From Alphaproteobacteria bacterium (GTDB lineage Bacteria; Pseudomonadota; Alphaproteobacteria; Ferrovibrionales; Ferrovibrionaceae): DNA of 64,000 nucleotides. Shown here one piece after another: positions 1-64,000 of the stretch (the stretch's first letter is position 1; each line of letters starts with the position of its first letter). Made by a program: the position numbers and the translations under genes. Location: the NCBI GenBank assembly GCA_017307375.1, contig JAFKFH010000016.1, forward strand, positions 124,001 through 188,000. The letters are read 5' to 3'. Under the pieces are notes generated by a model. That model was not told the origin of the DNA and made no database searches. It was given only the letters and a program-made list of their open reading frames with translations.

Positions 1-1351
1 GATGGTGCGCCGCCTCGGCCGTGCTCATGCCGAACTCGGCGACGAATGCCGTGGTCTGCAGCACCGCCGCCATGATGCGCCGCCCGCCCGAGGCGCCGGC
101 GGCCAGCACCGGCCGTGCGCCGTCACGCAGGATCACCGGGCACATGTTGGTCAACGGCCGCTTGCCCGGGGCGATCGAGTTGGGCTTGCCCGGGACGGGG
201 TCGAACCACATGACCCCGTTGTTCATCAGGATGCCGGTGCTTGGCAGCACGACGCGGCTGCCCATCGACGACAGCAAGGTCGAGGTCAGGGCCACCATCG
301 TGCCGTCGGCGTCGCAGGCAGTCAGGTGGGTGGTGCAGCTTTCGGCCGATTTCGGTTCGCCGTCGCCAAGGCCGGCCAGCCGCCGGGCGTAGGCCTGCTT
401 CAGCCCGCGGGCCAGCGCGACATACCATCGCGCATCGGGCCGGCTGCCGGCTCGGCCCTGCGGCAGATGGTCCAGCACGTCGATCAGCGTCGGCGCAGCG
501 GTCAGGCCGCCCGCGAGTTGCAGCACGTGATTGCCGCGCGCATAGTCCTGGGCCGGCCGTATCGTGGCGGTACAGCCGCGCAAGTCCTCGGCATCGAGCA
601 CGCCGCCGAGTTCGGCGGTATCGGCGACGATGCCGGCGGCAATTTCGCCCTCGTAGAAATCGCGCCAGCCGGCCCGGGCCAACCGTTCCAGCGTCGCGCC
701 GAGATTGCCCAGGCGGAAGAAGCCCGGCACGCCCTGGTAGGGCGGCACCGGCGGCAGCCCGTCGGGCAGATAGATCCGCGCGCTTTCGGCGTAGCGTCGC
801 AGGATCGGGGCCGAGGTCGCGATCTTCAGCGTGGTGAACCAGTCCTGCGCCAGGCCGCGGCGGGCCAGCGCGATCGCCGGCTCGATGATTGCCGCCAGCG
901 GCAGCCGGCCCCAGCGCCGGTGCATCTCGGCATAGCCCGCGACGGCCGAAGGAATGGCAAACGACAACGGGCCATGCACGTTGGCATCGCCCTCGACCTC
1001 GGGCCAGCCGAACAGGTCCTTGGCGACGCGGCCGGTCAGCTTGAAGCGCGTGGCATCGAGGCCGCGCGGGGCCACCGGGCCGAAATCGACCAGATCGGCG
1101 CGGGCTTCGCCGGCGCGGTGGACGACGGCGAAGCCGATGCCGCCCAGCCCGGTGTTCCACGGTTCGACCGCGGCCAGCGCCAGGGCGGTGGCAACGGCGG
1201 CGTCGATGGCGTTGCCGCCCTGGTCGAGGATGGCGACCCCGGCCTCGGCCGCGCTGCGTGCCTGGGAGACGACGATGCCGCGCCGGCCGCTCGCCCCCGG
1301 TTTGCTCTGGACCCAGTTCTGCGTCAGATGCGGGGGCGGGGTGTAGGTCAT
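1..1351 (-). CDS. Gamma-glutamyltransferase-family Ntn hydrolase, C-terminus cut by window edge
   Basis: Self-processing Ntn hydrolase of the GGT family, which cleaves or transfers gamma-glutamyl or similar amide groups. About 450 codons lie in the window and the frame is still open at base 1, so the last part is missing. The conserved N-terminal block (QGGNAIDAAVA, then GLGG) sits near residues 40-65. The autocatalytic site reads C-T-T-H, with the expected nucleophile at about Thr340, and PGKRPLTNMCP follows downstream. The start ATG at 1349-1351 gives MTYTPPPH with no evident signal peptide, unlike classical periplasmic GGT, so a cytoplasmic acylase is possible. It is divergent from the LysR gene at 1461. 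A second family member lies at 3482. The family is secure; the substrate is unknown. Confidence 0.85.
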   Translation of the reverse strand, partial: MTYTPPPHLTQNWVQSKPGASGRRGIVVSQARSAAEAGVAILDQGGNAIDAAVATALALAAVEPWNTGLGGIGFAVVHRAGEARADLVDFGPVAPRGLDATRFKLTGRVAKDLFGWPEVEGDANVHGPLSFAIPSAVAGYAEMHRRWGRLPLAAIIEPAIALARRGLAQDWFTTLKIATSAPILRRYAESARIYLPDGLPPVPPYQGVPGFFRLGNLGATLERLARAGWRDFYEGEIAAGIVADTAELGGVLDAEDLRGCTATIRPAQDYARGNHVLQLAGGLTAAPTLIDVLDHLPQGRAGSRPDARWYVALARGLKQAYARRLAGLGDGEPKSAESCTTHLTACDADGTMVALTSTLLSSMGSRVVLPSTGILMNNGVMWFDPVPGKPNSIAPGKRPLTNMCPVILRDGARPVLAAGASGGRRIMAAVLQTTAFVAEFGMSTAEAAHH

Positions 1352-1416
1352 GGCTACTGGCTCGCGGATGCGGACGATTCGCCGGAATGCTAGTGGACCG
1401 GCCCGGCCCTGGCCAG

Positions 1417-1440
1417 CTATGGAATGAAAAAAACCCATAG
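1417..1440. promoter_or_regulatory. Inverted repeat in LysR/GGT divergent promoter region
   Basis: CTATGG (1417-1422) and CCATAG (1435-1440) form a perfect inverted repeat around an A-rich 12-base spacer, 20 bases before the LysR start at 1461 and inside the divergent interval with the GGT-family gene. LysR proteins usually bind interrupted dyads in such positions, so this is a plausible autoregulatory site. The assignment is inferred from position and symmetry only. Confidence 0.45.
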
Positions 1441-1460
1441 TTTCATGTTATGAGTTCGCC

Positions 1461-2291
1461 ATGGACCTGCGCAGCCTCAGCTATTTCATCGCGGTGTACG
1501 AGGAAGGCAATCTCAGCCTCGCCGCCCGGCGGTGCCATGTGTCGCAGCCCTCGATCTCGGTGGCGATGCAGGCGCTGGAGGCGGCATTGGGCGGCCAGTT
1601 GCTGATCCGCCATTCCAAGGGGGTCAGCCCGACGCCGGCAGGCGAGCAGCTCTACGGCCGGGCGATCAAGCTGCTGGCCGATGTCGAGGCGATCCGCCAT
1701 CTGTTCCGGCAGGATCGCGAACGGACGCCGCTGACGGTCGCGGCTACGCGCTTCCTGCCGTTCGACCGGGTCGGCGTGCTGCTGAAGGCACTCGGCCATG
1801 CCGCCGGCGGGCACGACGTGCGTGTCGTGGCGCTCGACCAGCCGGCCGACCTGCGCCTCGTGACACGCCAGTCGTTGCGCGACGACGAGATCTTCTACCC
1901 GCTGTGGGAGGATCGCTTCCTGCTGGCCCTGCCGCGTGCCCATCCGCTGACGTTGCGGGCCACCGTCCGCCTGGTCGACCTGGCGGGGCTTGCCTGGATC
2001 GCGCGATCCGGCTGCGAGGTCGAGGCCCGGCTGCAGGCCCGCGCCGCGGCCGGCGGCGTGGCCCTGGAAATCCGGGCGTCGGCCGAAAGCGATGATCAGG
2101 CGCTGGCGCTGGTCGAGGCCGAGATCGGTTGCGCCCTGGTGCCGCAGGCCGGGCTGGCGGGGCCGCAGGTCGCGCTGCGCGAACTTGCCGACATGCCGCT
2201 CGACCGCAATGTCGGCGTGGCGCATGGCCGCGGCTGGCAGATGACCGAGGCGATCGGCAGCGCCCTGGCGCAATGCCGGCGCCGCTGGTAA
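1461..2291 (+). CDS. LysR-family transcriptional regulator
   Basis: A 276-residue LysR-type regulator, slightly short for the family (about 300). Residues 1-60 form the winged helix-turn-helix (SLAARRCHVSQPSISVAMQA, then LLIRHSKGVSPTPAGE). The rest is the periplasmic-binding-protein-like effector domain, with the usual segment DRFLLALPRAHPL. It is divergent from the GGT-family gene on its left and convergent with the Ald-like gene on its right, 4 bases apart at their ends. The dyad at 1417-1440 suggests autoregulation and control of the left GGT gene, and a similar CTAT/ATAG element at 3436-3454 suggests the right genes may also be targets. The effector is not predictable. Confidence 0.9.
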   Translation: MDLRSLSYFIAVYEEGNLSLAARRCHVSQPSISVAMQALEAALGGQLLIRHSKGVSPTPAGEQLYGRAIKLLADVEAIRHLFRQDRERTPLTVAATRFLPFDRVGVLLKALGHAAGGHDVRVVALDQPADLRLVTRQSLRDDEIFYPLWEDRFLLALPRAHPLTLRATVRLVDLAGLAWIARSGCEVEARLQARAAAGGVALEIRASAESDDQALALVEAEIGCALVPQAGLAGPQVALRELADMPLDRNVGVAHGRGWQMTEAIGSALAQCRRRW

Positions 2292-2295
2292 CTCA

Positions 2296-3381
2296 TCAGC
2301 CGGCGAACGGCACCCAGGGCCGTTCCTGAAGGGTTGCGGTGCGCCGGTCGTGCAACCGGCCGTGGCGGCAGACGACGGCCGCGGCCAGCCATGGCTGGTC
2401 GTGCATGGCGGCGTCGAGCCCGAAGGTTGCAACCGGCGCGGCGATCGCGGCCGCGACGTCGGCGAAGGTGGCCGAGGCGACAGGGGGTACCGCGGCCGGC
2501 AGGTTCTCGACGCAGAAATGGGTGATGCCCGCAACCTGATAGGTCGGGTTCTCCCAACTCGTCGGCACCGACGTCTCGATCGCGCCGGCGCGGTCGCAGG
2601 CGACGTCGACGATGACCGCCCCGCGCGGCAGCAGGCCGAGCATGTCGCGGGTGATCAGGTGGTCGCGCCGGCTCTTGTCCCAGCGCACGCAGTTGATGAC
2701 GAGATCGGCCTGGCCCAACAGGTCGGGCAGCGCCGCGGGCCGCGCCGTGGCGAAGTCGCGGTTCGACCAGTCGCTCAGTGCCCGGGCCAGTGCGGCTTCA
2801 TCCTCGTCGATCCCGGTCACGCCGACCCCGAGATTGAGCAGCACGCGCAGCGCGCCGCGTCCGGCCAGGCCCAGGCCGATCACCAGGGCGCGGGCGCCCT
2901 GCATGCCGGCGTGGCGCATGAAATGGCGGCCGTTGCCGCCATGCGGCCGGAACAGCAGGTGCAAGCCTTCCAGCGCGCCAAGCTCGCCGGCGATCGGGCT
3001 GTTGCCGGGATGATGCGGATGGGCATGTTCGGCCGCGATCGCCGTTGTCCCGGCGGCGAGCAGATGGTCGACCAGCGCCCGGTCGCGTCCGCAATAGAGA
3101 TTGGCGACGAGGATATGGTCGGCCCGCAGCCCGGGCAGTTCGGTCTGCATCGGTTCCTTGACCTTCACGATCATCTCCGCCGCCGCGAATACCGCAGGCC
3201 CGTCGGCAAGGATCGTGGCGCCGGCCGCCTCGTAGGCGCGGTCGTCGGCACCGGCATGCCGGCCGGCGCCGCGTTCGACGAAAAGGCGGGCCCCCGCGCG
3301 CACCAGCCGCGCGACATGCGCCGGCAGCAGGGCGACGCGGCCCTCCTGCACCTTGATCTCCCTGGGTATTCCTATGTGCAT
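2296..3381 (-). CDS. Alanine dehydrogenase/PNT-family oxidoreductase lacking the catalytic His
   Basis: A 361-residue protein aligning end to end with L-alanine dehydrogenase (usual length about 370), which deaminates alanine to pyruvate with NAD+. Visible features are the N-terminal PREIKVQEGRVALLP with substrate-binding Arg15, Lys75 in VKVKEP, a nucleotide-binding GLGLAGRG near residue 170, and the acidic residue of VACDRAG equivalent to Asp270. The segment that reads TYLHLA in alanine dehydrogenases reads ANLYCG here, so the proton-relay histidine (His96) is replaced by Tyr96. The enzyme may therefore act on another amino or imino acid, or be an opine-type dehydrogenase such as carboxyethylornithine synthase, a known homologue. 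It is divergent from the second GGT-family gene. Confidence 0.75.
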   Translation of the reverse strand: MHIGIPREIKVQEGRVALLPAHVARLVRAGARLFVERGAGRHAGADDRAYEAAGATILADGPAVFAAAEMIVKVKEPMQTELPGLRADHILVANLYCGRDRALVDHLLAAGTTAIAAEHAHPHHPGNSPIAGELGALEGLHLLFRPHGGNGRHFMRHAGMQGARALVIGLGLAGRGALRVLLNLGVGVTGIDEDEAALARALSDWSNRDFATARPAALPDLLGQADLVINCVRWDKSRRDHLITRDMLGLLPRGAVIVDVACDRAGAIETSVPTSWENPTYQVAGITHFCVENLPAAVPPVASATFADVAAAIAAPVATFGLDAAMHDQPWLAAAVVCRHGRLHDRRTATLQERPWVPFAG

Positions 3382-3435
3382 GCGCGTCGCCTTCTCCCGG
3401 CACGGTTTGACCTTGCCAAGCTGCCCGCCGTCAAC

Positions 3436-3454
3436 CTATCAATCTCGACAATAG
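3436..3454. promoter_or_regulatory. CTAT-N11-ATAG element between Ald-like and GGT genes
   Basis: CTAT (3436-3439) and ATAG (3451-3454) are separated by 11 bases, giving the T-N11-A core typical of LysR-family sites. It lies in the 100-base divergent interval between the Ald-like gene (start 3381) and the GGT-family gene (start 3482). Similar CTAT/ATAG arms occur at 1417-1440 next to the LysR gene, so the LysR protein of 1461-2291 is the obvious candidate ligand. Function is inferred. Confidence 0.4.
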
Positions 3455-3481
3455 AAAATCCAAACTGCATAGGTGGAAACC

Positions 3482-5086
3482 ATGGCTGGGGCGTATCGGC
3501 GTGACTTCTTCGCGGGCGGGCGTTCGCCGGTGCTGGCCGGGCAGGCCGCAATTGCCACCTCGCATGCCCTCGCGACCGCCGCCGGCCTGGAAATCCTCGC
3601 AGCCGGCGGCAACGCGGTCGATGCGGCACTTGCGGCTGTCGCGGTGCAGGTGGTGGTCGAGCCGCATATGACCGGCATCGGCGGAGACTGCTTCGTGCTC
3701 TATGCCCCGGCCGGCAAGGCGCCGATCGCGCTGAACGGGTCGGGCCGGGCGCCGGCAGCAGCCTCGGTCGCCGCGCTGCGCGAAGCCGGGTTGGAGGGGG
3801 CCATCCCGCGGTCCAGCCCGCATGCGGTCACCGTGCCGGGTGCAATCTCGGCCTGGTGCAGACTGCATCGCGACCATGGCTCGCTGCCGATGGACCGGCT
3901 GTTCGCCCGCGCCATCGCCTATGCCGAGAACGGCTACCCGGTCGCGCCGCGCGTTGCCCAGGACTGGGCCGAGGAAGTCGCGGCGCTGCAGGCCGATGCC
4001 GGCGCGGCTGCGCTCTACCTGCCCCAGGGCCGCGCGCCGCTGCCGGGCGAGCGCCATGCCCAGCCGCTGCTGGGTCAGCGCCTGCGCGAAATTGCGCGGG
4101 ACGGGGCGGCAGCCTTCTACACCGGCCGCACGGCCGAATCGCTGGTCGGCTATCTGCGCGGTCTCGGCGGGCTGCACACCCTCGACGATTTCGCCGCCGG
4201 CCTCGACGGTGCCGATTATGCCGAGCCGATCGCGACCGCCTATCGCGGGCACGAGGTGCTGGAATGCCCGCCGAACGGCCAGGGCCTGGCCGCGCTGATG
4301 ATCCTGCAGGTGCTGGAACGCTTCGACCTCGGCCCTGATCTCCCGGCCGTCGACCGCGTCCACCTGCAGGCCGAGGCGACCAAGCTGGCCTATCACCATC
4401 GCGATGCGTTTCTTGCCGACCCCGCAGCGGCGCCCGACCTCGCGGCCAGACTGCTGGCCCCGGCCGTCGCCGAGACGCTCGCACGCCGGATCGACCGCGA
4501 CAAGGCCATGGCGCCGGTGCTGTGGACCGAGGCCGAGCACAAGGACACCATCTATCTTTGCGCCGTCGACCGCGACGGCAATGCGATCTCGTTCATCAAC
4601 TCGATCTTCTCGGCGTTCGGCTCGACCCGTGTCGATCCGGGCACCGGGATCGTGTTGCACAATCGCGGCGCCTCGTTCCGCCTGATCGAGGGGCATCCCA
4701 ACGCCATCGGCCCGCGCAAGCGGCCGTTGCACACGATCATCCCGGGCATGCTGGCCAAGGGTGGGCGCATCGTCGGACCGTTCGGGGTGATGGGCGGCCA
4801 TTACCAGGCGGCGGGCCATGCCGCGCTCGTCTCCGGGCTGCTCGACCGCGGCCTCGACGTGCAGGCGGCGCTGGACGCCCCGCGCAGCTTCGCCTTCGAC
4901 GGCGTGCTGGAGGTCGAGCCGACCCTGGGCGACGACGTCATCGCCGGCCTGGGCGCACGCGGCCATCAGATCAAGCGGCGCACAAGCCCGATCGGTGGCG
5001 GTCAGGCGATCCTGATCGATCACGAGCGCGGTGTCCTGATCGCCGGCTCGGACCCGCGCAAGGACGGCGGCGCCGCGGGCTTCTGA
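3482..5086 (+). CDS. Gamma-glutamyltransferase-family Ntn hydrolase, HpxW-like
   Basis: A 534-residue Ntn hydrolase. It has AAGGNAVDAALAAVAVQ and EPHMTGIGGDCF near residues 40-70, ALNGSGRAPAAA near 85, the autoprocessing segment HKDTIYLCAVD with probable nucleophile Thr356, then GPRKRPLHTIIPGM and GVMGGHYQ. The ATG at 3482 is chosen because AGGTGG (3471-3476) sits 5 bases upstream; a GTG at 3473 would overlap that site. No signal peptide is seen. The GDCF and SGRAP wording resembles the oxamate amidohydrolase (HpxW) branch more than glutathione-cleaving GGT, so an amidohydrolase role is a real alternative. It is separated by 100 bases from the divergent Ald-like gene. Confidence 0.85.
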   Translation: MAGAYRRDFFAGGRSPVLAGQAAIATSHALATAAGLEILAAGGNAVDAALAAVAVQVVVEPHMTGIGGDCFVLYAPAGKAPIALNGSGRAPAAASVAALREAGLEGAIPRSSPHAVTVPGAISAWCRLHRDHGSLPMDRLFARAIAYAENGYPVAPRVAQDWAEEVAALQADAGAAALYLPQGRAPLPGERHAQPLLGQRLREIARDGAAAFYTGRTAESLVGYLRGLGGLHTLDDFAAGLDGADYAEPIATAYRGHEVLECPPNGQGLAALMILQVLERFDLGPDLPAVDRVHLQAEATKLAYHHRDAFLADPAAAPDLAARLLAPAVAETLARRIDRDKAMAPVLWTEAEHKDTIYLCAVDRDGNAISFINSIFSAFGSTRVDPGTGIVLHNRGASFRLIEGHPNAIGPRKRPLHTIIPGMLAKGGRIVGPFGVMGGHYQAAGHAALVSGLLDRGLDVQAALDAPRSFAFDGVLEVEPTLGDDVIAGLGARGHQIKRRTSPIGGGQAILIDHERGVLIAGSDPRKDGGAAGF

Positions 5087-5119
5087 CAGGCGCCCGACGT
5101 CCGAAGGCCGAGGCCGCGG

Positions 5120-6553
5120 CTACCGGGCCGTCGAGACGTAGGGCACGAAGCTGCGCTCGTTCGGTTCGACCGTGATGCGATGGCCGAAGGCGGGGAAGGC
5201 ACGCTGCTGACAGTCGGTGCGCTCGCAGATGCGGCAATTGACCCCGATCGGCACCGGCGCTTCCTCGTCGGCGAGGTCCAGGCCCGCGGCATAGACCAGC
5301 TCGGCCGCGTATTCGGCCTCGCAGCCCAGCCCGATGGCGAAGGCGCGCGTCGGCCGGCGATAGGCGCCGCCGGGCTTGGTCGTCGTGCGTGCCATGCAGA
5401 CATACTTGACGCCATCGGGCATGCGCGCCAGCTGGACCAGGATCTTGCCGGGCTGGGCGAAGGCCTCGTGTACGTTCCACAACGGGCAGGCCCCGCCGAA
5501 CCGGGCGAAGTGGAAGCGCGTCGCCGAATGCCGCTTGGTGATGTTGCCGGCCATGTCGACGCGGAAGAAATAGAACGGGATGCCGCGCGCATTCGGCCGC
5601 TGCAGCGTCGACAGCCGGTGGCAGACCTGCTCGAACGAGGCGCCGAAGCGCCGCTGCAGCCGCTCGACGTCGTGGCGCACTGCCCGCGCATCGCCGAGGA
5701 AAGCCCGATAGGGCAGGATCAGCGCCCCGGCGAAATAATTGGCGAGACCGACACGGCAGATGGCGCGGGCGTCGTCGGAGGTCAGCTTGGCCTCGGCCAC
5801 CAGATCCTCGATCGTGTCGCGCTCGGACAGCAGGGCAATCTGGTTGGCCAGGTGGAAATTGCGGCTCGACGCCGACAGCTGCGACGACAGGAACAGCGTG
5901 CCCGAGGCGGCGTCGAAGCGGCGCATCGCCGCGTCCTCGACGTCGTCGGGCACGATGCGCACCCGCACGTCGTGGCGCTGCTTCAGGTAGCCGATCAGGT
6001 CCGCCTGCATCTCGCCGATGTGGAAATCGCCGCGCAGGGTGTAGCGCTCGGCCGCTTCGTCGAGCCGGTCGATGTAGTTGTTCTTGTAGTGGAAATAGTC
6101 GCGAACTTCCTCATAGGGAAACTGCGCGCCGTCGCCCATTTCGGCGCCGGGCTGCGCCTCGAAGGTCTCGGCGAAGGATTGGAACCTTTCGCCCAGCTTC
6201 TGATAGGCTTGATGCAGGCTCAGGACGCTGCGGGCGAAAGCGGGCGAGGCGGCGACGACATTGCGCAGCTCGGCCAGATTCAGCGGCGCGCCGGCGAACA
6301 GCGGGTCGGCCATCGCCTCGCGCAGGTCGGCGGTCAGCCGGGCCTCGTCGTCCTCGGCAAAGGTCGCCAGGTCGACTTCGAGGATCTGGACGACCTTGAG
6401 CAGGACGGGCAAGGTCAGCGGGCGCTGGTTGTTCTCGATCTGGTTCAGGTAGCTCGGCGACAGGCCCAGCCCTTGCGCCAGGGCCGCCTGGGTCTGGCCG
6501 CGCTGTTCGCGCAGCCGGCGCAGCTTGTGTCCGAGAAAGATCTTTTTCTGCAT
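5120..6553 (-). CDS. pccR: Short-chain fatty acyl-CoA regulator (PccR/ScfR/RamB type)
   Basis: A 477-residue regulator with an N-terminal XRE helix-turn-helix (residues about 8-62: LRRLREQRGQTQAALAQGLG, SPSYLNQIENNQRPL), a middle IrrE-like region, and a C-terminal domain with cysteines (CPLWN, CRICERTDC). This is the architecture of ScfR proteins, which sense short-chain acyl-CoA status and control propionyl-CoA or acetate assimilation. It is divergent from pccB, the classical PccR target in Rhodobacter. The ATG at 6553 is preferred over a TTG at 6568 because the upstream codons are part of an operator-like repeat. No Shine-Dalgarno sequence precedes this ATG, so translation may be leaderless or weak. 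Autoregulation is likely from the overlapping repeat at 6552-6570. Confidence 0.88.
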   Translation of the reverse strand: MQKKIFLGHKLRRLREQRGQTQAALAQGLGLSPSYLNQIENNQRPLTLPVLLKVVQILEVDLATFAEDDEARLTADLREAMADPLFAGAPLNLAELRNVVAASPAFARSVLSLHQAYQKLGERFQSFAETFEAQPGAEMGDGAQFPYEEVRDYFHYKNNYIDRLDEAAERYTLRGDFHIGEMQADLIGYLKQRHDVRVRIVPDDVEDAAMRRFDAASGTLFLSSQLSASSRNFHLANQIALLSERDTIEDLVAEAKLTSDDARAICRVGLANYFAGALILPYRAFLGDARAVRHDVERLQRRFGASFEQVCHRLSTLQRPNARGIPFYFFRVDMAGNITKRHSATRFHFARFGGACPLWNVHEAFAQPGKILVQLARMPDGVKYVCMARTTTKPGGAYRRPTRAFAIGLGCEAEYAAELVYAAGLDLADEEAPVPIGVNCRICERTDCQQRAFPAFGHRITVEPNERSFVPYVSTAR

Positions 6554-6570
6554 TCGCAAGATTCGCAAAT
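6552..6570 (-). promoter_or_regulatory. PccR-type operator overlapping the regulator start
   Basis: Read on the minus strand, this 19-mer carries TTGCGAAT twice in tandem at a 9-base period and runs into the ATG of the regulator gene. It matches the element at 6634-6652 at 15 of 19 positions. ScfR proteins are known to recognise TTTGCAAA-like cores, and both elements contain TTGC(A/G)AA. Its position over the start codon suggests tight negative autoregulation. Confidence 0.6.
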
Positions 6571-6633
6571 CGGCGTAAACGTCAGCAAATCCGTTCGCTG
6601 TCTCGCATCATTCTAGCATATTGCAGGTTGTCG

Positions 6634-6652
6634 TATTGCAAATGTTGCGAAT
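6634..6652 (+). promoter_or_regulatory. PccR-type operator upstream of pccB
   Basis: TATTGCAAATGTTGCGAAT lies 32 bases upstream of the pccB start and repeats the core TTGC(A/G)AAT twice with 9-base spacing. It is oriented toward pccB, mirroring the copy that overlaps the divergent regulator start. Its match to the known TTTGCAAA preference of PccR/RamB proteins and its location make it the probable control site of the propionyl-CoA operon. Activation versus repression cannot be read from sequence. Confidence 0.6.
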
Positions 6653-6684
6653 AAAGTGCGCCATCGACCCCTAGGGAGCAGGGC

Positions 6685-8217
6685 ATGCAGGATATCATCC
6701 GTCAGTTGGAAGAAAAACGCGCCAAGGCGCGGCTTGGCGGCGGCGAGCGCCGGATCGCGGCGCAGCATGCCAAGGGCAAGCTGACGGCGCGCGAGCGTCT
6801 GAGCCTTTTGCTCGACGAAGGCTCGTTCGAAGAGTGGGACATGTTCGTCGAACATGACTGCACCGACTTCGGCATGGATGCCCAGAAGGTCCCGGGCGAC
6901 GGCGTCGTCACCGGCTACGGCACCATCAACGGCCGGCTGGTCTTCGTCTTCAGCCAGGATTTCACCGTGTTCGGCGGTGCCCTGTCGGCCGCCCATGCCG
7001 GGAAGATCTGCAAGATCATGGACAAGGCGATCCAGGTCGGCGCGCCGGTGATCGGCCTGAACGATTCCGGCGGCGCCCGCATCCAGGAAGGCGTCGACAG
7101 CCTTGCGGGCTATGCCGAGGTGTTCCAGCGCAACGTGCTGGCATCCGGCGTGGTGCCGCAGATCTCGGTGATCATGGGCCCCTGCGCCGGCGGCGCGGTC
7201 TACAGCCCGGCGATGACCGACTTCATCTTCATGGTGAAGGATTCGTCCTACATGTTCGTCACCGGGCCCGACGTGGTCAAGACGGTGACGCAGGAGATCG
7301 TGACCCAGGAACAGCTGGGCGGCGCGATCACCCACACGACCAAGTCGTCGGTGGCCGATCTCGCCTTCGAGAACGACGTCGAGACCATCTCCCAGGTCCG
7401 GCGCCTGATGGATTTCCTGCCGCTGTCCAACCGCGAGCCGGTGCCGGTGCGCGAGACGACGGACCCGGCCGACCGCAAGGAAATGTCGCTCGACACGCTG
7501 GTTCCGCCGAACCCGAACAAGCCCTACGACATGAAGGAGCTGATCGAGAAGGTCATCGACGACGGCGACTTCTTCGAGATCCAGCCGGCCTACGCGAAGA
7601 ACATCATCACCGGTTTCGCCCGCATGGAAGGGCGCACCGTCGGCATCGTCGCCAACCAGCCGATGGTGCTGGCCGGCTGCCTCGACATCGATTCCTCGCG
7701 CAAGGCGGCGCGCTTCGTGCGGTTCTGCGACTGCTTCAACATCCCGATCGTCACCTTCGTCGACGTGCCGGGTTTCCTGCCGGGCACCCAGCAGGAATAT
7801 GGCGGCATCATCAAGCACGGCGCCAAGCTTCTGTTCGCCTATGCCGAGGCGACGGTGCCGAAGGTCACCGTCATCACCCGCAAGGCCTATGGCGGCGCCT
7901 ATGACGTCATGGCGTCGAAGCATCTGCGCGGCGACCTGAACTATGCCTGGCCGTCGGCCGAGATCGCGGTGATGGGCCCGAAGGGCGCCGTCGAGATCAT
8001 CTTCCGCGCCGAGATGGACGATCCGAAGAAGATCGAGGCCCGGGCCGAGGAATACCGCCAGAAGTTCGCCAATCCGTTCGTCGCCGGCCATCGCGGCTTC
8101 ATCGACGACGTGATCCGGCCGCACAACACCAGGCTGCGCATCTGCCGGTCGCTTGCCATGCTGCGCGACAAGCAGCTGAGCAACCCGTGGAAGAAGCACG
8201 ACAACATTCCGCTCTGA
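6685..8217 (+). CDS. pccB: Propionyl-CoA carboxylase beta subunit (carboxyltransferase)
   Basis: A 510-residue carboxyltransferase that moves the carboxyl group from carboxybiotin to propionyl-CoA, giving (S)-methylmalonyl-CoA in the cytoplasm. Both crotonase-like halves are present: the acyl-CoA-binding [12 protein letters not shown] and [12 protein letters not shown] (about residues 95-140), and the carboxybiotin half with [22 protein letters not shown] and [12 protein letters not shown]. Length matches PccB rather than AccD. The start ATG at 6685 has AGGGAGCAGGGC just upstream. It is the first gene of the rightward operon pccB-pccA-carbonic anhydrase-mutase, 12 bases before pccA, and lies downstream of the PccR-type operator. 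Confidence 0.96.
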
Positions 8218-8229
8218 GGGCAGACACTG

Positions 8230-10313
<2,084 letters not shown>

Positions 10314-10317
<4 letters not shown>

Positions 10318-10952
10318 GCATGACGGCGCCTGACATCAACGACCTTCTCGCCCGCAACGCCGCCTGGGCGCGGAAGGTCGAGGAGAGCAGCCCCGGCTTC
10401 TTCAAGGGGCTGGCGGCTCAGCAGGCGCCGAAATACCTGTGGATCGGCTGCGCCGACAGCCGGGTCCCGGCCAACGAGGTCGTCGGCCTGGCGCCGGGCG
10501 AGTTGTTCGTCCATCGCAATGTGGCGAACCTCGTCCAGCTTGCCGATCTGAACTGTCTCAGCGTGGTGCAGTTCGCGGTCGACCGGCTGCAGATCGAGCA
10601 TATCCTGGTCTGTGGCCATTACGGCTGCTCGGGCGTGCGCGCCGCCCTGACGGGCGACCGCATCGGCCTGGCCGAGCACTGGATCCGGCCGGTGCGCGAC
10701 ACCATGGACGACTATCGCGACGAACTGGCGGCGCTGCCCGACGACGATGCCCGCGCCGACCGGCTGTGCGAACTGAACGTGCTGCGCCAGACCCGCAACC
10801 TGATCCATACTCAGACGATCCAGGATGCCTGGGCACGCGGACAGGCGCTGAGCCTGCATCCGGTGATCTACGGCCTCAAGGATGGCCGTCTGCGCGAACT
10901 GACCCAGCCGATCACGGCCGACAACCAGAATGTGATCCTGCCGAAAGGATAA
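10314..10952 (+). CDS. Beta-class carbonic anhydrase in the propionyl-CoA operon
   Basis: A 212-residue beta-carbonic anhydrase interconverting CO2 and bicarbonate. Zinc ligands and the Asp/Arg dyad are visible: CADSR (Cys46, Asp48, Arg50) and CGHYGCSGV (His102, Cys105). The start is taken as GTG at 10314, inside the pccA stop codon (4-base overlap) and 6 bases after GGAG. An ATG at 10320 is the alternative. Placement between pccA and the mutase suggests it supplies bicarbonate to the biotin carboxylase; the neighbours support this but do not prove it. Confidence 0.92.
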
Positions 10953-10956
10953 GACC

Positions 10957-13098
10957 ATGGCCAAACCCACGATCGCCGACTGGCAGAAGCTGGCGCAGAA
11001 GGAACTGGGCGAACAGCCCCTGTCGTCGCTCGACTGGACGACGCCCGAGGGGATCGTGGTCAAGCCGCTCTACACCGCCGAGGATGTCGCCGGCATCGAG
11101 GGGGTGAACGACCTGCCGGGCTTTGCGCCGTTCACCCGCGGCGTCAGGGCGACGATGTATGCCAATCGCCCCTGGACGATCCGCCAGTACGCCGGTTTCT
11201 CGACCGCCGAGGAATCGAACGCCTTCTATCGCAAGAACCTCGCGGCCGGGCAGATGGGCCTGTCGGTCGCCTTCGACCTGGCGACCCATCGCGGCTACGA
11301 TTCCGATCACCCGCGCGTCGTCGGCGATGTCGGCAAGGCCGGGGTCGCGATCGATTCTGTCGAGGACATGAAGATCCTGTTCGACGGCATCCCGCTCGAC
11401 AAGATGAGCGTGTCGATGACGATGAACGGCGCGGTGCTGCCCGTGCTCGCTTCTTTCATCGTCGCCGCCGAGGAGCAGGGCGTCGATCAGTCCAAGCTGT
11501 CGGGGACCATCCAGAACGACATCCTCAAGGAGTTCATGGTCCGCAACACCTACATCTACCCGCCTGGCCCCTCGATGCGGATCGTGGCCGACATCATCGG
11601 CTATACCGCGACCAAGATGCCGAAGTTCAATTCGATCTCGATTTCCGGCTACCACATGCAGGAAGCCGGGGCGACGCAGGTCCAGGAACTGGCGTTCACG
11701 CTGGCCGACGGCCTCGAATACGTCCGCGCCGCGCTGGCACGCGGCCTCGATGTCGACGCCTTCGCCGGACGGCTGTCGTTCTTCTTTGCGATCGGCATGA
11801 ACTTCTTCATGGAGATCGCCAAGCTGCGCGCCGCGCGCCTGTTGTGGGCGCGCATCATGTCGCAGTTCAATCCGAAGAAGCCGTCCAGCCTGATGCTGCG
11901 CACCCATTGCCAGACCTCGGGCGTCAGCCTGACCGAACAGGACCCCTACAACAACGTCGTGCGCACCGCGGTCGAGGCGATGGCCGCCGTGCTCGGCGGT
12001 ACCCAGTCGCTGCACACCAACGCGCTGGACGAGGCGATCGCGCTGCCCACCGAATTCTCGGCCCGGATCGCGCGCAATACCCAGCTGATCATCGCCGAGG
12101 AAACCGGCATTCCGCATGTCGTCGATCCGCTGGGCGGCAGCTATTACGTCGAGGCACTGACCAATCAGCTGGCCGAGCAGGCCTGGGCGCTGATCGAGGA
12201 GGTCGAGGCACTCGGCGGCATGACCAAGGCCGTCGAATCCGGCATGCCCAAGCTGAAGATCGAGGAGGCGGCGGCCCGTCGCCAGGCCCGCATCGACCGG
12301 GGCGAGGAGGTCGTCGTCGGCGTCAACAAGTATCGTCCGGCGACCGACGAGAAGCCCGAGACGATGGACATCGACAATGCCCGGGTGCGCGAGGCGCAGG
12401 TCGCCCGCCTGGCCAGGGTGCGCGCCACCCGCGACCCGCAGGCCTGCCAGGCGGCGATCGACGCGCTGGAAGCCGGTGCGCGCGGCGATGCCAATCTGCT
12501 CGAGCTCTGCGTCGCCGCGGCGCGCGCCCGCGCCTCGGTCGGCGAGATGTCGGATGCGATGGAACGTGCCTTCACCCGCCACCAGGCGGTGATCCGTTCG
12601 ATCGCCGGCGTCTACGGCTCGGCCTATGACGGCGACGAAGGCTTCGCCCGCATCCAGCAGGAGATCGCCGATTTCGCGCGCGAGGAAGGCCGCCGGCCCC
12701 GCCTGCTGGTCGTCAAGCTCGGCCAGGACGGCCACGATCGCGGCGCCAAGGTGATCGCCACCGCCTTCGCCGATATCGGCTTCGACGTCGATATCGGGCC
12801 GCTGTTCCAGACGCCCGAGGAAGCCGCGCGCGACGCCATCGAGAACGACGTCCATGTCGTCGGCGTCTCGAGCCAGGCGGCCGGCCACAAGACGCTGGTG
12901 CCCGCCCTGATCGACGCACTGAAGGCGCAGGGCGCGTCCGACGTGCTGGTGGTCTGCGGCGGCGTCATCCCGCCGCAGGACTATTCCTTCCTCGAAGCTG
13001 CCGGCACCGCGGCGATCTTCGGCCCGGGCACCAACATCCCCGAGGCCGCCGCGCGGATCATCGCGCTGATCAAGAACCAGAAGAAGAAGGCGGCGTAA
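10957..13098 (+). CDS. scpA: Methylmalonyl-CoA mutase, single-chain catalytic plus B12 domains
   Basis: A 713-residue adenosylcobalamin-dependent mutase converting (R)-methylmalonyl-CoA to succinyl-CoA. The TIM-barrel domain (residues about 1-560) contains [31 protein letters not shown] and [16 protein letters not shown]. The C-terminal B12 domain has [13 protein letters not shown] with the cobalt-ligating His593. The length matches the homodimeric ScpA type, so no small subunit is needed. It begins 4 bases after the carbonic anhydrase stop and ends the operon before a hairpin at 13113-13141. The methylmalonyl-CoA epimerase needed between Pcc and the mutase, and the MeaB chaperone, are not in the window. 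Confidence 0.95.
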
Positions 13099-13112
13099 GG
13101 CAGCTTTCGGTT

Positions 13113-13141
13113 GCCGCCGCCGGGGCAAGCCCGGCGACGGC
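13113..13141. terminator. Strong GC hairpin between convergent operons
   Basis: GCCGCCGCCGGG (13113-13124), a 5-base loop, and CCCGGCGACGGC (13130-13141) pair with one mismatch over 12 bases. The hairpin lies between the convergent mutase and oligopeptidase genes and would fold on either strand, so it probably acts as a bidirectional terminator. There is no run of T on either side, so it may only help Rho or protect 3' ends. Confidence 0.6.
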
Positions 13142-13150
13142 GATTGCCGG

Positions 13151-15214
13151 TTAGTCCCAGCCGACGGCCCGGCGCAGGAAATTGAAGGCCAGGGCGATGA
13201 ATTCCGCCCGCTCGCGATTGTCGCGGCCATAGCCGTGGCCGCCGGCTTCGGGTTCGTAGAACGCCGCATCGTAGCCCATGGCCTGCAGCTTGGCCGCCAT
13301 CTTGCGGGCGTGGCCCGGATGGACGCGGTCGTCGCGACGGGTGGTCGCGATCAGGATGGGCGGATAGGGCCGACCGGGTGCGGCGGTGTGGTAGGCCGAA
13401 ATCTGCGACAGGAAGTCCCAATCCCCGGGCACCTCCGGATCACCGTATTCGGCAATCCAGCTGGCACCGGCCAGCAGCCTGGTATAGCGCCGCATGTCGA
13501 TCAGCGGGATCGTGCAGACCAGCCCGCCGAATCTTTCCGGATAGCGGGTCAGCATGTTGGCGATCAGCAATCCGCCGTTGGAGCCGCCTTCGGCACCGAT
13601 CCGTGACGGGCGGGTCACGCCGCGCCGCACCAGATCCGCCGCGATGGCGGCAAAATCGTCATGGCTGAGCTTCTTGCCCTCGCGCCGACCGGCCTCGTGC
13701 CAGGCGGTGCCGAATTCGCCGCCGCCACGGATATTGGCGGTGACCGAGGTGCCGCCGGCCTCCAGCCACAACTTGCCGACACTGGCCCGATAGTAGGCTT
13801 TCTGGGTGATGGCGAAGCCGCCGTAACCGGAGAGATGCACCGGTGCCTCGCCGGTCAGGCCGGGCGGGCCGACCTGGACATAGGGGATGCCGGCGCCATC
13901 GGTCGAGATCGCCTCGTGCTGCGTCACCTCGAGGCCTGACGGATCGAAGGCCGCCGGCGCGCGCCTGAGGATGCGTGGTGCCGCCGGCGGATGCAGCAGC
14001 GACAGCGTCGGCGGGGTCAGCGGGTCCTGGCTGTTGGCGAGCAGGTCGCCGTTCGCCTCCTCCTCGTCGGCATCGAGCGGCCAGAGATCGACGACGCCGA
14101 TCGACGGCAGGCCGGCCACCGTCTCGCGCAACCAGCCATCGGCCGAGGGTGTCAGGATTTCGTAGACGGGGGCAAGGTTGTCGGAAATCGACAGGATAAG
14201 CCGCCCGGCGCACCAGAAGAAACCCTGCAGCGAGCGGCGCGGCAGCGGTTCGAACAGCAGCGTGAAGTCGCGCTTGCCACCCAGAAACCCGTCGAGGTCC
14301 ATGCCCAGCACGGCGTCGGAACCATAGGTCTTTCCGCCGACGGTCCAGGGCGTTCGCGGCCGGACGGCGATCCAGCCCCGATGCCAGTGGAACCAGGCAT
14401 CGGTCGGCACGTCGACCAGCGTTCGCGGGCCGCCGCGGTCGCCGATATGGACGCTGCTGTCGAAGAAGCCGATCTGTTCGGCGAAGAAGATGCGTTCGCC
14501 GGACGTATTGGGATCCCGGGTCGCCCAGGCGCTCATCGACGTCGCCGGAACTTCGAAGATCACCGGGGCCGTGGCTGGGTCGGTGCCGCGCCGCCATAGC
14601 CGCACGGTGCGGGCGTAGCCCGACGCAGTCGCCATCTCGGGCCCGCCGAAGACCGAGGACAGCAGGACCGTGTCGCGGTCGAGCCAGCTTGCCCCGCCCT
14701 TCGCTTCCGGCAGCGCAAAGCCGCCGTCGACGAAGCTTTTCGTCCCCAGGTCGAATTCGCGCAGCACCGACGCGTCGCCCCCGCCCCGTGACAGGCTGAG
14801 GATCGCCCGTTCGTGGCTGCCGGGCAGGGTTGCCGCGCCGTGCCAGATCCAGTCCTCGCCTTCGGCTGCCGCCAGCGCGTCGAGGTCGAGCAGGATGTTC
14901 CAGGCCGGTGTGCCACTCTCGAAGCTGGCCTGCGTCGTCGTCCGCCACAGGCCCTTCGGGTTGGCCGCGTCGGTCCAGTAGTTGAACAGCCGGCCGCCGC
15001 GGCGGGTGACGACGGGGATGTTGTCCGGGCGGTCGAAGATCGCGGCCAGCGCGTCGCGGTCGGCGGCGAAGCGGCCGTAGCCAAAGCGTTCCAGCGTTTG
15101 CGCGTTCCGTGCCGCCACCCAGGCCAGCGCCCGTTCGCCTTCGATGTCTTCCAGCCACAGCCAGGGATCGTCGTCGGGCTCGGCAAGGGTCGGTCGGGGA
15201 TCAATATGCTGCAT
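13151..15214 (-). CDS. Prolyl oligopeptidase-family (S9A) serine peptidase
   Basis: A 687-residue S9A peptidase, probably hydrolysing short peptides in the cytoplasm. An N-terminal DPWLWLEDIEGERALAWVAARN block and a beta-propeller region precede the C-terminal alpha/beta hydrolase domain. The catalytic triad is visible: Ser545 in EGGSNGGLL, Asp628 or Asp629 in RRDDRVHPGH, and His660 in GGHGYG. The segment NIRGGGEFGTAWHEAGRREGK is typical of the family. No signal peptide is seen. The start lies 4 bases after the TetR stop, with AGGAT as ribosome binding site, so both genes probably share a transcript. The cleavage preference is unknown. Confidence 0.92.
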   Translation of the reverse strand: MQHIDPRPTLAEPDDDPWLWLEDIEGERALAWVAARNAQTLERFGYGRFAADRDALAAIFDRPDNIPVVTRRGGRLFNYWTDAANPKGLWRTTTQASFESGTPAWNILLDLDALAAAEGEDWIWHGAATLPGSHERAILSLSRGGGDASVLREFDLGTKSFVDGGFALPEAKGGASWLDRDTVLLSSVFGGPEMATASGYARTVRLWRRGTDPATAPVIFEVPATSMSAWATRDPNTSGERIFFAEQIGFFDSSVHIGDRGGPRTLVDVPTDAWFHWHRGWIAVRPRTPWTVGGKTYGSDAVLGMDLDGFLGGKRDFTLLFEPLPRRSLQGFFWCAGRLILSISDNLAPVYEILTPSADGWLRETVAGLPSIGVVDLWPLDADEEEANGDLLANSQDPLTPPTLSLLHPPAAPRILRRAPAAFDPSGLEVTQHEAISTDGAGIPYVQVGPPGLTGEAPVHLSGYGGFAITQKAYYRASVGKLWLEAGGTSVTANIRGGGEFGTAWHEAGRREGKKLSHDDFAAIAADLVRRGVTRPSRIGAEGGSNGGLLIANMLTRYPERFGGLVCTIPLIDMRRYTRLLAGASWIAEYGDPEVPGDWDFLSQISAYHTAAPGRPYPPILIATTRRDDRVHPGHARKMAAKLQAMGYDAAFYEPEAGGHGYGRDNRERAEFIALAFNFLRRAVGWD

Positions 15215-15218
15215 CCGA

Positions 15219-15863
15219 CTATCCTGGCGCAGGCCGCGTGGCGATGTCGAGCATGGTGCGGCGGGTGGCAGCCTCCAGGCCGGCCAACTCGGCCGGTCGC
15301 CCGCGATTGGCGCCGACGAAGAAGGTCAGCCCCATCAGCTGCGAGACGATCAGCGCGGCGCGCAGGGTCAATTCGGCATCGTCGATCTCGGGCGCCAGGT
15401 CGCGAATCAGCCGGCGGATGGCGCGCCGGGCGCGCGCGAACATCTTCTCCATCACCTCGGCGGCGAATGCATCACGGCCGGCAAGCGCGCTCAGTTCGAA
15501 GAAGATCCCCTGGGTCGCCGACGATTTGACATCCTCGATGAAGAAGTCCATGGCGCCCAGGAACTGCTGTTCGCGCGACGCCTCGGGCATCGCACCGACG
15601 ATGCCGTCGATCGCCGTCTGGTAATTGTCGAAGGCGTGCATCAGCATCGCCTCGACCAGCGCATCCTTGGTCTTGTAGTAGTGCTGCACGGTACCGAGCG
15701 TGATGCCGAGCCGCGCTGCCACACCCCGCATCGACAGGGCGCCATAGCCGCCTTCGGCGAAGATGCCGCGCGCCGCATCGAGGATCTCGCGCGCCCGCTC
15801 GAACCCCTTGTCGGTCGTTTCCGACTCCTTGTGGCGCAGTGACTGCCTGACCGTGCCCTGCAT
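15219..15863 (-). CDS. TetR-family regulator of the adjacent acyl-CoA operon
   Basis: A 214-residue TetR repressor. The helix-turn-helix lies near residues 25-65 (GALSMRGVAARLGITLGTVQHYYKTKDALVEAML), followed by an all-helical ligand domain. The ATG at 15863 is chosen; a GTG at 15890 would add nine residues. It is divergent from the acyl-CoA operon at 15984, and the interval carries a perfect 20-base palindrome and a related copy, the expected operators. The ligand is probably an acyl-CoA of the pathway, by analogy with other TetR regulators of fatty-acid genes. It is followed 4 bases later by the S9A peptidase gene. Confidence 0.9.
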   Translation of the reverse strand: MQGTVRQSLRHKESETTDKGFERAREILDAARGIFAEGGYGALSMRGVAARLGITLGTVQHYYKTKDALVEAMLMHAFDNYQTAIDGIVGAMPEASREQQFLGAMDFFIEDVKSSATQGIFFELSALAGRDAFAAEVMEKMFARARRAIRRLIRDLAPEIDDAELTLRAALIVSQLMGLTFFVGANRGRPAELAGLEAATRRTMLDIATRPAPG

Positions 15864-15908
15864 GCCCGATTCGCTTCCGCCGTGGATCACGCCGTTCTAT
15901 CTACGCGA

Positions 15909-15936
15909 TTGACAAACCAGTCGCATGACTTATTCT
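15909..15936 (+). promoter_or_regulatory. Candidate sigma-70 promoter of the acyl-CoA operon
   Basis: TTGACA (15909-15914), a perfect -35 box, is followed after 16 bases by TATTCT (15931-15936), four of six matches to a -10 box. The upstream TetR-type operator fills the spacer between the boxes, a classic arrangement for repression. Transcription would start near 15943, inside or just before the second operator, about 40 bases upstream of the thiolase start. Confidence 0.6.
15915..15934. promoter_or_regulatory. Imperfect TetR-type operator copy (O1)
   Basis: AACCAGTCGCATGACTTATT repeats the left half and centre of the perfect palindrome at 15944-15963, 29 bases upstream of it. It occupies the spacer between the putative -35 and -10 boxes. 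Two sites at this spacing lie on nearly the same face of the helix and could bind two dimers cooperatively. Confidence 0.55.
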
Positions 15937-15943
15937 CGAGAAA

Positions 15944-15963
15944 AACCAGTCATATGACTGGTT
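15944..15963. promoter_or_regulatory. Perfect 20-base palindromic operator (O2)
   Basis: AACCAGTCATATGACTGGTT is identical to its own reverse complement. It sits 20 bases upstream of the thiolase start codon in the interval shared with the divergent TetR gene. Length, symmetry and position are those of a TetR-family operator. The TetR protein encoded at 15219-15863 is the probable ligand, controlling both the operon and itself. Confidence 0.7.
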
Positions 15964-15983
15964 ATAGGTGGAGGAAACAACGG

Positions 15984-17165
15984 ATGAGCAAGACCCTCGT
16001 CGCCGGCGTCGGCATGATCCCGTTCGCCAAGCCGGGCGCCAGCGCGCCTTATGACGAAATGGGTGCCCAGGCGACGGTGCTGGCGCTCAAGGATGCCGGC
16101 ATCGACTACGGCCAGATCCAGCAGGCCTATGTCGGCTATGTCTACGGCGACTCCACCTGCGGCCAGAAGGCGCTCTATCGCGTCGGCATGACCGGCATTC
16201 CGGTCGTCAACGTCAACAACAACTGCTCGACCGGGTCGACCGCCCTGTATCTCGCCCGCCAGGCCATCGAATCGGGTGCCGCCGACTGCGTGCTGGCGCT
16301 GGGCTTCGAGCAGATGAAGCCGGGCGCGCTGGGCTCGGTGTTCCAGGACCGGGTTTCGGCCTTCGCCGAATTCGACCGGGTCACCGACGATCTCGTCGGC
16401 ATGCCGGAAATTCCGCTGGCGCTGCGCTACTTCGGCGGGGCCGGGCGCGAGCACATGAAGAAATACGGCACCAAACTCGAAACCTTCGCCGAGATCCGCG
16501 CCAAGGCCAGCCGCCATGCGGCCAGGAACCCACTGGCCCTGTTCCGCAGCGAAGTGACGGCCGAGGACGTGATGAATGCGCCGGTGATCTGGCCTGGCAC
16601 GATGACCCGCCTGATGGCCTGTCCGCCGACCTGCGGCGGTGCCGCGGCGATCCTCGTCTCGGAGGCCTTTGCCAAGCGCCACGGCCTGCGCACCGATGTC
16701 GAGATCGCCGCACAGGCGATGACCACCGACTATGCCTCGACCTTCGAGTCCGGCGACATGATGAAACTTGTCGGCTTCGACATGGCCAAGGCCGCTGCGG
16801 CCAAAGTCTACGACCAGGCCGGCATCGGGCCCGATGAGATCAAGGTCGTCGAATTGCACGACTGCTTCGCCCAGAACGAACTGGTGACCTACGAGGCTCT
16901 CGGCCTCTGCCCCGAGGGCGGGGCGGCCAAGTTCGTCGCCGACGGCGACAACACCTATGGCGGCAAATACGTGACCAACCCGTCCGGCGGGCTCCTGTCG
17001 AAGGGACACCCGCTCGGCGCCACCGGCCTCGCCCAGTGCTACGAACTGACCCATCAGTTGCGCGGCACGGCCGAGGCGCGCCAGGTCGACGGCGCGCGCG
17101 TTGCGCTCCAGCACAATCTCGGCCTCGGCGGGGCCTGCGTGGTCACGCTGTATCGCGGGGCCTGA
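15984..17165 (+). CDS. SCP2/SCPx-type thiolase (acetyl-CoA acyltransferase-like)
   Basis: A 393-residue thiolase of the SCPx/lipid-transfer subfamily, expected to cleave 3-ketoacyl-CoA with CoA. The nucleophile is Cys81 in NNNCSTGSTAL. HDCFAQNELV and GHPLGATGLAQC carry the other catalytic motifs, and NLGLGGACVV ends the fold. The ATG at 15984 follows GGTGGAGG, a strong ribosome binding site; frames extending further upstream would cross the operators. It is first in a six-gene operon with two MaoC-type proteins, an SDR, a CoA ligase and an isomerase. SCPx thiolases often handle branched or steroid-derived acyl chains, but the substrate is not identified here. Confidence 0.92.
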   Translation: MSKTLVAGVGMIPFAKPGASAPYDEMGAQATVLALKDAGIDYGQIQQAYVGYVYGDSTCGQKALYRVGMTGIPVVNVNNNCSTGSTALYLARQAIESGAADCVLALGFEQMKPGALGSVFQDRVSAFAEFDRVTDDLVGMPEIPLALRYFGGAGREHMKKYGTKLETFAEIRAKASRHAARNPLALFRSEVTAEDVMNAPVIWPGTMTRLMACPPTCGGAAAILVSEAFAKRHGLRTDVEIAAQAMTTDYASTFESGDMMKLVGFDMAKAAAAKVYDQAGIGPDEIKVVELHDCFAQNELVTYEALGLCPEGGAAKFVADGDNTYGGKYVTNPSGGLLSKGHPLGATGLAQCYELTHQLRGTAEARQVDGARVALQHNLGLGGACVVTLYRGA

Positions 17166-17168
17166 GGC

Positions 17169-17612
17169 ATGATCGACAAGGCCCATGTCGGGCGGGAATT
17201 CCCCGCTCATTCGGTTGCCGTCGAGGCCGGCCGCCTGCGCTTCTTCGCCAAGGCGACCGGCCAGACCGATCCGGTCTATCTCGACGAGGCGGTGGCGCGC
17301 GATGCCGGCTATCGCGGCCTGCCGGTGCCGCCGACCTTCCTGTTCTCGCTCGACGTCGAGCAGCCCGATCCCTTCGCCTGGTTCAACGCGATCGGGCTCG
17401 ACCTGGCCAAGGTCCTGCATGGCGAACAGCTGTTCGTCTACCATGCCCCGGCCTGCGCCGGCGACGTGCTGACCTTTTCGTCGCGGATCAGCGATGTCTA
17501 CGACAAGAAGGGCGGCGCCCTCGATTTCGTGGTCAAGGAAACCCGCGTGACCAACCAGGACGGCGTGCATGTCGCCGACCTGCGCGCGACCATCGTCCAG
17601 CGCAACGCCTGA
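17169..17612 (+). CDS. MaoC-family dehydratase subunit, FAS1-type N-terminal hotdog
   Basis: A 147-residue single hotdog protein of the MaoC N-terminal type, with FAKATGQTDPVYLDE early and GLPVPPTFLF following. In this subfamily one hotdog often lacks the catalytic Asp/His pair and needs a partner. The next gene supplies a protein with the pair, so the two probably form a heteromeric enoyl-CoA hydratase. It starts 3 bases after the thiolase stop and ends 11 bases before the partner gene. Cytoplasmic. Confidence 0.88.
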   Translation: MIDKAHVGREFPAHSVAVEAGRLRFFAKATGQTDPVYLDEAVARDAGYRGLPVPPTFLFSLDVEQPDPFAWFNAIGLDLAKVLHGEQLFVYHAPACAGDVLTFSSRISDVYDKKGGALDFVVKETRVTNQDGVHVADLRATIVQRNA

Positions 17613-17623
17613 CGGAGACGTCC

Positions 17624-18031
17624 ATGTCTGCCAAGACCCCTGCCGCGGGCGATCGCCTGCCGGCCCTGGCGCTGCCGCCGGTCAATCGTACGACCCTGGC
17701 GCTGTTCGCCGGCGCGTCCGGCGACCATAATCCGATCCATATCGACATCGACTTTGCCCGCAAGGCCGGCATGCCCGACGTGTTCGCCCACGGCATGCTG
17801 TCGATGGCCTGGCTGGCCCGCCTGCTGACCGACTGGCAGCCGCAGTCGAAGCTGCGCCGCTTCAACGCCCGTTTCCTCGGCATCACTCACCTGGGCAACC
17901 AGATCACCTGCACCGGCGAGGTGACGGAGATCGTCGAGGAGAACGGCGAGCGGCTGGCGCGGGTCGAGATCCGCTCGGCCAACCAGTTCGGCGAAACCAA
18001 GATCCTGGGCGACGCCCTCGTCGCCCTCTGA
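17624..18031 (+). CDS. MaoC-family enoyl-CoA hydratase subunit with catalytic motif
   Basis: A 135-residue hotdog protein. The hydratase-2 motif is visible as FAGASGDHNPIHIDIDFARKAGMPDVFAHGML, with the Asp and His of D-H-N-P-I-H expected to activate water for addition to 2-enoyl-CoA. The ATG at 17624 follows GACGGAGACG. Paired with the preceding non-catalytic-looking hotdog protein, it probably makes a two-subunit (R)-specific hydratase as in steroid side-chain and SCPx-linked pathways. The SDR downstream would oxidise the product. Confidence 0.9.
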   Translation: MSAKTPAAGDRLPALALPPVNRTTLALFAGASGDHNPIHIDIDFARKAGMPDVFAHGMLSMAWLARLLTDWQPQSKLRRFNARFLGITHLGNQITCTGEVTEIVEENGERLARVEIRSANQFGETKILGDALVAL

Positions 18032-18044
18032 AGGAAGATGATCC

Positions 18045-18872
18045 ATGGCCAGACTGGCAGGAAAAGTAGCGCTGATCTCCGGCTCCGGCCGCGGCATCGG
18101 CCGTTCGATCGCGCTGAAGCTGGCGTCCGAAGGCGCACGGATCGTCGTCAACGATCTCGATGCCGACCCGGCCCATGAGGTGGTCGAGACGATCAGGGCG
18201 GCGGGCGGCGAGGCGGTGGCCTGCGTCGGCTCGGTCACCGCGACCGATTTTCCCGAACGCTTCGTCCGTACCGCCGTCGATACCTGGCGCAGCGTCGACA
18301 TCATCGTCAACAACGCCGGCTATACCTGGGATTCGGTCATCCAGAAGATGACCGACGAGCAGTGGTACGCGATGATGGACGTACATCTGACCGCGCCGTT
18401 CCGCATCCTGCGCGCTGCCCAGCCGGTGATCCGGCAACTGGCCAAGCTGGACCAGGATGCCGGGCGCGAGGTATTCCGCAAGGTCGTCAACATCTCGTCG
18501 GTCGCGGGGCTGGGCGGCAATGCCGGCCAGACCAATTATTCGGCGGCCAAGGCCGGCATCGTCGGCATGACGCTCACCCTGGCCAAGGAGTGGGGCCGGA
18601 TGAAGGTCAACGTGAACTGCGTCGCCTTCGGTTTCATTCGCACCCGCCTGACCGAGGCGACGGCGGCCGAGCAGGCGTCGATCAATGTCGAGGGCCGCGA
18701 GATCAAGGTCGGCGTCAATCCGGAACTGGTGAAGATGCTGGAACGCACCATCCCGCTTGGCCGTGCCGGCACCACCGAGGAAGCGGCGGGCGCGGTCTAC
18801 CTGCTGTGCACGCCCGAGTCCGACTACATCAGCGGCCAGACCATCGTCTGCGGCGGGGGCGTGTCGATCTGA
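18045..18872 (+). CDS. Short-chain dehydrogenase/reductase (3-hydroxyacyl-CoA dehydrogenase-like)
   Basis: A 275-residue classical SDR. It has the nucleotide-binding SGSGRGIGRSIA (residues about 12-23), NNAG, a catalytic Ser in NISSV, and YSAAK carrying the Tyr and Lys. The acidic NDLDAD after beta-2 favours NAD(H). In this operon it most likely oxidises the (R)-3-hydroxyacyl-CoA made by the MaoC pair to the 3-keto substrate of the thiolase. A short insertion around residues 205-235 before the C-terminal cofactor-closing strand is slightly unusual. Confidence 0.9.
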   Translation: MARLAGKVALISGSGRGIGRSIALKLASEGARIVVNDLDADPAHEVVETIRAAGGEAVACVGSVTATDFPERFVRTAVDTWRSVDIIVNNAGYTWDSVIQKMTDEQWYAMMDVHLTAPFRILRAAQPVIRQLAKLDQDAGREVFRKVVNISSVAGLGGNAGQTNYSAAKAGIVGMTLTLAKEWGRMKVNVNCVAFGFIRTRLTEATAAEQASINVEGREIKVGVNPELVKMLERTIPLGRAGTTEEAAGAVYLLCTPESDYISGQTIVCGGGVSI

Positions 18873-18919
18873 CCTGCCGGCCCATCTCATAAAGAAAAGA
18901 CATTGCCAGGGAGGCGACC

Positions 18920-20482
18920 ATGACGATCAATCTGACCCAGGGGCTGCACAGGGCATTGCAGCGCAACCCGAACGGCACGGCAACGGTGTTCCAGGGCCGG
19001 CGCCACAGTTTTGCGACCTTCGCCGACCGCGTCGCCCGGCTGGCGGCCGCCCTGCGCGCCGCCGGCATGGGCATCGGCGATCGCATTGGCATGCTGTCGC
19101 TGAATTCCGATCGCTACCTCGAATATTATCTCGCCGTGCCCTGGGGCGGCGGCATCGTCAATCCCTGCAACATCAGGTGGAGTGCGGCCGAGGTCGCCTA
19201 TTCGCTCGACGACTGCGACACCCGGATCCTGATCGTCGACGACGCCTTCCTGGCCATGGCGGGCGAGCTGAAGCAGCGCTCGAAGTCGTTGCGCCTGCTG
19301 ATTCATGCCGGCGACGGTCCGGCGCCCGAAGGCATGCTGTCCTACGAAGCGATTCTGGCTGCCGCGACGCCGATCGACGACGTGCGGCGCGCCGGCGATG
19401 ACGTGATGGGCGTGTTCTACACCGGCGGCACGACCGGATTTCCCAAGGGTGTCGCCCTGACCCATGCCAGCATCTTCGCCTCGTCGCTGGCCCTGACCGC
19501 CGATCTTGCCTGGCCGCAGGACGCCGTCTACCTCCATGCCGCGCCGATGTTCCACATGGCCGATACCGCCTTCGGCTTCGCCCAGGTCATCCGCGGCGGC
19601 ACCCATGTGGTCATCCCGGGCTTCACGCCGCAGGCGACGTTGCAGGCGCTGCAGGACGAGAAGGTCACGACGGTGCTGCTGGTGCCGACGATGATCCAGA
19701 TGACGGTCGATCACCCCGATATCGCCGGGTATGACCTGTCGCGGCTACGCACCGTGGTCTACGGTGCCTCGCCGATCAGCGAGGCGGTGCTGCGCCGCGC
19801 GATGGCAGCCATTCCCTCGGCCGGATTCGTGCAGGCTTATGGCATGACCGAGCTTTCGCCGGTGGCGACCGTGCTGCCCGCCGACTGGCACGTGCTGGAC
19901 GGACCGAAGGCCGGCAAGCTGCGCGCCGCCGGCCGGGCGGCGCTGTGCTGCGAGGTGCGCATCGTCGACAACGAGGGGCGCGAAGTGCCGCGCGGCACGG
20001 TGGGCGAAGTGGCGGTGCGCGGCCCGAACGTGATGAAGGAATACTGGAACCAGCCCGAGCTGACCGCCAACGCGGTGCGCGACGGCTGGATGCATACCGG
20101 CGACGGCGCCTACATGGACGACGAAGGTTTCATCTACGTCGTCGACCGCATGAAGGACATGATTGTTTCCGGCGGCGAGAACGTCTATTCGGCCGAGGTC
20201 GAGAACGCCCTGATGCAGCATCGCGGCGTGGCGATGTGCGCCGTGATCGCGGTGCCCGACCCGAAATGGGGCGAGCGGGTGCACGCCGTCATCGTCAGGC
20301 GGGCCGGTGCCGAGATGACGGGAGACGACCTGGTCGAGCATTGCCGCACCCTGATCGCCGGCTATAAATGCCCGCGCAGCGTCGAGTTCCGCGACGCCCT
20401 GCCGATCTCGGGTGCCGGCAAGATCCTGAAGGCGCAGTTGCGCGAGCCCTACTGGGCCGACGCGGCCCGCAAGGTGAACTGA
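18920..20482 (+). CDS. Fatty acyl-CoA synthetase (AMP-forming)
   Basis: A 520-residue AMP-forming ligase of the FadD/ACS superfamily that activates a carboxylic acid to its CoA thioester with ATP. The P-loop-like YTGGTTGFPKGV lies near residues 170-182, QAYGMTELSP near 306, GWMHTGDGAYMD near 390 and the hinge DRMKDMIVSGGENVYSAEVE near 410. The catalytic lysine in SGAGKILKAQLR is near the C-terminus. The start follows GGGAGGCGACC, and 47 bases separate it from the SDR. It probably provides the entry step of the pathway. Overlap of its stop with the next ATG indicates coupling. Confidence 0.93.
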   Translation: MTINLTQGLHRALQRNPNGTATVFQGRRHSFATFADRVARLAAALRAAGMGIGDRIGMLSLNSDRYLEYYLAVPWGGGIVNPCNIRWSAAEVAYSLDDCDTRILIVDDAFLAMAGELKQRSKSLRLLIHAGDGPAPEGMLSYEAILAAATPIDDVRRAGDDVMGVFYTGGTTGFPKGVALTHASIFASSLALTADLAWPQDAVYLHAAPMFHMADTAFGFAQVIRGGTHVVIPGFTPQATLQALQDEKVTTVLLVPTMIQMTVDHPDIAGYDLSRLRTVVYGASPISEAVLRRAMAAIPSAGFVQAYGMTELSPVATVLPADWHVLDGPKAGKLRAAGRAALCCEVRIVDNEGREVPRGTVGEVAVRGPNVMKEYWNQPELTANAVRDGWMHTGDGAYMDDEGFIYVVDRMKDMIVSGGENVYSAEVENALMQHRGVAMCAVIAVPDPKWGERVHAVIVRRAGAEMTGDDLVEHCRTLIAGYKCPRSVEFRDALPISGAGKILKAQLREPYWADAARKVN

Positions 20483-21279
20483 TGGCCTACGACACCATTC
20501 TGGTCGATCGGAGGGATGACGGCGTCGTCACGGTGACGATGAACCGGCCCGATCGCCTGAACGCGCTGAACGACCGGATGGTCGAGGAACTGCGCGATGC
20601 CTTCACCGGCTTCGCGCGCTCGATGCCGCGGGTGCTGGTCCTGACCGGGGCCGGTCGCGGCTTCTGCGCCGGGGCCGACCTGCTCGCCTCGACCTTCGAG
20701 GGGGAGGGCGATCGCGGCGAGACCGTCGCCGCGTCGATGAAGGCCCGGTTCAACCCGATGGTCGAAGCGCTGCATGCGGTACCCTGCCCGAAGATCGCCG
20801 CGGTGAACGGCGTCGCGGCCGGTGGCGGGGCAAGCCTCGCGCTGCTTTGCGATCTCGTCGTCGCCGCGCGCTCGGCCAGCTTCATCCAGGTCTTCGGTCC
20901 GAAGCTCGGTCTGGTGCCCGATCTCGGCGGGACCTGGGTCTTGCCGCGGCTGGTCGGGCGGCAGCGCGCGCGGGGTCTGGCCTTGCTCGGCGACAGGATC
21001 GATGCCGAAACCGCGGCCCAGTGGGGGCTGATCTGGCAGGCAGTCGCCGACGACGCCCTGGCGGCGACGGTCGCCGGCCTGGCCGACCGGCTCAAGGCCG
21101 GCCCGACCCGCGCCTTCCATCAGATCGGCATCGAGCTCGATGCCGCACTCGACAACGATCTGCCCGCCCAGCTCGAACGCGAGCGCCAGGCACAGCGCAA
21201 GCTTGCCGGGACCGCCGATTTCGCGGAGGCGCTGAAGGCTTTCGCCGACAAGCGCCCGCCGCGCTTCGAGAACAGGTAG
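20482..21279 (+). CDS. PaaG-like enoyl-CoA hydratase/isomerase
   Basis: A 265-residue crotonase-fold protein whose ATG shares one base with the CoA ligase stop (TGATG). The oxyanion-hole segments are GAGRGFCAGADL and NGVAAGGGASLAL. The stretch KLGLVPDLGGTWVLPRLVG followed by GLALLGDRIDAETAAQWGLIWQAV closely matches PaaG, an isomerase with a single catalytic Asp (here about Asp147) in place of the two hydratase glutamates. A delta3-delta2 enoyl-CoA isomerase role is therefore more likely than hydration, which the MaoC pair would perform. It is the last gene of the operon. Confidence 0.88.
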   Translation: MAYDTILVDRRDDGVVTVTMNRPDRLNALNDRMVEELRDAFTGFARSMPRVLVLTGAGRGFCAGADLLASTFEGEGDRGETVAASMKARFNPMVEALHAVPCPKIAAVNGVAAGGGASLALLCDLVVAARSASFIQVFGPKLGLVPDLGGTWVLPRLVGRQRARGLALLGDRIDAETAAQWGLIWQAVADDALAATVAGLADRLKAGPTRAFHQIGIELDAALDNDLPAQLERERQAQRKLAGTADFAEALKAFADKRPPRFENR

Positions 21280-21282
21280 GCG

Positions 21283-22233
21283 TCAGGCTCCGGCCGCGTC
21301 CAACGTCGCCATCGCCTCGCCGTCGAGGGTCAGCGACGCGGCCTTCAGCAGTTCCTCGAGCTGGGCGACCGAGGTCGCCGAGGCGATCGGCGCGGTGACG
21401 GCCGGCTTGCCGATCAGCCAGGCGATCGCGATCTGCGTCGGCGTGGCGCCGGTGCGGGCGGCGACCTGATCCAGCGCGGCAAGGATCCGGTAGCCCTTGT
21501 CGTCGAGATAGGCCTTGACCCGCCGGGGGCCGCGCACGCTTTTCGACAGGTCGGCTTCGCTACGGTACTTGCCGGTCAGGAAACCCGAGGCAAGCGAGAA
21601 GAAGTTGATGACGCCGACGTTTTCGGCGAGGCAGAGCTCGGCCAGCGGCCCCTCGAACTCGTGGCGATCATAGAGATTGTAGAGCGGCTGCAGGGTTTCA
21701 TAGCGCGGCAGCCCGTGGGCCTTGGCGACATCGAGGGCGGCGCGGAGACGCGGGGCGCTGTAGTTGGAGGCGCCGATGGCGCGCACCTTGCCTTCCTCGA
21801 TCAGCCTGGCGTAGGCGCCGAGCGTCTCTTCCAGCGGGACGGTTTCGTCGTCCTTGTGCGACTGATAGAGATCGATGTAGTCGGTCTGCAGGCGCTGCAG
21901 CGAGGCTTCCACCGACGTCCTGATGTAGTCGGGCTTCAGCCCCTGGCGATCGGGGGCCATCTCCATCCCGACCTTGGTGGCGATGACGACCTTGTCGCGG
22001 CCGCCGCGCGCCTTCAGCCAGCGACCAATCGTCGCTTCCGATTCGCCGCCGGCATGGCCGGGCACCCAGACCGAATAGACGTCGGCGGTATCGATGGCAT
22101 TGAACCCGGCGGCGACGAAGGCGTCGAGCAGGGCGAACGACGTCGCCTCGTCGGCGGTCCAGCCGAAGACGTTGCCGCCGAACATGATCGGCGCGATCGC
22201 CAGTGAGGAATTGCCGAGCCTGCGCTTGTCCAT
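21283..22233 (-). CDS. Aldo/keto reductase
   Basis: A 316-residue aldo/keto reductase (TIM barrel, NADPH-dependent carbonyl reduction). Near the N-terminus are RRLGNSSLAIAPIMFGGNVFGW and NAIDTADVYS with the catalytic Asp and Tyr; IATKVG follows and QSHKDD carries a His. The C-terminal cofactor loop reads PIASATSVAQLEELL. It is convergent with the isomerase gene, 3 bases apart, and 55 bases downstream of the cysteine hydrolase on the same strand, so it may be the distal gene of the BMP-transporter cluster. An inverted repeat directly before its start codon could uncouple it. Substrate unknown. Confidence 0.92.
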   Translation of the reverse strand: MDKRRLGNSSLAIAPIMFGGNVFGWTADEATSFALLDAFVAAGFNAIDTADVYSVWVPGHAGGESEATIGRWLKARGGRDKVVIATKVGMEMAPDRQGLKPDYIRTSVEASLQRLQTDYIDLYQSHKDDETVPLEETLGAYARLIEEGKVRAIGASNYSAPRLRAALDVAKAHGLPRYETLQPLYNLYDRHEFEGPLAELCLAENVGVINFFSLASGFLTGKYRSEADLSKSVRGPRRVKAYLDDKGYRILAALDQVAARTGATPTQIAIAWLIGKPAVTAPIASATSVAQLEELLKAASLTLDGEAMATLDAAGA

Positions 22234-22263
22234 GACGGTCTCCGGAGCTTACTGGGGACCGTC
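22234..22263. promoter_or_regulatory. Inverted repeat directly upstream of the aldo/keto reductase start
   Basis: GACGGTC (22234-22240) and GACCGTC (22257-22263) are perfect arms around 16 bases, touching the start codon of the reductase. In the mRNA the loop would hold the GGAG ribosome binding site. The repeat could be an operator for a local promoter or a translation-modulating stem; nothing distinguishes the two. Confidence 0.35.
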
Positions 22264-22288
22264 ACTATAGCCACCGGCGGGGCGCGGT

Positions 22289-22969
22289 CTAGGCCGTTCG
22301 CGCCGCCCAGGCGTCCAGCAGATCGGCGCTGTCGGCGACCAGGCCGAGATGCAGCGACACCATCTTCAGCGCGGCATCCTCCATCGCCGGATCGGTGCCG
22401 CGGACGAGATCGCGCAATACGACGACCCGATAGTCGCGATTGGCGGCGTCGAAGGCGGAGTTCAGGACGCAGCAGTCGGTGAAACCACCGTCGAACACCA
22501 CGATCCGGGCGCCGAGATTGCGCAGCAGGAAATCGAGGTCGGTCGGATAGAATGCCGACAGGCGCTTCTTGGACGAGACCATCAGGTCGCGTTCGTCGAC
22601 CTCGGTCACCAGCTCGGTCCAGCGGCTGCCCTCGATGGCATGGGCGTCGGCATTGGGAATCGGGCCGACATGCAGCGGGAAGACCCGCCGCCACGCCGAC
22701 GGTATGCCGGCGATGTCGTCGACGCCGCCCCGCCGCAGCACGCTGCGCACATGAATGATCCGGACGCCGGCGGCGCGGGCCTGCCGGTGGAATGCGTCGA
22801 TCGGCGCCACGATCTCGCGTGCGCGTGGGGCCGGGCAGGGGCAGTCGGGATCGTCCTCGAGATGACCGCGATGCATGTCGATCGAGACGATCACGCTGAG
22901 CCGCGGGTCGAGATAGTCGTCGAACCCGTCGGGCAGGTCGCGGCGGGTACCATAGACATAGGCCTTCAT
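22289..22969 (-). CDS. Isochorismatase-family cysteine hydrolase
   Basis: A 226-residue cysteine hydrolase of the isochorismatase-like fold. The catalytic triad is visible as Asp31 in SIDMHRGHLE, Lys135 in SSKKRLSAF and Cys167 in GGFTDCCVLN. The family includes nicotinamidase, biuret hydrolase, N-carbamoylsarcosine amidase and ureidoacrylate amidohydrolase (RutB), all cutting amide or carbamoyl bonds. It lies 27 bases downstream of the BMP-type transporter permease, suggesting it hydrolyses an imported N-heterocycle or its breakdown product. The ATG at 22969 follows AGAGGGGATATCGG. The exact substrate is unknown. Confidence 0.9.
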   Translation of the reverse strand: MKAYVYGTRRDLPDGFDDYLDPRLSVIVSIDMHRGHLEDDPDCPCPAPRAREIVAPIDAFHRQARAAGVRIIHVRSVLRRGGVDDIAGIPSAWRRVFPLHVGPIPNADAHAIEGSRWTELVTEVDERDLMVSSKKRLSAFYPTDLDFLLRNLGARIVVFDGGFTDCCVLNSAFDAANRDYRVVVLRDLVRGTDPAMEDAALKMVSLHLGLVADSADLLDAWAARTA

Positions 22970-22996
22970 CCGATATCCCCTCTCAACGGGCGGGTC

Positions 22997-23935
22997 TCAG
23001 CGCCGCTCCTCGCGCACATGCGGCTGGCCCAGCGCGGCGGGTTCGTCGCCGGGCCGCCCGGTGCGGGCCACGGCCATCCACACCATCACCCCGAGGGTGA
23101 CGACATAGGGCAGCATCAGCATGACATAGCGCGGCGCCTGGATGCCGGCCGCCGCCACGCGCGGCACCAGCGATTCGATGCAGCCGAACAGGATGGCGCC
23201 GGCCAGCGCCCGCCACGGCCGCCAGCGGGCGAAGATCACCAGCGCAATGGCGATCCAGCCTCGGCCGGACGTCATGTCCTGAATCCAGATCTTGGCGCTG
23301 CCGACCGAGATATAGGCACCGGCCAGCCCGATCAGCGCGCTGCCGGCCAGCACCGCGACGAAGCGGTAGGCGGTGACGTTGACGCCCGCGGCATCGGCGG
23401 CCTCCGGGCTTTCGCCGACCGCGCGCAGCCGCAGCCCCGTCATGCTGCGGGTGAGGAGCCAGGCGATGGCGGCAAAGATCGGCAGGGTCAGATAGACCAG
23501 GATGTCCTGGTTGAACAGCGCCCGGCCGAGGAGCGGCAGGTCGGCGAGCGGGCCGAGCGGCAGCCGCGTCAGCCCGCCGATCGCCTTGCTGGTCCAGCCG
23601 AAGGCGGTGCCGACCAGGCTGGTCAGGCCCTGGCAGAAGAAGACCATCGCCAGCCCGGCCACGACCTGGTTCAGCCGCAGCACGACGACGAGCAGCGCGA
23701 ACAGCACGGCGACCAGCGCAGCCGCCGCCATCCCGACCGCCAGCGCCGCCAGCGGCGGCGCCCGCAGCGCCAGCACCGCGCCGACGCCCGCCAGCGCGCC
23801 GACCAGCATGAACCCCTCGGCCGTCAGCGACAGGACACCTGCCCGCTCGCAGATGATCAGGCCGAGGGCGGCCAGCGCATAGGGCACCGCATAGGCCAGC
23901 GTGGCGGCAAGCCAGGAGGCGACGAAATCGATCAT
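22997..23935 (-). CDS. BMP-type ABC importer permease (second, NupQ/YufQ-like)
   Basis: A 312-residue inner-membrane permease of the BPD_transp_2 type with about eight to ten hydrophobic segments. It has the family segments SLTAEGFMLVGA near residue 35, and GESPEAADAAGVNVTAYRF, the loop contacting the ATPase, near residue 190. It overlaps the first permease gene by 4 bases (ATGA). It is the fourth component of a nucleoside-type importer: binding protein, double ATPase and two permeases. Confidence 0.92.
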   Translation of the reverse strand: MIDFVASWLAATLAYAVPYALAALGLIICERAGVLSLTAEGFMLVGALAGVGAVLALRAPPLAALAVGMAAAALVAVLFALLVVVLRLNQVVAGLAMVFFCQGLTSLVGTAFGWTSKAIGGLTRLPLGPLADLPLLGRALFNQDILVYLTLPIFAAIAWLLTRSMTGLRLRAVGESPEAADAAGVNVTAYRFVAVLAGSALIGLAGAYISVGSAKIWIQDMTSGRGWIAIALVIFARWRPWRALAGAILFGCIESLVPRVAAAGIQAPRYVMLMLPYVVTLGVMVWMAVARTGRPGDEPAALGQPHVREERR

Positions 23936-24990
23936 CCGATACCCTTCACCCAGCGGACGCGGTGGCGCAGGAAGAAGTCGGCCGCGGCGGCGGCGATGAC
24001 CACGATCGCCTGGATCAGCTGCACCATCGCGAAGGGGATCTGGTAGAACACCTGCAGGTTCTGGCCGGCGGCGAACAGGATCGCGACCAGCAGGGCGACG
24101 ATCGCCGCCGCCGCCGGGTTGTTGCGGGCCAGGAACGCGATCAGCACGCCCGACACCCCATAGCCGGTGAAGAACGACTGGGTCAGCCGTCCCTCCTGGG
24201 CGGCGACGATGACGAAGCCGGCGCTTGCTGCGAGACTGCCCGACAGCAGTGTGGCGGCGACCGTCACGCCGAGCACCGGCACGCCCAGCGAGCGCGCGAC
24301 GGCCGGCCCGGCCTGGACGAAGCGCAGGTGGAAGCCGAAGCGGCTGGCCAGGGTCAGCCAGGCAAGTGCCGCAACCGCTGCCAGCGCCAGCACCAGTGCG
24401 CTGCTGATGCCGCCGGGCAGTTCGGGCAACCGCTCGAAGCCGCGGTAGAGCGGCGAGTGGGGAAAGCTGTCCTTGGGGTCGGCCCAGGCGCCGTACAGCA
24501 GATGCAACAGCACGTTGAGCGCGACATAGTTCAACAGCAGCGTCGAGACGATCTCGTTGACGGCCAGACGCTGCTTGAGCAGCAGCGGCAGCGCGATCCA
24601 GGCCATGCCGGCGACGATCGCCGCCAGGAACATCAGCGGCAGGCGCAGCATCGGCGGCCCGATCTCGAACAGCGACACGGCTGTCGCCGCGATCGCGCCC
24701 CAGATCATCTGGCCTTCGAGGCCGAGGTTCCAGAAGCGGGCGCGGAAGGCGATCGCCGCGCCGGCGCCGACCATGATCAGCGGCGCCGCCTGGAACAGCA
24801 CGGCATGCAGGCTCTGGGCGTCGAACAGCGTGGCGACGACAAATTCGTCGGCAAGGGCCGCCGGCGGCACCCCGGCGGCGATGAGGATCGCCGCCGAGAT
24901 CGCAAGGCCGGCGAACACCGAGGCCGCGGTCAGGGCGGCATGGAACGGTGCCGACGCCTCCCGGCGGATGTCGAGGACCAGCCTAGCCAT
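23932..24990 (-). CDS. BMP-type ABC importer permease (first, NupP/YufP-like)
   Basis: A 352-residue inner-membrane permease. The N-terminus MARLVLDIRREASAPF leads into multiple transmembrane helices; FWNLGLEGQMIWGAIAA near residue 90 and SLGVPVLGVTVAATLLSGSLA near 240 are typical of the family. The start is taken as ATG 24990, overlapping the ATPase stop by 8 bases; a GTG at 25005 would add five residues. It pairs with the next gene to form the channel. Confidence 0.9.
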   Translation of the reverse strand: MARLVLDIRREASAPFHAALTAASVFAGLAISAAILIAAGVPPAALADEFVVATLFDAQSLHAVLFQAAPLIMVGAGAAIAFRARFWNLGLEGQMIWGAIAATAVSLFEIGPPMLRLPLMFLAAIVAGMAWIALPLLLKQRLAVNEIVSTLLLNYVALNVLLHLLYGAWADPKDSFPHSPLYRGFERLPELPGGISSALVLALAAVAALAWLTLASRFGFHLRFVQAGPAVARSLGVPVLGVTVAATLLSGSLAASAGFVIVAAQEGRLTQSFFTGYGVSGVLIAFLARNNPAAAAIVALLVAILFAAGQNLQVFYQIPFAMVQLIQAIVVIAAAAADFFLRHRVRWVKGIG

Positions 24991-26473
24991 GGCCGACCAT
25001 GGCACGGCCGATCGCCTGGCGATCGGCGGGGCAGGCGAATTCGGCGACGATGCGGCCGCGCGACATCACCCCGATCCGGTCAGCCAGGCTCAGCACTTCG
25101 TCGAGATCCTCGCTGATCAGCAGCACCGCCGCGCCGGCAGCGCGCGCCTCGGTCAGGCGGGCGTGCACCGCCGCCGTGGCCTTCAGGTCCAGCCCGCGGC
25201 TGGGGCTGTGGGCCAGGATGATGGTCTGGTTGCCGGCGAATTCGCGTGCGATCACCGCCTTCTGCGCGTTGCCGCCGGACAGCAGCGCCGCCTTCTGGCC
25301 CAGGCTGCGTACCCCCTGCACGTCATGTTCGGCGATGGCCTTGGCGGTCGCTCGGCGGATCGCGGCGCGATCGACCCAGCCCCAGGGGCCATAGTCGCCG
25401 CGATCGATCCGCCCGACCGCAAAATTCTCCGCGATCGACAGGTCGCCGGCCAGCGCATGGGCATAGCGGTCCGCGGGAATGCAGGCCAGGCCCAGCCGGC
25501 GCCGCGCCCCGGGCGTCAGCGCGGTCACGTCGGCCCCGGCATCCTCGAACTGGATGACGCCGGCGGCGGGGCGCCGCACCCCGGCGATCGCCTCGGCCAG
25601 TTCGCTCTGGCCATTGCCGCTGACCCCGGCAAGGCCGTAGATCTCGCCGGCCCCGACATGCAGGTCGGCGCCGTCCACCGCCGGCCGGCCGTCCGGCCGC
25701 AGGCAGCGCAGCCCAATAAGCTCCAGCCGCCGGCGCCCCGGCGTCCCGGCCTCGCGCGGCGGCAGCGCGGCCCGTTCGCCGACGGTCAGCCGCGTCAGGT
25801 CGTCGTCGCTGGTCGCGCGGGGGTCGACGATGCCGACCGTGCGGCCGGCCCGCAGGATGGTGACCTTGTCGGCGAAGCGCCTGACATCCGGCAGCTTGTG
25901 CGTCACGAGCACGACGGCGGTGCCGGTGGCGGCGATGCCGCGCACCGTCGACAGCAGCCGTTCGGCCTCGGCATCGGTCAGCACCGCGGTCGGTTCGTCG
26001 AGGATCAGCAGCCGTGCCCCGCCGGCCATGGCCTTGACGATTTCGACCTGCTGCTGTTCGGCGACCGACAGCGAATCGACCCGCCGGTCGGGGTCGAGGG
26101 CAAAGCCCAGCCGGTCGGCGGCAAGGGCCAGCGCGCCCCGCATCGCCGCCTTGCCGCCGAGGGCGAGCACCAGGTTCTCGGCGACCGTGAAAGGGCGCAC
26201 CAGCCGGAAATGCTGATGCACCATGCCGATGCCGCGGGCGCGGGCATCGGCGGGGCCGCGCAGCGCCGCGGTGACGCCGTCCAGCGCCATGTGGCCGCTG
26301 TCGGGGGTGTAGAGGCCGGCGGCGATATTCATCAGCGACGATTTGCCCGCGCCGTTCTCGCCGAGCAGCGCATGGACCTCGCCCGCCTCGACCGAGAGCC
26401 CGGCGCCGTCCAGCGCCGGGAACCCGTCGAACCGCTTGCAGATGTCGGACAGCGCCAGCCGTGGCGGGGTCAT
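24983..26473 (-). CDS. BMP-type ABC importer double ATPase (NupO/YufO-like)
   Basis: A 496-residue fusion of two ABC domains, as in sugar and nucleoside importers. The first domain has Walker A GENGAGKSS, signature LSVAEQQQVEIVKAM and Walker B LLILDEPTAVL. The second has the degenerate Walker A GVSGNGQSEL usual for this class, and the signature LLSGGNAQKAVIAREF. It energises import by the two permeases encoded next. It starts 12 bases after the binding-protein stop and overlaps the first permease. Confidence 0.94.
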   Translation of the reverse strand: MTPPRLALSDICKRFDGFPALDGAGLSVEAGEVHALLGENGAGKSSLMNIAAGLYTPDSGHMALDGVTAALRGPADARARGIGMVHQHFRLVRPFTVAENLVLALGGKAAMRGALALAADRLGFALDPDRRVDSLSVAEQQQVEIVKAMAGGARLLILDEPTAVLTDAEAERLLSTVRGIAATGTAVVLVTHKLPDVRRFADKVTILRAGRTVGIVDPRATSDDDLTRLTVGERAALPPREAGTPGRRRLELIGLRCLRPDGRPAVDGADLHVGAGEIYGLAGVSGNGQSELAEAIAGVRRPAAGVIQFEDAGADVTALTPGARRRLGLACIPADRYAHALAGDLSIAENFAVGRIDRGDYGPWGWVDRAAIRRATAKAIAEHDVQGVRSLGQKAALLSGGNAQKAVIAREFAGNQTIILAHSPSRGLDLKATAAVHARLTEARAAGAAVLLISEDLDEVLSLADRIGVMSRGRIVAEFACPADRQAIGRAMVGHG

Positions 26474-26485
26474 CGTCGGCCTTGC

Positions 26486-27571
26486 CTACTGGGTGATGAC
26501 GCCTGGCACGAACCAGTCCATCTTCCAGAGATCGGCGTCGCCCAGCACCGCGCCGGCCGCCACCCGCGTCTTGCCCTCGCGGTCCGTCAGCGGCCCGGCA
26601 TAGACATGGCGGCCGGCGATGATTGCGTCGCGGGCGGCCATCACCTTGTCGGCGGCGTCCTTGGGCACGGCGGGGCCGCAGCAGGCGATATCGGTGCCGC
26701 CGTCCTTGATGCCGGGGAAGGCACCGTAGGGCGCGGGCACCCAGTTGCCGGCGGCGATCTTCTTGACCTCGGGCACCAGGAACTTGTCCCAGACCCAGAC
26801 CGACGAGCACAGCGTGGCCTTCGGCGCGAACTCGCGCATGTCGCGATGATGGCCGGTGCCATAGACGCCGCGCTCCTGCGCGACGATCTGCGGCGTCGGC
26901 GTATCGACATGCTGGCCGATCACGTCGATGCCCTTGTCGATCAGCGCCTCGGCCGCGGCCCGTTCCTTGACCGGGTCGTTCCAGGCGCCGGTGAACACGG
27001 CGGTCACCGTGGCGTTGGGGTTCATCTGCCGGGCGCCCAGCAGGTAGGCGTTGATCGTCCAGTTGACGAGGCCGAGCGGGTTGGCCGCGACGAAGCCGAG
27101 CTTGCCAGTCTTGGAGACCGCGCCCGCCGCCATGCCGCAGAGATACTGGCTTTCGTAGGTCCGGCCGTAGAACGATTCGAGGTTGGCGCCGTTGGTGATG
27201 CCGGCGCCGTTGAGGAAGGCGACCTGCGGATATTTCTCCGACAGCTTCTTGAACGTGTCGGAATAGCCGAAGGCGGTACCGATGATGACGTTGGAGCCGC
27301 GCTGGATAAAGCGCTCGACCGGCGGGGTGATCGACGAGGCATCCTCGGGGATGTTCTCGACCAGCGGGATCTTGGTGTTCAGCGCGCCTTCCATCGTGGC
27401 GCGCGCCTCCTCGAAGGTCTGGCTCCAGCCGCCGTCGTTCTTGGCGGCGAACAGGATCAGGGCGATCTTGGGCTCGCCCTTGATCGTCAGGCCCTGGGCG
27501 CCGGCGTGACCGATGCCGGTGACGAGACCGCAGGCGACGAGGCCCGCGGCAATCCTAGTTTTGGACCACAT
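26486..27571 (-). CDS. BMP-family ABC transporter substrate-binding protein
   Basis: A 361-residue periplasmic binding protein of the Bmp family (PnrA/Med type), which typically binds purine or pyrimidine nucleosides or bases. A Sec signal peptide (RIAAGLVACGLVTGIGHAGA, cleaved near residue 26) precedes PKIALILFAAKNDGGWSQTFEEA. No lipobox cysteine is present at the cleavage site, so it is probably soluble. The family blocks VIIGTAFGYSDTFKKL and YLCGMAAGAVSKTGKLGFVA are visible. Its start lies inside the end of the VOC gene (17-base overlap). Confidence 0.92.
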   Translation of the reverse strand: MWSKTRIAAGLVACGLVTGIGHAGAQGLTIKGEPKIALILFAAKNDGGWSQTFEEARATMEGALNTKIPLVENIPEDASSITPPVERFIQRGSNVIIGTAFGYSDTFKKLSEKYPQVAFLNGAGITNGANLESFYGRTYESQYLCGMAAGAVSKTGKLGFVAANPLGLVNWTINAYLLGARQMNPNATVTAVFTGAWNDPVKERAAAEALIDKGIDVIGQHVDTPTPQIVAQERGVYGTGHHRDMREFAPKATLCSSVWVWDKFLVPEVKKIAAGNWVPAPYGAFPGIKDGGTDIACCGPAVPKDAADKVMAARDAIIAGRHVYAGPLTDREGKTRVAAGAVLGDADLWKMDWFVPGVITQ

Positions 27572-27974
27572 CGCTTTCTCCTTGCTTGTCGAGCATCTTG
27601 TTGATGCGGAAGACGTTGCCTTCGGGGTCGAGCAGGACGGCCTGATACCAGCCGTAATAGGTGTGGTAGGGGGGCTTGACCAGCCGGGCGCCCATCGCGA
27701 CGGCGACGGGCACCAGCCGGTCGACCTCGGCCACGCTGTCGACGTCGATGTTCAGCAGGAACTTGATCCCGGTGGGGGAGGCGAATTCGGCCAGGTTGAG
27801 CAGGCCGTAGGCATCCTGGGCATTGAAGCCCAGCGCGCTCCTGCCGGTCGCCACCCCGCGGAAGATCGGCGAGCGGATCTCGACGATCTCGCTGAAGCCG
27901 AAGAGGTCGATGTAGAAGCGCGACAGCGCTTCCACGTCCCGGGCGAAGACGTTGACGTAGGACAGCTCGGCCAT
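27555..27974 (-). CDS. VOC-superfamily protein (glyoxalase/dioxygenase fold)
   Basis: A 139-residue vicinal-oxygen-chelate protein, with SYVNVFARDVEALSRFYIDLFGF at the N-terminus and a C-terminal LLDPEGNVFRINKM. The usual first metal-ligand position (His in many members) is occupied by neutral residues, and the final Glu is absent from VFRIN, so metal chemistry is uncertain and a binding or lyase role is possible. Its ATG shares one base with the oxygenase stop (TGATG) and its end overlaps the binding-protein gene, so it is embedded in the transporter operon. Confidence 0.88.
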   Translation of the reverse strand: MAELSYVNVFARDVEALSRFYIDLFGFSEIVEIRSPIFRGVATGRSALGFNAQDAYGLLNLAEFASPTGIKFLLNIDVDSVAEVDRLVPVAVAMGARLVKPPYHTYYGWYQAVLLDPEGNVFRINKMLDKQGESDVVQN

Positions 27975-28981
27975 CACTCGACGCCTGCCCCGAACGTCGT
28001 CTGCTTGACGAATTTCGACCGCAGGTGATCGCCGGACGAGACCGGGGCGTATTTCGGCGGCAGGTCGTCGCGGGCGCAGCCCTCGAGGCACTCGACCATC
28101 GCGTCGTAGTTCGGCTGGTGGAAGAAGACGAGCGAGATGCGCCGGCTGCCCAGCGCCTTGTCGCGCGGCGGGTTGACCACCCGGTGCATGGTCGACCGCC
28201 AGAGATCGTTGGTCCACTGCATCATCAGGTCGCCGATATTGACCACCAGCGCGCCGGGCGTCGGCTTGACGTCCAGCCACTCGCCGTCCTCGTTCTGGAC
28301 CTGCAGCCCGCCCGGTGCGTCCTCCTGGCGCACGATCGTCAGGCTGCCGTAGTCGGAATGCGCCCCGGCACGCAACTGGCCGGGCTGCGGCGGCTCGGCC
28401 TGATCGGGATAGTTCAGCGCCCGGAACATCGAGATATGGCGGTCGATCTTGTCGTCGAAGAAATGTTCCGGCAGGCCCAGCGCCACCGCGAACATCCGCA
28501 TCAGCTGGGCGGACAGCTGTTCCATCGCGCGGAAATAGTCGCTCCAGATCTCGCGCATCGCCGCCGGCTCGGCCGGCCACACGTTGGGCGCGAAATGCGG
28601 CCCCGCCTCGGCGCCGGTGAAATAGGGATCGCCAGCCGGCACGTCGACCGGGCCGATCGAGAAGGATTCCTTCAGGTCCGGCGGCGTCGCCTCGTCTAGG
28701 GAATAGGACAGGCCCTCGCCCATCAGCGGGCTGTATCCGCGGACCTGGTCGGGGGCGGGGCGGGCGACCTTGTTCTTCTCCTCCTCCGGCAGGTCGAAGA
28801 ACGCCTTGGCGGTATCGTAGGTCGCCTGGATCAGGGCGTCGGGCACGCCGTGGCCGACTATGGTCAGGAAGCCGATGTCACGGCAGGCATCGCCGATCTG
28901 TCGTGCCACCGCCAGCTTGCCGGCCGGATCGCCCGATAGGAATGGCGACACATCGATCATGGGGACTGATTTCAACGACAT
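27974..28981 (-). CDS. Isopenicillin-N-synthase-like 2-oxoglutarate/Fe(II) oxygenase
   Basis: A 335-residue nonheme iron oxygenase. The N-terminal VPMIDVSPFLSG and ACRDIGFLTIVGHGVP are typical of the family. The iron ligands are His208 and Asp210 (AGAHSDYGSL) and His266 (STMHRVV). Arg281 in RRISLVFF would bind 2-oxoglutarate. The ATG at 28981 follows GAGGAGAGACGC; longer readings upstream have no ribosome site. First gene of the leftward cluster with a BMP-type importer and a cysteine hydrolase. Family members include thymine-7-hydroxylase, so nucleobase oxidation fits the context, but amino-acid or alkaloid substrates remain possible. Confidence 0.92.
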   Translation of the reverse strand: MSLKSVPMIDVSPFLSGDPAGKLAVARQIGDACRDIGFLTIVGHGVPDALIQATYDTAKAFFDLPEEEKNKVARPAPDQVRGYSPLMGEGLSYSLDEATPPDLKESFSIGPVDVPAGDPYFTGAEAGPHFAPNVWPAEPAAMREIWSDYFRAMEQLSAQLMRMFAVALGLPEHFFDDKIDRHISMFRALNYPDQAEPPQPGQLRAGAHSDYGSLTIVRQEDAPGGLQVQNEDGEWLDVKPTPGALVVNIGDLMMQWTNDLWRSTMHRVVNPPRDKALGSRRISLVFFHQPNYDAMVECLEGCARDDLPPKYAPVSSGDHLRSKFVKQTTFGAGVE

Positions 28982-29279
28982 GCGTCTCTCCTCGCACTGG
29001 AAAAGCACGGCTGTTTCGTCGACCAGCGAAAATCTGACTGTTTGGTCAAGTCCTGGGTTCGCAAGAGCCATGCCACCGGCGGGAGAGTAAGGCGCGGTAA
29101 AAATCGGGCGGCGATATCGGCCCGCCGATTGGACGAATTGCCCAAGTGTCGGGCATGGCCCGAGGCAGTTGCCGCGCAAATGCCCAATCGAAAGTCTGTA
29201 GGTGTGAGACGCGCTGGTTGAAAGCGAAGCGAAAGTGATATGAGAGGAACGCGGCGTCCAGATTGGGGGAAATGAACAG
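28982..29279. promoter_or_regulatory. Divergent control region of the oxygenase/BMP cluster and DeoR gene
   Basis: This 298-base interval is the largest gap in the window and holds no convincing gene. It contains a hairpin TCGGGC-ATG-GCCCGA (29149-29163), two TGCCCAA copies (29139 and 29181) and two CGAAAGT copies (29189 and 29230), the pairs spaced 41-42 bases or about four helical turns. DeoR/GlpR regulators often bind repeated CGAAA-type half-sites, so the CGAAAGT copies just before the DeoR start are candidate operators. Support is modest. Confidence 0.4.
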
Positions 29280-30062
29280 ATGCAGATGCTGAGCGCGCGG
29301 CAGGCCGAGATCGTTGCCCTGGCCCGGGCGCAGGGTCGGGTCGGTGTCGACGAACTGGCCGCCCGGTTCGAGGTGACGCCGCAGACCATCCGCAAGGATC
29401 TGAACGACCTCTGCGACCAGCGGCTGCTCAGCCGCGTGCACGGCGGCGCGATCCTCGTCTCGGGCGTCGAGAATCTCGGCTACCAGGCCCGCCGCCTGAT
29501 CGCCGCCGACGAAAAGCGCGCGGTCGGCCTAGCCGCAGCCGCGTTGATTCCGAACGAGACGTCGCTGTTCATCAATATCGGCACGACGACCGAGGAGGTG
29601 GCGCGCGCCCTGTCCGGGCACGAGCAGCTGATGGTGATCACCAACAACCTCAACGTCGCCATCATGCTCTACCCCCATCCGTCGATCGACGTCATCGTCG
29701 CCGGCGGCCCGATCCGCAAGAGCGACGGGGCGGTCATCGGGGCGGCCGCCGTCGACCTGATACGCCAGTTCAAGGTCGACACGGCCATCATCGGGGTTTC
29801 GGCGATCGACGAGGATGGCTCGCTGCTCGATTTCGACTATCGCGAGGTCCGGGTCAGCCAGGCGATCATCGAGAATGCCCGCCGCGTGATCCTGGTGGCC
29901 GATTCCAGCAAGCTCGAGCGGACCGCGCCGGTGCGCATCGCCCATATCTCGCAGGTCCAGGTTCTGGTGATCGACCGGCTGAATTCGCCGCGGCTGCGCG
30001 AAGTCTGCGCCGGTGCTGGCGTCAAGGTGGTGGAGGCGGGGCCGGAGGCGCGCGACGGGTGA
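29280..30062 (+). CDS. DeoR/GlpR-family transcriptional regulator
   Basis: A 260-residue DeoR-type repressor. The N-terminal winged helix reads RQAEIVALARAQGRVGVDEL, then FEVTPQTIRKDLNDL and SRVHGGAIL. The C-terminal sugar-isomerase-like sensor domain has FINIGTTTEEVARAL, ITNNLNVA and VIVAGGPIRKSDGAVIG. Effectors in this family are usually phosphorylated sugars such as glycerol-3-phosphate or deoxyribose-5-phosphate. It is divergent from the oxygenase/BMP-transporter operon and is the natural candidate to control it; a nucleoside-derived sugar phosphate would fit, but that is inference. Confidence 0.9.
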   Translation: MQMLSARQAEIVALARAQGRVGVDELAARFEVTPQTIRKDLNDLCDQRLLSRVHGGAILVSGVENLGYQARRLIAADEKRAVGLAAAALIPNETSLFINIGTTTEEVARALSGHEQLMVITNNLNVAIMLYPHPSIDVIVAGGPIRKSDGAVIGAAAVDLIRQFKVDTAIIGVSAIDEDGSLLDFDYREVRVSQAIIENARRVILVADSSKLERTAPVRIAHISQVQVLVIDRLNSPRLREVCAGAGVKVVEAGPEARDG

Positions 30063-30098
30063 TTGAAAGCGGCCTTTCGTTCATGTAATGTTCTGATC

Positions 30099-30761
30099 AT
30101 GAAACTCTACTCGGGGCCGCTGAGCCTATTCGCCCGCAAGGTCGAGATCGCCCTTGGGGAAAAAGCCCTCGCTTTCGAGCGGGTGATGGTGCCGTTCACG
30201 CAGACCGAGGGCTACGCGCCCAAGGATCCCGGCGTCCTTGCCGCCAACCCGAAGGGCCAGGTGCCGGTACTGGTCGACGGCGACCTCGCGCTCTACGATT
30301 CGACGGTCATCCTGGAATATCTCGAGGATGCCTACCCCTATCCGCCGCTCTATCCCCTCGATCCGCGCGAACGCGCGCGCTGCCGGCTGCTGGAACTTGC
30401 CGCCGACGAGATCATGATGCCGCTGCTGCGGCCGCTGATGCACCGTTCCGAGCCGCGCGGACCGCATTTTGCCGAACGCGAGGCGGCGGCCGCCAAGGTC
30501 TATCCCGAACTGATCGCGCAGTACCGGCAACTCGAAGCGCGGCTGGGCGGGCAGCCCTATCTGTGCGGCGATGTCTCGGTTGCCGATATCGCGGTCTTCA
30601 TGGTCTTGCTGTTCGCACGGCGATTGAAGGGGCCGGAATTCGGCGACCTTCCGGCACTGTCGGCGTGGTACGCCCGGATGGCGGCCCGGCCGCCGGTCGC
30701 CACCGTGGTGGCCGAGATCGGCGCGGCCGACCGGTTGCTATCGCCGTCGCTGTTCGACTGA
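30099..30761 (+). CDS. Glutathione S-transferase family protein
   Basis: A 220-residue cytosolic GST. The thioredoxin-like N-terminal domain reads KLYSGPLSLFARKVEIALGE, then NPKGQVPVL and YDSTVILEYLED with the conserved Ser/Thr contacting glutathione. A helical C-terminal domain ends with LCGDVSVADIAVFMVL. The ATG at 30099 is preferred because it starts the conserved fold; upstream codons run into the DeoR end. It lies 36 bases after the DeoR gene and could be co-transcribed, but no functional link is evident. Confidence 0.92.
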   Translation: MKLYSGPLSLFARKVEIALGEKALAFERVMVPFTQTEGYAPKDPGVLAANPKGQVPVLVDGDLALYDSTVILEYLEDAYPYPPLYPLDPRERARCRLLELAADEIMMPLLRPLMHRSEPRGPHFAEREAAAAKVYPELIAQYRQLEARLGGQPYLCGDVSVADIAVFMVLLFARRLKGPEFGDLPALSAWYARMAARPPVATVVAEIGAADRLLSPSLFD

Positions 30762-30836
30762 CCATCGCGTCCGAAAACGGCCAGCGCGGCGCGCCCTCCT
30801 GCGGCACTATCCGGCACCCGTCATCGGAGGGCCGCC

Positions 30837-31376
30837 ATGTCCGGTCCGTCAGTCCTGCGCCTCATCCTCGATCGCCAGCCGACGCCGATCGGCGACATGC
30901 TGCTCGTCGTCGACGCGGCCGGGGCATTGCGGGCGCTCGACTGGCACGACTACGAACCGCGCATGCGCCTTCTCCTGCGCCGGCAGTACGTTGCCGAGCC
31001 CGGACTGGTGCCCGGCCGGGCGCCGGCCGCCATCCGTGACCGGCTCGACGCCTATTTCGGCGGGGAGCTGGCCGCCCTCGACGCCATTCCCGTCGCGGCG
31101 GGCGGTACCGGGTTTCAGCGCGAAGTCTGGGCCGCGCTGCGCGGCATTCCGGCCGGGACCACCGTGTCCTACGGCGCCCTGGCCCGCCGTATCGGCCGGG
31201 CGGCGGCGGTGCGGGCGGTCGGTGCAGCCAACGGCGCCAATCCGATCGGGGTGGTGGTTCCCTGTCACCGCGTCATCGGCACCGACGGGGCGTTGACCGG
31301 TTATGGCGGCGGCATCGCCCGCAAGCGCTGGCTGTTGCGCCATGAGGGCATCGCTGTCGCAGATGAATTTGCCTGA
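30837..31376 (+). CDS. ogt: Methylated-DNA--protein-cysteine S-methyltransferase
   Basis: A 179-residue O6-alkylguanine-DNA alkyltransferase, a suicide repair protein. The C-terminal domain has FQREVWAALRGIPAGTTVSYGALARRIG (DNA-binding helix), and the acceptor cysteine is in NPIGVVVPCHRVIG. It lacks the Ada AraC domain and so is of the Ogt type. The ATG at 30837 follows CATCGGAGGGCCGCC. It stands alone between a GST gene and a membrane-protein gene, with a hairpin and T-run after its stop. Confidence 0.94.
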   Translation: MSGPSVLRLILDRQPTPIGDMLLVVDAAGALRALDWHDYEPRMRLLLRRQYVAEPGLVPGRAPAAIRDRLDAYFGGELAALDAIPVAAGGTGFQREVWAALRGIPAGTTVSYGALARRIGRAAAVRAVGAANGANPIGVVVPCHRVIGTDGALTGYGGGIARKRWLLRHEGIAVADEFA

Positions 31377-31399
31377 TCCGTAGGCAATCTGCTATGAGC

Positions 31400-31426
31400 T
31401 GCGGCAGCTGTAGTCCGCAATTTTTT
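31400..31426 (+). terminator. Short hairpin with T-run after ogt
   Basis: TGCGG (31400-31404) and CCGCA (31415-31419) form a 5-base stem with a 10-base loop, followed by A and six T. This is the standard layout of a weak intrinsic terminator and ends the ogt transcript 14 bases before the HPP-family GTG start. Confidence 0.55.
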
Positions 31427-31439
31427 ACGTCGACCGGTT

Positions 31440-32591
31440 GTGAAAATTCTCCCGACCCTGAAGCGCCTGCTGCCCGGTCTTGGTCCGGTCAGCCCGGCCG
31501 AGCGGTTGCGGGCCTGCTGCGGTGCGCTGGCGGGCCTGTTGGCGACCGGGCTGATCTGCCGCCTGGCACTGGGCGATCTCACCGGCCTGCCGCTGCTGCT
31601 GGCGCCGATGGGGGCCTCGGCCGTGCTGCTGTTTGCCGTGCCGGCCAGCCCGCTGGCCCAGCCCTGGTCGATTCTCGGCGGCAACGTGGTTTCGGCGCTG
31701 ATCGGCGTGGCCTGTGCCCGCGCGGTTCCCGATCCGATGGCGGCGGCCGCGGTGGCCGGGGCGGTCGCGATCGGCGCGATGATGCTGTTGCGCTGCCTGC
31801 ATCCGCCGGGCGGGGCGGTGGCGCTGACCGCGGTGCTCGGCGGGCCGGCGATCCAGGCGGCCGGATTCGGCTTCGCCCTGTGGCCGGTCGGCGTCAATTC
31901 GCTGTTGCTGCTGGTGGCGGCGTTGGTCTTCAACAACCTTACCGGCCGGCGATATCCGCATCTGGCGCCGGCTCAGCCGGCGGGCGGTGCCCGCCGCATC
32001 GGTTTCGCCGAGGCCGATCTCGATGCCGCGCTGGCGGCCTATGACCAGGTGCTCGACGTCAGCCGCGACGACCTCGGCGATCTGCTGCACCAGGTCGAAC
32101 TGCGGGCACTGGAACGCCGGGCGGGCGGCGCCACCTGCGGCACGGTGATGGCCCGCGACGTGGCGGCGGTGCCGGCCGACATGCCGCTGGCCGCCGCCTG
32201 GGCGGCCTTGAACGAGCGTCGGATCAAGGCGTTGCCGGTCGCTGGTGCCGATGGCCGGGTGATCGGCCTGGCCACCCGCGGCGATTTCATCAAGGCCACC
32301 GGCTGGGGCCGCCTGCCTGCCAACGGCCTGGGCCGGCTGTGGCCGCGGCGGGCCGCGATGCCGCAGACCGTCGGCCAGATCATGACTGCCCCCGTTCATT
32401 GCGCGGCGCCGGAGACGCGGCTGGCCGCGCTGGTGCCGGCGATGACCGAGGCCGGGCTGCGCCACGTCCCGATCGTCGACCGCGACGACCGGCTGATCGG
32501 ACTGGTCACCCAGGCCGACCTGCTGGCGGGCCTGTTCGGCGGTCGCGAGGTTCGCCCGGATCTTCGCCCGGACCTGCAGCGGGCCGGCTGA
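31440..32591 (+). CDS. HPP-family membrane protein with two C-terminal CBS domains
   Basis: A 383-residue inner-membrane protein. The N-terminal half (to about residue 165) has four to five hydrophobic helices and the diagnostic LHPPGGAVALTAVLGGPA of the HPP family, some members of which transport nitrite. The C-terminal half carries two CBS modules (CGTVMARDVAAVPADMPL to FIKATG, and VGQIMTAPVHCAAPETRL to LVTQADLLAGL), which usually bind adenine nucleotides and gate the attached protein. The start is GTG at 31440; no better start lies upstream because of the terminator. The transported species is not predictable. Confidence 0.88.
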   Translation: MKILPTLKRLLPGLGPVSPAERLRACCGALAGLLATGLICRLALGDLTGLPLLLAPMGASAVLLFAVPASPLAQPWSILGGNVVSALIGVACARAVPDPMAAAAVAGAVAIGAMMLLRCLHPPGGAVALTAVLGGPAIQAAGFGFALWPVGVNSLLLLVAALVFNNLTGRRYPHLAPAQPAGGARRIGFAEADLDAALAAYDQVLDVSRDDLGDLLHQVELRALERRAGGATCGTVMARDVAAVPADMPLAAAWAALNERRIKALPVAGADGRVIGLATRGDFIKATGWGRLPANGLGRLWPRRAAMPQTVGQIMTAPVHCAAPETRLAALVPAMTEAGLRHVPIVDRDDRLIGLVTQADLLAGLFGGREVRPDLRPDLQRAG

Positions 32592-32674
32592 ATGCCGCCG
32601 CAATCCCGCCACTGGAAAACCCCGCCCCATCCTCTAGGCTGTGCCCGTCGAGACGAGGGGCGAGGGGAAAGCCG

Positions 32675-33793
32675 ATGATCGCCAGGGGCATCAGGCCAAT
32701 GATCTGGTCCGCGCTGCTGTGCTGTCTGCTGGCCGCCGTGGCGGGTCCGGCGATGGCGCAGCAGCAGAAGGCGCTGCAGACCCAGCTCGACAAGTTCATC
32801 CTGGACGAGGGCATTCCCGGCGGTGTGCTGCTGGTCGCCAAGGGCGGCCAGCCGGCGGTTACGGTGGCATCGGGCCTGGCCGTGGTCGATCCCGAACGCG
32901 CGATGCGGGTCGACGACCGCTTCTACCTCGCCTCGATCGGCAAGATGGCGACGGCGGTCGCGGTGCTGCAACTGGTCGAGGAAGGCCGCATCGGGCTCGA
33001 CGACCCCGCCGGCAAGTATCTCGCCGGTTTGCCGGGCATCGACCGGATCGCCAATGCCCGCGAAGCCACGATCCGCCAGATGCTGGATCATTCCGCCGGG
33101 TTGCCCGAATATTACGACGAACGGTTCACCGCGGGCCTGACCAAGGGGCGGCAATGGGGCGTTCGCGACCTTCTCCCCTATCTCTACGACAAGCCGGCGT
33201 TGTGGCCGCCGGGCACCGGCTACGACTATTCCAATACCGGCTATGTGCTGCTGGGCGCCGTGATCGAGGCAGTCGACGGTACCGACTATGCCGCGGCGAT
33301 CGATCGTCGGGTCTTTCGCCGGGCGGGCATGGCGGCCGCCCAGGTCGGCGCCCGTGGCGACGAGCCGCGACTGGTCCACGGCTACGTCTATGACGAAGAC
33401 ATCGACGACGATGACGACGATGCCGGACCAGATGTCGATATCAGCGCCGATGCCTGGTGCTGGCTGACCGGTGACGGTTCGGTCGTGGCCAGCGCGGCCG
33501 ATGTGCACAGGTTCCTGCTGGCGCTGTTTCGCGACGGCAAGCTGCTGTCGCGGGCGATGGTCGAAACGATGATCACGCCGTCGGCGAACGAGGCGACCTA
33601 CGGCCTGGGCGTCGAGCTGGAAAAAGGCAGGAACGGCCGCATCGTCGGCCATAGCGGCCATGTCGACGGGTTCAACGGCGATGCGCGCTACGCCCTCGAT
33701 CGCGACGTCGTGGTGGTCGTGCTGTTCAACGGCGACCAGGATTCGGACGCCGACTTTTCCGCCGCCGTGATGGCGCGGCAATTGCGCCGCTGA
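32675..33793 (+). CDS. Secreted serine hydrolase of the beta-lactamase class C fold
   Basis: A 372-residue periplasmic hydrolase. The signal peptide (MIWSALLCCLLAAVAGPAMA within the first 31 residues) is followed by the penicillin-binding fold with the SxxK motif in ASIGKMATA, YxN as YDYSNTGY and a C-terminal HSGHVDGF. Members include esterases and D-aminopeptidases, and resistance is not implied. Around residues 239-255 an acidic run (DEDIDDDDDD) interrupts the domain, unusual for the family and possibly calcium-binding. The ATG at 32675 follows GAGGGGAAAG. It lies 14 bases before the LprI-like gene, so the two may be co-expressed. Confidence 0.9.
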   Translation: MIARGIRPMIWSALLCCLLAAVAGPAMAQQQKALQTQLDKFILDEGIPGGVLLVAKGGQPAVTVASGLAVVDPERAMRVDDRFYLASIGKMATAVAVLQLVEEGRIGLDDPAGKYLAGLPGIDRIANAREATIRQMLDHSAGLPEYYDERFTAGLTKGRQWGVRDLLPYLYDKPALWPPGTGYDYSNTGYVLLGAVIEAVDGTDYAAAIDRRVFRRAGMAAAQVGARGDEPRLVHGYVYDEDIDDDDDDAGPDVDISADAWCWLTGDGSVVASAADVHRFLLALFRDGKLLSRAMVETMITPSANEATYGLGVELEKGRNGRIVGHSGHVDGFNGDARYALDRDVVVVVLFNGDQDSDADFSAAVMARQLRR

Positions 33794-33807
33794 ACGAGGA
33801 CCTTGCG

Positions 33808-34872
33808 ATGCCCTCATTTCCGACGACCAGGCTGGCCCCGCTGGCCCTGGCATCGATCCTGTGCCTGGCATCGGTCGTGGGGGCGGTGCCGGTCCGGGGG
33901 CATGCCGCCTCGATCGAGTGCGCCAAGGCTGCGACCGCGGTCGAGCAGGCGATCTGTGCCGAACGGCCGCTGACCCGGCTCGATGCCGACGTGAACCGCG
34001 AATTCTCGCGTCTTCTGCAGGATTATTCGCTGGCTGCCGGTTCGGCCGGCAGCCCGGTTGTCCTGGCCTTGCGCCAAAGCCAGCGCGTCTGGCTGGGCGA
34101 GCGCGATGCCTGCGGCGCCGATGCCGCCTGCCTTGGCCGCGAGTACCGGCGCCGCCTGGCGACGTTCGCCCGCCGCCCCGACCAGGCGACATCGCCGATA
34201 GATCCCTATGTCGGCACGTTCGGCGATCTCAATACCGATCCGACGGTGACCCTCGGCATGATGCGCGGTGCCGGCGACGAGGTGCTGGCGATGATCGACG
34301 TCGTCGGCATCGCGGCGTCCTGCCGGGTCGTCGGTATCGGCCGGCTCGACCCGGGCCGCCACCTGACGATCTCGGTCGAGCCCGCGCCGGGCCGCGAGGC
34401 CGCCTTGCTGGTCGAGGCCATCCCCGACGGAGTCTTGGTTCGTGCCTCCGTCGCGGCCGCGACGGCCTGCGGCCGCGTCAATCTCGCCGGTGAGTATCCG
34501 CGCCAGGGGCTGGGCAAGTTCGGTCCCGTGGTGCCTGAGGGGGGCAGGCGCTTCGAATTGCAGACCGATTTCGGCGCGATGACGCTTGTGATCGAGTCCG
34601 ACGGCCGGACGGTCAGCGGCTTCTATCCGGACTATCGCGGCCAGGTCGTCGGTACGCTGTCGGCAGACGGCCGTTCGATCGCCGGCGACTGGTTCCAGCC
34701 GCAGGGTGAAGCACCCTGCAACCAGCTGAACCACGGCACGGCGCATTGGGGAAGGCTGCTGTTCACCTCTCCCGAAAAGCCGCAGTCGGGCGACTTGATG
34801 ACGGGCTACTGGAGCTATTGCGAAGCCCGTCCGACCCGGCAGTGGAACGGCCGTTTCGACGTCGTTCCCTAA
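33808..34872 (+). CDS. Secreted protein with LprI-like (DUF1311) N-terminal domain
   Basis: A 354-residue exported protein with signal peptide LAPLALASILCLASVVGAVP. Residues about 36-110 match the lysozyme-inhibitor LprI N-terminal type: IECAKAATAVEQAICAERPL followed by LDADVNREF, with four cysteines (ECAK, AICA, DACG, AACLG). The remaining 240 residues are a beta-rich region with no family I recognise, containing CNQLNHGTAHWG. It follows the beta-lactamase-fold gene by 14 bases, with GAGGA before the ATG. A role in the envelope is inferred from export only. Confidence 0.75.
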   Translation: MPSFPTTRLAPLALASILCLASVVGAVPVRGHAASIECAKAATAVEQAICAERPLTRLDADVNREFSRLLQDYSLAAGSAGSPVVLALRQSQRVWLGERDACGADAACLGREYRRRLATFARRPDQATSPIDPYVGTFGDLNTDPTVTLGMMRGAGDEVLAMIDVVGIAASCRVVGIGRLDPGRHLTISVEPAPGREAALLVEAIPDGVLVRASVAAATACGRVNLAGEYPRQGLGKFGPVVPEGGRRFELQTDFGAMTLVIESDGRTVSGFYPDYRGQVVGTLSADGRSIAGDWFQPQGEAPCNQLNHGTAHWGRLLFTSPEKPQSGDLMTGYWSYCEARPTRQWNGRFDVVP

Positions 34873-34987
34873 TACCCGGTGGGCGAATCACGGCCGCGGC
34901 GGTACACTCGCCGGAGGGAATGGCGGCATAATTTCCTGACAGTAATGTAATATCGTCGCTGCCTTTTCCCGCTTGGGGGAGAAGACG

Positions 34988-37723
34988 ATGCTGGTCCGGT
35001 TGCTGACGATCTTGCTGACTGTCTCGGCGGTTTCGGTGCCGTCATGGGCGCAGGTGCTGCCGCCGCTGCCGGTGCGCGACAGCCAGGCGCTGGTCACCTG
35101 CAACGGCTTGACCGGCGATGGCCTGCAGTTCTGTACCCTGCTGAACGCGCTGAACCCGGCGAAGGCCTGGCCGGCCGGCGTCCACGTCAATCCACTGGCC
35201 GGCACCCAGGACCGGCCGTCCGGGACAACGCAGGCCGAAACCCAGGCACCGGCCTTCGCCGCGGCCGCGGCCTACCAGCTTGGCATCTACCTGCTGCGCC
35301 CGCCGGCGCACGGGCCGGCCCAGCTCGCCAATGACCAGTTCACCTGGATGTGGAACCAGGCCGCGGCGAACCAGGCGGCATTGCCTGCGCGTCGCGCCGG
35401 CGCGACGGTCCCGCCCCGTGCCGGCTGGACCGTCCTGGGCAACAGCGTCGACACCGATGCGATGGCCGATGCGCAGGCCTATGCCAATCAGGGCTATCTG
35501 GTCGTTGCCGCCTTCCGCAACGAATTCGTCACGCGCAGCTGCCTGACCGATTACTATACCCGCCTGATCGGCCAGCTGCGGCCGAACTATCATTCGCTGT
35601 CCTACGTCCTGTCGCGCGACGAGGCCGCGACGCTCTGCCCCGGCGGCAGCGCCACCGGTGTCGGCCATGTCGCGGTCGTCAGGCCGAACGCGCCCTATGC
35701 CGCGACCGGGCACACGGCCGTCTACGGTCCCGACCTGGCCCAGGCCGGCCGGGTCAATGCCAACGGCGTCACCGCCTATGAAGGTTTCGGCGCCGATACC
35801 TTCTCGCCCGGCATGGTCTATTTCTTCGTCTTCGGCGGCGCGCCGCCCGCCTATCAGGCGGCCTATGCCGGGCTGTTCGGCGACGGCCAGGCGTCGAACG
35901 GCCTCTATGCGATCCAGCGCAGCGCGCAGGGCTATCTGCAGACCGGCCTGTTCACCTACGACGCCTCGGGCGCGCCGATCTGGTACTACGGCGAGAGCAA
36001 TCTGAACACGGTCAGCTGGCGGGCGACGCCGAAGCCGCCGACGGGGTCGATTCCGACGTCCGGTTATGACCTTCCGGCGCTGTGGAAGCCGTTCTACCAG
36101 CCGGCGACGCGCGGCACGAACTACTGGGCACCGGAAGGCGACCCGATGCCCTGGCTGCGCGTAGGCCAGTTCTCGCTCGGTTTCGGCGACTACGACTCGT
36201 CGACCATCGTCGCCACAGTGTTGCTCAACGATTCGGGCCAGATCGCCGGGCCTTCGGGCACGATCGTGACCAATCCGGGCAAGCAGATCGTGTCGGTGAC
36301 CGAACGTGCGCTGGCCCGGGTGGCCGCGTCGTCGGGCGGCGTGCAGATCCCGGCCGCCACGGCCCCGGCCGCCGGCTGGTGGTGGGCGGCCTATGACGTG
36401 GCCGGCTGGAACCAGCCGACCGCGGGCTTCAAGCCGCTCGGCCTGTTCATCGACGCGCAGGGCACCACGATCAGCGCGGTGGTGGCGGGGGCCGCCGCGA
36501 CGCCGGCACCGCAGGGCTCCGATGCCGCGCCCTATCGTCCCTATTGGTGGATGTTCTCCGGCACCCTCCAGTCCAGCGGACGGGTGGCGGGCAGCCTGTC
36601 GACCTGCACGCTGGCCGGCGCGACCACGTCCTGCGCCGTCACCGCCTCCGACGTCTCGCTGTCGCCCGGCAGCGACGGCATGCTGACACTGGCCTATGGC
36701 GGCAATCAGGTGCGGTTCGGCCGCTACCGGATCGGTCCCGCGCTGCCGCCGTCGCAATCGATCCCGATCTATGCCGAAGCCTACAACCCCTCGCCGACGC
36801 GGCCTTGGGGCTACATGGCCCAGATCTCGGTCGGCGGCGGCGCCCCCCAGATCGTGACCTTCGATCTCGGCTCGTCGGGTCTCTACATCGAGCAGAGCGC
36901 GGTCGGGCCCAACGTCCGCCGCACCGGCATCGCCCTGCCGGAGTATCAATATGACAGCGGGGTGATCTACCAGTCGGAACTGGCCTATGGCAGCTTTGCC
37001 ATCGGCGGCATCGTTGCGCAGGACGTGCCGTTTGCCCTGATCACCAAGATGTCCTGCGCCACCGGCCAGCCGAACTGCCCGGTTTCGACCGGCAGCCAGG
37101 TCGGCCGGGTCGGCACGATGGGCGTGGTGCAGCAGGGCAACGTGGTCTCCAGCCCGCTCTATCAGTTGCCCCAGCCTTATGGCGCCGGCTACATCCTGTC
37201 GCTCAAGAATCTCAGCCTTACCGTGGGCCTTACCCCTCAGGCGCAGGCTAGTTTCAACCTGGCGCAGATGGCGTCGGTGGCCCAGTCGCCGGGCTGTGCC
37301 GCCGGACCGAACGGCTGCGCCCCGGCCTGGAACAATGCGACGGTGACCGGCTGCTTCTCGCTGCCCGACCTGCCGTCGCTGCCCCGGCAATGCATCACCA
37401 CGCTGTTCGATTCCGGGGCCGGCAACCTCCGCATGACAGTCGCCCCGAACCTGCAGTCGGTCGCCTCGGCGGTGACCAAGCCGAACGGGAAGATGTTCGC
37501 CGGCACCCGCATCCAGGTCGACATGCCGCCGTTCTTCACCGGCCAGGTCTTCAAGGCCGGGGACAGCGAGTGGATCGACCAGGCCGAGATCGTCTACTGG
37601 GCGCCGAACGGCGGGTACAAGCCGAACTACGCCAATTCGAATCTCGGCGCGCCCGCCCTGCTGCATCTCGATGCCCTGTGGGATGGCAGCACCGGCAAGC
37701 TCGGCATCCGGCAGGCGCCCTAG
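34988..37723 (+). CDS. Large secreted protein with C-terminal pepsin-like aspartic protease domain
   Basis: A 911-residue exported protein. The signal peptide is MLVRLLTILLTVSAVSVPSWA; the ATG at 34988 follows GGGGGAGAAG. Residues about 150-240 (DAQAYANQGYLVVAAFRN to GVGHVAVVRPN) loosely resemble CHAP/NlpC-like amidases. Residues about 315-590 contain tryptophan-rich beta modules (GLFTYDASGAPIWYY, AGWWWAAYDVAGW) also found in the protein at 59315-60724. Residues about 593-911 look like a two-lobed aspartic protease, with VTFDLGSSGLYIE (Asp626) and TTLFDSGAGNL (Asp808) 182 apart, almost the pepsin spacing. The first motif reads DLG instead of DTG. It may belong to or resemble DUF3443. The role is unknown. 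Confidence 0.7.
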   Translation: MLVRLLTILLTVSAVSVPSWAQVLPPLPVRDSQALVTCNGLTGDGLQFCTLLNALNPAKAWPAGVHVNPLAGTQDRPSGTTQAETQAPAFAAAAAYQLGIYLLRPPAHGPAQLANDQFTWMWNQAAANQAALPARRAGATVPPRAGWTVLGNSVDTDAMADAQAYANQGYLVVAAFRNEFVTRSCLTDYYTRLIGQLRPNYHSLSYVLSRDEAATLCPGGSATGVGHVAVVRPNAPYAATGHTAVYGPDLAQAGRVNANGVTAYEGFGADTFSPGMVYFFVFGGAPPAYQAAYAGLFGDGQASNGLYAIQRSAQGYLQTGLFTYDASGAPIWYYGESNLNTVSWRATPKPPTGSIPTSGYDLPALWKPFYQPATRGTNYWAPEGDPMPWLRVGQFSLGFGDYDSSTIVATVLLNDSGQIAGPSGTIVTNPGKQIVSVTERALARVAASSGGVQIPAATAPAAGWWWAAYDVAGWNQPTAGFKPLGLFIDAQGTTISAVVAGAAATPAPQGSDAAPYRPYWWMFSGTLQSSGRVAGSLSTCTLAGATTSCAVTASDVSLSPGSDGMLTLAYGGNQVRFGRYRIGPALPPSQSIPIYAEAYNPSPTRPWGYMAQISVGGGAPQIVTFDLGSSGLYIEQSAVGPNVRRTGIALPEYQYDSGVIYQSELAYGSFAIGGIVAQDVPFALITKMSCATGQPNCPVSTGSQVGRVGTMGVVQQGNVVSSPLYQLPQPYGAGYILSLKNLSLTVGLTPQAQASFNLAQMASVAQSPGCAAGPNGCAPAWNNATVTGCFSLPDLPSLPRQCITTLFDSGAGNLRMTVAPNLQSVASAVTKPNGKMFAGTRIQVDMPPFFTGQVFKAGDSEWIDQAEIVYWAPNGGYKPNYANSNLGAPALLHLDALWDGSTGKLGIRQAP

Positions 37724-37724
37724 G

Positions 37725-38633
37725 TCAGGCCGAAACCGGCTGGGCCGTGACGGCCGCCGCGGCCCGGCGGCGCATGTCGGCGGTCGTCTCGCCCTGGCCG
37801 TCCGGACGCCAGCCGGGGCGGCCGATCACATGCATCAGCCGGGCATGCCAGGTCGGCGCCGCGATCACGTCGCGGATCATGTTGCCCCATTCGTGGAAGG
37901 CGATGACGAACGGATTGAACGAGCGCAGCGGCTTGACCAGGCCGTAGCGGCACGGCAGGTCCTCGCGTTCTTCGATGAACGTGCCGAACAGGCGGTCGAA
38001 CACGATCAGCACGCCGCCGTAATTGGCATCGAGATATTCGAGGTTCGAGGCATGATGCACGCGGTGATGGGACGGCGTGTTCAGGATCCATTCGAGCGGG
38101 CCGAGCTTCGGGATCCATTCGGCATGGATCCAGAACTGGTAGAGCAGGTTCAGCCCGAACATCGCCAGCACCGCCTGCGGCGCGAAGCCGAGCCACATCA
38201 GCGGCAGGAAGAAGATCATCTGGCCCGAGATCTGGCCGGTCCAGCCCAGCCGGAAGGCGGTCGAGAAATTGATCCGGTCGGGCGAATGGTGGACCGAGTG
38301 GTTGACCCAGAACCAGCGGATCTCGTGATCGGCGCGGTGCATCCAGTAGTAGCAGAATTCCTGACCCAGGAAGAGCAGCGGGATCGCCCACCAACTGGCG
38401 AGCGGCACGGTGAACAGCCGATGCTCCCATACCCAGCCATAGGCGGAAACCGCGAGGCCGAGCGGCAGGGTGTCGATGATCCGGCGGCCGATGAAGATGC
38501 CGACCGAGGCAAAATAGCCGCGCCAGTCATAGGGCGCGCGCAGCGCGTAGGCACGGATCAGGCCTTCGGCGGTCGCCGCCGCCAGAACCAGCAGGGCACC
38601 GAACAGGAACAGCTTGCCCGACGAATAATCCAT
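37725..38633 (-). CDS. Sterol desaturase/fatty acid hydroxylase-family membrane protein
   Basis: A 302-residue integral membrane di-iron enzyme. Hydrophobic N-terminal helices precede the histidine clusters: HRADH (HxxxH), HSVHH (HxxHH) and HRVHH (HxxHH), with WIHAEW between them. This is the signature of the family that desaturates or hydroxylates sterols, carotenoids, fatty acids or alkylglycerol ethers. The ATG at 38633 is chosen; a frame extending further upstream has no hydrophobic or conserved sequence. It is convergent with the 911-residue protein (stops 1 base apart) and divergent from a TetR gene that probably controls it. Confidence 0.88.
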   Translation of the reverse strand: MDYSSGKLFLFGALLVLAAATAEGLIRAYALRAPYDWRGYFASVGIFIGRRIIDTLPLGLAVSAYGWVWEHRLFTVPLASWWAIPLLFLGQEFCYYWMHRADHEIRWFWVNHSVHHSPDRINFSTAFRLGWTGQISGQMIFFLPLMWLGFAPQAVLAMFGLNLLYQFWIHAEWIPKLGPLEWILNTPSHHRVHHASNLEYLDANYGGVLIVFDRLFGTFIEEREDLPCRYGLVKPLRSFNPFVIAFHEWGNMIRDVIAAPTWHARLMHVIGRPGWRPDGQGETTADMRRRAAAAVTAQPVSA

Positions 38634-38683
38634 CACAGGTCGTCCTTCCGAATGGCCTTGAGCAACATGTCGCAGTCGCCTTA

Positions 38684-38706
38684 AAATCAGAGCATTACTC
38701 GGTTTT
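38684..38706. promoter_or_regulatory. Candidate TetR operator between desaturase and regulator
   Basis: AAATCAGAG (38684-38692) and CTCGGTTTT (38698-38706) are inverted arms matching at 7 of 9 positions around a 5-base spacer. They lie midway between the divergent sterol-desaturase-family gene and the TetR gene. Size and position suit a TetR dimer site; the symmetry is imperfect. Confidence 0.4.
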
Positions 38707-38738
38707 CGCAACTCGTATTCCCGGGATAGGGCAAAGTG

Positions 38739-39335
38739 ATGGCAAGGCGCCCGCAAGACCTTGATTCAGAAAGGCGATCGCCGCGCCAGGCGCGTGCCCG
38801 CGCGACCATCGCGGCGATTCTGGAGGCGGCGGCTCGGATTCTGGAGGAGCGCGGCCTGGACGGATTCACCACGAACCATGTCGCCGAGCGCGCCGGGGTC
38901 GGCATCGCGACGCTCTATCAGTATTTTCCGGACAAGGAGGCGATCGTGCTGGCCATCGCCGAGCAGGAGCGCGACCGCCTGACCGAGGCGCTGGGCCAGA
39001 TACTCGCCCGCGCATCGGAGGCGGGCCGCGAAGCCACGGTCCGCGCGATCGTACGGATGATGGTGCAGGCCTTCGAGGGGCGGCGCCGGGCGCGCAAGGC
39101 GATCGTCGAGACGCTGATGCGCCGCCATGGCGGGGCGATGGCGGGCTGGATCGCGCGGGTTGTCCCGGGACTGATGCCGGGCATGGTCGGCGAGGCCGGA
39201 GCGACCCGCAGCTTCGTGGTCTCCCGCGCCATTACCGGCGTGGTGCGCTCGGCGGTGCTGGAGGAAAGCCCGCTGCTCGAGACCCCGGAATTCGAGGACG
39301 AGCTGGTTCGGCTGGTGCTGCGCTACCTCGACTGA
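38739..39335 (+). CDS. TetR-family regulator divergent from the sterol-desaturase-like gene
   Basis: A 198-residue TetR repressor. The helix-turn-helix lies near residues 20-65 (ARATIAAILEAAARILEERG, FTTNHVAERAGVGIATLYQYFPDKEAIVLAIAE), followed by a helical ligand domain. The ATG at 38739 follows AGGGCAAAGTG; a GTG immediately before it is less likely. A candidate operator lies 33 bases upstream. A membrane-lipid or hydrophobic ligand would fit the neighbour but is not shown. Its stop is directly followed by the ModE-like repeat of modA. Confidence 0.9.
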   Translation: MARRPQDLDSERRSPRQARARATIAAILEAAARILEERGLDGFTTNHVAERAGVGIATLYQYFPDKEAIVLAIAEQERDRLTEALGQILARASEAGREATVRAIVRMMVQAFEGRRRARKAIVETLMRRHGGAMAGWIARVVPGLMPGMVGEAGATRSFVVSRAITGVVRSAVLEESPLLETPEFEDELVRLVLRYLD

Positions 39336-39359
39336 CGCTATTTTCCTCTGAATATAACG
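39336..39359. promoter_or_regulatory. ModE-like molybdate operator upstream of modA
   Basis: The arms CGCTATTTTC (39336-39345) and GAATATAACG (39350-39359) are inverted with 8 of 10 matches around 4 bases, 24 bases overall. Length, terminal CG/CG and AT-rich arms match the known E. coli ModE operator of modABC, which begins CGTTATATT and ends CATAACG. It lies 66 bases before modA, immediately after the TetR stop codon. ModE-Mo would repress here. No modE gene is in the window. Confidence 0.7.
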
Positions 39360-39425
39360 CTTGGGGTTCTTCAGGTGGCGATGTATTTTCCCCGATATTT
39401 CGATGGCAAGACGAGGGGATTGGCG

Positions 39426-40220
39426 ATGAAGTCAGGTCGGGCGTTGCTGGGCGTGGCCCTCGGATTGGTGCTGGCCCTTTGCGTCGCGACGGCGCCGCGT
39501 CCGGCCCTGGCGCAGCAGGAGGTCACCGTCTATGCGGCGGCCAGCCTCAAGAATGCGCTGGATGCCATCGTCGCCAAATGGCAGGGCGAGGGCGGCGGCA
39601 AGGCCAAGATTTCCTATGCGGCGTCCTCGGCCCTGGCCAAGCAGATCGAGAACGGTGCACCCGCCGACATCTTCATGTCGGCCGACCTCGACTGGATGGA
39701 CTATCTGGCCCAGCGCAATCTGATCAAGGCGGACAGCCGCCGCAACCTGCTGGGCAACCGTATCGTGCTGGTCACGGCCACCGATTCCAAGATCGGCGCG
39801 ATCAAGATCGGCCCCGGCTTCCCCCTGGCCCAGTCGCTGGGGGTGGACGGCCGGCTGGCGATGGGCGAGGTCAACTCGGTCCCGGCGGGCAAGTACGGCA
39901 AGGCGACCCTCGAAGCGCTCGGTGTCTGGCCGAGCGTGGCGACGCGCGTGGCCCAGGCGGAAAGCGTGCGGGCCGCCCTGCTGCTGGTTTCGCGGGGCGA
40001 GGCGCCGCTCGGCATCGTCTACCAGACCGACGCCGCGGCCGACCCCGGCGTGCGCATCGTCGACGCCTTCCCGGAGAACACCCACCCCGCGATCATCTAC
40101 CCGGTGGCGTTGACCGCCGCGTCGAAGTCCGCTGCGGCCGCCGCGCTGCTGGCCTACCTTGACGGGGCCGCTGCCCGGAGCGAGTTCGAGAAGCAGGGTT
40201 TCACCGTCCTGGCGCGCTGA
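39426..40220 (+). CDS. modA: Molybdate ABC transporter substrate-binding protein
   Basis: A 264-residue periplasmic molybdate/tungstate-binding protein. The signal peptide RALLGVALGLVLALCVATAP ends before ALAQQEVTVYAAASLKNALD. Typical ModA segments follow: SYAASSALAKQIENGAPADIFMSADLDWMDYL, LLGNRIVLV, VPAGKYGKATLE and the C-terminal YPVALTA. The ATG at 39426 follows AGGGGATT; upstream codons lack a signal sequence. No modB or modC follows; the next gene is a deformylase, so the permease and ATPase lie elsewhere. Control by ModE is suggested by the operator at 39336. Molybdate is needed by the FdsA enzyme encoded 16 kb away. Confidence 0.93.
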   Translation: MKSGRALLGVALGLVLALCVATAPRPALAQQEVTVYAAASLKNALDAIVAKWQGEGGGKAKISYAASSALAKQIENGAPADIFMSADLDWMDYLAQRNLIKADSRRNLLGNRIVLVTATDSKIGAIKIGPGFPLAQSLGVDGRLAMGEVNSVPAGKYGKATLEALGVWPSVATRVAQAESVRAALLLVSRGEAPLGIVYQTDAAADPGVRIVDAFPENTHPAIIYPVALTAASKSAAAAALLAYLDGAAARSEFEKQGFTVLAR

Positions 40221-40301
40221 CATTCAAGAGCGATCGATCGGGGCGCAGGGGCAAGATGTCGTGAGTTGTCTCCTGCCCCGGGCCGGGCCAATATCCAGCG
40301 C

Positions 40302-40829
40302 ATGGCCCTGCTCAAGATCGCCCGGATGGGCAACCCGATCCTCGCGCGTGTCGCCGACCCGGTAGCCGATCCGACCGCGCCCGACATTCGCCGGCTCGCC
40401 GCCGACATGATCGAGACGATGCACGATGCCCCGGGCATCGGCCTTGCCGCGCCGCAGGTGCATGTGCCGCTGCGCGTCGTCGTCTTCTACCTGCCGCCGC
40501 ATCGCTGCGCGCCGGGCGAGCAGCCGGTCAAGGAAACCGCGATGATCAACCCGGTCATCGAACCGTTGGGCGACGATCGGGGTTATGACTGGGAAGGTTG
40601 CCTGTCGGTGCCGGAATGGCGCGGCCGCGTGCCGCGTTTCACCCGGATCCGCTATAGCTATCATACCCTCGACGGCGAGGTCGTGACCCGCGAGGTCGGG
40701 GGCTTCCATGCCCGGGTCGTGCAGCACGAATGCGATCATCTCGACGGGGTGCTCTACCCCCGGCGGATGACCGATCTGGGCGACCTTGTCCATATGAGCG
40801 AAATGCGCCACCGGATGGCGGCTGGTTGA
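40302..40829 (+). CDS. def: Peptide deformylase
   Basis: A 175-residue metallohydrolase removing the N-formyl group from new proteins. All three motifs are intact: GIGLAAPQV (residues about 46-54), EGCLSVP with a metal-ligating Cys, and QHECDHLDG with the HEXXH histidines. The ATG at 40302 begins the conserved fold; no clear Shine-Dalgarno sequence precedes it. It is not next to fmt as the housekeeping copy usually is, so it may be a second deformylase. It is 14 bases before the COQ9-family gene and probably shares its transcript. Confidence 0.92.
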   Translation: MALLKIARMGNPILARVADPVADPTAPDIRRLAADMIETMHDAPGIGLAAPQVHVPLRVVVFYLPPHRCAPGEQPVKETAMINPVIEPLGDDRGYDWEGCLSVPEWRGRVPRFTRIRYSYHTLDGEVVTREVGGFHARVVQHECDHLDGVLYPRRMTDLGDLVHMSEMRHRMAAG

Positions 40830-40843
40830 AGGATTGCTGTGAC

Positions 40844-41476
40844 ATGACCGACGACGGCCTCGAAGACGCCCGCAACGCGATCCTGGCCCATGCCCTGCCG
40901 GACGTGCCGTTCGACGGGTGGAGCGGCACCACGCTGGCGCGCGCCTGTGCTGCCGCCGGCCTCGATCCGTCGATGGCGGCCCGCGCCTTTCCCGGCGGTC
41001 CCACCGAGCTGATCGCCTATTGGATCGCCGACTGCGACCGCCAGATGCTCGATGCCATGGCGGCGCAGGACCTCGCCACGCTCAAGCTGCGCCAGAAGGT
41101 GGCGCTGGCGGTGCGGTTGCGGCTGGAACCGCTGGCCGGCCACAAGGAAGCGGTGCGGGCGGCGCTCGGCCATCTGGCGCTGCCGCTGGCGGCGCCGGCG
41201 GCGCTGAAGTCGCTGCATCGCACGGTCGACGCGATCTGGCAGGCGGTCGGCGACCGGTCGACCGATTTCAGCTACTACACCAAGCGGATGATGCTGGCCG
41301 GGGTCTATTCGTCGACCCTGCTCTACTGGCTCGACGACAAGTCGGAGGCCAACGCGGCGACCTGGGACTTCCTCGATCGCCGCATCGACAACATCATGCA
41401 GATCACCAAGCTGCGCGGCCGTCTCGACAAGCTGGTCGACCGGCTGCCCTGGGGGCTGAACAAGGCGTTCAACTGA
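40844..41476 (+). CDS. COQ9-family protein
   Basis: A 210-residue protein of the COQ9 family, which in mitochondria and alphaproteobacteria is a lipid-binding accessory factor of ubiquinone synthesis. It has a TetR-like fold, but the N-terminal segment is not a proper DNA-binding helix-turn-helix. The typical C-terminal core DFSYYTKRMMLAGVYSSTLLYWLDD is followed by a helix ending RLPWGLNKAFN. The ATG at 40844 follows GAAGGATTG. Convergent with purK, 15 bases away. The family assignment is confident; the role in quinone synthesis is by analogy. Confidence 0.85.
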   Translation: MTDDGLEDARNAILAHALPDVPFDGWSGTTLARACAAAGLDPSMAARAFPGGPTELIAYWIADCDRQMLDAMAAQDLATLKLRQKVALAVRLRLEPLAGHKEAVRAALGHLALPLAAPAALKSLHRTVDAIWQAVGDRSTDFSYYTKRMMLAGVYSSTLLYWLDDKSEANAATWDFLDRRIDNIMQITKLRGRLDKLVDRLPWGLNKAFN

Positions 41477-41491
41477 TGCGGCCAGGCCCCG

Positions 41492-42574
41492 TCACCGGTC
41501 CTTCAGCCAGGTGACATGACCCATCTTGCGGCCCGGCCGGGCCTCGGCCTTGCCGTAGAGATGCAGCTTGGCGCGCGGATCGGCGAGATATTTCGGCCAG
41601 TCATGCGCCGCGTCGCCGATCAGGTTGCGCATCTCGGCCGGCGCGATCACCGCCGGGCTACCGAGCGGCATGCCGCAGACGGCACGCAATTGCTGTTCGA
41701 ACTGGCTGGTGGCCGCACCCTCGATGGTCCAGTGGCCGGAATTGTGGGTGCGTGGCGCCAGTTCGTTGACGATCACGCGGCCATCGGCGGTCAGGAACAT
41801 CTCGACGGCGAGCAGTCCGGTGACATCGAGCCGGGCCGTGATCGCCTCGGCGATGGCGGTAGCCGCCGCGGCGACGTCCTGCGGGATCCCCGCGGGCGCC
41901 AGCGTCACCGCCAGGATATGGTGCTCGTGCCGGTTCTCGACCGGAACATAGGAGGTGATCGCGCCGTCCACGCCCCGCGCGACGATGACCGACAGTTCGC
42001 GTTCGAACGGGACCCAGGCTTCGAGGATGCAGGGGGCAGGGCCTAGCCGCGCCCATGCCGCGCCGGCCTCGTCGCGCGCCGATATCTTGACCTGCCCCTT
42101 GCCGTCATAACCGAAGCGCCGGGTCTTCAGCACGGCGGGCAGTCCCAGCGCGTCGATCGCGGACTCCAGGTCGGCCAGGCTGTCGACCGCGCGATAACCC
42201 GCCGTGGTGCCGCCGGTCGCGGTGACGAAATCCTTTTCCAGCAGCCTGTCCTGGGTCACGCGCAACACATGGGCGCCCGGCCGCGTCGGCACCTGCGGGG
42301 CAAGATGATCGAGCGTGGCGGTGGGGATGTTCTCGAACTCCAGCGTCACCACGTCGACGGCCGCGGCGAAGCGGTCGAGGGCGGCCAGGTCGTCATACGC
42401 GGCGCGGGTCGCAGCCGTCGCCACCTGGGACGCCGGTGAATCGACTTCCTGGCCAAAGACATGGGTGCGCAGGCCAAGGCGCGCCGCCGCCAGCGCCAGC
42501 ATGCGGCCGAGCTGGCCGTCGCCCAGGATGCCGACGGTGGCCCCGGGTCCCAGGATCTTCGCCGTCATCGTCAT
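41492..42574 (-). CDS. purK: N5-carboxyaminoimidazole ribonucleotide synthase
   Basis: A 360-residue ATP-grasp enzyme converting aminoimidazole ribonucleotide, ATP and bicarbonate to N5-CAIR in purine synthesis. The N-terminal [21 protein letters not shown], the ATP-grasp segments [13 protein letters not shown] and [10 protein letters not shown], and the C-terminal [19 protein letters not shown] are diagnostic. Its ATG overlaps the purE stop by 4 bases (ATGA), the usual purE-purK coupling. Confidence 0.96.
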
Positions 42575-43104
42575 TCGTCCTTGGGGCTCAGCGCGACCTT
42601 CTTGGCCTGGGCCTTGCGGAATTCGGCCAGGCGCTGGCCGACCGCCGGGTCGCCCAGCGCGATGATCTGGGCGGCGAGCAGCCCGGCATTGGCGGCCCCG
42701 GACCGACCGATCGCCAGCGTGCCGACGGGAACGCCGGCCGGCATCTGCACGATCGACAGCAGGCTGTCCTCGCCGCGCAACGCCGCGCTTTCGACCGGCA
42801 CGCCCAGCACGGGCACCAGGGTCATCGCCGCGGTCATGCCCGGCAGATGCGCCGCCCCGCCGGCCCCGGCGATGATCACCTTCAGCCCCCGCTTCTCGGC
42901 CGAGCGGGCAAAGGCGTAGAGGCGGTCGGGCGTACGATGGGCCGAGACGATCCGCTTCTCGAACGGCACGCCCATCTGTTCGAGCATCTCGCAGGCGAAG
43001 CGCATCGTCGCCCAGTCGGACTGGCTGCCCATGATCACCGAAACCAGCGGTGCCGGCACGGCGGGCAGGGCGGAACGCGACTTGCGGGCGGCGGGCTTGG
43101 CCAT
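42571..43104 (-). CDS. purE: N5-carboxyaminoimidazole ribonucleotide mutase
   Basis: A 177-residue class I PurE that rearranges N5-CAIR to CAIR in purine synthesis. [12 protein letters not shown] and [10 protein letters not shown] form the active site; [11 protein letters not shown] and [25 protein letters not shown] are typical. About 20 residues ([18 protein letters not shown]) extend the N-terminus beyond the usual length. It is followed with overlap by purK and lies 31 bases downstream of a LysR gene on the same strand; no distinct promoter was recognised. Confidence 0.95.
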
Positions 43105-43135
43105 CGGGACGTCCTTCAGGGCGGAAAGCGCCGGA

Positions 43136-44053
43136 TTATAGGGTCGGGGGGGCGGGTGTAAAGGCGGCAGGGCCCGCCGCCTCGGCCATCACCCAGTCGC
43201 GGAAGGCGACGATCTTGCGATCGCCCGCCGTTTCGGGTGGCGTGACGAAATAATAGGCGAAACGCGACGGCCACGGCAGGTCAAGCACCTGGACCAGCCG
43301 GCCTGCGGCGATCTCGTCGGCCGCCTCGACATGGCCGACCAGCGCGATGCCCTGGCCGGCCGTGGCCGCGCGCACCAGCAGGAAGCCATCCTCGAAGCTG
43401 GCGCCGCGGCGCGCCCGCGCATCGTCGATCCCCTGCGCCTTGAACCACAGGTCCCAGTCGATGCGGTCGCCATCCTGCAGCAGCGGGTAGCCGAGGCAAT
43501 CGCTGGCCTTGGCGATCGGCGGCCGGTCGCGCAGCAGCGCCGGTGCCGCGACCGGGATCAGGTGTGGCGTGATGAACCGGGCGGCGGCAAGCCCGGGGTA
43601 ATCGCCCAGGCCGTGGCGCAGCGCGACATCGATGCCTTCCCGCCGCAGGTCGCTCAGCCGGGCCGAGGTCTCGACCCGGACTTCGAGTTCGGGGTGCAGG
43701 GCGTTGAAGCGACCCAGCCGCGGCACCAGCCAGTTGGCGGCAAACGAACTGCAGGTCGTCACGGTCAGGGTGCGCGAGGTACCCGGCGCCCGTTCGACCG
43801 AGGCCAGCACGTCGTCGATCTGGCGAAAGGCGCCGTCGACCGGTGCCAGCAGCCGCTGGCCGTCTCGGGTGAGCCGGATTTCGCGGTTATGGCGCTCGAA
43901 CAGGGTCAGGCCCAGGCGCAGCTCCAGCTGCTTGATCTGCTGGCTGACCGCGCCGGGGGTGACGCCCAGCGCGGCCGCGGCCTGCTTCATGCTGCCGCTG
44001 CGGCCGGCCTCGGCGAAGGCGCGCAACGCGGTCATCGAGATCGGACGGTTCAT
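43136..44053 (-). CDS. LysR-family transcriptional regulator, GcvA-like
   Basis: A 305-residue LysR protein. The N-terminal helix-turn-helix reads [36 protein letters not shown], a wording close to GcvA. The effector domain includes [19 protein letters not shown] and [14 protein letters not shown]. The ATG at 44053 is preceded by TATGGGGTG. It is divergent from an MFS transporter gene at 44166, its probable target, and upstream of purE on the same strand. The ligand is unknown; small amino-acid-like compounds are common in this branch. Confidence 0.92.
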
Positions 44054-44100
44054 CACCCCATATTAGTTTTTCTAAAGCGAAGCGGCAAGCCATCTGGTTT

Positions 44101-44141
44101 GTCGGACCGGGGCTCCGTCCCCGACCATGCGGGGGTCCGAC
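44101..44141 (+). promoter_or_regulatory. Structured 5' region with mutually exclusive hairpins before MFS gene
   Basis: GTCGGACC (44101-44108) pairs perfectly with GGTCCGAC (44134-44141). Inside, GGGG (44109-44112) can pair with CCCC (44119-44122), or CCCCG (44119-44123) can pair with CGGGG downstream (44130-44134), so two inner stems compete. The element ends 25 bases before the MFS start. It looks like an attenuator or a leader structure, but could be a palindromic protein site. Confidence 0.45.
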
Positions 44142-44165
44142 ACTCCCTGCAGGATTTCCATAATT

Positions 44166-45380
44166 ATGACATTCCATGGTGAAGATTTGAGGAATTGGTC
44201 GATTGTCTGTCTTGGATTCCTGACATTGTCGCTCGCATTCTCCAGCCGCCAGATCCTTGGCCTCGCGATGCCGGTCTGGGAGGTCGACCCGGGGTGGAGC
44301 CGGTCATTCGTGTCGTCAGGCGGTGCGCTCGCCCTGGTCACGATGGCTGTGGTGTCACCTTTTGCCGGCAATCTGATCGATCGTCACGGCCCGCGCCTGC
44401 TGCTCTCTGGCGGATGTTTCCTGATCTTTTCCGGCTTGATGATCGTTGCCATGGCCGACAGCCGCTGGGTCTTCCTGGCAGGTTTTTCCGGTCTCGCCGC
44501 GATCGGTTTCGGGGCGATCGCCACCCATGTCGTGGCCACCGCCATCGCGCTGCGCTTCCCTGACGGGCACCGTGGCCTGGCCACCGGCATCGGCACCGCC
44601 GGGGCCACGGCCGGCCAGTTCGTGATCGTGCCGCTGGCCGCGTTCCTGTTGCAGACCACCGACTGGCGCCTGGCGACGGCGGCGCTGGCGACCGCCTGCG
44701 CGGCGGTCGGACTCCTTGCGTTCATCGGCCTGGGCCGTGGGGGCGCCCGGGCCAGGGCCGAAGGGCAGCGCGCGGAAGCGCTGGGATCGCGACTGCGCTT
44801 CCTGCTTCGCAACCCTGTCTTCCACGTGCTGTTCTGGAGCTTCCTGCTCTGTGGTTTCACCACGTCGGGCGTGATCGAGACGCATTTCCTGCCTTATGCG
44901 GTGGCCTGCGGCTTCCCGCCGCTGCCGGGCGCGACCGCCTATGGCGTTCTGTCGGGCGTCAACCTCGTCGGGATGATCCTGTCGGGCTGGCTGACCGACC
45001 GGGTCAACCGGCCGCTGCTGCTGGGCGGCATCTACATCGCCCGGGCCTGCTGCTTCGTCCTGCTGATGCAGGTCGCCGACAGCTACCCGACACTGATTCT
45101 GTTCGCCGTCCTGTTCGGCCTGTTCGATTATTCGACGATCCCGGTGACGGCGAGCCTGGCGGCCAGCCATCTCGGTGTCCGGGTCATGGGGCTGGCCATG
45201 GGGCTGATCTCGGCCGGCCACGCCGTCGGCGGGGCGGCCGGTGCCTTTCTCGGCGGCTGGCTGTTCGATCAGTTCGCCCGCTACGACTGGGTCTGGATTG
45301 CCGCTGTCGGATTGGCCGGCCTTGCCGGACTGCTGGCATTGACTCTGCGCGAGCGCGCCTCGGTCAGGGCCGCTGGCTGA
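44166..45380 (+). CDS. MFS transporter (12-TM, oxalate/monocarboxylate-type)
   Basis: A 404-residue major facilitator. About twelve hydrophobic segments are visible; after helix 2 comes the antiporter-like GNLIDRHGPRLLL, and in the second half SGWLTDRVNRPLLL occupies the equivalent loop. The sequence resembles the oxalate:formate/monocarboxylate branch. The ATG at 44166 is chosen because it begins a plausible short cytoplasmic N-terminus; an upstream start would run into the hairpin region. Divergent from the GcvA-like LysR. Its 3' end overlaps the convergent MFS gene by 17 bases. Substrate unknown. Confidence 0.85.
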   Translation: MTFHGEDLRNWSIVCLGFLTLSLAFSSRQILGLAMPVWEVDPGWSRSFVSSGGALALVTMAVVSPFAGNLIDRHGPRLLLSGGCFLIFSGLMIVAMADSRWVFLAGFSGLAAIGFGAIATHVVATAIALRFPDGHRGLATGIGTAGATAGQFVIVPLAAFLLQTTDWRLATAALATACAAVGLLAFIGLGRGGARARAEGQRAEALGSRLRFLLRNPVFHVLFWSFLLCGFTTSGVIETHFLPYAVACGFPPLPGATAYGVLSGVNLVGMILSGWLTDRVNRPLLLGGIYIARACCFVLLMQVADSYPTLILFAVLFGLFDYSTIPVTASLAASHLGVRVMGLAMGLISAGHAVGGAAGAFLGGWLFDQFARYDWVWIAAVGLAGLAGLLALTLRERASVRAAG

Positions 45381-46554
45381 ACGCGACTAGCTGGTCGGCG
45401 ATGGCGGCGATCAGCAGCGCGGCGGCCCCGCAGCAGAAGACCGCCGCGTAATTCTCGCCGCTATGGGCGAACAGGAAAGCATAGCCATAGCCGCCGAGGG
45501 CCTGGAACAGGGCGAAGGCGATCGTCGCCCGGCTCCAGCCCAGGCGCTGCCCGTCCGGATTGCCGGCCGACAGTTCCTGGATCCGGCCGAGCACCAGCGG
45601 CGCGATGCCGGGGGTGAAGGCGCCGACCGCCGCCGCGGCGATGGCGACCACGGCCGGGTGCCCCGACACCGCGAGCGCGACAAGCCCCGCCGCCTGGCCG
45701 AGCAGGACCAGGCGGTAGCCGCGGCCGAAGCCGATCCGGTCGCCGAGCTGGCCGCACAGGACCGGCCCGGCGATCGAGCCGGCGCCATAGAGCACCCAGG
45801 TCATGGCGCCGGCATCGATGCCCCGTCCCAGACCGCGGGCGACGTAGTCGGCCAGCAGCATCATCACCGGCACCAGGCCCAGCGCGTTCAGCGCATATTC
45901 GCCGTAGAGGACGCGAAGCTCCACGCTTTCGCGCAGCCGCGCCGGCGCGACTGCCGCAGCCGGCCGATGCCGCCCCGGCCAGCCGAACCAGCTGACCGCG
46001 GTCAGCGCCAGCGACACCGCGCCGAGGCCGAGCCAGGTTTCGCGCAGGCCGAGCCGCAGCAGCGCCGGGACCAGCGTTCCCGAGGCGGCGATTCCCAGGC
46101 CGACGCCGAGAAAGATGATGCCGCCGACCAGCCCGCGCCGCCCGGCCGGGATATGCGGCAGGATCGAGGTCGCAACCAGCACCATGATCGCGCCGCCGGA
46201 CAGGCCGGACAGGAAACGCCAGGCGAAGTACCAGGTGATCGAGACCGGCCAGGCGCAGGCAAAGAACGCCGCGGTGGCAACGATCATCATCAGCCGCAGG
46301 ACCGAGGGGCTGGAAAAGCGCTGGGCCAGCGGCTGGCCGATCAGGGCACCGGCGAGATAGCCGGCGAAGTTCGCCGCGGCCAGCGCCACGACGTCGGAGG
46401 CGGGAAACCAGTGGGCGGCGATCAGCGGCGGCACCAGCGGGGTATAGGCGAAACGGGCGAGGCCGATGGCGACCAGGCTGGCCGACAGCCCGGAGGCCGT
46501 CGCAAACCAGGCCCGGCCGTCGAGACGCGTGGCCGGTTCGCCGACGGCGGTCAT
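45364..46554 (-). CDS. MFS transporter (YbfB/YjiJ family)
   Basis: A 396-residue, 12-helix membrane transporter. The N-terminal FATASGLSASLVAIGLARFAYTPLVPPL followed by AAANFAGYLAGALIG is characteristic of the YbfB/YjiJ-type subfamily. Its start overlaps the stop of the TetR gene by 4 bases, so the regulator and transporter form a typical drug- or metabolite-efflux pair. The transported compound is unknown. Confidence 0.88.
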   Translation of the reverse strand: MTAVGEPATRLDGRAWFATASGLSASLVAIGLARFAYTPLVPPLIAAHWFPASDVVALAAANFAGYLAGALIGQPLAQRFSSPSVLRLMMIVATAAFFACAWPVSITWYFAWRFLSGLSGGAIMVLVATSILPHIPAGRRGLVGGIIFLGVGLGIAASGTLVPALLRLGLRETWLGLGAVSLALTAVSWFGWPGRHRPAAAVAPARLRESVELRVLYGEYALNALGLVPVMMLLADYVARGLGRGIDAGAMTWVLYGAGSIAGPVLCGQLGDRIGFGRGYRLVLLGQAAGLVALAVSGHPAVVAIAAAAVGAFTPGIAPLVLGRIQELSAGNPDGQRLGWSRATIAFALFQALGGYGYAFLFAHSGENYAAVFCCGAAALLIAAIADQLVAFSQRP

Positions 46555-47168
46555 GGCCTCGTCTCCTCCGCCGCCGGCAGCGGCGGCAGGCCCAGAAGCG
46601 TCAGTACAGGCGCGACAGCGGCGCTCAGCCGGTCGCGGCCGGGACCAAGCCGGGCCAGCACCCGGATCCCCAGCAGCACCGCGGTCAGCATGGCCGCGGC
46701 CTGCGCCGGAGCGGGTTCGAGCGGGATCGAGCCGGCGGCGCCGGCGCGCGCCAGGCGACCGTGGAAGAAGGTTTCGATGACCCTGATTTCATCATCGACC
46801 ACGGCGCGCATCGCCGGGTCGCGGGGACCCGCCTCCAGTGCCGAATTGACCAGGAAGCAGCCGCGCGCCCCGGGATCGGCGACCGAACGGTCGATGATCT
46901 CGACGAAGAACCGGGTGACCGCCAGCGCCGGGTCGGCCATCGCCTCGAGCCGCCGCACGCGGTCGTGCAGCGTTTGTTCGAGATAGTGGTCGAGCGCGCG
47001 CCGGAACAAGGCCCGCTTGTCGCCGAAGGCGTTGTAGAGGCTGGCGGGGGGCAGCGCCATCGCCTGCGTCAGCTGACGGGTCGAGGTGCCCTCATAGCCA
47101 TGGCTCCAGAAGCAGTCGGCAGCGGCATCGAGCACTCGGTGCTCGTCGAATTCGCGCGGGCGGGGCAT
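46551..47168 (-). CDS. TetR/AcrR-family regulator of the MFS gene
   Basis: A 205-residue repressor. MPRPREFDEHRVLDAAADCFWSHGYEGTSTRQLTQAM followed by SLYNAFGDKRALF forms the helix-turn-helix of the NemR/YxaF-like TetR branch. GCFLVNSALE in the ligand domain carries a cysteine, which in some relatives senses electrophiles. It is first in the leftward pair with the YbfB-type transporter and divergent from hldE. Two operator-like palindromes lie directly upstream at 47179-47223. Confidence 0.9.
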   Translation of the reverse strand: MPRPREFDEHRVLDAAADCFWSHGYEGTSTRQLTQAMALPPASLYNAFGDKRALFRRALDHYLEQTLHDRVRRLEAMADPALAVTRFFVEIIDRSVADPGARGCFLVNSALEAGPRDPAMRAVVDDEIRVIETFFHGRLARAGAAGSIPLEPAPAQAAAMLTAVLLGIRVLARLGPGRDRLSAAVAPVLTLLGLPPLPAAEETRP

Positions 47169-47178
47169 CGGTCCATCG

Positions 47179-47200
47179 TTTTAGAGCTTTCGTTCCAAAA
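47179..47200. promoter_or_regulatory. TetR-type operator copy 1
   Basis: A 22-base imperfect palindrome bounded by TTTTAGAG and TTCCAAAA lies 10 bases upstream of the TetR start. It shares the TTCCAA/TTGGA half-site with the clearer copy at 47206-47223, 25 bases further. Tandem sites over the regulator's own promoter suggest autorepression. Confidence 0.45.
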
Positions 47201-47205
47201 CCATA

Positions 47206-47223
47206 TTGGAGCGATCGATCCAA
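47206..47223. promoter_or_regulatory. TetR-type operator copy 2
   Basis: TTGGAGCGATCGATCCAA is an 18-base palindrome with a single mismatched pair. It lies 38 bases upstream of the TetR gene and about 97 bases upstream of hldE on the other strand. It is the strongest dyad in this divergent interval and the likely primary site for the TetR protein of 46551-47168. Confidence 0.6.
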
Positions 47224-47319
47224 AAGACAAGGCTGCGCGCCGCTCGCCTTGCGCGGGGGCGGCCCCCTCCCTATGCTCCGCCCGATGACGAGACCCCCCA
47301 TTTTCGACGAATTTGCGCC

Positions 47320-48786
47320 ATGAGCGACTTCCAACCCGGCCGCATCGACTCGTTTGCCGACGCCACCGTGCTGATCCTCGGCGATGTCATGCTCGACCGC
47401 TACATCCATGGCCGGGTCGACAGGATGTCGCCGGAGGCGCCGATTCCGGTGCTGGCGATCGAATGGGAAAACGCCATGGCGGGCGGGGCGGGCAATGTCG
47501 CCCGGAACGTCGCCGGGCTCGGCGCGCGTGCCATTCTGGTCGGCCTCGTCGGCGCCGACGAGGCGGGCCGCGAACTCGCCCGTCTGCTGAAGCTGACGCC
47601 GCGGGTCGATGCCCGGCTGGTGACCGATACGTCGCGGCCGACCACCGCCAAGACCCGCTTCGTCGCCGGGCGCCAGCAATTGCTGCGCGCTGACGCCGAG
47701 CAGACGGCGGTGCCGGCAGCGGCGGGGGTCGATGCCCTGATGGTGGAATTCCGCCGGGCGCTGGGCGAGGCCGACGTGGTCGTCTTGTCCGACTATGCCA
47801 AGGGGGTGCTGGGCGACGCGTTGCTCGGCCAAGCCATTGCCGCCGCCCGGCAAGCCGGCAAGCCGATCGTAACCGATCCGAAAAGCCGCGATTTCACGCG
47901 CTATCGCGGGTCGTCGATCATCACGCCCAACCGGTCGGAATTCGCCGCGGCATCGGGCGTGCACAGCCGCGATGCCGCGGCGATCGCGACCGGTGCCCGT
48001 GCGCTGATCGAGGCTGCCGGGATCGATGCGATCCTCGTCACCCGTGGCGAGGATGGCATGTCGCTGATCGCCGGCAGTGCCGGCGATCCCGCGCTCGACC
48101 TTGCCACCGAGGCGCGTGAAGTGTTCGACGTGTCGGGTGCCGGCGATACCGTCGTCGCGGTCCTGGCGGTCGCCCGCGCCGCCGGTGCGGACTGGGCCGA
48201 GGCCGCGCGCCTCGCCAATACCGCTGCCGGCATCGCCGTCGCCAAGGCCGGCACCGCCGTCGTCTATCCGGCCGAACTGACGCGGGCGCTGCATGCCACC
48301 GAGGTGCTGTCCACCGACGCCAAGATCGTCACGCTGGACGAGGCGATGGAGCGTGTGGCGCTGTGGCGGGCGCGGCGCGAACGCGTCGGCTTCACCAATG
48401 GCTGCTTCGACCTGATCCATCCCGGCCATATCTCGCTGATCGGCCAGGCGCGCGCCGCCTGCGACCGGCTGATCGTCGGCCTGAATTCCGATGCCTCGGT
48501 GCGCCGGCTGAAAGGCGAGACCCGGCCGGTGCAGAACGAGACCGCGCGCGCGATCGTGCTGGCCTCGCTGGCCCATGTCGACCTCGTCGTCGTCTTCGGC
48601 GAGGATACGCCGATCGAGCTGATCGCGGCGCTTCGGCCCGACGTGCTGGTCAAGGGGGCCGACTATACCGTCGACAAGGTCGTCGGCTCGGATCTGGTGC
48701 GATCCTACGGCGGCCGGGTGGTGCTTGCGGATCTCGTTCCCGGCCAGTCGACGACGCGCACGGTTGCACGCATCGCAGGAGGCTGA
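47320..48786 (+). CDS. hldE: Bifunctional heptose-7-phosphate kinase/heptose-1-phosphate adenylyltransferase
   Basis: A 488-residue fusion making ADP-glycero-manno-heptose for the lipopolysaccharide inner core. The N-terminal PfkB kinase domain (about 1-320) has LILGDVMLDRYIHG, GGAGNVARNVAGLG and the anion-hole DVSGAGDTVVAV. The C-terminal nucleotidyltransferase (about 345-488) has GFTNGCFDLIHPGHI and VKGADYTVD. The ATG at 47320 begins the conserved sequence. It is followed 3 bases later by hldD. gmhA and gmhB are not in the window. Confidence 0.96.
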   Translation: MSDFQPGRIDSFADATVLILGDVMLDRYIHGRVDRMSPEAPIPVLAIEWENAMAGGAGNVARNVAGLGARAILVGLVGADEAGRELARLLKLTPRVDARLVTDTSRPTTAKTRFVAGRQQLLRADAEQTAVPAAAGVDALMVEFRRALGEADVVVLSDYAKGVLGDALLGQAIAAARQAGKPIVTDPKSRDFTRYRGSSIITPNRSEFAAASGVHSRDAAAIATGARALIEAAGIDAILVTRGEDGMSLIAGSAGDPALDLATEAREVFDVSGAGDTVVAVLAVARAAGADWAEAARLANTAAGIAVAKAGTAVVYPAELTRALHATEVLSTDAKIVTLDEAMERVALWRARRERVGFTNGCFDLIHPGHISLIGQARAACDRLIVGLNSDASVRRLKGETRPVQNETARAIVLASLAHVDLVVVFGEDTPIELIAALRPDVLVKGADYTVDKVVGSDLVRSYGGRVVLADLVPGQSTTRTVARIAGG

Positions 48787-48789
48787 CCC

Positions 48790-49773
48790 ATGATCCTCGT
48801 CACCGGCGGGGCCGGCTTCATCGGATCCAACATCGTCGCCGGCCTGGCCGATCGCGGTGTGCCCGTCGCGGTCTGCGATCATTTCGGCCATGGCGACAAG
48901 TGGAAGAACCTGCGCCGGCACGAAGTCGCCGACCTGATCACCCCCGATGCACTGATGGCTTGGCTGGACCGCCACGGCGGCCGGCTGACCGCGGTCGTTC
49001 ATCTCGGCGCGATCTCGGCGACCACCGAAACCGATGTCGATCTGATCGTCGCCGCGAACTTTCGCCTGTCGCTCGATTTGTGGGAATGGTGTGCCTATCG
49101 GCGGGTCCCGTTCATCTACGCTTCGTCGGCCGCAACCTACGGCGACGGCGAGGCAGGTTTCGCCGATGACGCGAGCCCCCAGGCCCTGGCGCGTCTGAAG
49201 CCGCTCAATCCCTATGGCTGGTCCAAGCTGGCGACCGACCGCCGCTTCGTCCGGCTGGTCGATTCGGGCGGCCCGGTGCCGCCGCAATGGGTGGGGCTGA
49301 AGTTCTTCAACGTCTATGGCCCGAACGAGTACCACAAGGGCGACATGCGGTCGGTGATCGCGAAGAACTACGAGACGATCGCGGCGGGAAACCCGCTGCG
49401 GCTGTTCAAGTCCTATCGCCCCGACTATGCCGATGGCGGCCAGAAGCGCGATTTCGTCTATGTCCGCGACTGCGTCGACATCATCGTCTGGCTGATCGGA
49501 CACTCCAAGGTTTCAGGGATCTTCAATATCGGCTCGGGCCGCGCGCGCAGCTGGGTCGAACTGGGCGAGGCGATGTTCCGCGCCGTCGGGCGCGCGCCGG
49601 CGATCGAGTTCATCGAGATGCCGGAAACGCTGCGACCGAAGTACCAGTATTTCACCGAGGCGCCGATCGACCGCCTGCGCGCCGCCGGCTACGACCGGCC
49701 GATGACGACGCTGGAAGACGGTATCGCCGACTACGTCCAGCGCTATCTCGCGACCGACGATCCCTATCGCTGA
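48790..49773 (+). CDS. hldD: ADP-L-glycero-D-manno-heptose 6-epimerase
   Basis: A 327-residue extended SDR converting ADP-D,D-heptose to ADP-L,D-heptose, the last step before lipopolysaccharide core assembly. The nucleotide-binding MILVTGGAGFIGSNIV starts at residue 1. The active-site Tyr and Lys are in NPYGWSK, and FFNVYGPNEYHKGDMRSV is the family's substrate-binding signature. It starts 3 bases after hldE, with AGGAGGCTGACC as ribosome site. Its end overlaps the convergent hydrolase gene by 10 bases. Confidence 0.96.
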   Translation: MILVTGGAGFIGSNIVAGLADRGVPVAVCDHFGHGDKWKNLRRHEVADLITPDALMAWLDRHGGRLTAVVHLGAISATTETDVDLIVAANFRLSLDLWEWCAYRRVPFIYASSAATYGDGEAGFADDASPQALARLKPLNPYGWSKLATDRRFVRLVDSGGPVPPQWVGLKFFNVYGPNEYHKGDMRSVIAKNYETIAAGNPLRLFKSYRPDYADGGQKRDFVYVRDCVDIIVWLIGHSKVSGIFNIGSGRARSWVELGEAMFRAVGRAPAIEFIEMPETLRPKYQYFTEAPIDRLRAAGYDRPMTTLEDGIADYVQRYLATDDPYR

Positions 49774-50591
49774 AGCTGGCGCTGAAACTGGCCGAGAAAG
49801 GCTTCGATCGCGTCGTTGACGCGGGCGGGCTGCTCGACCGGTGCCAGATGCCCGGCCTGCGGGATGCGGATCAGCCGCGAACCGTCGATCACCTTGTGCA
49901 GCCATTCGGCCTTGGCCGGCGGTGTCGCCAGATCCTCGTCGCCGACCAGCACCAGCGTCGGCACGCCGATGCCGGCGAGGTCGGCTTCCGCGATGCCTTC
50001 CCGCTCGATGACGCCGTTGACCGCCCGCCAGATGCTGCGCCGGTTGCGCGCCAGCCGATCGCGCCAGGTCGCCTGGTCGGCGGCGCGCCGGGCATCGGTC
50101 AGGAAACTGTGCCCGAAGAACAGCGGCATCAGCCGGTCGGCGTAAAGGCCAAGCCCGAAAAACCGGGTCACCATGTTCATCCGGCGATAGCGCGGGGCGT
50201 TCGCCATCGGCTCGGACCCGCCCGTCGTCGCCATCAGGATCAGCGAGCGCAGCAGGTCCGGCCGGCGGACGCCCAGCCGCATCGCGACGTAGCCACCCAT
50301 CGACAAGCCGACGAAATGGACCGGGCCGGGCGCCAGCGCCTCGAGCAGCGCCACCGCATCCTGGTAGACCGTCTCGATGCCGATGCTCCCGGCCCGGTCG
50401 TCGGCCGATCGCCCCTGGCCGCGATGGTCGTAGGCGATGCAGCGATAGCGCCCGGCGAAATGCGCGACCTGGGCGGCAAACAGCCGTGTGTCCCACAACA
50501 GGCCGTGCGCGAACACGATGGTCTGCCCGGTGCTGCCCGGCCCCGAATCCTCGTAGAACAGCTCGGTGCCGTTGACGGACAGCCGCGGCAT
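49764..50591 (-). CDS. Alpha/beta hydrolase (3-oxoadipate enol-lactonase-like fold)
   Basis: A 275-residue alpha/beta hydrolase. The oxyanion region reads FAHGLLWDTRLF, AYDHRGQGRSADD follows, and the nucleophile elbow is GLSMGGYVA with the catalytic Ser. VLVGDEDLATPP carries the acid and QAGHLAPVEQP the His. The ATG at 50591 begins the fold. It is 5 bases downstream of the SDR gene, forming a two-gene operon. An esterase or lactonase acting on the SDR product is a reasonable guess, but no substrate can be named. Confidence 0.9.
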   Translation of the reverse strand: MPRLSVNGTELFYEDSGPGSTGQTIVFAHGLLWDTRLFAAQVAHFAGRYRCIAYDHRGQGRSADDRAGSIGIETVYQDAVALLEALAPGPVHFVGLSMGGYVAMRLGVRRPDLLRSLILMATTGGSEPMANAPRYRRMNMVTRFFGLGLYADRLMPLFFGHSFLTDARRAADQATWRDRLARNRRSIWRAVNGVIEREGIAEADLAGIGVPTLVLVGDEDLATPPAKAEWLHKVIDGSRLIRIPQAGHLAPVEQPARVNDAIEAFLGQFQRQLQR

Positions 50592-50596
50592 GGCGC

Positions 50597-51367
50597 TCAC
50601 ATCGCCGAAATGCCGCCGTCCAGCCGCAGTTCGGATCCGGTCATGAACTTCGATTCCTCCGAAGCCAGGTAGACGATGGCGTGGCCGACGTCGGAGGCCT
50701 CGCCCAGCCGCCCCAGCGGCACCTGGCGCTCGAGCTTCTGGCGCACGACAGCCGGGTCCGGCCCCTGCGACAGCAGCATCTGCTGGACCATCGGGGTATC
50801 GATGAAGGTCGGGTGGATCGAATTGCACCTGATGTTGTAGCCCTTGCGGGCGCAATGCAGAGCGATCGACTTGGCCAGATGCCGTACCCCGGCCTTCGAT
50901 GAATTGTAGGCGGCCATGTTGTGGCCGGCGATGATGCCGGCGATCGACGACAGGATGATGATCGAACCGGGCGCATACAGCCGCATCACCGGCAAGGCGG
51001 TCTTGGTGCCGTAGAACACTGCGTCGAGGTTGACGGCATGGCTCAGACGCCACATTTCCAGTGACGTATCCTCGATCGTGCCGCCATGACCGACACCTGC
51101 CGAATGGACCAGGGTGTCGAGGCGCCCGAACGCCGCGACGGTCTTGTCGACGGCGCCGGCCCAGGCCTCGAACTCGGTCACGTCGAGGGGCAGGGCGATC
51201 GCATCGCGGCCGATCGCGGCGGCGGCCGCCTCGGCGCCTTCGGCATTGCGGTCGGCCAGCGCGACCTTCGCGCCCTCGGCCACCATCATTTCCGCCGCGG
51301 TCCTGCCGATGCCCGATGCCGCACCCGTGATCAGCGCGACCTTGCCGTTCAAGCGACCCATGGCCAT
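50597..51367 (-). CDS. Short-chain dehydrogenase/reductase
   Basis: A 256-residue classical SDR with LITGAASGIGRTAAEMM for the nucleotide, SAGVGHGG, a catalytic Ser in SSIAGI, and YNSSK carrying the Tyr and Lys. LADRNAE after beta-2 suggests NAD preference. The ATG at 51367 is chosen, with GGGAGG 4 bases before it; the ATG two codons later is also possible. It forms an operon with the alpha/beta hydrolase and is divergent from the sugar-dehydrogenase gene. The sequence resembles cyclohexanol or 3-hydroxy dehydrogenases, but specificity is open. Confidence 0.92.
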   Translation of the reverse strand: MAMGRLNGKVALITGAASGIGRTAAEMMVAEGAKVALADRNAEGAEAAAAAIGRDAIALPLDVTEFEAWAGAVDKTVAAFGRLDTLVHSAGVGHGGTIEDTSLEMWRLSHAVNLDAVFYGTKTALPVMRLYAPGSIIILSSIAGIIAGHNMAAYNSSKAGVRHLAKSIALHCARKGYNIRCNSIHPTFIDTPMVQQMLLSQGPDPAVVRQKLERQVPLGRLGEASDVGHAIVYLASEESKFMTGSELRLDGGISAM

Positions 51368-51408
51368 TTTTCCTCCCATTACCAAACCGGGGCCAGCATA
51401 GCCATACG

Positions 51409-51418
51409 ACCGTACGGT
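51409..51418. promoter_or_regulatory. Short palindrome in SDR/sugar-dehydrogenase divergent region
   Basis: ACCGTACGGT is a perfect 10-base palindrome within CATACGACCGTACGGTAG, midway in the 74-base interval between the divergent SDR and sugar-dehydrogenase genes. The wording recalls TetR-type CATACCGAC...GGTATG sites, but the arms are short and one base is out of register. No regulator gene is adjacent. Confidence 0.35.
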
Positions 51419-51441
51419 AGAAAGAGGGAGAGGACGCCGAG

Positions 51442-52671
51442 ATGCGCATTCGAATCGCCCTGGGCCTGCTTGGCCTTGTCGGCCTCGCCGCGTTGCCGGC
51501 GCTGGCCCAGAACGATCCCGTCGGTACCCGCTATCTGATCCGGCCGGCCGATCTGCCGAAGCCGTTCGCCACGCCCTCGGCCTCCAACAGCGGCCGGGTC
51601 GTGCCCCGCCCGCCCGGCCATCGCTTCTCGACGCTGCCCGGCTTTACCATGACGGTCTTTGCCGACGGCTTTTCGAACGCGCGCTACCTGCATGTCGCGG
51701 CCAACGGCGACGTCCTGCTGGCCGAGACCCGCGCCGGCCGCATCAGCGTGCTGCGCGACGCCGATGGCGACGGCCGGGCCGAGACGGTCGCGGTATTGGC
51801 CGAGAACCTCGACCAGCCGCACGGCCTGGTGGCGCGCGACGGCTGGCTCTATGTCGGCGAGGCGACCCAGGTTCGCCGCCTGCCCTACACCCCCGGTGAT
51901 CTGAAGGCGCGCGGTGCACCCGAGGATGTCACCAGGCCGGGCAGCCTGGGGGCTTCGCCCGGCAATCATCGCACGCGCGAGATCCTGTTCGCACCCGACG
52001 GCCAGACGTTCTATGTCTCGGTCGGCAGTCGCGGCAATCTCGACGAGGAACCGTTGCCGCATGCCTCGATCCAATGGTTCAGGGCGGATGGATCGGGCCA
52101 GCGCCCGTTCGCGACCGGCCTGCGCAATCCGATCGGCATGGGATGGGAGCCCCGCACCGGCGCCCTCTACACCATCGTCAACGAACGCGACGGCTATGGC
52201 GACGAGATGGTGCCGGACTATCTGACCCAGGTCCGCGACGGCGATTTCTATGGCTGGCCCTATGCGCTGACCGGTGCGGTCGCCGACCCGCAGTTCGGGG
52301 CGAAGCGCCCCGACCTGGTGGCCCGCACCAGGACGCCCGACGTGCTGTTCCGCGCCCATTCGGCGCCGATCGGCATGGTGTTCTATACCGGCGACCAGTT
52401 CCCGGCCGACTACAAGGGCGATGCCTTCGTCACCCTGCAGGGGTCCTGGAATGCCCGGCAGCCGACCGGGTACAAGATCGTGCGGGTCCCCTTCCGCGAC
52501 GGACGCCCGACGGGCGAATATGTCAACTTCGTCACCAATCTCTGGGTCTCCGGCACGTCGCGGGCCGAGATCGTCGCGCGGCCGGCCGGCATCGCCCAGG
52601 CCCGCGACGGCGCGCTGCTGGTCGCCGACGACGGTTCGCAGACGGTTTGGCGCATCGCCTACACCGAGTAG
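51442..52671 (+). CDS. PQQ-dependent soluble sugar/sorbosone dehydrogenase-like protein
   Basis: A 409-residue exported beta-propeller of the soluble glucose dehydrogenase/L-sorbosone dehydrogenase type, which oxidises sugars with PQQ in the periplasm. The signal peptide is RIALGLLGLVGLAALPALA. The mature part has LPGFTMTVFADGFSNARYLHVAANGDVLLAE, DQPHGLVARDGWLYVG, TGLRNPIGMGWEP and GDFYGWPYA. The ATG at 51442 lies at the end of GAGGACGCCGAG. Whether PQQ synthesis genes exist is not visible here. It stands alone between the SDR and fdsR genes. Confidence 0.88.
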   Translation: MRIRIALGLLGLVGLAALPALAQNDPVGTRYLIRPADLPKPFATPSASNSGRVVPRPPGHRFSTLPGFTMTVFADGFSNARYLHVAANGDVLLAETRAGRISVLRDADGDGRAETVAVLAENLDQPHGLVARDGWLYVGEATQVRRLPYTPGDLKARGAPEDVTRPGSLGASPGNHRTREILFAPDGQTFYVSVGSRGNLDEEPLPHASIQWFRADGSGQRPFATGLRNPIGMGWEPRTGALYTIVNERDGYGDEMVPDYLTQVRDGDFYGWPYALTGAVADPQFGAKRPDLVARTRTPDVLFRAHSAPIGMVFYTGDQFPADYKGDAFVTLQGSWNARQPTGYKIVRVPFRDGRPTGEYVNFVTNLWVSGTSRAEIVARPAGIAQARDGALLVADDGSQTVWRIAYTE

Positions 52672-52700
52672 CGCATTTGCCGCGCCGCCACCGGATGCGC
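52671..52700 (+). terminator. Weak hairpin after the sugar-dehydrogenase gene
   Basis: GCGCAT (52671-52676) and ATGCGC (52695-52700) form a perfect 6-base stem around an 18-base loop, starting at the last base of the stop codon and followed by TAACCTTTTG. It may terminate the sugar-dehydrogenase transcript just before fdsR. The loop is long and the T-run short. Confidence 0.4.
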
Positions 52701-52712
52701 TAACCTTTTGCC

Positions 52713-53603
52713 ATGATCGACAAGCTCGAGTTCATGCTCGCCTTGGCGCGTGAGCAGAACTTCGGCAAGGCCGCCGAAACCTGCGGCGTGACCCAGCCGA
52801 CCTTCTCCGCCGGCATCAAGCAGCTCGAGGACACGCTGGGCGTCATGCTGGTCCAGCGCTCGTCGCGCTTCCTCGGTTTCACCGCCGAGGGCGAACGTGT
52901 TCTCGACTGGGCCCGCCGCATCGTCGGCGATACCCGGGCGATGCGGCAGGAGGTCGACGCGCTGAAGCGCGGCCTGGTCGGACATCTGAAGATCGCGGCG
53001 ATCCCGACCGCCCTGGCCATGGTCTCTGCGCTGACGACGCCGTATCGTGCCAAGCATCCCAATGTGAAGTTCACCGTGCTGTCCAGTACCTCGATCGAGG
53101 TCCTGAGCATGCTGGAGAATCTCGAGGTCGATGCCGGGCTGACCTATGTCGATAACGAGCCGCTGGGCAAGGTGCGGGTGGTGCCGCTCTATGCCGAGCA
53201 GTACCGGCTGTTGACCTCGGCCGACAGCGCCCTGGGCGATCGGGCGCAGGTCACCTGGGCCGAGGTCGCGCAGATCCCGCTCTGCCTGCTGACCCCGGAC
53301 ATGCAGAATCGCCGGATCATCAACCGGCTGTTGCGCGCTGCCGGGGCCGAGCCGCAGCCGACACTCGAATCGAATTCGATGATCGTACTGTTCTCTCATG
53401 TCCGCACCGGCCGCTGGGCCAGCGTGATGCCGGAGAAGCTCGCCGATACGCTCGGCCTGACCGAACGGCTGCGCTCGATCCCGATCGTCGAGCCGGAAGC
53501 CCTGCACCGCATCGGCCTGATCGTGCCCAATCGCGATCCGATGACCCCGCTGGCCGCAGCCCTCGTGGCCGAGGCCAAGATCCTGGCCGCCGGCTACGCC
53601 TGA
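52713..53603 (+). CDS. fdsR: LysR-family regulator of formate dehydrogenase
   Basis: A 296-residue LysR protein. The helix-turn-helix reads LEFMLALAREQNFGKAAETCGVTQPTFSAGIKQLEDTLG, and the effector domain starts near LVGHLKIAAIPTALAM. It is encoded directly upstream of, and in the same direction as, fdsGBAD, the position of FdsR in Cupriavidus and relatives. The ATG at 52713 has no strong ribosome binding site. The ATAG-N7-CTAT palindrome at 53631-53647, between this gene and fdsG, is its probable site. The symbol is assigned by context and length. Confidence 0.88.
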   Translation: MIDKLEFMLALAREQNFGKAAETCGVTQPTFSAGIKQLEDTLGVMLVQRSSRFLGFTAEGERVLDWARRIVGDTRAMRQEVDALKRGLVGHLKIAAIPTALAMVSALTTPYRAKHPNVKFTVLSSTSIEVLSMLENLEVDAGLTYVDNEPLGKVRVVPLYAEQYRLLTSADSALGDRAQVTWAEVAQIPLCLLTPDMQNRRIINRLLRAAGAEPQPTLESNSMIVLFSHVRTGRWASVMPEKLADTLGLTERLRSIPIVEPEALHRIGLIVPNRDPMTPLAAALVAEAKILAAGYA

Positions 53604-53630
53604 TCCGGATCGGCGGCCGCCCGCCGCCTT

Positions 53631-53647
53631 GATAGGTTTTTTCTATC
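53631..53647. promoter_or_regulatory. GATAG-N7-CTATC palindrome upstream of fdsG
   Basis: GATAG (53631-53635), seven bases, and CTATC (53643-53647) form a perfect interrupted palindrome. ATAG-N7-CTAT is the spacing used by OxyR-like LysR proteins. It sits 28 bases after the fdsR stop and 84 bases before fdsG, a typical activator position. FdsR is the probable ligand, making the fds operon formate- or redox-responsive by inference. Confidence 0.6.
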
Positions 53648-53731
53648 GCGTCATCCCAGCGCTTTATTGATGCCGGGCGCCGGGAAGGCGACACTGTCCT
53701 TCGATCAGATCGCTTGTCGACGGAGTACGTG

Positions 53732-54196
53732 ATGGCCGTGGCCTGGGAAGAACAGCGGGCTAGCCGCATCATCGAGCGTCATCTGGGCACCGAGGGTGCC
53801 CTGTTGCCGATGCTGCATGACCTGCAGGAGGAATTCGGCCACGTGCCAGAGGCGGCGCTGCCGTTGCTGGCGGGCGCGCTCAACCTGTCGCGCGCCGAGG
53901 TCCATGGCGTCGTCACCTTCTATCACGACTTCCGCCGCGCGCCGGCTGGCCGCCATGTGCTGAAACTCTGCCGGGCCGAAGCCTGCCAGTCGGTCGGCGC
54001 CGATGCGCTGCATCAACGCCTGCTTGGTCGTCTCGGCCTCGACTGGGGGGCGACCACGCCCGACGACCGCCTGACGGTAGAGGCGACCTACTGCCTCGGC
54101 CTTTGTGCCTGCGGGCCGGCGGCGCTGATGGACGGCCGGGTGGTCGGCCGGCTCGACGACACGACCCTCGACGAACTGGTCGGGGAGGCACGCTGA
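53732..54196 (+). CDS. fdsG: NAD-dependent formate dehydrogenase gamma subunit
   Basis: A 154-residue NuoE-like subunit carrying a [2Fe-2S] cluster in the electron path of soluble NAD-linked formate dehydrogenase. The four cysteines lie in LCRAEACQSVG and YCLGLCACGPAAL. The N-terminal LLPMLHDLQEEFGHVPEAALPLLA is typical of the NuoE fold. The ATG at 53732 follows GGAG by six bases; a GTG just before and a TTG at 53714 are less likely. Its stop overlaps the fdsB ATG by one base. Confidence 0.94.
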   Translation: MAVAWEEQRASRIIERHLGTEGALLPMLHDLQEEFGHVPEAALPLLAGALNLSRAEVHGVVTFYHDFRRAPAGRHVLKLCRAEACQSVGADALHQRLLGRLGLDWGATTPDDRLTVEATYCLGLCACGPAALMDGRVVGRLDDTTLDELVGEAR

Positions 54197-55749
54197 TGGC
54201 CCGTCTTTTTGTGCCTCGCGATGCCGCGGCGCTGGCCGTTGGCGCCGAAAAGGTCGTCGCCGCGATCGAGGCCGAGGCGCGCCGGCGCGGACTTGCCGTC
54301 GAGATCGTGCGCACCGGCTCTCGCGGGCTGTTCTGGCTCGAGACGATGGTCGAGGTCGCCACGCCGCTCGGCCGCATCGCCTACGGCCCGGTCAAGGCCG
54401 CCGATGTCGCCAGCCTTTTCGATGCCGGCCTGCTGATCGGCGCGGCCCACCCGTTGCGGCTGGGGCTGCCTGACGATCTGCCTTTCCTCAAGCGCCAGAC
54501 CCGGCTGACCTTCGCCCGCTGCGGCATCGTCGATCCGCTGTCGCTCGACGATTACCGCACCCATGGCGGCTATCGCGGCCTGAAGCGTGCGCTGACGCTG
54601 GGACCTGCCGGCATCATCGACGAGGTGACGCGGTCGGGCCTGCGCGGTCGCGGCGGCGCGGGCTTTCCGACCGGCATCAAGTGGAAGACGGTGGCCGACG
54701 CGGCGGCCGATCGCAAATACATCGTCTGCAATGCCGACGAGGGCGATTCCGGCACCTATGCCGACCGCATGATCATGGAAGGCGATCCCTTCGTGCTGAT
54801 CGAGGGGATGACGATCGCCGGGATCGCGGTGGGCGCGACCAAGGGCTATATCTACTGCCGCTCGGAATATCCCGATGCGATCCGGGTGACGCGCCGGGCG
54901 ATCGAGATCGCGCGCGACGACGGCGCGCTGGGGGCAGACATCAACGGGTCGGGCTTCGATTTCGACATCGAAGTCCGCGTCGGCGCCGGCGCCTATGTCT
55001 GCGGCGAGGAAACCGCGCTGCTGGAAAGCCTCGAGGGCAAGCGCGGCGTGGTGCGCGCCAAGCCGCCGCTGCCGGCGCACAAGGGCCTGTTCGGCCGGCC
55101 GACCGTGATCAACAACCTGATCTCGCTGGCGTCGGTGCCCATCGTGCTGTCCGAAGGGGCCGCGGCCTATGCCGATCTCGGCCTCGGCCGCTCCCGCGGC
55201 ACCATGCCGATCCAATTGGCCGGCAATATCCGCCATGGCGGGCTGTTCGAGGCTGCGTTCGGCCTGACGCTGGGCGAGATCGTCGACGACATCGGTGGCG
55301 GCACGCTGACCGGGCGGCCGGTGCGCGCGGTGCAGTGCGGCGGCCCGCTCGGCGCCTATTTCTCCCGCGCGCTGTTCGGCACGCCCTATGACTACGAGGC
55401 CTTCGCGGCAGCCGACGGGCTGATCGGCCATGGCGGCATCGTCGTGTTCGACGATACCGTCGACATGGCCCGCCAGGCCAGGTTCGCGATGGAGTTCTGC
55501 GCCATCGAATCCTGCGGCAAGTGCACGCCCTGCCGCATCGGCTCGACCCGCGGAGCCGAGGTGATGACCAGGGTCATCGCCGGCGAGCGGCGCGAGGCGA
55601 ATGTGCAGCTGGTCGAAGACCTCTGCAACACGATGAAGTTCGGCTCGCTCTGCGCGCTCGGCGGCTTCACGCCCTATCCCGTCCTGAGTGCGATCAGGCA
55701 TTTCCCCGAAGATTTCGGCCGTGCGCCCGTCGGCGCGGCGGCGGAATAA
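54196..55749 (+). CDS. fdsB: NAD-dependent formate dehydrogenase beta subunit (diaphorase)
   Basis: A 517-residue NuoF-like flavoprotein that passes electrons from the iron-sulfur chain through FMN to NAD+. An N-terminal thioredoxin-like part precedes the FMN/NAD region SGLRGRGGAGFPTGIKWK (residues about 147-164) and CNADEGDSGTYADR. GAGAYVCGEETALLESLEG follows, and the [4Fe-4S] motif ESCGKCTPCRIGS lies near residue 436. Translation is coupled to fdsG. Together FdsG and FdsB form the diaphorase half of the cytoplasmic complex. Confidence 0.96.
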   Translation: MARLFVPRDAAALAVGAEKVVAAIEAEARRRGLAVEIVRTGSRGLFWLETMVEVATPLGRIAYGPVKAADVASLFDAGLLIGAAHPLRLGLPDDLPFLKRQTRLTFARCGIVDPLSLDDYRTHGGYRGLKRALTLGPAGIIDEVTRSGLRGRGGAGFPTGIKWKTVADAAADRKYIVCNADEGDSGTYADRMIMEGDPFVLIEGMTIAGIAVGATKGYIYCRSEYPDAIRVTRRAIEIARDDGALGADINGSGFDFDIEVRVGAGAYVCGEETALLESLEGKRGVVRAKPPLPAHKGLFGRPTVINNLISLASVPIVLSEGAAAYADLGLGRSRGTMPIQLAGNIRHGGLFEAAFGLTLGEIVDDIGGGTLTGRPVRAVQCGGPLGAYFSRALFGTPYDYEAFAAADGLIGHGGIVVFDDTVDMARQARFAMEFCAIESCGKCTPCRIGSTRGAEVMTRVIAGERREANVQLVEDLCNTMKFGSLCALGGFTPYPVLSAIRHFPEDFGRAPVGAAAE

Positions 55750-55759
55750 GGAGGCACCC

Positions 55760-58600
55760 ATGGCTCTGGTCCACGAGACCGACTACGGCACCCCCGCCTC
55801 GAAGTCGACCGCGACGGTCGAGCTGACCATCGACGGCACCACGGTGCGCGTGCCGGAAGGCACCTCGATCATGCGGGCGGCGATGGATGCCGGCATCGCG
55901 GTCCCCAAGCTCTGCGCTACCGATACGCTGGACGCCTTCGGTTCGTGCCGGCTGTGCCTGGTCGAGATCCAGGGGCGCCCCGGCACGCCCGCCTCCTGCA
56001 CCACGCCCGTCGCGGCCGGCATGACGGTTTCGACCCAGACCGAGCGGCTGAAGCAGATCCGCAAGGGGGTGATGGAACTCTACATCTCCGACCACCCGCT
56101 GGACTGCCTGACCTGCGCGGCGAACGGCGACTGCGAACTGCAGGACATGGCCGGCGCGGTCGGCCTGCGCGAGGTGCGCTACGGCCAGGGCGGCGAGAAC
56201 CACCTCGACCTCGCCAAGGACGAATCGAATCCGTATTTCACCTTCGACGCCTCCAAGTGCATCGTCTGCTCGCGCTGTGTCCGCGCCTGCGAGGAAGTGC
56301 AGGGTACTTTCGCGCTGACCATCCAGGCGCGCGGCTTCGACTCGAAGGTCTCGCCGGGCATGAACGAGAGCTTCCTGCAGTCGGAATGCGTCTCCTGCGG
56401 CGCCTGCGTCCAGGCCTGTCCGACCGCGACGCTGACCGAGAAGACGGTGATCGAGATCGGCCAGCCCGAGCATTCGGTGGTCACCACCTGCGCCTATTGC
56501 GGCGTCGGCTGCTCGTTCAAGGCGGAGATGCGCGGCAACGAGGTCGTGCGCATGGTGCCGTGGAAGGATGGCAAGGCCAATCGCGGTCATAGCTGCGTCA
56601 AGGGGCGCTTTGCCTGGGGCTATGCCAACCACCGCGAGCGCATCCTCAATCCGATGATCCGCGAAGCGATCGACCAGCCGTGGCGCGAAGTGTCGTGGGA
56701 GGTGGCGATCGACCGGGTCGCGTCGGAATTCCGCCGCATCCAGGAAAAATACGGCCGCCGCGCCATCGGCGGGATCACCTCCTCGCGCTGCACCAACGAG
56801 GAAACCTTCCTGGTGCAGAAGCTGATCCGCGCCGGCTTCGGCAACAACAATGTCGATACCTGTGCCCGGGTCTGCCATTCCCCGACCGGCTATGGCCTCA
56901 AGACCGCCTTCGGCACCTCGGCCGGCACCCAGGATTTCGATTCGGTCGAGGAGACCGACGTCGTCCTGCTGATCGGGGCCAACCCGACCGACGGCCACCC
57001 GGTGTTCGCCTCGCGGCTGAAGAAGCGGCTGCGCCAGGGGGCCAGGCTGATCGTCGTCGATCCGCGCCGCATCGATCTCGTCCGCTCGGCGCATATCGAG
57101 GCGGCCCATCACCTGCCGCTGCGCCCCGGCACCAATGTCGCGATCCTCAACGCGCTCGCCCATACCATCGTCACCGAAGGCCTGGTCGACGAGGCGTTCG
57201 TGCGCAGCCGCTGCGACTGGGAAGATTTTCAGGATTGGGCGTCGTTCATTTCCGAGCCCGAGAACAGCCCGGAAACCGTCGCTCCGATGGCCGGCGTAGC
57301 CCCGGAGGAAATCCGCAAGGCTGCCCGCCTCTACGCGACCGGCGGCAACGGCTCGATCTATTACGGCCTCGGCGTGACCGAACACAGCCAGGGGTCGACC
57401 ACGGTGATGGCGATCGCCAATCTGGCGATGGCCACCGGCAATCTCGGCCGGCCCGGCGTCGGCGTGAACCCGCTGCGTGGCCAGAACAATGTCCAGGGTT
57501 CCTGCGACATGGGTTCGTTCCCGCATGAGCTGTCGGGGTATCGCCACGTTTCCGACGATGCCACCCGGCAGATGTTCGAGGCATTCTGGGGCGTCGACCT
57601 CGACGACGAGCCGGGCCTGCGCATCCCCAACATGCTGGATGCCGCCGTCGACGGCACCTTCCGCGGCCTCTACGTCCAGGGCGAGGATATCCTGCAGTCG
57701 GACCCGAACACGCGACATGTCGCGGCGGGCCTGGCGGCGATGGAATGCGTCGTCGTCCAGGACCTGTTCCTGAACGAGACGGCCAACTACGCCCATATCT
57801 TCCTGCCCGGCTCGACCTTCCTGGAGAAGGACGGCACCTTCACCAATGCCGAGCGGCGCATCAACCGCGTGCGCAAGGTGATGCCGCCCAAGAACGGCTA
57901 TGCGGACTGGGAAATCACCTTGCTGATCGCCAGGGCGATGGGCGTGCCGATGGATTACGACCATCCCGCCCGGATCATGGACGAGATCGCGGCGCTGACG
58001 CCGACCTTTGCCGGCGTCTCCTATGCCCGGCTGGACGAACTCGGCTCGGTGCAGTGGCCCTGCAACGAGGCCGCGCCACTGGGCAGCCCGATCATGCACG
58101 GCAACGGCTTTGCCCGCGGCCGCGGCAAGTTCATGATCACCGAATACGTCGCGACCGAGGAACGCTCGACCAGCCGCTTCCCGCTGCTGTTGACCACCGG
58201 TCGCATCCTCAGCCAGTACAATGTCGGCGCCCAGACCCGGCGCACCGCCAACGTCGTCTGGCATGACGAGGACGTGCTGGAAATCCATCCCCACGATGCC
58301 GAGGACCGGGGCGTGCGCGACGGCGACTGGGTGACGATCCAGAGCCGGGCGGGGGCCACCACGCTGCGTGCCCTGATCACCGACCGCGTGGCGCCGGGCG
58401 TGGTCTACACGACCTTCCACCACCCGGCGACCCAGGCGAATGTGGTGACGACCGACTATTCCGACTGGGCGACCAACTGCCCGGAATACAAGGTCACCGC
58501 GGTGCAGATCACGCCCTCGAACGGTCCGACCGACTGGCAGGAGCGTTATCGCGAACAGGCCGATCGCAGCCGCCGCATTGCCGCGGATGCCGCCGAATGA
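55760..58600 (+). CDS. fdsA: NAD-dependent formate dehydrogenase alpha subunit (molybdenum catalytic)
   Basis: A 946-residue molybdopterin enzyme oxidising formate to CO2. The N-terminus holds a plant-type [2Fe-2S] domain (CRLCLVEI), a His/Cys cluster (HPLDCLTCAANGDCELQ) and two [4Fe-4S] motifs (CIVCSRCVRAC, CVSCGACVQAC). The molybdopterin domain begins at CAYCGVGCSF, and the expected Mo ligand is Cys372 in ARVCHSPTG, so the enzyme uses cysteine, not selenocysteine. The C-terminal MGD domain has HPATQANVVTTDYSD. The ATG at 55760 follows AAGGAGG. fdsD follows with a 4-base overlap; molybdate supply connects it to modA. Confidence 0.97.
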   Translation: MALVHETDYGTPASKSTATVELTIDGTTVRVPEGTSIMRAAMDAGIAVPKLCATDTLDAFGSCRLCLVEIQGRPGTPASCTTPVAAGMTVSTQTERLKQIRKGVMELYISDHPLDCLTCAANGDCELQDMAGAVGLREVRYGQGGENHLDLAKDESNPYFTFDASKCIVCSRCVRACEEVQGTFALTIQARGFDSKVSPGMNESFLQSECVSCGACVQACPTATLTEKTVIEIGQPEHSVVTTCAYCGVGCSFKAEMRGNEVVRMVPWKDGKANRGHSCVKGRFAWGYANHRERILNPMIREAIDQPWREVSWEVAIDRVASEFRRIQEKYGRRAIGGITSSRCTNEETFLVQKLIRAGFGNNNVDTCARVCHSPTGYGLKTAFGTSAGTQDFDSVEETDVVLLIGANPTDGHPVFASRLKKRLRQGARLIVVDPRRIDLVRSAHIEAAHHLPLRPGTNVAILNALAHTIVTEGLVDEAFVRSRCDWEDFQDWASFISEPENSPETVAPMAGVAPEEIRKAARLYATGGNGSIYYGLGVTEHSQGSTTVMAIANLAMATGNLGRPGVGVNPLRGQNNVQGSCDMGSFPHELSGYRHVSDDATRQMFEAFWGVDLDDEPGLRIPNMLDAAVDGTFRGLYVQGEDILQSDPNTRHVAAGLAAMECVVVQDLFLNETANYAHIFLPGSTFLEKDGTFTNAERRINRVRKVMPPKNGYADWEITLLIARAMGVPMDYDHPARIMDEIAALTPTFAGVSYARLDELGSVQWPCNEAAPLGSPIMHGNGFARGRGKFMITEYVATEERSTSRFPLLLTTGRILSQYNVGAQTRRTANVVWHDEDVLEIHPHDAEDRGVRDGDWVTIQSRAGATTLRALITDRVAPGVVYTTFHHPATQANVVTTDYSDWATNCPEYKVTAVQITPSNGPTDWQERYREQADRSRRIAADAAE

Positions 58601-58857
58601 GTGGGGAAACCGTCGACCGCCTGGTGATGATGGCAAACCAGATCGGCAAGTTCTTCGCGCCGCAGCGCAAGATCGATCAGGCCGCCGCCATTGCCGATCA
58701 TCTGGAGAAGTTCTGGGATCCGCGCATGCGGTCGCTGATCGTCGCGCATCTCGACGCCGGGGGCGCCGGCCTCGATCCGATGGTTTTCGCCGCCGTGGAG
58801 AAGATGAAGGCGAGCATGGCGGCGCGGCGGTCGACGGGCGCTGCCGCGGCGGGCTGA
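58597..58857 (+). CDS. fdsD: NAD-dependent formate dehydrogenase delta subunit
   Basis: An 86-residue small subunit found only with fds-type formate dehydrogenases, needed for the stable complex. The core MANQIGKFFAPQRKI followed by ADHLEKFWDPRMRSLIVAHL is diagnostic. Its ATG overlaps the fdsA stop by 4 bases. In most relatives fdsC, which passes sulfur to the molybdenum cofactor, lies between fdsA and fdsD; here it is absent from the operon and the window. Confidence 0.92.
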   Translation: MSGETVDRLVMMANQIGKFFAPQRKIDQAAAIADHLEKFWDPRMRSLIVAHLDAGGAGLDPMVFAAVEKMKASMAARRSTGAAAAG

Positions 58858-58900
58858 TGGTGGTGCCGGCGGCATGTCGTGCCGCCGGCGGAACCGTTGG

Positions 58901-59242
58901 TCAGTGATCGGCGCCGTGCAGGATGACGTCGCGCAGGCCGGTCTCGTATTCGATGCCTTCCCGGGTCAGCTTGATCGCCATCGGGAACATGCCCTGGGCG
59001 AGGCCCTTGCGCTGCAGCGCAACCCAGACCGCCTCGTTCTTCAGACCGGTCGCATCGGCCGACGAAACCACGGCGCGCCCGACATGGAAGTGGTCGCCAT
59101 GCGGCTGCGGCAGGTGCAGGATGGTGACGCCCCCGTCATCCTCCATGCGCGCGCGGTTGCCGTCGCGGGCCAGTTCCTGCAGCAGGGTCAGGGTCTTGAG
59201 CTGCAGCGGGTTGAGCTTCAGCGGGTTCTTCTTGGCCGGCAT
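58901..59242 (-). CDS. Small conserved hypothetical protein
   Basis: A 113-residue soluble protein I recognise only as alphaproteobacterial-looking. It begins MPAKKNPLKLNPLQLKTLTLLQELAR, has a central LHLPQPHGDHFHVGRAVV rich in histidine, and ends TGLRDVILHGADH. The ATG at 59242 follows CTGGAGAATGCC. The histidines could bind a metal, but no family motif is clear. It is convergent with fdsD, 43 bases apart, and downstream of the PPC-domain protein on the same strand. No function is proposed. Confidence 0.75.
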   Translation of the reverse strand: MPAKKNPLKLNPLQLKTLTLLQELARDGNRARMEDDGGVTILHLPQPHGDHFHVGRAVVSSADATGLKNEAVWVALQRKGLAQGMFPMAIKLTREGIEYETGLRDVILHGADH

Positions 59243-59314
59243 GGCATTCTCCAGGTCTTCGAAAAAACGGGGCGGCACGCTACTGCCGCCCGCGGCTTCG
59301 CGCAACCGCACTGA

Positions 59315-60724
59315 TCAGAAGCGGAACCGTTCGATGGTGACCGACTTGTTCGAGCGGCCATAGGTGATCTTGCCGGCAGTCGCGCTGGTGAAGCTGACGT
59401 CGATCTGGCCGAGATCGCGCGAAACGGCCGGAATCGGCGCGTTGGCCGAGCCGGCGCTGGTCAGCGTCGGCCCGGCCGCGAAGCCAAGCAACCGGCCGGT
59501 GAAGCTTGCCGGGCTGGTTACCTTGTTGGAAGCGATCGCCCAGGTGGCCTTGCCGACCGCACCGGGCTCGTCGCTGTAGGACAGGATGCCGATCATCATC
59601 GCGTCGTTCTGCAATTCCACGAACACGGCCCGCCCGCCCTCGTTCTTGGTCCACCACCAGCCGGTTTCCGGCGTGATCGCCGGGGTCGTGGTCGTTCCGC
59701 TGGTCGTGGTGCTGGCCACCGGCACGGTCGCGCCCTGGATCGGATAGCGGCGGATCGCAAACGACGCGTTCGTCCCGCCGGCGCTGTAGCTCATCGTGCC
59801 GGTCAGCGCGGTGTCGAACACCAGGCGCAGATTGGTCGCGACCGCGCCCGTCGGCGACGGTGGCAAATAGACCTGATCGAACGCCGTGCCGTTGGCGAAA
59901 TCGAGCAGGGTCAGCGGTCCGTCCGGCGTCGGCAGCGAACTGTAGCCCGTGGTGCCGTCCTCGGTGCGCAGCTGGCCCTGCATCAGATACCAGCGGGCCA
60001 GGAACGGCTGGACCGGTTCGTACAGCATCGGCGTGCCGAGGAAGGCGGGGCCGGTCAACAGCGGGCTGTTGTTGCGGAACTCCATCGGGAAGGCGACGCC
60101 GGGAACATTGGTGTTGTACCACCAGCCCGATTGCGGCTGGAACGCGTCGGAGGTCCTGGGCGCAGCAAGCCCGACGCCGGCGGCGATGGTGAAAGGCCCT
60201 TCGTTCAGATAGGGCGGCTGGTTGTTGAAGATGCCGTCGACCTGAACCCGGTAGGTCGTGCCGGCCGCCGCGGCGAAGGTGACCGAGGCGTTGTAGCGCC
60301 CGGCCGGCGCGATATCCTGCACGAGCGTCGAGAGGCTGGTGAGTGCCGTGCCGGTATAAATCGTCAGGGCGGGCCGGAACCGGTTGGGGTCGAGCGAACT
60401 GGACGACACGGTGATCCGGGCATCGCCGCTGACGGTCGGCGTCCATTGCAGCCAGACCGTCCGGCCGGCCGAACCGGCGGGTACCGGTTCGCCGGTCGTC
60501 ACCGCAGTCCCCTTGTTGGTCAGTGTCGCGCTCATGCCCGGCAGGACCGAGACGGCCTGGCCGCCGGTGCCGGCCGGGAAGATCGTGAAGGGGCTGGCGA
60601 ACTTGCCGGTCGGGCCGGTCGTGGTCTGGGCGGTGGCCGTGGTTTGCCAGAATGCCAGGGTCAGCGCGAACGCGAGGAGCAGCGCGCGGTGCGCCAAAAT
60701 CCGGAGATGACGTAGAGACTGCAC
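59315..60724 (-). CDS. Secreted protein with PPC domain and two tryptophan-rich beta modules
   Basis: A 469-residue exported protein. The signal peptide is ILAHRALLLAFALTLAFWQT ending near TTATAQ. Residues about 55-155 resemble a bacterial pre-peptidase C-terminal (PPC) domain: VWLQWTPTVSGDARITV, then LTIYTGTALTSL, AAAAGTTYRVQVDG and GPFTIA. Two repeats begin QSGWWYNTNVPGVAFPMEF (about 196) and ETGWWWTKNEGGRAVFVEL (about 352). The start is taken as GTG at 60724, preceded by AGGAAGG; a GTG at 60778 would add 18 residues. The second type of module also occurs in the 911-residue protein at 34988. No catalytic domain is seen; adhesion or surface binding is possible. Confidence 0.75.
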   Translation of the reverse strand: MQSLRHLRILAHRALLLAFALTLAFWQTTATAQTTTGPTGKFASPFTIFPAGTGGQAVSVLPGMSATLTNKGTAVTTGEPVPAGSAGRTVWLQWTPTVSGDARITVSSSSLDPNRFRPALTIYTGTALTSLSTLVQDIAPAGRYNASVTFAAAAGTTYRVQVDGIFNNQPPYLNEGPFTIAAGVGLAAPRTSDAFQPQSGWWYNTNVPGVAFPMEFRNNSPLLTGPAFLGTPMLYEPVQPFLARWYLMQGQLRTEDGTTGYSSLPTPDGPLTLLDFANGTAFDQVYLPPSPTGAVATNLRLVFDTALTGTMSYSAGGTNASFAIRRYPIQGATVPVASTTTSGTTTTPAITPETGWWWTKNEGGRAVFVELQNDAMMIGILSYSDEPGAVGKATWAIASNKVTSPASFTGRLLGFAAGPTLTSAGSANAPIPAVSRDLGQIDVSFTSATAGKITYGRSNKSVTIERFRF

Positions 60725-60823
60725 GGCTGCCGACCTTCCTGGCGGATTCTTCCGAGGTTCAAGCCGGCATTCTACCACCGAGCGGTTAAAGGAGAATTTC
60801 TCGAGTCTTCTTGAATTGTCAGC

Positions 60824-61993
60824 CTATTTGTAAGGATCTGCCGCGTCGCGCAACCCGTCGCCGAGGAAATTGAAGGCCAAAACGACCAGAACGACTGGAA
60901 TAACCGGCGCCATCAGCCATGGGTAGAGCGCGACAACATTGATATTCTGCGCCTCGTTGAGCAGCACGCCCCAGGACGTGATCGGCGGCCGCAACCCTAG
61001 TCCTAAGAACGAGAGCGCGGTTTCGCCGAGGATCATCGACGGGATCGACAGCGAGGCCGACGCGATCAGATGCGAGGTGAAGCTCGGCAGCAGATGGCGG
61101 CCGATGATGCGCTTGGGGCTGGCGCCCATCAGCTGGGCGGCGGTGCAGAAATCCTCCTCGCGCAGCGACAGGAGCTTCGAGCGCACCGCGCGGGCGAGGC
61201 CCGGCCAGTCGAGCAGGCCGAGAATGATGGTGATGCCGAAATAGACCAGAATCGGCGACCAGGTCACCGGCAGCGCTGCCGACAACGCCATCCACAGCGG
61301 CAGTTCGGGCAGCGACTTGATCAGTTCGATCAGGCGCTGGATCACGTTGTCGATCCAGCCGCCGTAATAGCCGGATATGCCGCCCAGCGTGATGCCGATC
61401 ATGAACGAGATGGCGATGCCGACGAGACCGACGGTCAGCGAGATGCGGGTGCCGTAGATCACCCGCGACAGGATGTCGCGCCCCAGACGGTCGGTGCCGA
61501 ACAGATAGAGCGTGCCGCCTTCGGCCGGACAGACGAAATGGAAGTTCGACGGGATCAGGCCCCAGAAGTCGTAGCCGTCGCCCTGGCAGAAATAGCGCAG
61601 TTTCTGGATCTTGGTCTTGTCGTCCTGGTATTCGCGCTTCAGCGTCTGGACGTTCAGCTTGAAGCGCATGCCATAGACGAACGGACCGACGAATTCGCCG
61701 TCATGGAACAGGTGGATGGCCTGCGGCGGGGCATAGATGTGTCGCGGATCGCGGCTGTGCAGGTTGTAGGGGGCGACCAGTTCGGCGATCAGGGCGACCA
61801 GATAGATCGTCAGCAGGAAGACCAGCGAGACGACGGCGACGCGGTGGCGCTTGAACTTCCACCACATCATCTGCCATTGCGAGGCCAGGAAATACTTTTC
61901 CTGGCCGGCGCTCATCCGTTCGACCGAATAGGGGTCGAAGGGTTCGCGGCTGACCCAGTGCTCGATCTTGTCGTCGCGGCGGATGTCGGTCAT
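60824..61993 (-). CDS. Peptide ABC transporter permease (OppC/YejE-like)
   Basis: A 389-residue inner-membrane permease of a peptide-type importer. After a cytoplasmic N-terminus comes the first helix AVVSLVFLLTIYLVALIAELVAP, then a roughly 100-residue periplasmic loop (residues about 75-180) with two cysteines, longer than in typical OppC. The core TMs and the EAA-type ATPase-contacting segment REEDFCTAAQLMGASPKRIIGRHLLP follow. The long loop and the length favour the YejE subtype. It is 13 bases downstream of the partner permease; ATPase genes lie beyond this cluster or elsewhere. Confidence 0.93.
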   Translation of the reverse strand: MTDIRRDDKIEHWVSREPFDPYSVERMSAGQEKYFLASQWQMMWWKFKRHRVAVVSLVFLLTIYLVALIAELVAPYNLHSRDPRHIYAPPQAIHLFHDGEFVGPFVYGMRFKLNVQTLKREYQDDKTKIQKLRYFCQGDGYDFWGLIPSNFHFVCPAEGGTLYLFGTDRLGRDILSRVIYGTRISLTVGLVGIAISFMIGITLGGISGYYGGWIDNVIQRLIELIKSLPELPLWMALSAALPVTWSPILVYFGITIILGLLDWPGLARAVRSKLLSLREEDFCTAAQLMGASPKRIIGRHLLPSFTSHLIASASLSIPSMILGETALSFLGLGLRPPITSWGVLLNEAQNINVVALYPWLMAPVIPVVLVVLAFNFLGDGLRDAADPYK

Positions 61994-62006
61994 GTCGGCC
62001 CCTCCG

Positions 62007-63032
62007 TCACTTCTGCGCCCCGCCTTCGAGGCGGATGCGCGGGTCGAGGACCGCCAGCAGAAGGTCCGAGATCAATACGCCGAGCACGGTCAGCAACGCG
62101 AGGAACAGGAGAAACGAACCGGCGAGATACTGGTCCTGGCTTTCCAGCGCGGCCAGCAGCATCGGACCGGAGGTCGGCAGGTTCATCACCACCGAGACGA
62201 TGACCGAACCCGAGACTGCCTGTCGGAGGATCGCGCCGATCTCGGCCACGAACGGGTTCAACGCCATCCGGATCGGATATTTGATCAGCAGGCGCAGCGG
62301 CGGCAGGCCCTTGGCCCGGCCGGTCACCACATATTGCTTCTGCAATTCGTCGAGCAGGTTGGCGCGCAGCCGACGGATCATCGCCGCGGTACCCGAGGTG
62401 CCGATGACGATAGTCGGGATCAGCAGATGCGCCATCAGATTCTCGACCTTGGCCATGGTCCATGGCGCGTCGATGTACTGCTCGTCGAACAGTCCGCCGA
62501 TCTGCAGGCCGAAATAGACGTTGGAATAGTAGAGCAGCACCAGGGCCAGCAGGAAGTTCGGCGTGGCCAGGCCGAGATAGCCGAGCAGCGTGAAGCTGTA
62601 GTCACCGATCGAGTATTGCCTGACCGCGGAGTAGACGCCGATTGGGAAGGAGACGACGTAGACGAACAGGATCGTGGCGAAATTGACGATGAAGGTAAGC
62701 AGCAGGCGGTCGCCGACCAGTTCGCCGACCGGCCGGTTGTACTCCATGCTCCAGCCCCAGTCGCCCTGCAGGATCCCCTGGAACTGGCCGTCCTTCGGCC
62801 AGACGCCGATCCAGATCGCGTACTGCTCGATCGCCGGGCGGTCGAGCCCGTATTGCTGGCGCAGGAACTCGATCTTGTCGAGGGCGCCGGATTCACCCTG
62901 CGACTTCAGTTCCTGGATCCGGTTGCTGATGAAGTCGCCAGGCGGCAGCTTGATGATGCCGAATACCAGCGCGCTGATCACGAACAGCGTCGGGATCATG
63001 ATCAGCAGGCGTCGGATGATATACGCGAACAT
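62007..63032 (-). CDS. Peptide ABC transporter permease (OppB/YejB-like)
   Basis: A 341-residue inner-membrane permease. The N-terminal MFAYIIRRLLIMIPTLFVISALVFGIIKLPPGDF is the standard OppB start. The EAA-type loop LRANLLDELQKQYVVTGRAKGLPPLRLLIKYPIRMALNP lies near residues 220-260, with transmembrane segments on both sides. It forms the heteromeric channel with the OppC-like protein encoded next and is fed by the solute-binding protein encoded 32 bases upstream. Confidence 0.94.
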   Translation of the reverse strand: MFAYIIRRLLIMIPTLFVISALVFGIIKLPPGDFISNRIQELKSQGESGALDKIEFLRQQYGLDRPAIEQYAIWIGVWPKDGQFQGILQGDWGWSMEYNRPVGELVGDRLLLTFIVNFATILFVYVVSFPIGVYSAVRQYSIGDYSFTLLGYLGLATPNFLLALVLLYYSNVYFGLQIGGLFDEQYIDAPWTMAKVENLMAHLLIPTIVIGTSGTAAMIRRLRANLLDELQKQYVVTGRAKGLPPLRLLIKYPIRMALNPFVAEIGAILRQAVSGSVIVSVVMNLPTSGPMLLAALESQDQYLAGSFLLFLALLTVLGVLISDLLLAVLDPRIRLEGGAQK

Positions 63033-63064
63033 CGCTGGCGGCCGCCCCCTTTAACTCGAAGACC

Positions 63065-64000
63065 TCAGCGGTCGAACCAGAAGCTCGACATGCGGTAGAC
63101 GCCGAAGAAGGCGCCGGGATCGAAATTGTAGATGCCTTCTTCCGGCACGTTGCGCACGGCATTGCCGACCACGACCGGCTGCGGCACGCCCGAGACGATG
63201 CCGATCGAGAACTCGTTCTCGGTATAGATCTTCAGCATCCTGTGCCAGATCTCGGTGCGCTGCTGGTCGTTGGCGGCGTCGAGCCACTTGCCGTAGAGCT
63301 CGAACAGTTCCTTCGGGCCGGGCATGTCCGGCGCCTCGCCTGACTGGCCCTTGGTCTCGTAAAACTGGCCCCATTTCGGCCACTGCATGCTGTCCTGCAG
63401 GATCGGGGCGAGTTCGCCCGGGCTCATCTCGGCGGTCGGCACGCCGTTCTCCAGGCCGTACCAGATCGACATGATGGTTTCGCCGGCATAGATGCGGTTC
63501 TTCAGCACTTCGCGCTGAGACGGCTTGGTGAACAGCTTGATGCCGGCCTTGCTCCAGTTGTCGCGGATCAGTTCGAGCACGTCGGTCTGCTCGGTATCCT
63601 CGCCCGACGTCTCGACGATGATCTCGAGCGGGCGGCCGTCTTTCAGCAGGCGCACGCCTTCCGGGTTGCGCTTGTTCAGCCCCGCCTCGTCCAGAAGCTT
63701 GTTGGCGAGCTTCAGGTCGAACTCGGTCCAGGCCTTCTGATAGACTTCCTTGAACAGCGGGCTGTCGGGCAGCACCGTGTTGTTGCCTTCGATCGCCAGG
63801 CCGAAATAGAGCGACGCGTTGATGCCCTGCCGGTCGATGGCGAGCGACAGGGCGCGGCGGTACCGCACGTCGCGGTTCAGTTCGCGCCAGACCGGATCGT
63901 TGGCGTTCAGGTTGGGATAGAGCGCCATCTGGGAGCCGCGCGCGGTGCGCCACAGGAAGGTGCGATAGCCCGAACGCTTCTCGTTTTCCTTCAGGAAGGT
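63065..64000 (-). CDS. Peptide ABC transporter solute-binding protein, N-terminus cut by window edge
   Basis: About 311 C-terminal residues of an SBP_bac_5-type periplasmic binding protein; the frame is open to the right edge, so the start and signal peptide lie outside. Family features visible are NRDVRYRRALSLAIDRQGINASLYFG, LLDEAGLNKRNPEGVRLLKDGRPLEIIVET, and a Trp-rich end SSFWFDR. An ATG at 63926-63928 is internal, since the conserved sequence continues upstream without a stop. It supplies the peptide permeases downstream. The ligand cannot be read from sequence. Confidence 0.9.
   Translation of the reverse strand, partial: TFLKENEKRSGYRTFLWRTARGSQMALYPNLNANDPVWRELNRDVRYRRALSLAIDRQGINASLYFGLAIEGNNTVLPDSPLFKEVYQKAWTEFDLKLANKLLDEAGLNKRNPEGVRLLKDGRPLEIIVETSGEDTEQTDVLELIRDNWSKAGIKLFTKPSQREVLKNRIYAGETIMSIWYGLENGVPTAEMSPGELAPILQDSMQWPKWGQFYETKGQSGEAPDMPGPKELFELYGKWLDAANDQQRTEIWHRMLKIYTENEFSIGIVSGVPQPVVVGNAVRNVPEEGIYNFDPGAFFGVYRMSSFWFDR

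Follow-up and report, generated by a model that had tools for sequence, protein, structure and literature searches.

In the TetR paradigm, twin operators occupy the intergenic region between divergent genes (PMC3511530), and palindromes serve as TetR sites (PMC7022988). We analysed a tetR-like gene divergent from an acyl-CoA operon in a 64-kb stretch of DNA, hereafter the window, and several described systems resemble it. The TetR-tetO system is presented as a dimeric repressor with a divergent target, two palindromic operators and a short intergenic region (PMC3511530), as in the window; its operators are 15 bp long, its target is efflux and its ligand is tetracycline, whereas the window has 20-bp sites 29 bp apart in front of a beta-oxidation operon. 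AtuR/RdmA of Pseudomonas, set beside our protein by description, is reported as a TetR repressor encoded divergently to genes of acyl-CoA catabolism, with two inverted repeats by the -10 box, but its sites are AGCAAGCGCTTGG and CCAAGCGCTTGCT, with a spacer of 40-42 bp (PMC9973270). FadP, likewise compared by description, is a TetR repressor of an adjacent beta-oxidation operon in Burkholderiales, the order that also harbors the relatives of our regulator, and may be an ortholog of it; in Ralstonia solanacearum it is reported to control about 12 operons (PMC5343134, PMC12543098), and the exact motif found here has one or two sites per genome where present. EdcR and KstR are depicted as TetR repressors of ring and side-chain (steroid) catabolism with palindromic operators, and those of EdcR overlap the -10 box as in the window, although the EdcR palindrome TnnCnnTACnAnTnGTAnnGnnA differs (PMC8700777). 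PsrA-type regulators share palindromic half-sites with a short centre, and autoregulation, but their described motif is G/CAAAC(N2-4)GTTTG/C (PMC10304680). On these published descriptions, AtuR/RdmA, EdcR, KstR, PsrA and FadP are functional analogues. No study of a TetR/SCP2-thiolase divergon with the motif described below was found among the open-licence papers listed, a scope that makes this weak evidence of novelty.

The features of the locus are as follows.

15219..15863, minus strand: TetR-family regulator gene, 214 aa, P0001 (TetR_N, 7.3e-14)
15896..15901, minus strand: possible tetR -10, GATAGA, inferred by eye from intergenic regions
15909..15914, plus strand: -35 TTGACA of the thiolase-operon promoter (promoter scan)
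15915..15934, plus strand: O2, imperfect candidate operator AACCAGTCGCATGACTTATT, identical to O1 at 16 of 20 bases
15931..15936, plus strand: -10 TATTCT of the thiolase-operon promoter (promoter scan), overlapping the right end of O2
15944..15963, no strand assigned: O1, perfect 20-bp palindrome AACCAGTCATATGACTGGTT, covering the expected transcription start
15970..15975, plus strand: GGAGGA, resembling a ribosome-binding site, ahead of the thiolase ATG (by eye)
15984..17165, plus strand: SCP2-type thiolase ("lipid-transfer protein"; NF006102, 696 bits, cut-off 436)
17169..17612, plus strand: MaoC-type hydratase subunit, HadA-like (profile searches)
17618..18031, plus strand: MaoC-type hydratase subunit, HadB-like (searched from 17621, one codon past the start)
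18045..18872, plus strand: SDR dehydrogenase (profile search)
18920..20482, plus strand: AMP-forming acyl-CoA ligase (profile searches)
20482..21279, plus strand: enoyl-CoA hydratase/isomerase (profile searches)

The first-pass annotation had placed the palindrome between a TetR gene and an acyl-CoA operon, and profile matches bear this out for both neighbours. P0001 carries a TetR_N helix-turn-helix (PF00440, 51.7 bits against a cut-off of 24); we chose by eye the ATG at 15863 as its start rather than the GTG at 15890, because the latter would overlap the likely tetR promoter. The thiolase also matches the SCP2-thiolase type-1 in the PDB (E 1e-141), and no acyl-CoA dehydrogenase was found among the six operon genes (15984..21279). 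P0001 scored 38.7 bits with the NCBIfam equivalog model of KstR, well below the cut-off of 280, and 30.3 bits with the NCBIfam model of Vibrio PsrA (cut-off 300). A single-sequence AlphaFold model of the protein reached a mean pLDDT of 71.5, with a poor DNA-binding part, and its best Foldseek match was BkaR (E 7.8e-3), with KstR, EthR and FasR also among the highest-ranking matches. As these matches are too weak, we name no ligand from the fold. A methylmalonyl-CoA mutase encoded nearby is closest to Azospirillum, at 76-79% in the best 8 of 430 plasmid records, which makes an alphaproteobacterial source probable.

O1 is identical to its own reverse complement, as had been claimed, and it is the sole match to AACCAGTCATATGACTGGTT in the window at up to three mismatches. 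The claim that such a palindrome is very unlikely by chance proved too strong for the window as a whole, which contains three perfect 20-base palindromes (at 15944, 21126 and 47544) against a mean of 0.33 and a maximum of 3 in 150 dinucleotide shuffles. It stood for the 120-bp intergenic region, where only 1 of 20,000 shuffles yielded a perfect palindrome. The other two palindromes, one inside the enoyl-CoA hydratase gene (21126-21145) and one at 47544-47563, are probably chance occurrences in GC-rich sequence. The three palindromes in 64 kb also lend something to the idea that O1 itself is accidental, or else an RNA hairpin or mRNA leader element. We find this barely credible, given the intergenic shuffles, a partial copy whose distance matches that in orthologous loci and the lack of any terminator-like match in our scan.

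That partial copy, O2, lies 29 bp upstream of O1, so that the segment 15909-15963 reads TTGACA, AACCAGTCGCATGACTTATT, CTCGAGAAA, AACCAGTCATATGACTGGTT. O2 differs from AACCAGTCANNTGACTGGTT at three positions. The first-pass annotation had located the copy inside the spacer of TTGACA/TATTCT, which is correct with the nuance that O2 occupies the whole 16-nt spacer and that its final four bases fall in the -10 box. This promoter, TTGACA-16-TATTCT, is the sole promoter-like match between 15800 and 16100 (10 of 12 positions). Two palindromic sites, one perfect and one imperfect, with the half-site CCAGTC and an 8-4-8 geometry, thus overlie the thiolase promoter; O1 ends 20 bp before the likely start codon, and the two ATG codons are 120 bp apart in sequence of 50% GC, which puts the divergent target within 200 bp.

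These positions, read directly from the sequence, lead us to propose, with a probability of roughly 85%, that O1 and O2 are operators of the divergent TetR protein, acting as a repressor that would switch an acid-breakdown operon. In the absence of inducer, TetR dimers would occupy both sites: O2, which lies between the -35 and -10 boxes of the thiolase promoter and coincides with the region where the tetR -35 is expected, and O1, at the place where transcription is expected to begin. RNA polymerase would thereby be kept off the catabolic operon, and tetR expression itself would probably be limited. With the spacer taken up by O2 and the presumed start by O1, polymerase should be excluded whichever of the two sites holds a dimer. 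O2 is probably imperfect because its right arm doubles as the -10 box. Autoregulation is probable from the GATAAT-like tetR -10, assigned by eye, with O2 over its -35 region; the candidate -10 at 15896..15901 gave no match in the promoter scan, and in many orthologous loci ATTATC (GATAAT on the other strand) stands to the left of the second site, at about the place of GATAGA in the window. The ligand that would free TetR may be a small acyl or aryl-acyl compound; the likeliest candidates are the CoA thioesters or acids that the operon would degrade. It is very unlikely, in our judgement, that TetR binds these sites to activate, or that it regulates only its own gene while the thiolase operon is controlled otherwise. 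Some TetR proteins, for example AtrA, are indeed described as activators, but the same source reports that a TetR protein less than 200 bp from its divergent neighbour mostly represses it (PMC3511530), and the gap here is 120 bp. Moreover, O2 between the -35 and -10 boxes and O1 over the expected start occupy polymerase-blocking positions.

Relatives of P0001 are rare around the window. With a threshold of E 1e-20, its own genome encodes a single P0001-like protein (all 90 candidates scored), and none was found in the 17 other genomes of its family. Samples of the class and of the phylum, scored on the best seven candidates or fewer per genome, yielded relatives in 3 of 385 class genomes including its own (the two others, among 384, at 32-35% identity) and in its own genome only among 398 of the phylum. 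A search of genome contigs with P0001 returned one partial relative. Relatives are present, in contrast, in the Burkholderiales family to which an Oxalobacteraceae metagenome-assembled genome (L004) belongs, where 53 of 294 genomes have one; L004 itself has a partial match (71 residues at 61%), and the other 52 proteins are 40-52% identical to P0001. We compared the best 30 of these 53 loci, which are not independent, as several are near-identical (L085, L087, L088 and L093-L096 are close relatives). In 27 of them the tetR gene is divergent from a thiolase gene whose product shares 76-83% identity with the window's; in the other three it is divergent from an SDR gene (L097, 74%) or an acyl-CoA dehydrogenase gene (L086, L091). 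In a phylogenetic tree, the thiolases of the window, of L015 and of the 27 Burkholderiales loci form one group (29 rows, 91/90). L015 comes from the window's own family, with no TetR gene beside its thiolase. This single group across classes makes a move between classes likely. The TetR tree did not resolve the branching of the window protein, three other proteins with Thr at residue 58 and the rest.

A site of the same geometry accompanies the TetR gene in the Burkholderiales loci. The pattern NNTAGGTC-N4-GACCTANN occurs upstream of it at 11-12 of 12 positions in 26 of the 30 loci; of the rest, L099, L102 and L107 reach 10, and L091, in which two CGGTC-type sites stand 34 bp from each other, reaches 9. 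All but four of the 26 loci (L079, L080, L086 and L097), hence 22, also carry a second, weaker site (at least 8 of 12), displaced by 27-32 bp towards the TetR gene. None of the 26 has such a site at the mirrored place, and 0.35 are expected by base shuffling. TTGACA abuts this second site in orthologs including L083, L089, L105 and L106, and the right arm of the site forms a TATAAT-like -10 (GACCTATAAT in most orthologs, GACCTATAAAT in L106). The order in such loci, TTGACA, second site, stronger site, is that of the window (TTGACA, O2/TATTCT, O1). The window thus has the layout of the Burkholderiales divergon, i.e., a related TetR gene divergent from the thiolase gene and two sites with a 29-bp spacing, but with the half-site CCAGTC instead of TAGGTC. 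Many orthologs, such as L084, L090, L092, L098, L099, L102, L103 and L105-L107, carry at the TetR-side site a fixed defect, AATAGTAC-N4-GACCTATA, rather than a full palindrome, perhaps a promoter constraint.

The first-pass annotation had made homologous operons decisive for its motif, and these divide by lineage. In the window's own class we found 27 other thiolase loci, and neither this TetR gene nor the palindrome occurs in any of them within the 1.5-kb flank, one (L023) having a masked stretch upstream, while the Burkholderiales loci carry the related site. The palindrome thus accompanies the TetR gene, as expected of an operator, and the comparison of loci supports its reading as a TetR-linked regulatory motif. 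Among distant relatives, for which we inspected L004, a pair of class genomes and 5 of 15 plasmid records, the motif is present in L004, in Eleftheria (L009, before a thiolase gene in the TetR-bearing stretch), in Sinorhizobium (L010, with two copies at a distance of 25 bp) and, imperfectly, in Burkholderia (L011 and L013); it was not clearly seen in L007, L008 and L012. A Variovorax locus (L137) has no such site between its tetR gene and a divergent SDR gene, and its TetR protein is absent from the P0001 matches among plasmid records. We judged a look-alike, CCCCGGTCATATGACCTTGG, 236 bp upstream of an own-class thiolase gene (L020), to be a chance occurrence; that locus has no TetR match. In another own-class locus (L035), a different divergent TetR protein of the TetR_C_24 type is found, with a palindrome of its own, TTTACCGACTGATCGGTAAA, at 1409-1428 before the thiolase gene, which suggests that thiolase operons swap regulators yet retain the design.

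We then counted the exact 16-mer ortholog pattern, TAGGTCNNNNGACCTA, in 92 genomes sampled from the 294. It is present in nine, namely, 8 of the 14 TetR-bearing genomes versus 1 of the 78 without the regulator (Fisher p 2.7e-7), and absent from the remaining 6 TetR-bearing genomes. As 9 of the 14 had helped define the motif, this agreement is partly built in; among the five outside the definition, the proportion is 2 of 5 versus 1 of 78 (p 0.009), both sites lying beside the TetR gene. The single pattern-bearing genome without the regulator (G773) has a more distant TetR gene (26%) beside its site, and G822 carries its site not beside the TetR gene but before an acyl-CoA dehydrogenase gene. 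In 12 chosen TetR-bearing genomes, the pattern was found in 11, with one or two sites each and always one at the TetR gene; since these genomes were selected with sites already known, that count is no independent test of presence. Only two sites there are away from the TetR gene (in G951 and G918). With so few exact sites elsewhere, the regulator appears to be local rather than global, as far as exact sites show. At L130, the site at 1501-1516, TAGGTCATATGACCTA, stands beside the gene for a TetR protein 26% identical to P0001, together with a divergent AraC-type gene; the motif thus extends past the thiolase divergon.

A genome scan for further copies, as the first-pass annotation had proposed, yielded one more exact core site in the window's own genome and nothing larger in relaxed searches. 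The core ACCAGTC-N4-GACTGGT (ACCAGTCNNNNGACTGGT) occurs exactly twice in the 7.54 Mb. Allowing two mismatches reveals no enrichment (26 sites per strand versus 109 for the reversed control), and we rejected a larger regulon for that reason. The core is found in 5 of 385 class genomes, with seven sites in total including the two of its own genome. Three of the five others lie within apparent reading frames, and the remaining two are ACCAGTCCTAAGACTGGT, present twice in a small genome (G367; L061 and L062) in sequence shared in opposite orientation (111 shared 30-mers). The second site of the window's genome is on another contig, C13:

C13:16034-16053: second site, GACCAGTCAGGTGACTGGTC, 22 bp before the likely ATG of a periplasmic binding protein gene

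This ATG was chosen by eye; the longest reading frame has a TTG start that precedes the site. The operon encodes the binding protein, two permeases, an ATPase, a second ATPase (by eye) and, at its end, an AMP-forming ligase. The best solved structural relatives of the binding protein include 4ey3, which we take to bind aromatic acids. Elsewhere on C13 (L063, 1-9543), near the site, we noted by eye an aromatic-acid-like cluster comprising a ring-cleavage dioxygenase-like gene, a hydrolase, a CoA ligase, an FAD monooxygenase and an IclR-type regulator. The two core sites hint at a small regulon of two loci in this genome. TetR would probably also control the C13 operon, with its ABC importer and CoA ligase, making one switch for the import, activation and beta-oxidation of a single acid type.

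The C13 site also bears on whether O1 and O2 might serve another dimeric regulator, encoded elsewhere, instead of the adjacent TetR. A tblastn search of C13:1-22000 found no P0001-like gene (its sole match covered 24 residues, at E 0.15), and CCAGTC departs from the TAGGTC of the orthologs with Asn at residue 58 (24 of 27 loci at 11/12 or better), as would be expected if the sites belonged to a different protein. We nevertheless consider this improbable, because the 8-4-8 geometry, the spacing, the order and the promoter overlap all match the ortholog divergons, and because P0001 has no close paralog in its genome at E 1e-20. Operation by the adjacent TetR thus remains the preferred reading.

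The difference in half-sites led us to consider a rule whereby Asn58 reads TAGGTC and Thr58 reads a C as the fourth base of the half-site. Of the 12 half-sites that we attributed to Thr58 proteins (O1 of the window and the C13 site included, O2 excluded), 9 have C there, versus none of the 58 attributed to Asn58 proteins; the Asn58 sites, however, were picked by their TAGGTC score, with the Asn58 loci L099, L102 and L107 omitted as falling below the cut. The rule is contradicted by L130, where the 26%-identical TetR protein has Thr at this position beside the site given above, and by L131, in a Thr58 genome (G822), with TAGGTCACATGACCTA before the acyl-CoA dehydrogenase gene. We keep it as a working idea only.

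The proposed switch is of an ordinary kind, its layout being common to distantly related bacteria with a different operator sequence. A bolder scenario, which we advance tentatively and do not favor, is that an old TetR/SCP2-thiolase switch crossed proteobacterial classes with its entire two-operator promoter, that its DNA code was rewritten, and that it captured the unlinked importer/CoA-ligase operon. In that scenario, the change from TAGGTC to CCAGTC may have gone alongside that from Ser-Asn to Gly57-Thr58 in the recognition helix, and if true, it would offer a natural, testable case of repressor/operator co-evolution with the promoter geometry held constant. The analysis provides a precise candidate operator pair for a TetR branch for which no study was found among the open-licence papers listed, and links that branch, in two classes of Proteobacteria, with operons for SCP2-type thiolases. 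The predicted two-locus regulon, joining import and activation to beta-oxidation, narrows the search for the inducer, and related repressors with differing operators on a similar promoter would be useful for work on TetR specificity or for biosensors.

Follow-up and report, generated by a model that had tools for sequence, protein, structure and literature searches.

A probable pepsin-like bilobed domain with a DLG first motif at the C-terminus of a predicted exported alphaproteobacterial protein

In bacteria, aspartic peptidases with two lobes are uncommon. A gene in the window analysed here (64,000 nt of contig JAFKFH010000016.1) appears to encode such a domain, in which the Thr position of the first Asp motif is occupied by Leu. 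This raises the question of whether the domain is related to pepsins, to which family it belongs and whether it could act as a peptidase. The features discussed are listed below.

34988..37723, + strand: whole gene, predicted exported multi-domain protein of 911 aa (translation ending in a stop)
34988..35053, + strand: predicted Sec signal peptide, residues 1-22, MLVRLLTILLTVSAVSVPSWAQ (sequence reading by eye)
35054..35845, + strand: N-terminal domain, about residues 23-286, related to a standalone THCS...GHIAIVRP domain but degenerate (Cys replaced, TQAPAF; GH kept)
35846..36730, + strand: Trp-rich beta-type modules, about residues 287-581 (matching no known family)
36737..37720, + strand: pepsin-like bilobed domain, residues 584-911, ~328 aa (PF20729 and hhalign matches, see text)
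36863..36880, + strand: putative first catalytic motif DLGSSG, Asp626, with Leu627 replacing Thr/Ser (motif reading, seven-protein comparison)
36950..36961, + strand: flap-type Tyr655-x-x-Gly658 (invariant in seven relatives, in register with the rhizopuspepsin flap)
37055..37078, + strand: Cys690/Cys697, probably disulfide-bonded (both invariant in seven relatives)
37112..37123, + strand: first-lobe hydrophobic-Gly element GTMG, residues 709-712 (landmark comparison)
37409..37426, + strand: putative second catalytic motif DSGAGN, Asp808 (motif reading, hhalign, seven-protein comparison)
37640..37711, + strand: second-lobe element NLG...DALWDGSTGKLGIR, residues 885-908 (corresponding to ILG...VFD....VG in pepsin)

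The open reading frame proposed by a previous sequence-only reading is real: it translates into 911 aa followed by a stop, starts with MLVRLLTILLTVSAVSVPSWAQ, and its ATG is preceded at ~6 nt by a strong Shine-Dalgarno-like GGGGGAG (at about 34976-34982). The protein contains 12 Cys in close pairs (38/49, 185/217, 540/549, 690/697, 770/777 and 789/802), which are all present in a paralog described below except 789/802. Paired and conserved Cys would be typical of a protein that is exported and oxidised, and we infer that the protein is exported and rich in disulfides.

Upstream and on the same strand lie genes for a serine hydrolase of the beta-lactamase family (PF00144, 32714-33793) and, nearest to the gene, a protein with an LprI (lysozyme-inhibitor) domain (33808-34872). 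A fatty-acid hydroxylase is encoded downstream on the opposite strand. We claim no functional link between these neighbours and the gene, no promoter or terminator pattern was found around 34988-37723, and no substrate gene could be linked to it. Elsewhere in the window, ARAGORN reported a tRNA-Ala(ggc) at 25558-25651; its 94 nt are unusually long for a tRNA-Ala and the assignment may be wrong.

A second full-length copy of 976 aa, 46% identical and carrying DLGSSGM and DSGAAN, is encoded in the same genome. No other genome yielded the full architecture, within a partial genome sample and the limited sensitivity of such searches, as judged by queries with the whole protein (41 genomes, its own and relatives), the C-terminal domain (385 genomes of the class and 398 of the phylum), the N-terminal domain (190 genomes) and the Trp-rich middle (150 genomes). 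Scans of viral contigs and plasmids gave no relative either, apart from the Pantoea and Caballeronia plasmid proteins considered separately below. An outer-membrane beta-barrel gene (L002:751-1485, - strand) begins 10 bases past the end of the paralog, and both are probably carried on one transcript.

The N-terminal region had been described as amidase-like. It resembles a standalone exported protein of 210 aa from the same genome (L004:1207-1836, - strand) carrying THCS...GHIAIIRP, which shares ~47% identity with proteins encoded on Pantoea and Caballeronia plasmids; these are annotated as hypothetical or not at all and also carry THCS and GHI. The L004-type domain matched no Pfam family, and the N-terminal domain itself had no credible match to a named one (NlpC/P60, CHAP). 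THCS together with GHI would normally point to an amidase or peptidase of the papain-like kind. At the catalytic-Cys site, however, THCS of the three standalone relatives is replaced by TQAPAF in the 911-aa protein and by THGGSF in the paralog, while the GH His is kept in the former and is Q in the latter. Thus the resemblance holds but the active-site Cys is missing, and since it is replaced in both fused proteins, the N-terminal domain is most likely catalytically dead. The adjoining Trp-rich modules include GLFTYDASGAPIWYYGE and AAGWWWAAY.

In the C-terminal domain, translation confirmed DLGSSGL at Asp626 and DSGAGNL at Asp808, 182 residues apart, as well as Leu627 at the Thr position, a residue shared with the paralog. 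The Pfam model PE-PGRS_C (PF20729, the PecA/PE_PGRS16 domain) matched the isolated domain with 26.1 bits (E 6.7e-6) and the whole protein with 23.7 bits, both below the curated cut-off of 33 bits. In this family each lobe carries one Asp motif, DTG and DSG respectively; here both Asp are present and aligned, and the first motif reads DLG. The PecA equivalog model of NCBIfam (NF038019) did not match the protein, and peptidase family A1 (PF00026) matched neither the protein nor its genome. As judged by these profiles, the nearest named family is PE-PGRS_C/PecA, absent from the earlier reading. Having failed the curated cut-offs of PF20729, NF038019, PF11925 (DUF3443, see below) and PF00026, the domain is filed as a divergent relative of PE-PGRS_C/PecA and not as a member.

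Relatives with canonical motifs exist as standalone proteins. Acetobacteraceae bacterium KSS8 encodes a secreted protein of 313 aa (L007/L009) with DTGSTG and LDTGEFD, which scored E 1.4e-9 against the profile of the C-terminal domain and its paralog; L007 passes the PF20729 cut-off with 39.8 bits. Searching the phylum with PF20729 gave more secreted MDTGSTG/VDTG proteins, three from the same class as the host (L018, L019, L022) and one from another class (L020). A further candidate, L011 (E 5.5e-4), was rejected for an internal stop and its position opposite a long transporter-like ORF. The proteins at L018:958-2082 (-), L019:922-2052 (-), L022:1321-2349 (+) and L020:1321-2487 (+) share, besides canonical MDTGSTG/VDTG motifs, a conserved Cys pair and a YSSSG flap, and fall under every Pfam cut-off. 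From their sequences, they seem to form a family of their own, as yet undefined, of bilobed aspartic peptidases that are secreted.

Comparison of seven proteins, five canonical and two fused, showed that both Asp, Tyr655, Gly658, Cys690/697, Trp781, Asp899 and Gly903 are invariant, as is the landmark order D, G, Y..G, C/C, D, G, D....G, with Asp-Asp spacings of 175-207. Directly after the first Asp, the five canonical proteins have Thr or Ser, whereas both fused proteins have Leu. By sequence and profile, the domain displays features of bilobed clan-AA peptidases, namely two Asp-bearing lobes in one chain, a putative flap Tyr and ordered hydrophobic-Gly elements, with Leu627 in place of the clan's Thr/Ser in both paralogs. 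A regular expression for the motif order gave 0 matches in 20,000 shuffles; it was derived from the 911-aa protein itself and is not counted as evidence.

Could the two DxG motifs be a coincidence in a beta-rich repeat domain that is unrelated and lacks the pepsin fold, such as a Trp-rich module? AlphaFold models, built from two-row alignments only (the 911-aa and KSS8 proteins), reached pLDDT of just 32 and 30, and hhalign gave no direct match between the C-terminal domain and one bacterial A1 pepsin (L023). Against this, hhalign aligned the profile of the domain and its paralog with three canonical proteins (A9, from L018/L019/L020/L022), found independently of the 911-aa protein, with a probability of 92% and E 6.8e-7 over 275 columns spanning both lobes; Asp626 and Asp808 were both in register, and so were the flap Tyr, the Cys pair and the C-terminal NLG...LWDG..G (Leu-Gly) segment. 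With the same profile, two rhizopuspepsins ranked first in the PDB, with catalytic Asp and flap regions aligned and a marginal E of 0.027. The seven-protein profile retrieved HIV-type proteases, PE_PGRS16 (4ehc, E 0.0011) and aspergillopepsin (1izd, E 0.0075, over both lobes). Matches to RecA and SAKe were put aside as spurious. Together with the PF20729 match, these alignments make the absence of a pepsin fold improbable. Membership in DUF3443, a question raised by the sequence-only reading, is refuted and we give it next to no weight: PF11925 matched nothing in the protein or its genome, though a true DUF3443 protein (L021) scored 453 bits with the same model. Proteins of that family also carry two Asp motifs (VDTGSQG and IDSGSNG in L021) and hhalign detected weak similarity in the first lobe (probability 20%, E 0.0011); the domain and DUF3443 may share a clan-AA origin. 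The motif pair, by contrast with the chance reading, is best read as not fortuitous, given the PF20729 match, its retention in the paralog and the alignment of its Asp columns with those of canonical DTG/DTG proteins. That a secreted protein ends here in a clan-AA domain with two lobes, as in pepsin, is therefore backed by sequence and profile matches; its pepsin-like bilobed homology is well supported at this level, direct A1 membership is not.

Whether this fold is active is a more balanced question. Our proposal, to which we give an even chance, is a divergent PE-PGRS_C/PecA-type bilobed domain acting, at the surface or in the periplasm, as a slow or specialised endopeptidase, its fold, location, activity and substrate all being putative. 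Asp626 and Asp808 would form the catalytic pair beneath the Tyr655 flap, and the enzyme might, like PecA, cleave either a partner protein or the N-terminal part of its own chain. PecA itself is active as a protease on the cell surface, requires its DTG Asp and offers a precedent for self-cleavage (PMC6819658). Leu627 would take away one 'fireman's grip' hydroxyl and so weaken catalysis, not necessarily to zero, and the covalent joining of the lobes may make this loss cheaper. The dead N-terminal domain and the Trp-rich modules would probably serve binding. The presence of Leu627 in both copies is the main argument against activity. In HIV-1 protease, T26A was reported as virtually inactive via lost dimerisation, and S371A abolished dimerisation of the PEG10 protease (PMC7212762).

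The same residue, Leu in both paralogs versus Thr/Ser in all five canonical relatives, would also suit a pseudo-peptidase, that is, a pepsin fold devoid of activity which together with the dead N-terminal domain and the Trp-rich modules forms a binding or structural surface protein. This reading has a substantial, if minority, share of our confidence. The N-terminal domain of these very proteins has likewise lost its Cys, and PE_PGRS16 provides a precedent: it has canonical DTG/DSG motifs and the fold, yet its structural study detected no activity, according to the account in PMC6819658. However, although the paralogs have diverged to 42-46% identity, both Asp, the Gly following each and the flap Tyr persist in them, unlike the N-terminal Cys and one His. 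Asp, Gly partners and flap Tyr remaining unchanged while the N-terminal active site drifted in both fused proteins suggests selection on the Asp site, and for this reason we prefer the slow or specialised peptidase to the pseudo-peptidase. The combined picture of a secreted bilobed aspartic peptidase working with a DLG site, without the first-lobe Thr/Ser, and retaining a dead N-terminal catalytic domain for binding, is offered tentatively and is rather doubtful as a whole.

Taken together, we regard the 911-aa protein as moderately interesting, being a divergent and seldom-seen version of something already known. It adds a group of secreted proteobacterial proteins that are related to the PecA domain of mycobacteria and lie largely under present Pfam cut-offs. 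With DLG occurring in two paralogs, nature provides a test of how far Thr/Ser after the catalytic Asp is needed once the lobes are covalently joined.

Among known systems, mycobacterial PE-PGRS_C/PecA (PE_PGRS35) and PE_PGRS16 (4EHC) are likewise multi-domain surface proteins that end in a bilobed aspartic-peptidase domain, and the spacing of the PecA motifs (at 293 and 470, 177 residues) is similar to the 182 found here. In contrast to them, the 911-aa protein stays under the family cut-off, has DLG instead of DTG, carries a Sec-type signal where the mycobacterial proteins use a PE domain and type VII secretion, and contains, in the same chain, a dead Cys/His domain as well as the Trp-rich modules. 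The secreted DTGSTG/VDTG proteins of Pseudomonadota have in common with it export, two lobes and the landmarks, including the Cys pair and flap Tyr, but are standalone, of 310-400 aa, with canonical Thr/Ser in both motifs. Secreted DUF3443 proteins (PF11925) share two Asp-x-Gly motifs, whereas the profile match is absent. RloA retropepsin-like peptidases of Pseudomonas are secreted clan-AA enzymes with a disulfide in periplasmic orthologs, but act as single-lobed dimers with DTGA (PMC12239564). Finally, bacterial A1 pepsins (MEROPS A1; shewasins, L023) display two lobes with Asp motifs and the same hydrophobic-Gly order as the 911-aa protein, but the published ones are without signal peptides (PMC2761423), whereas the 911-aa protein is without a PF00026 or L023 profile match.
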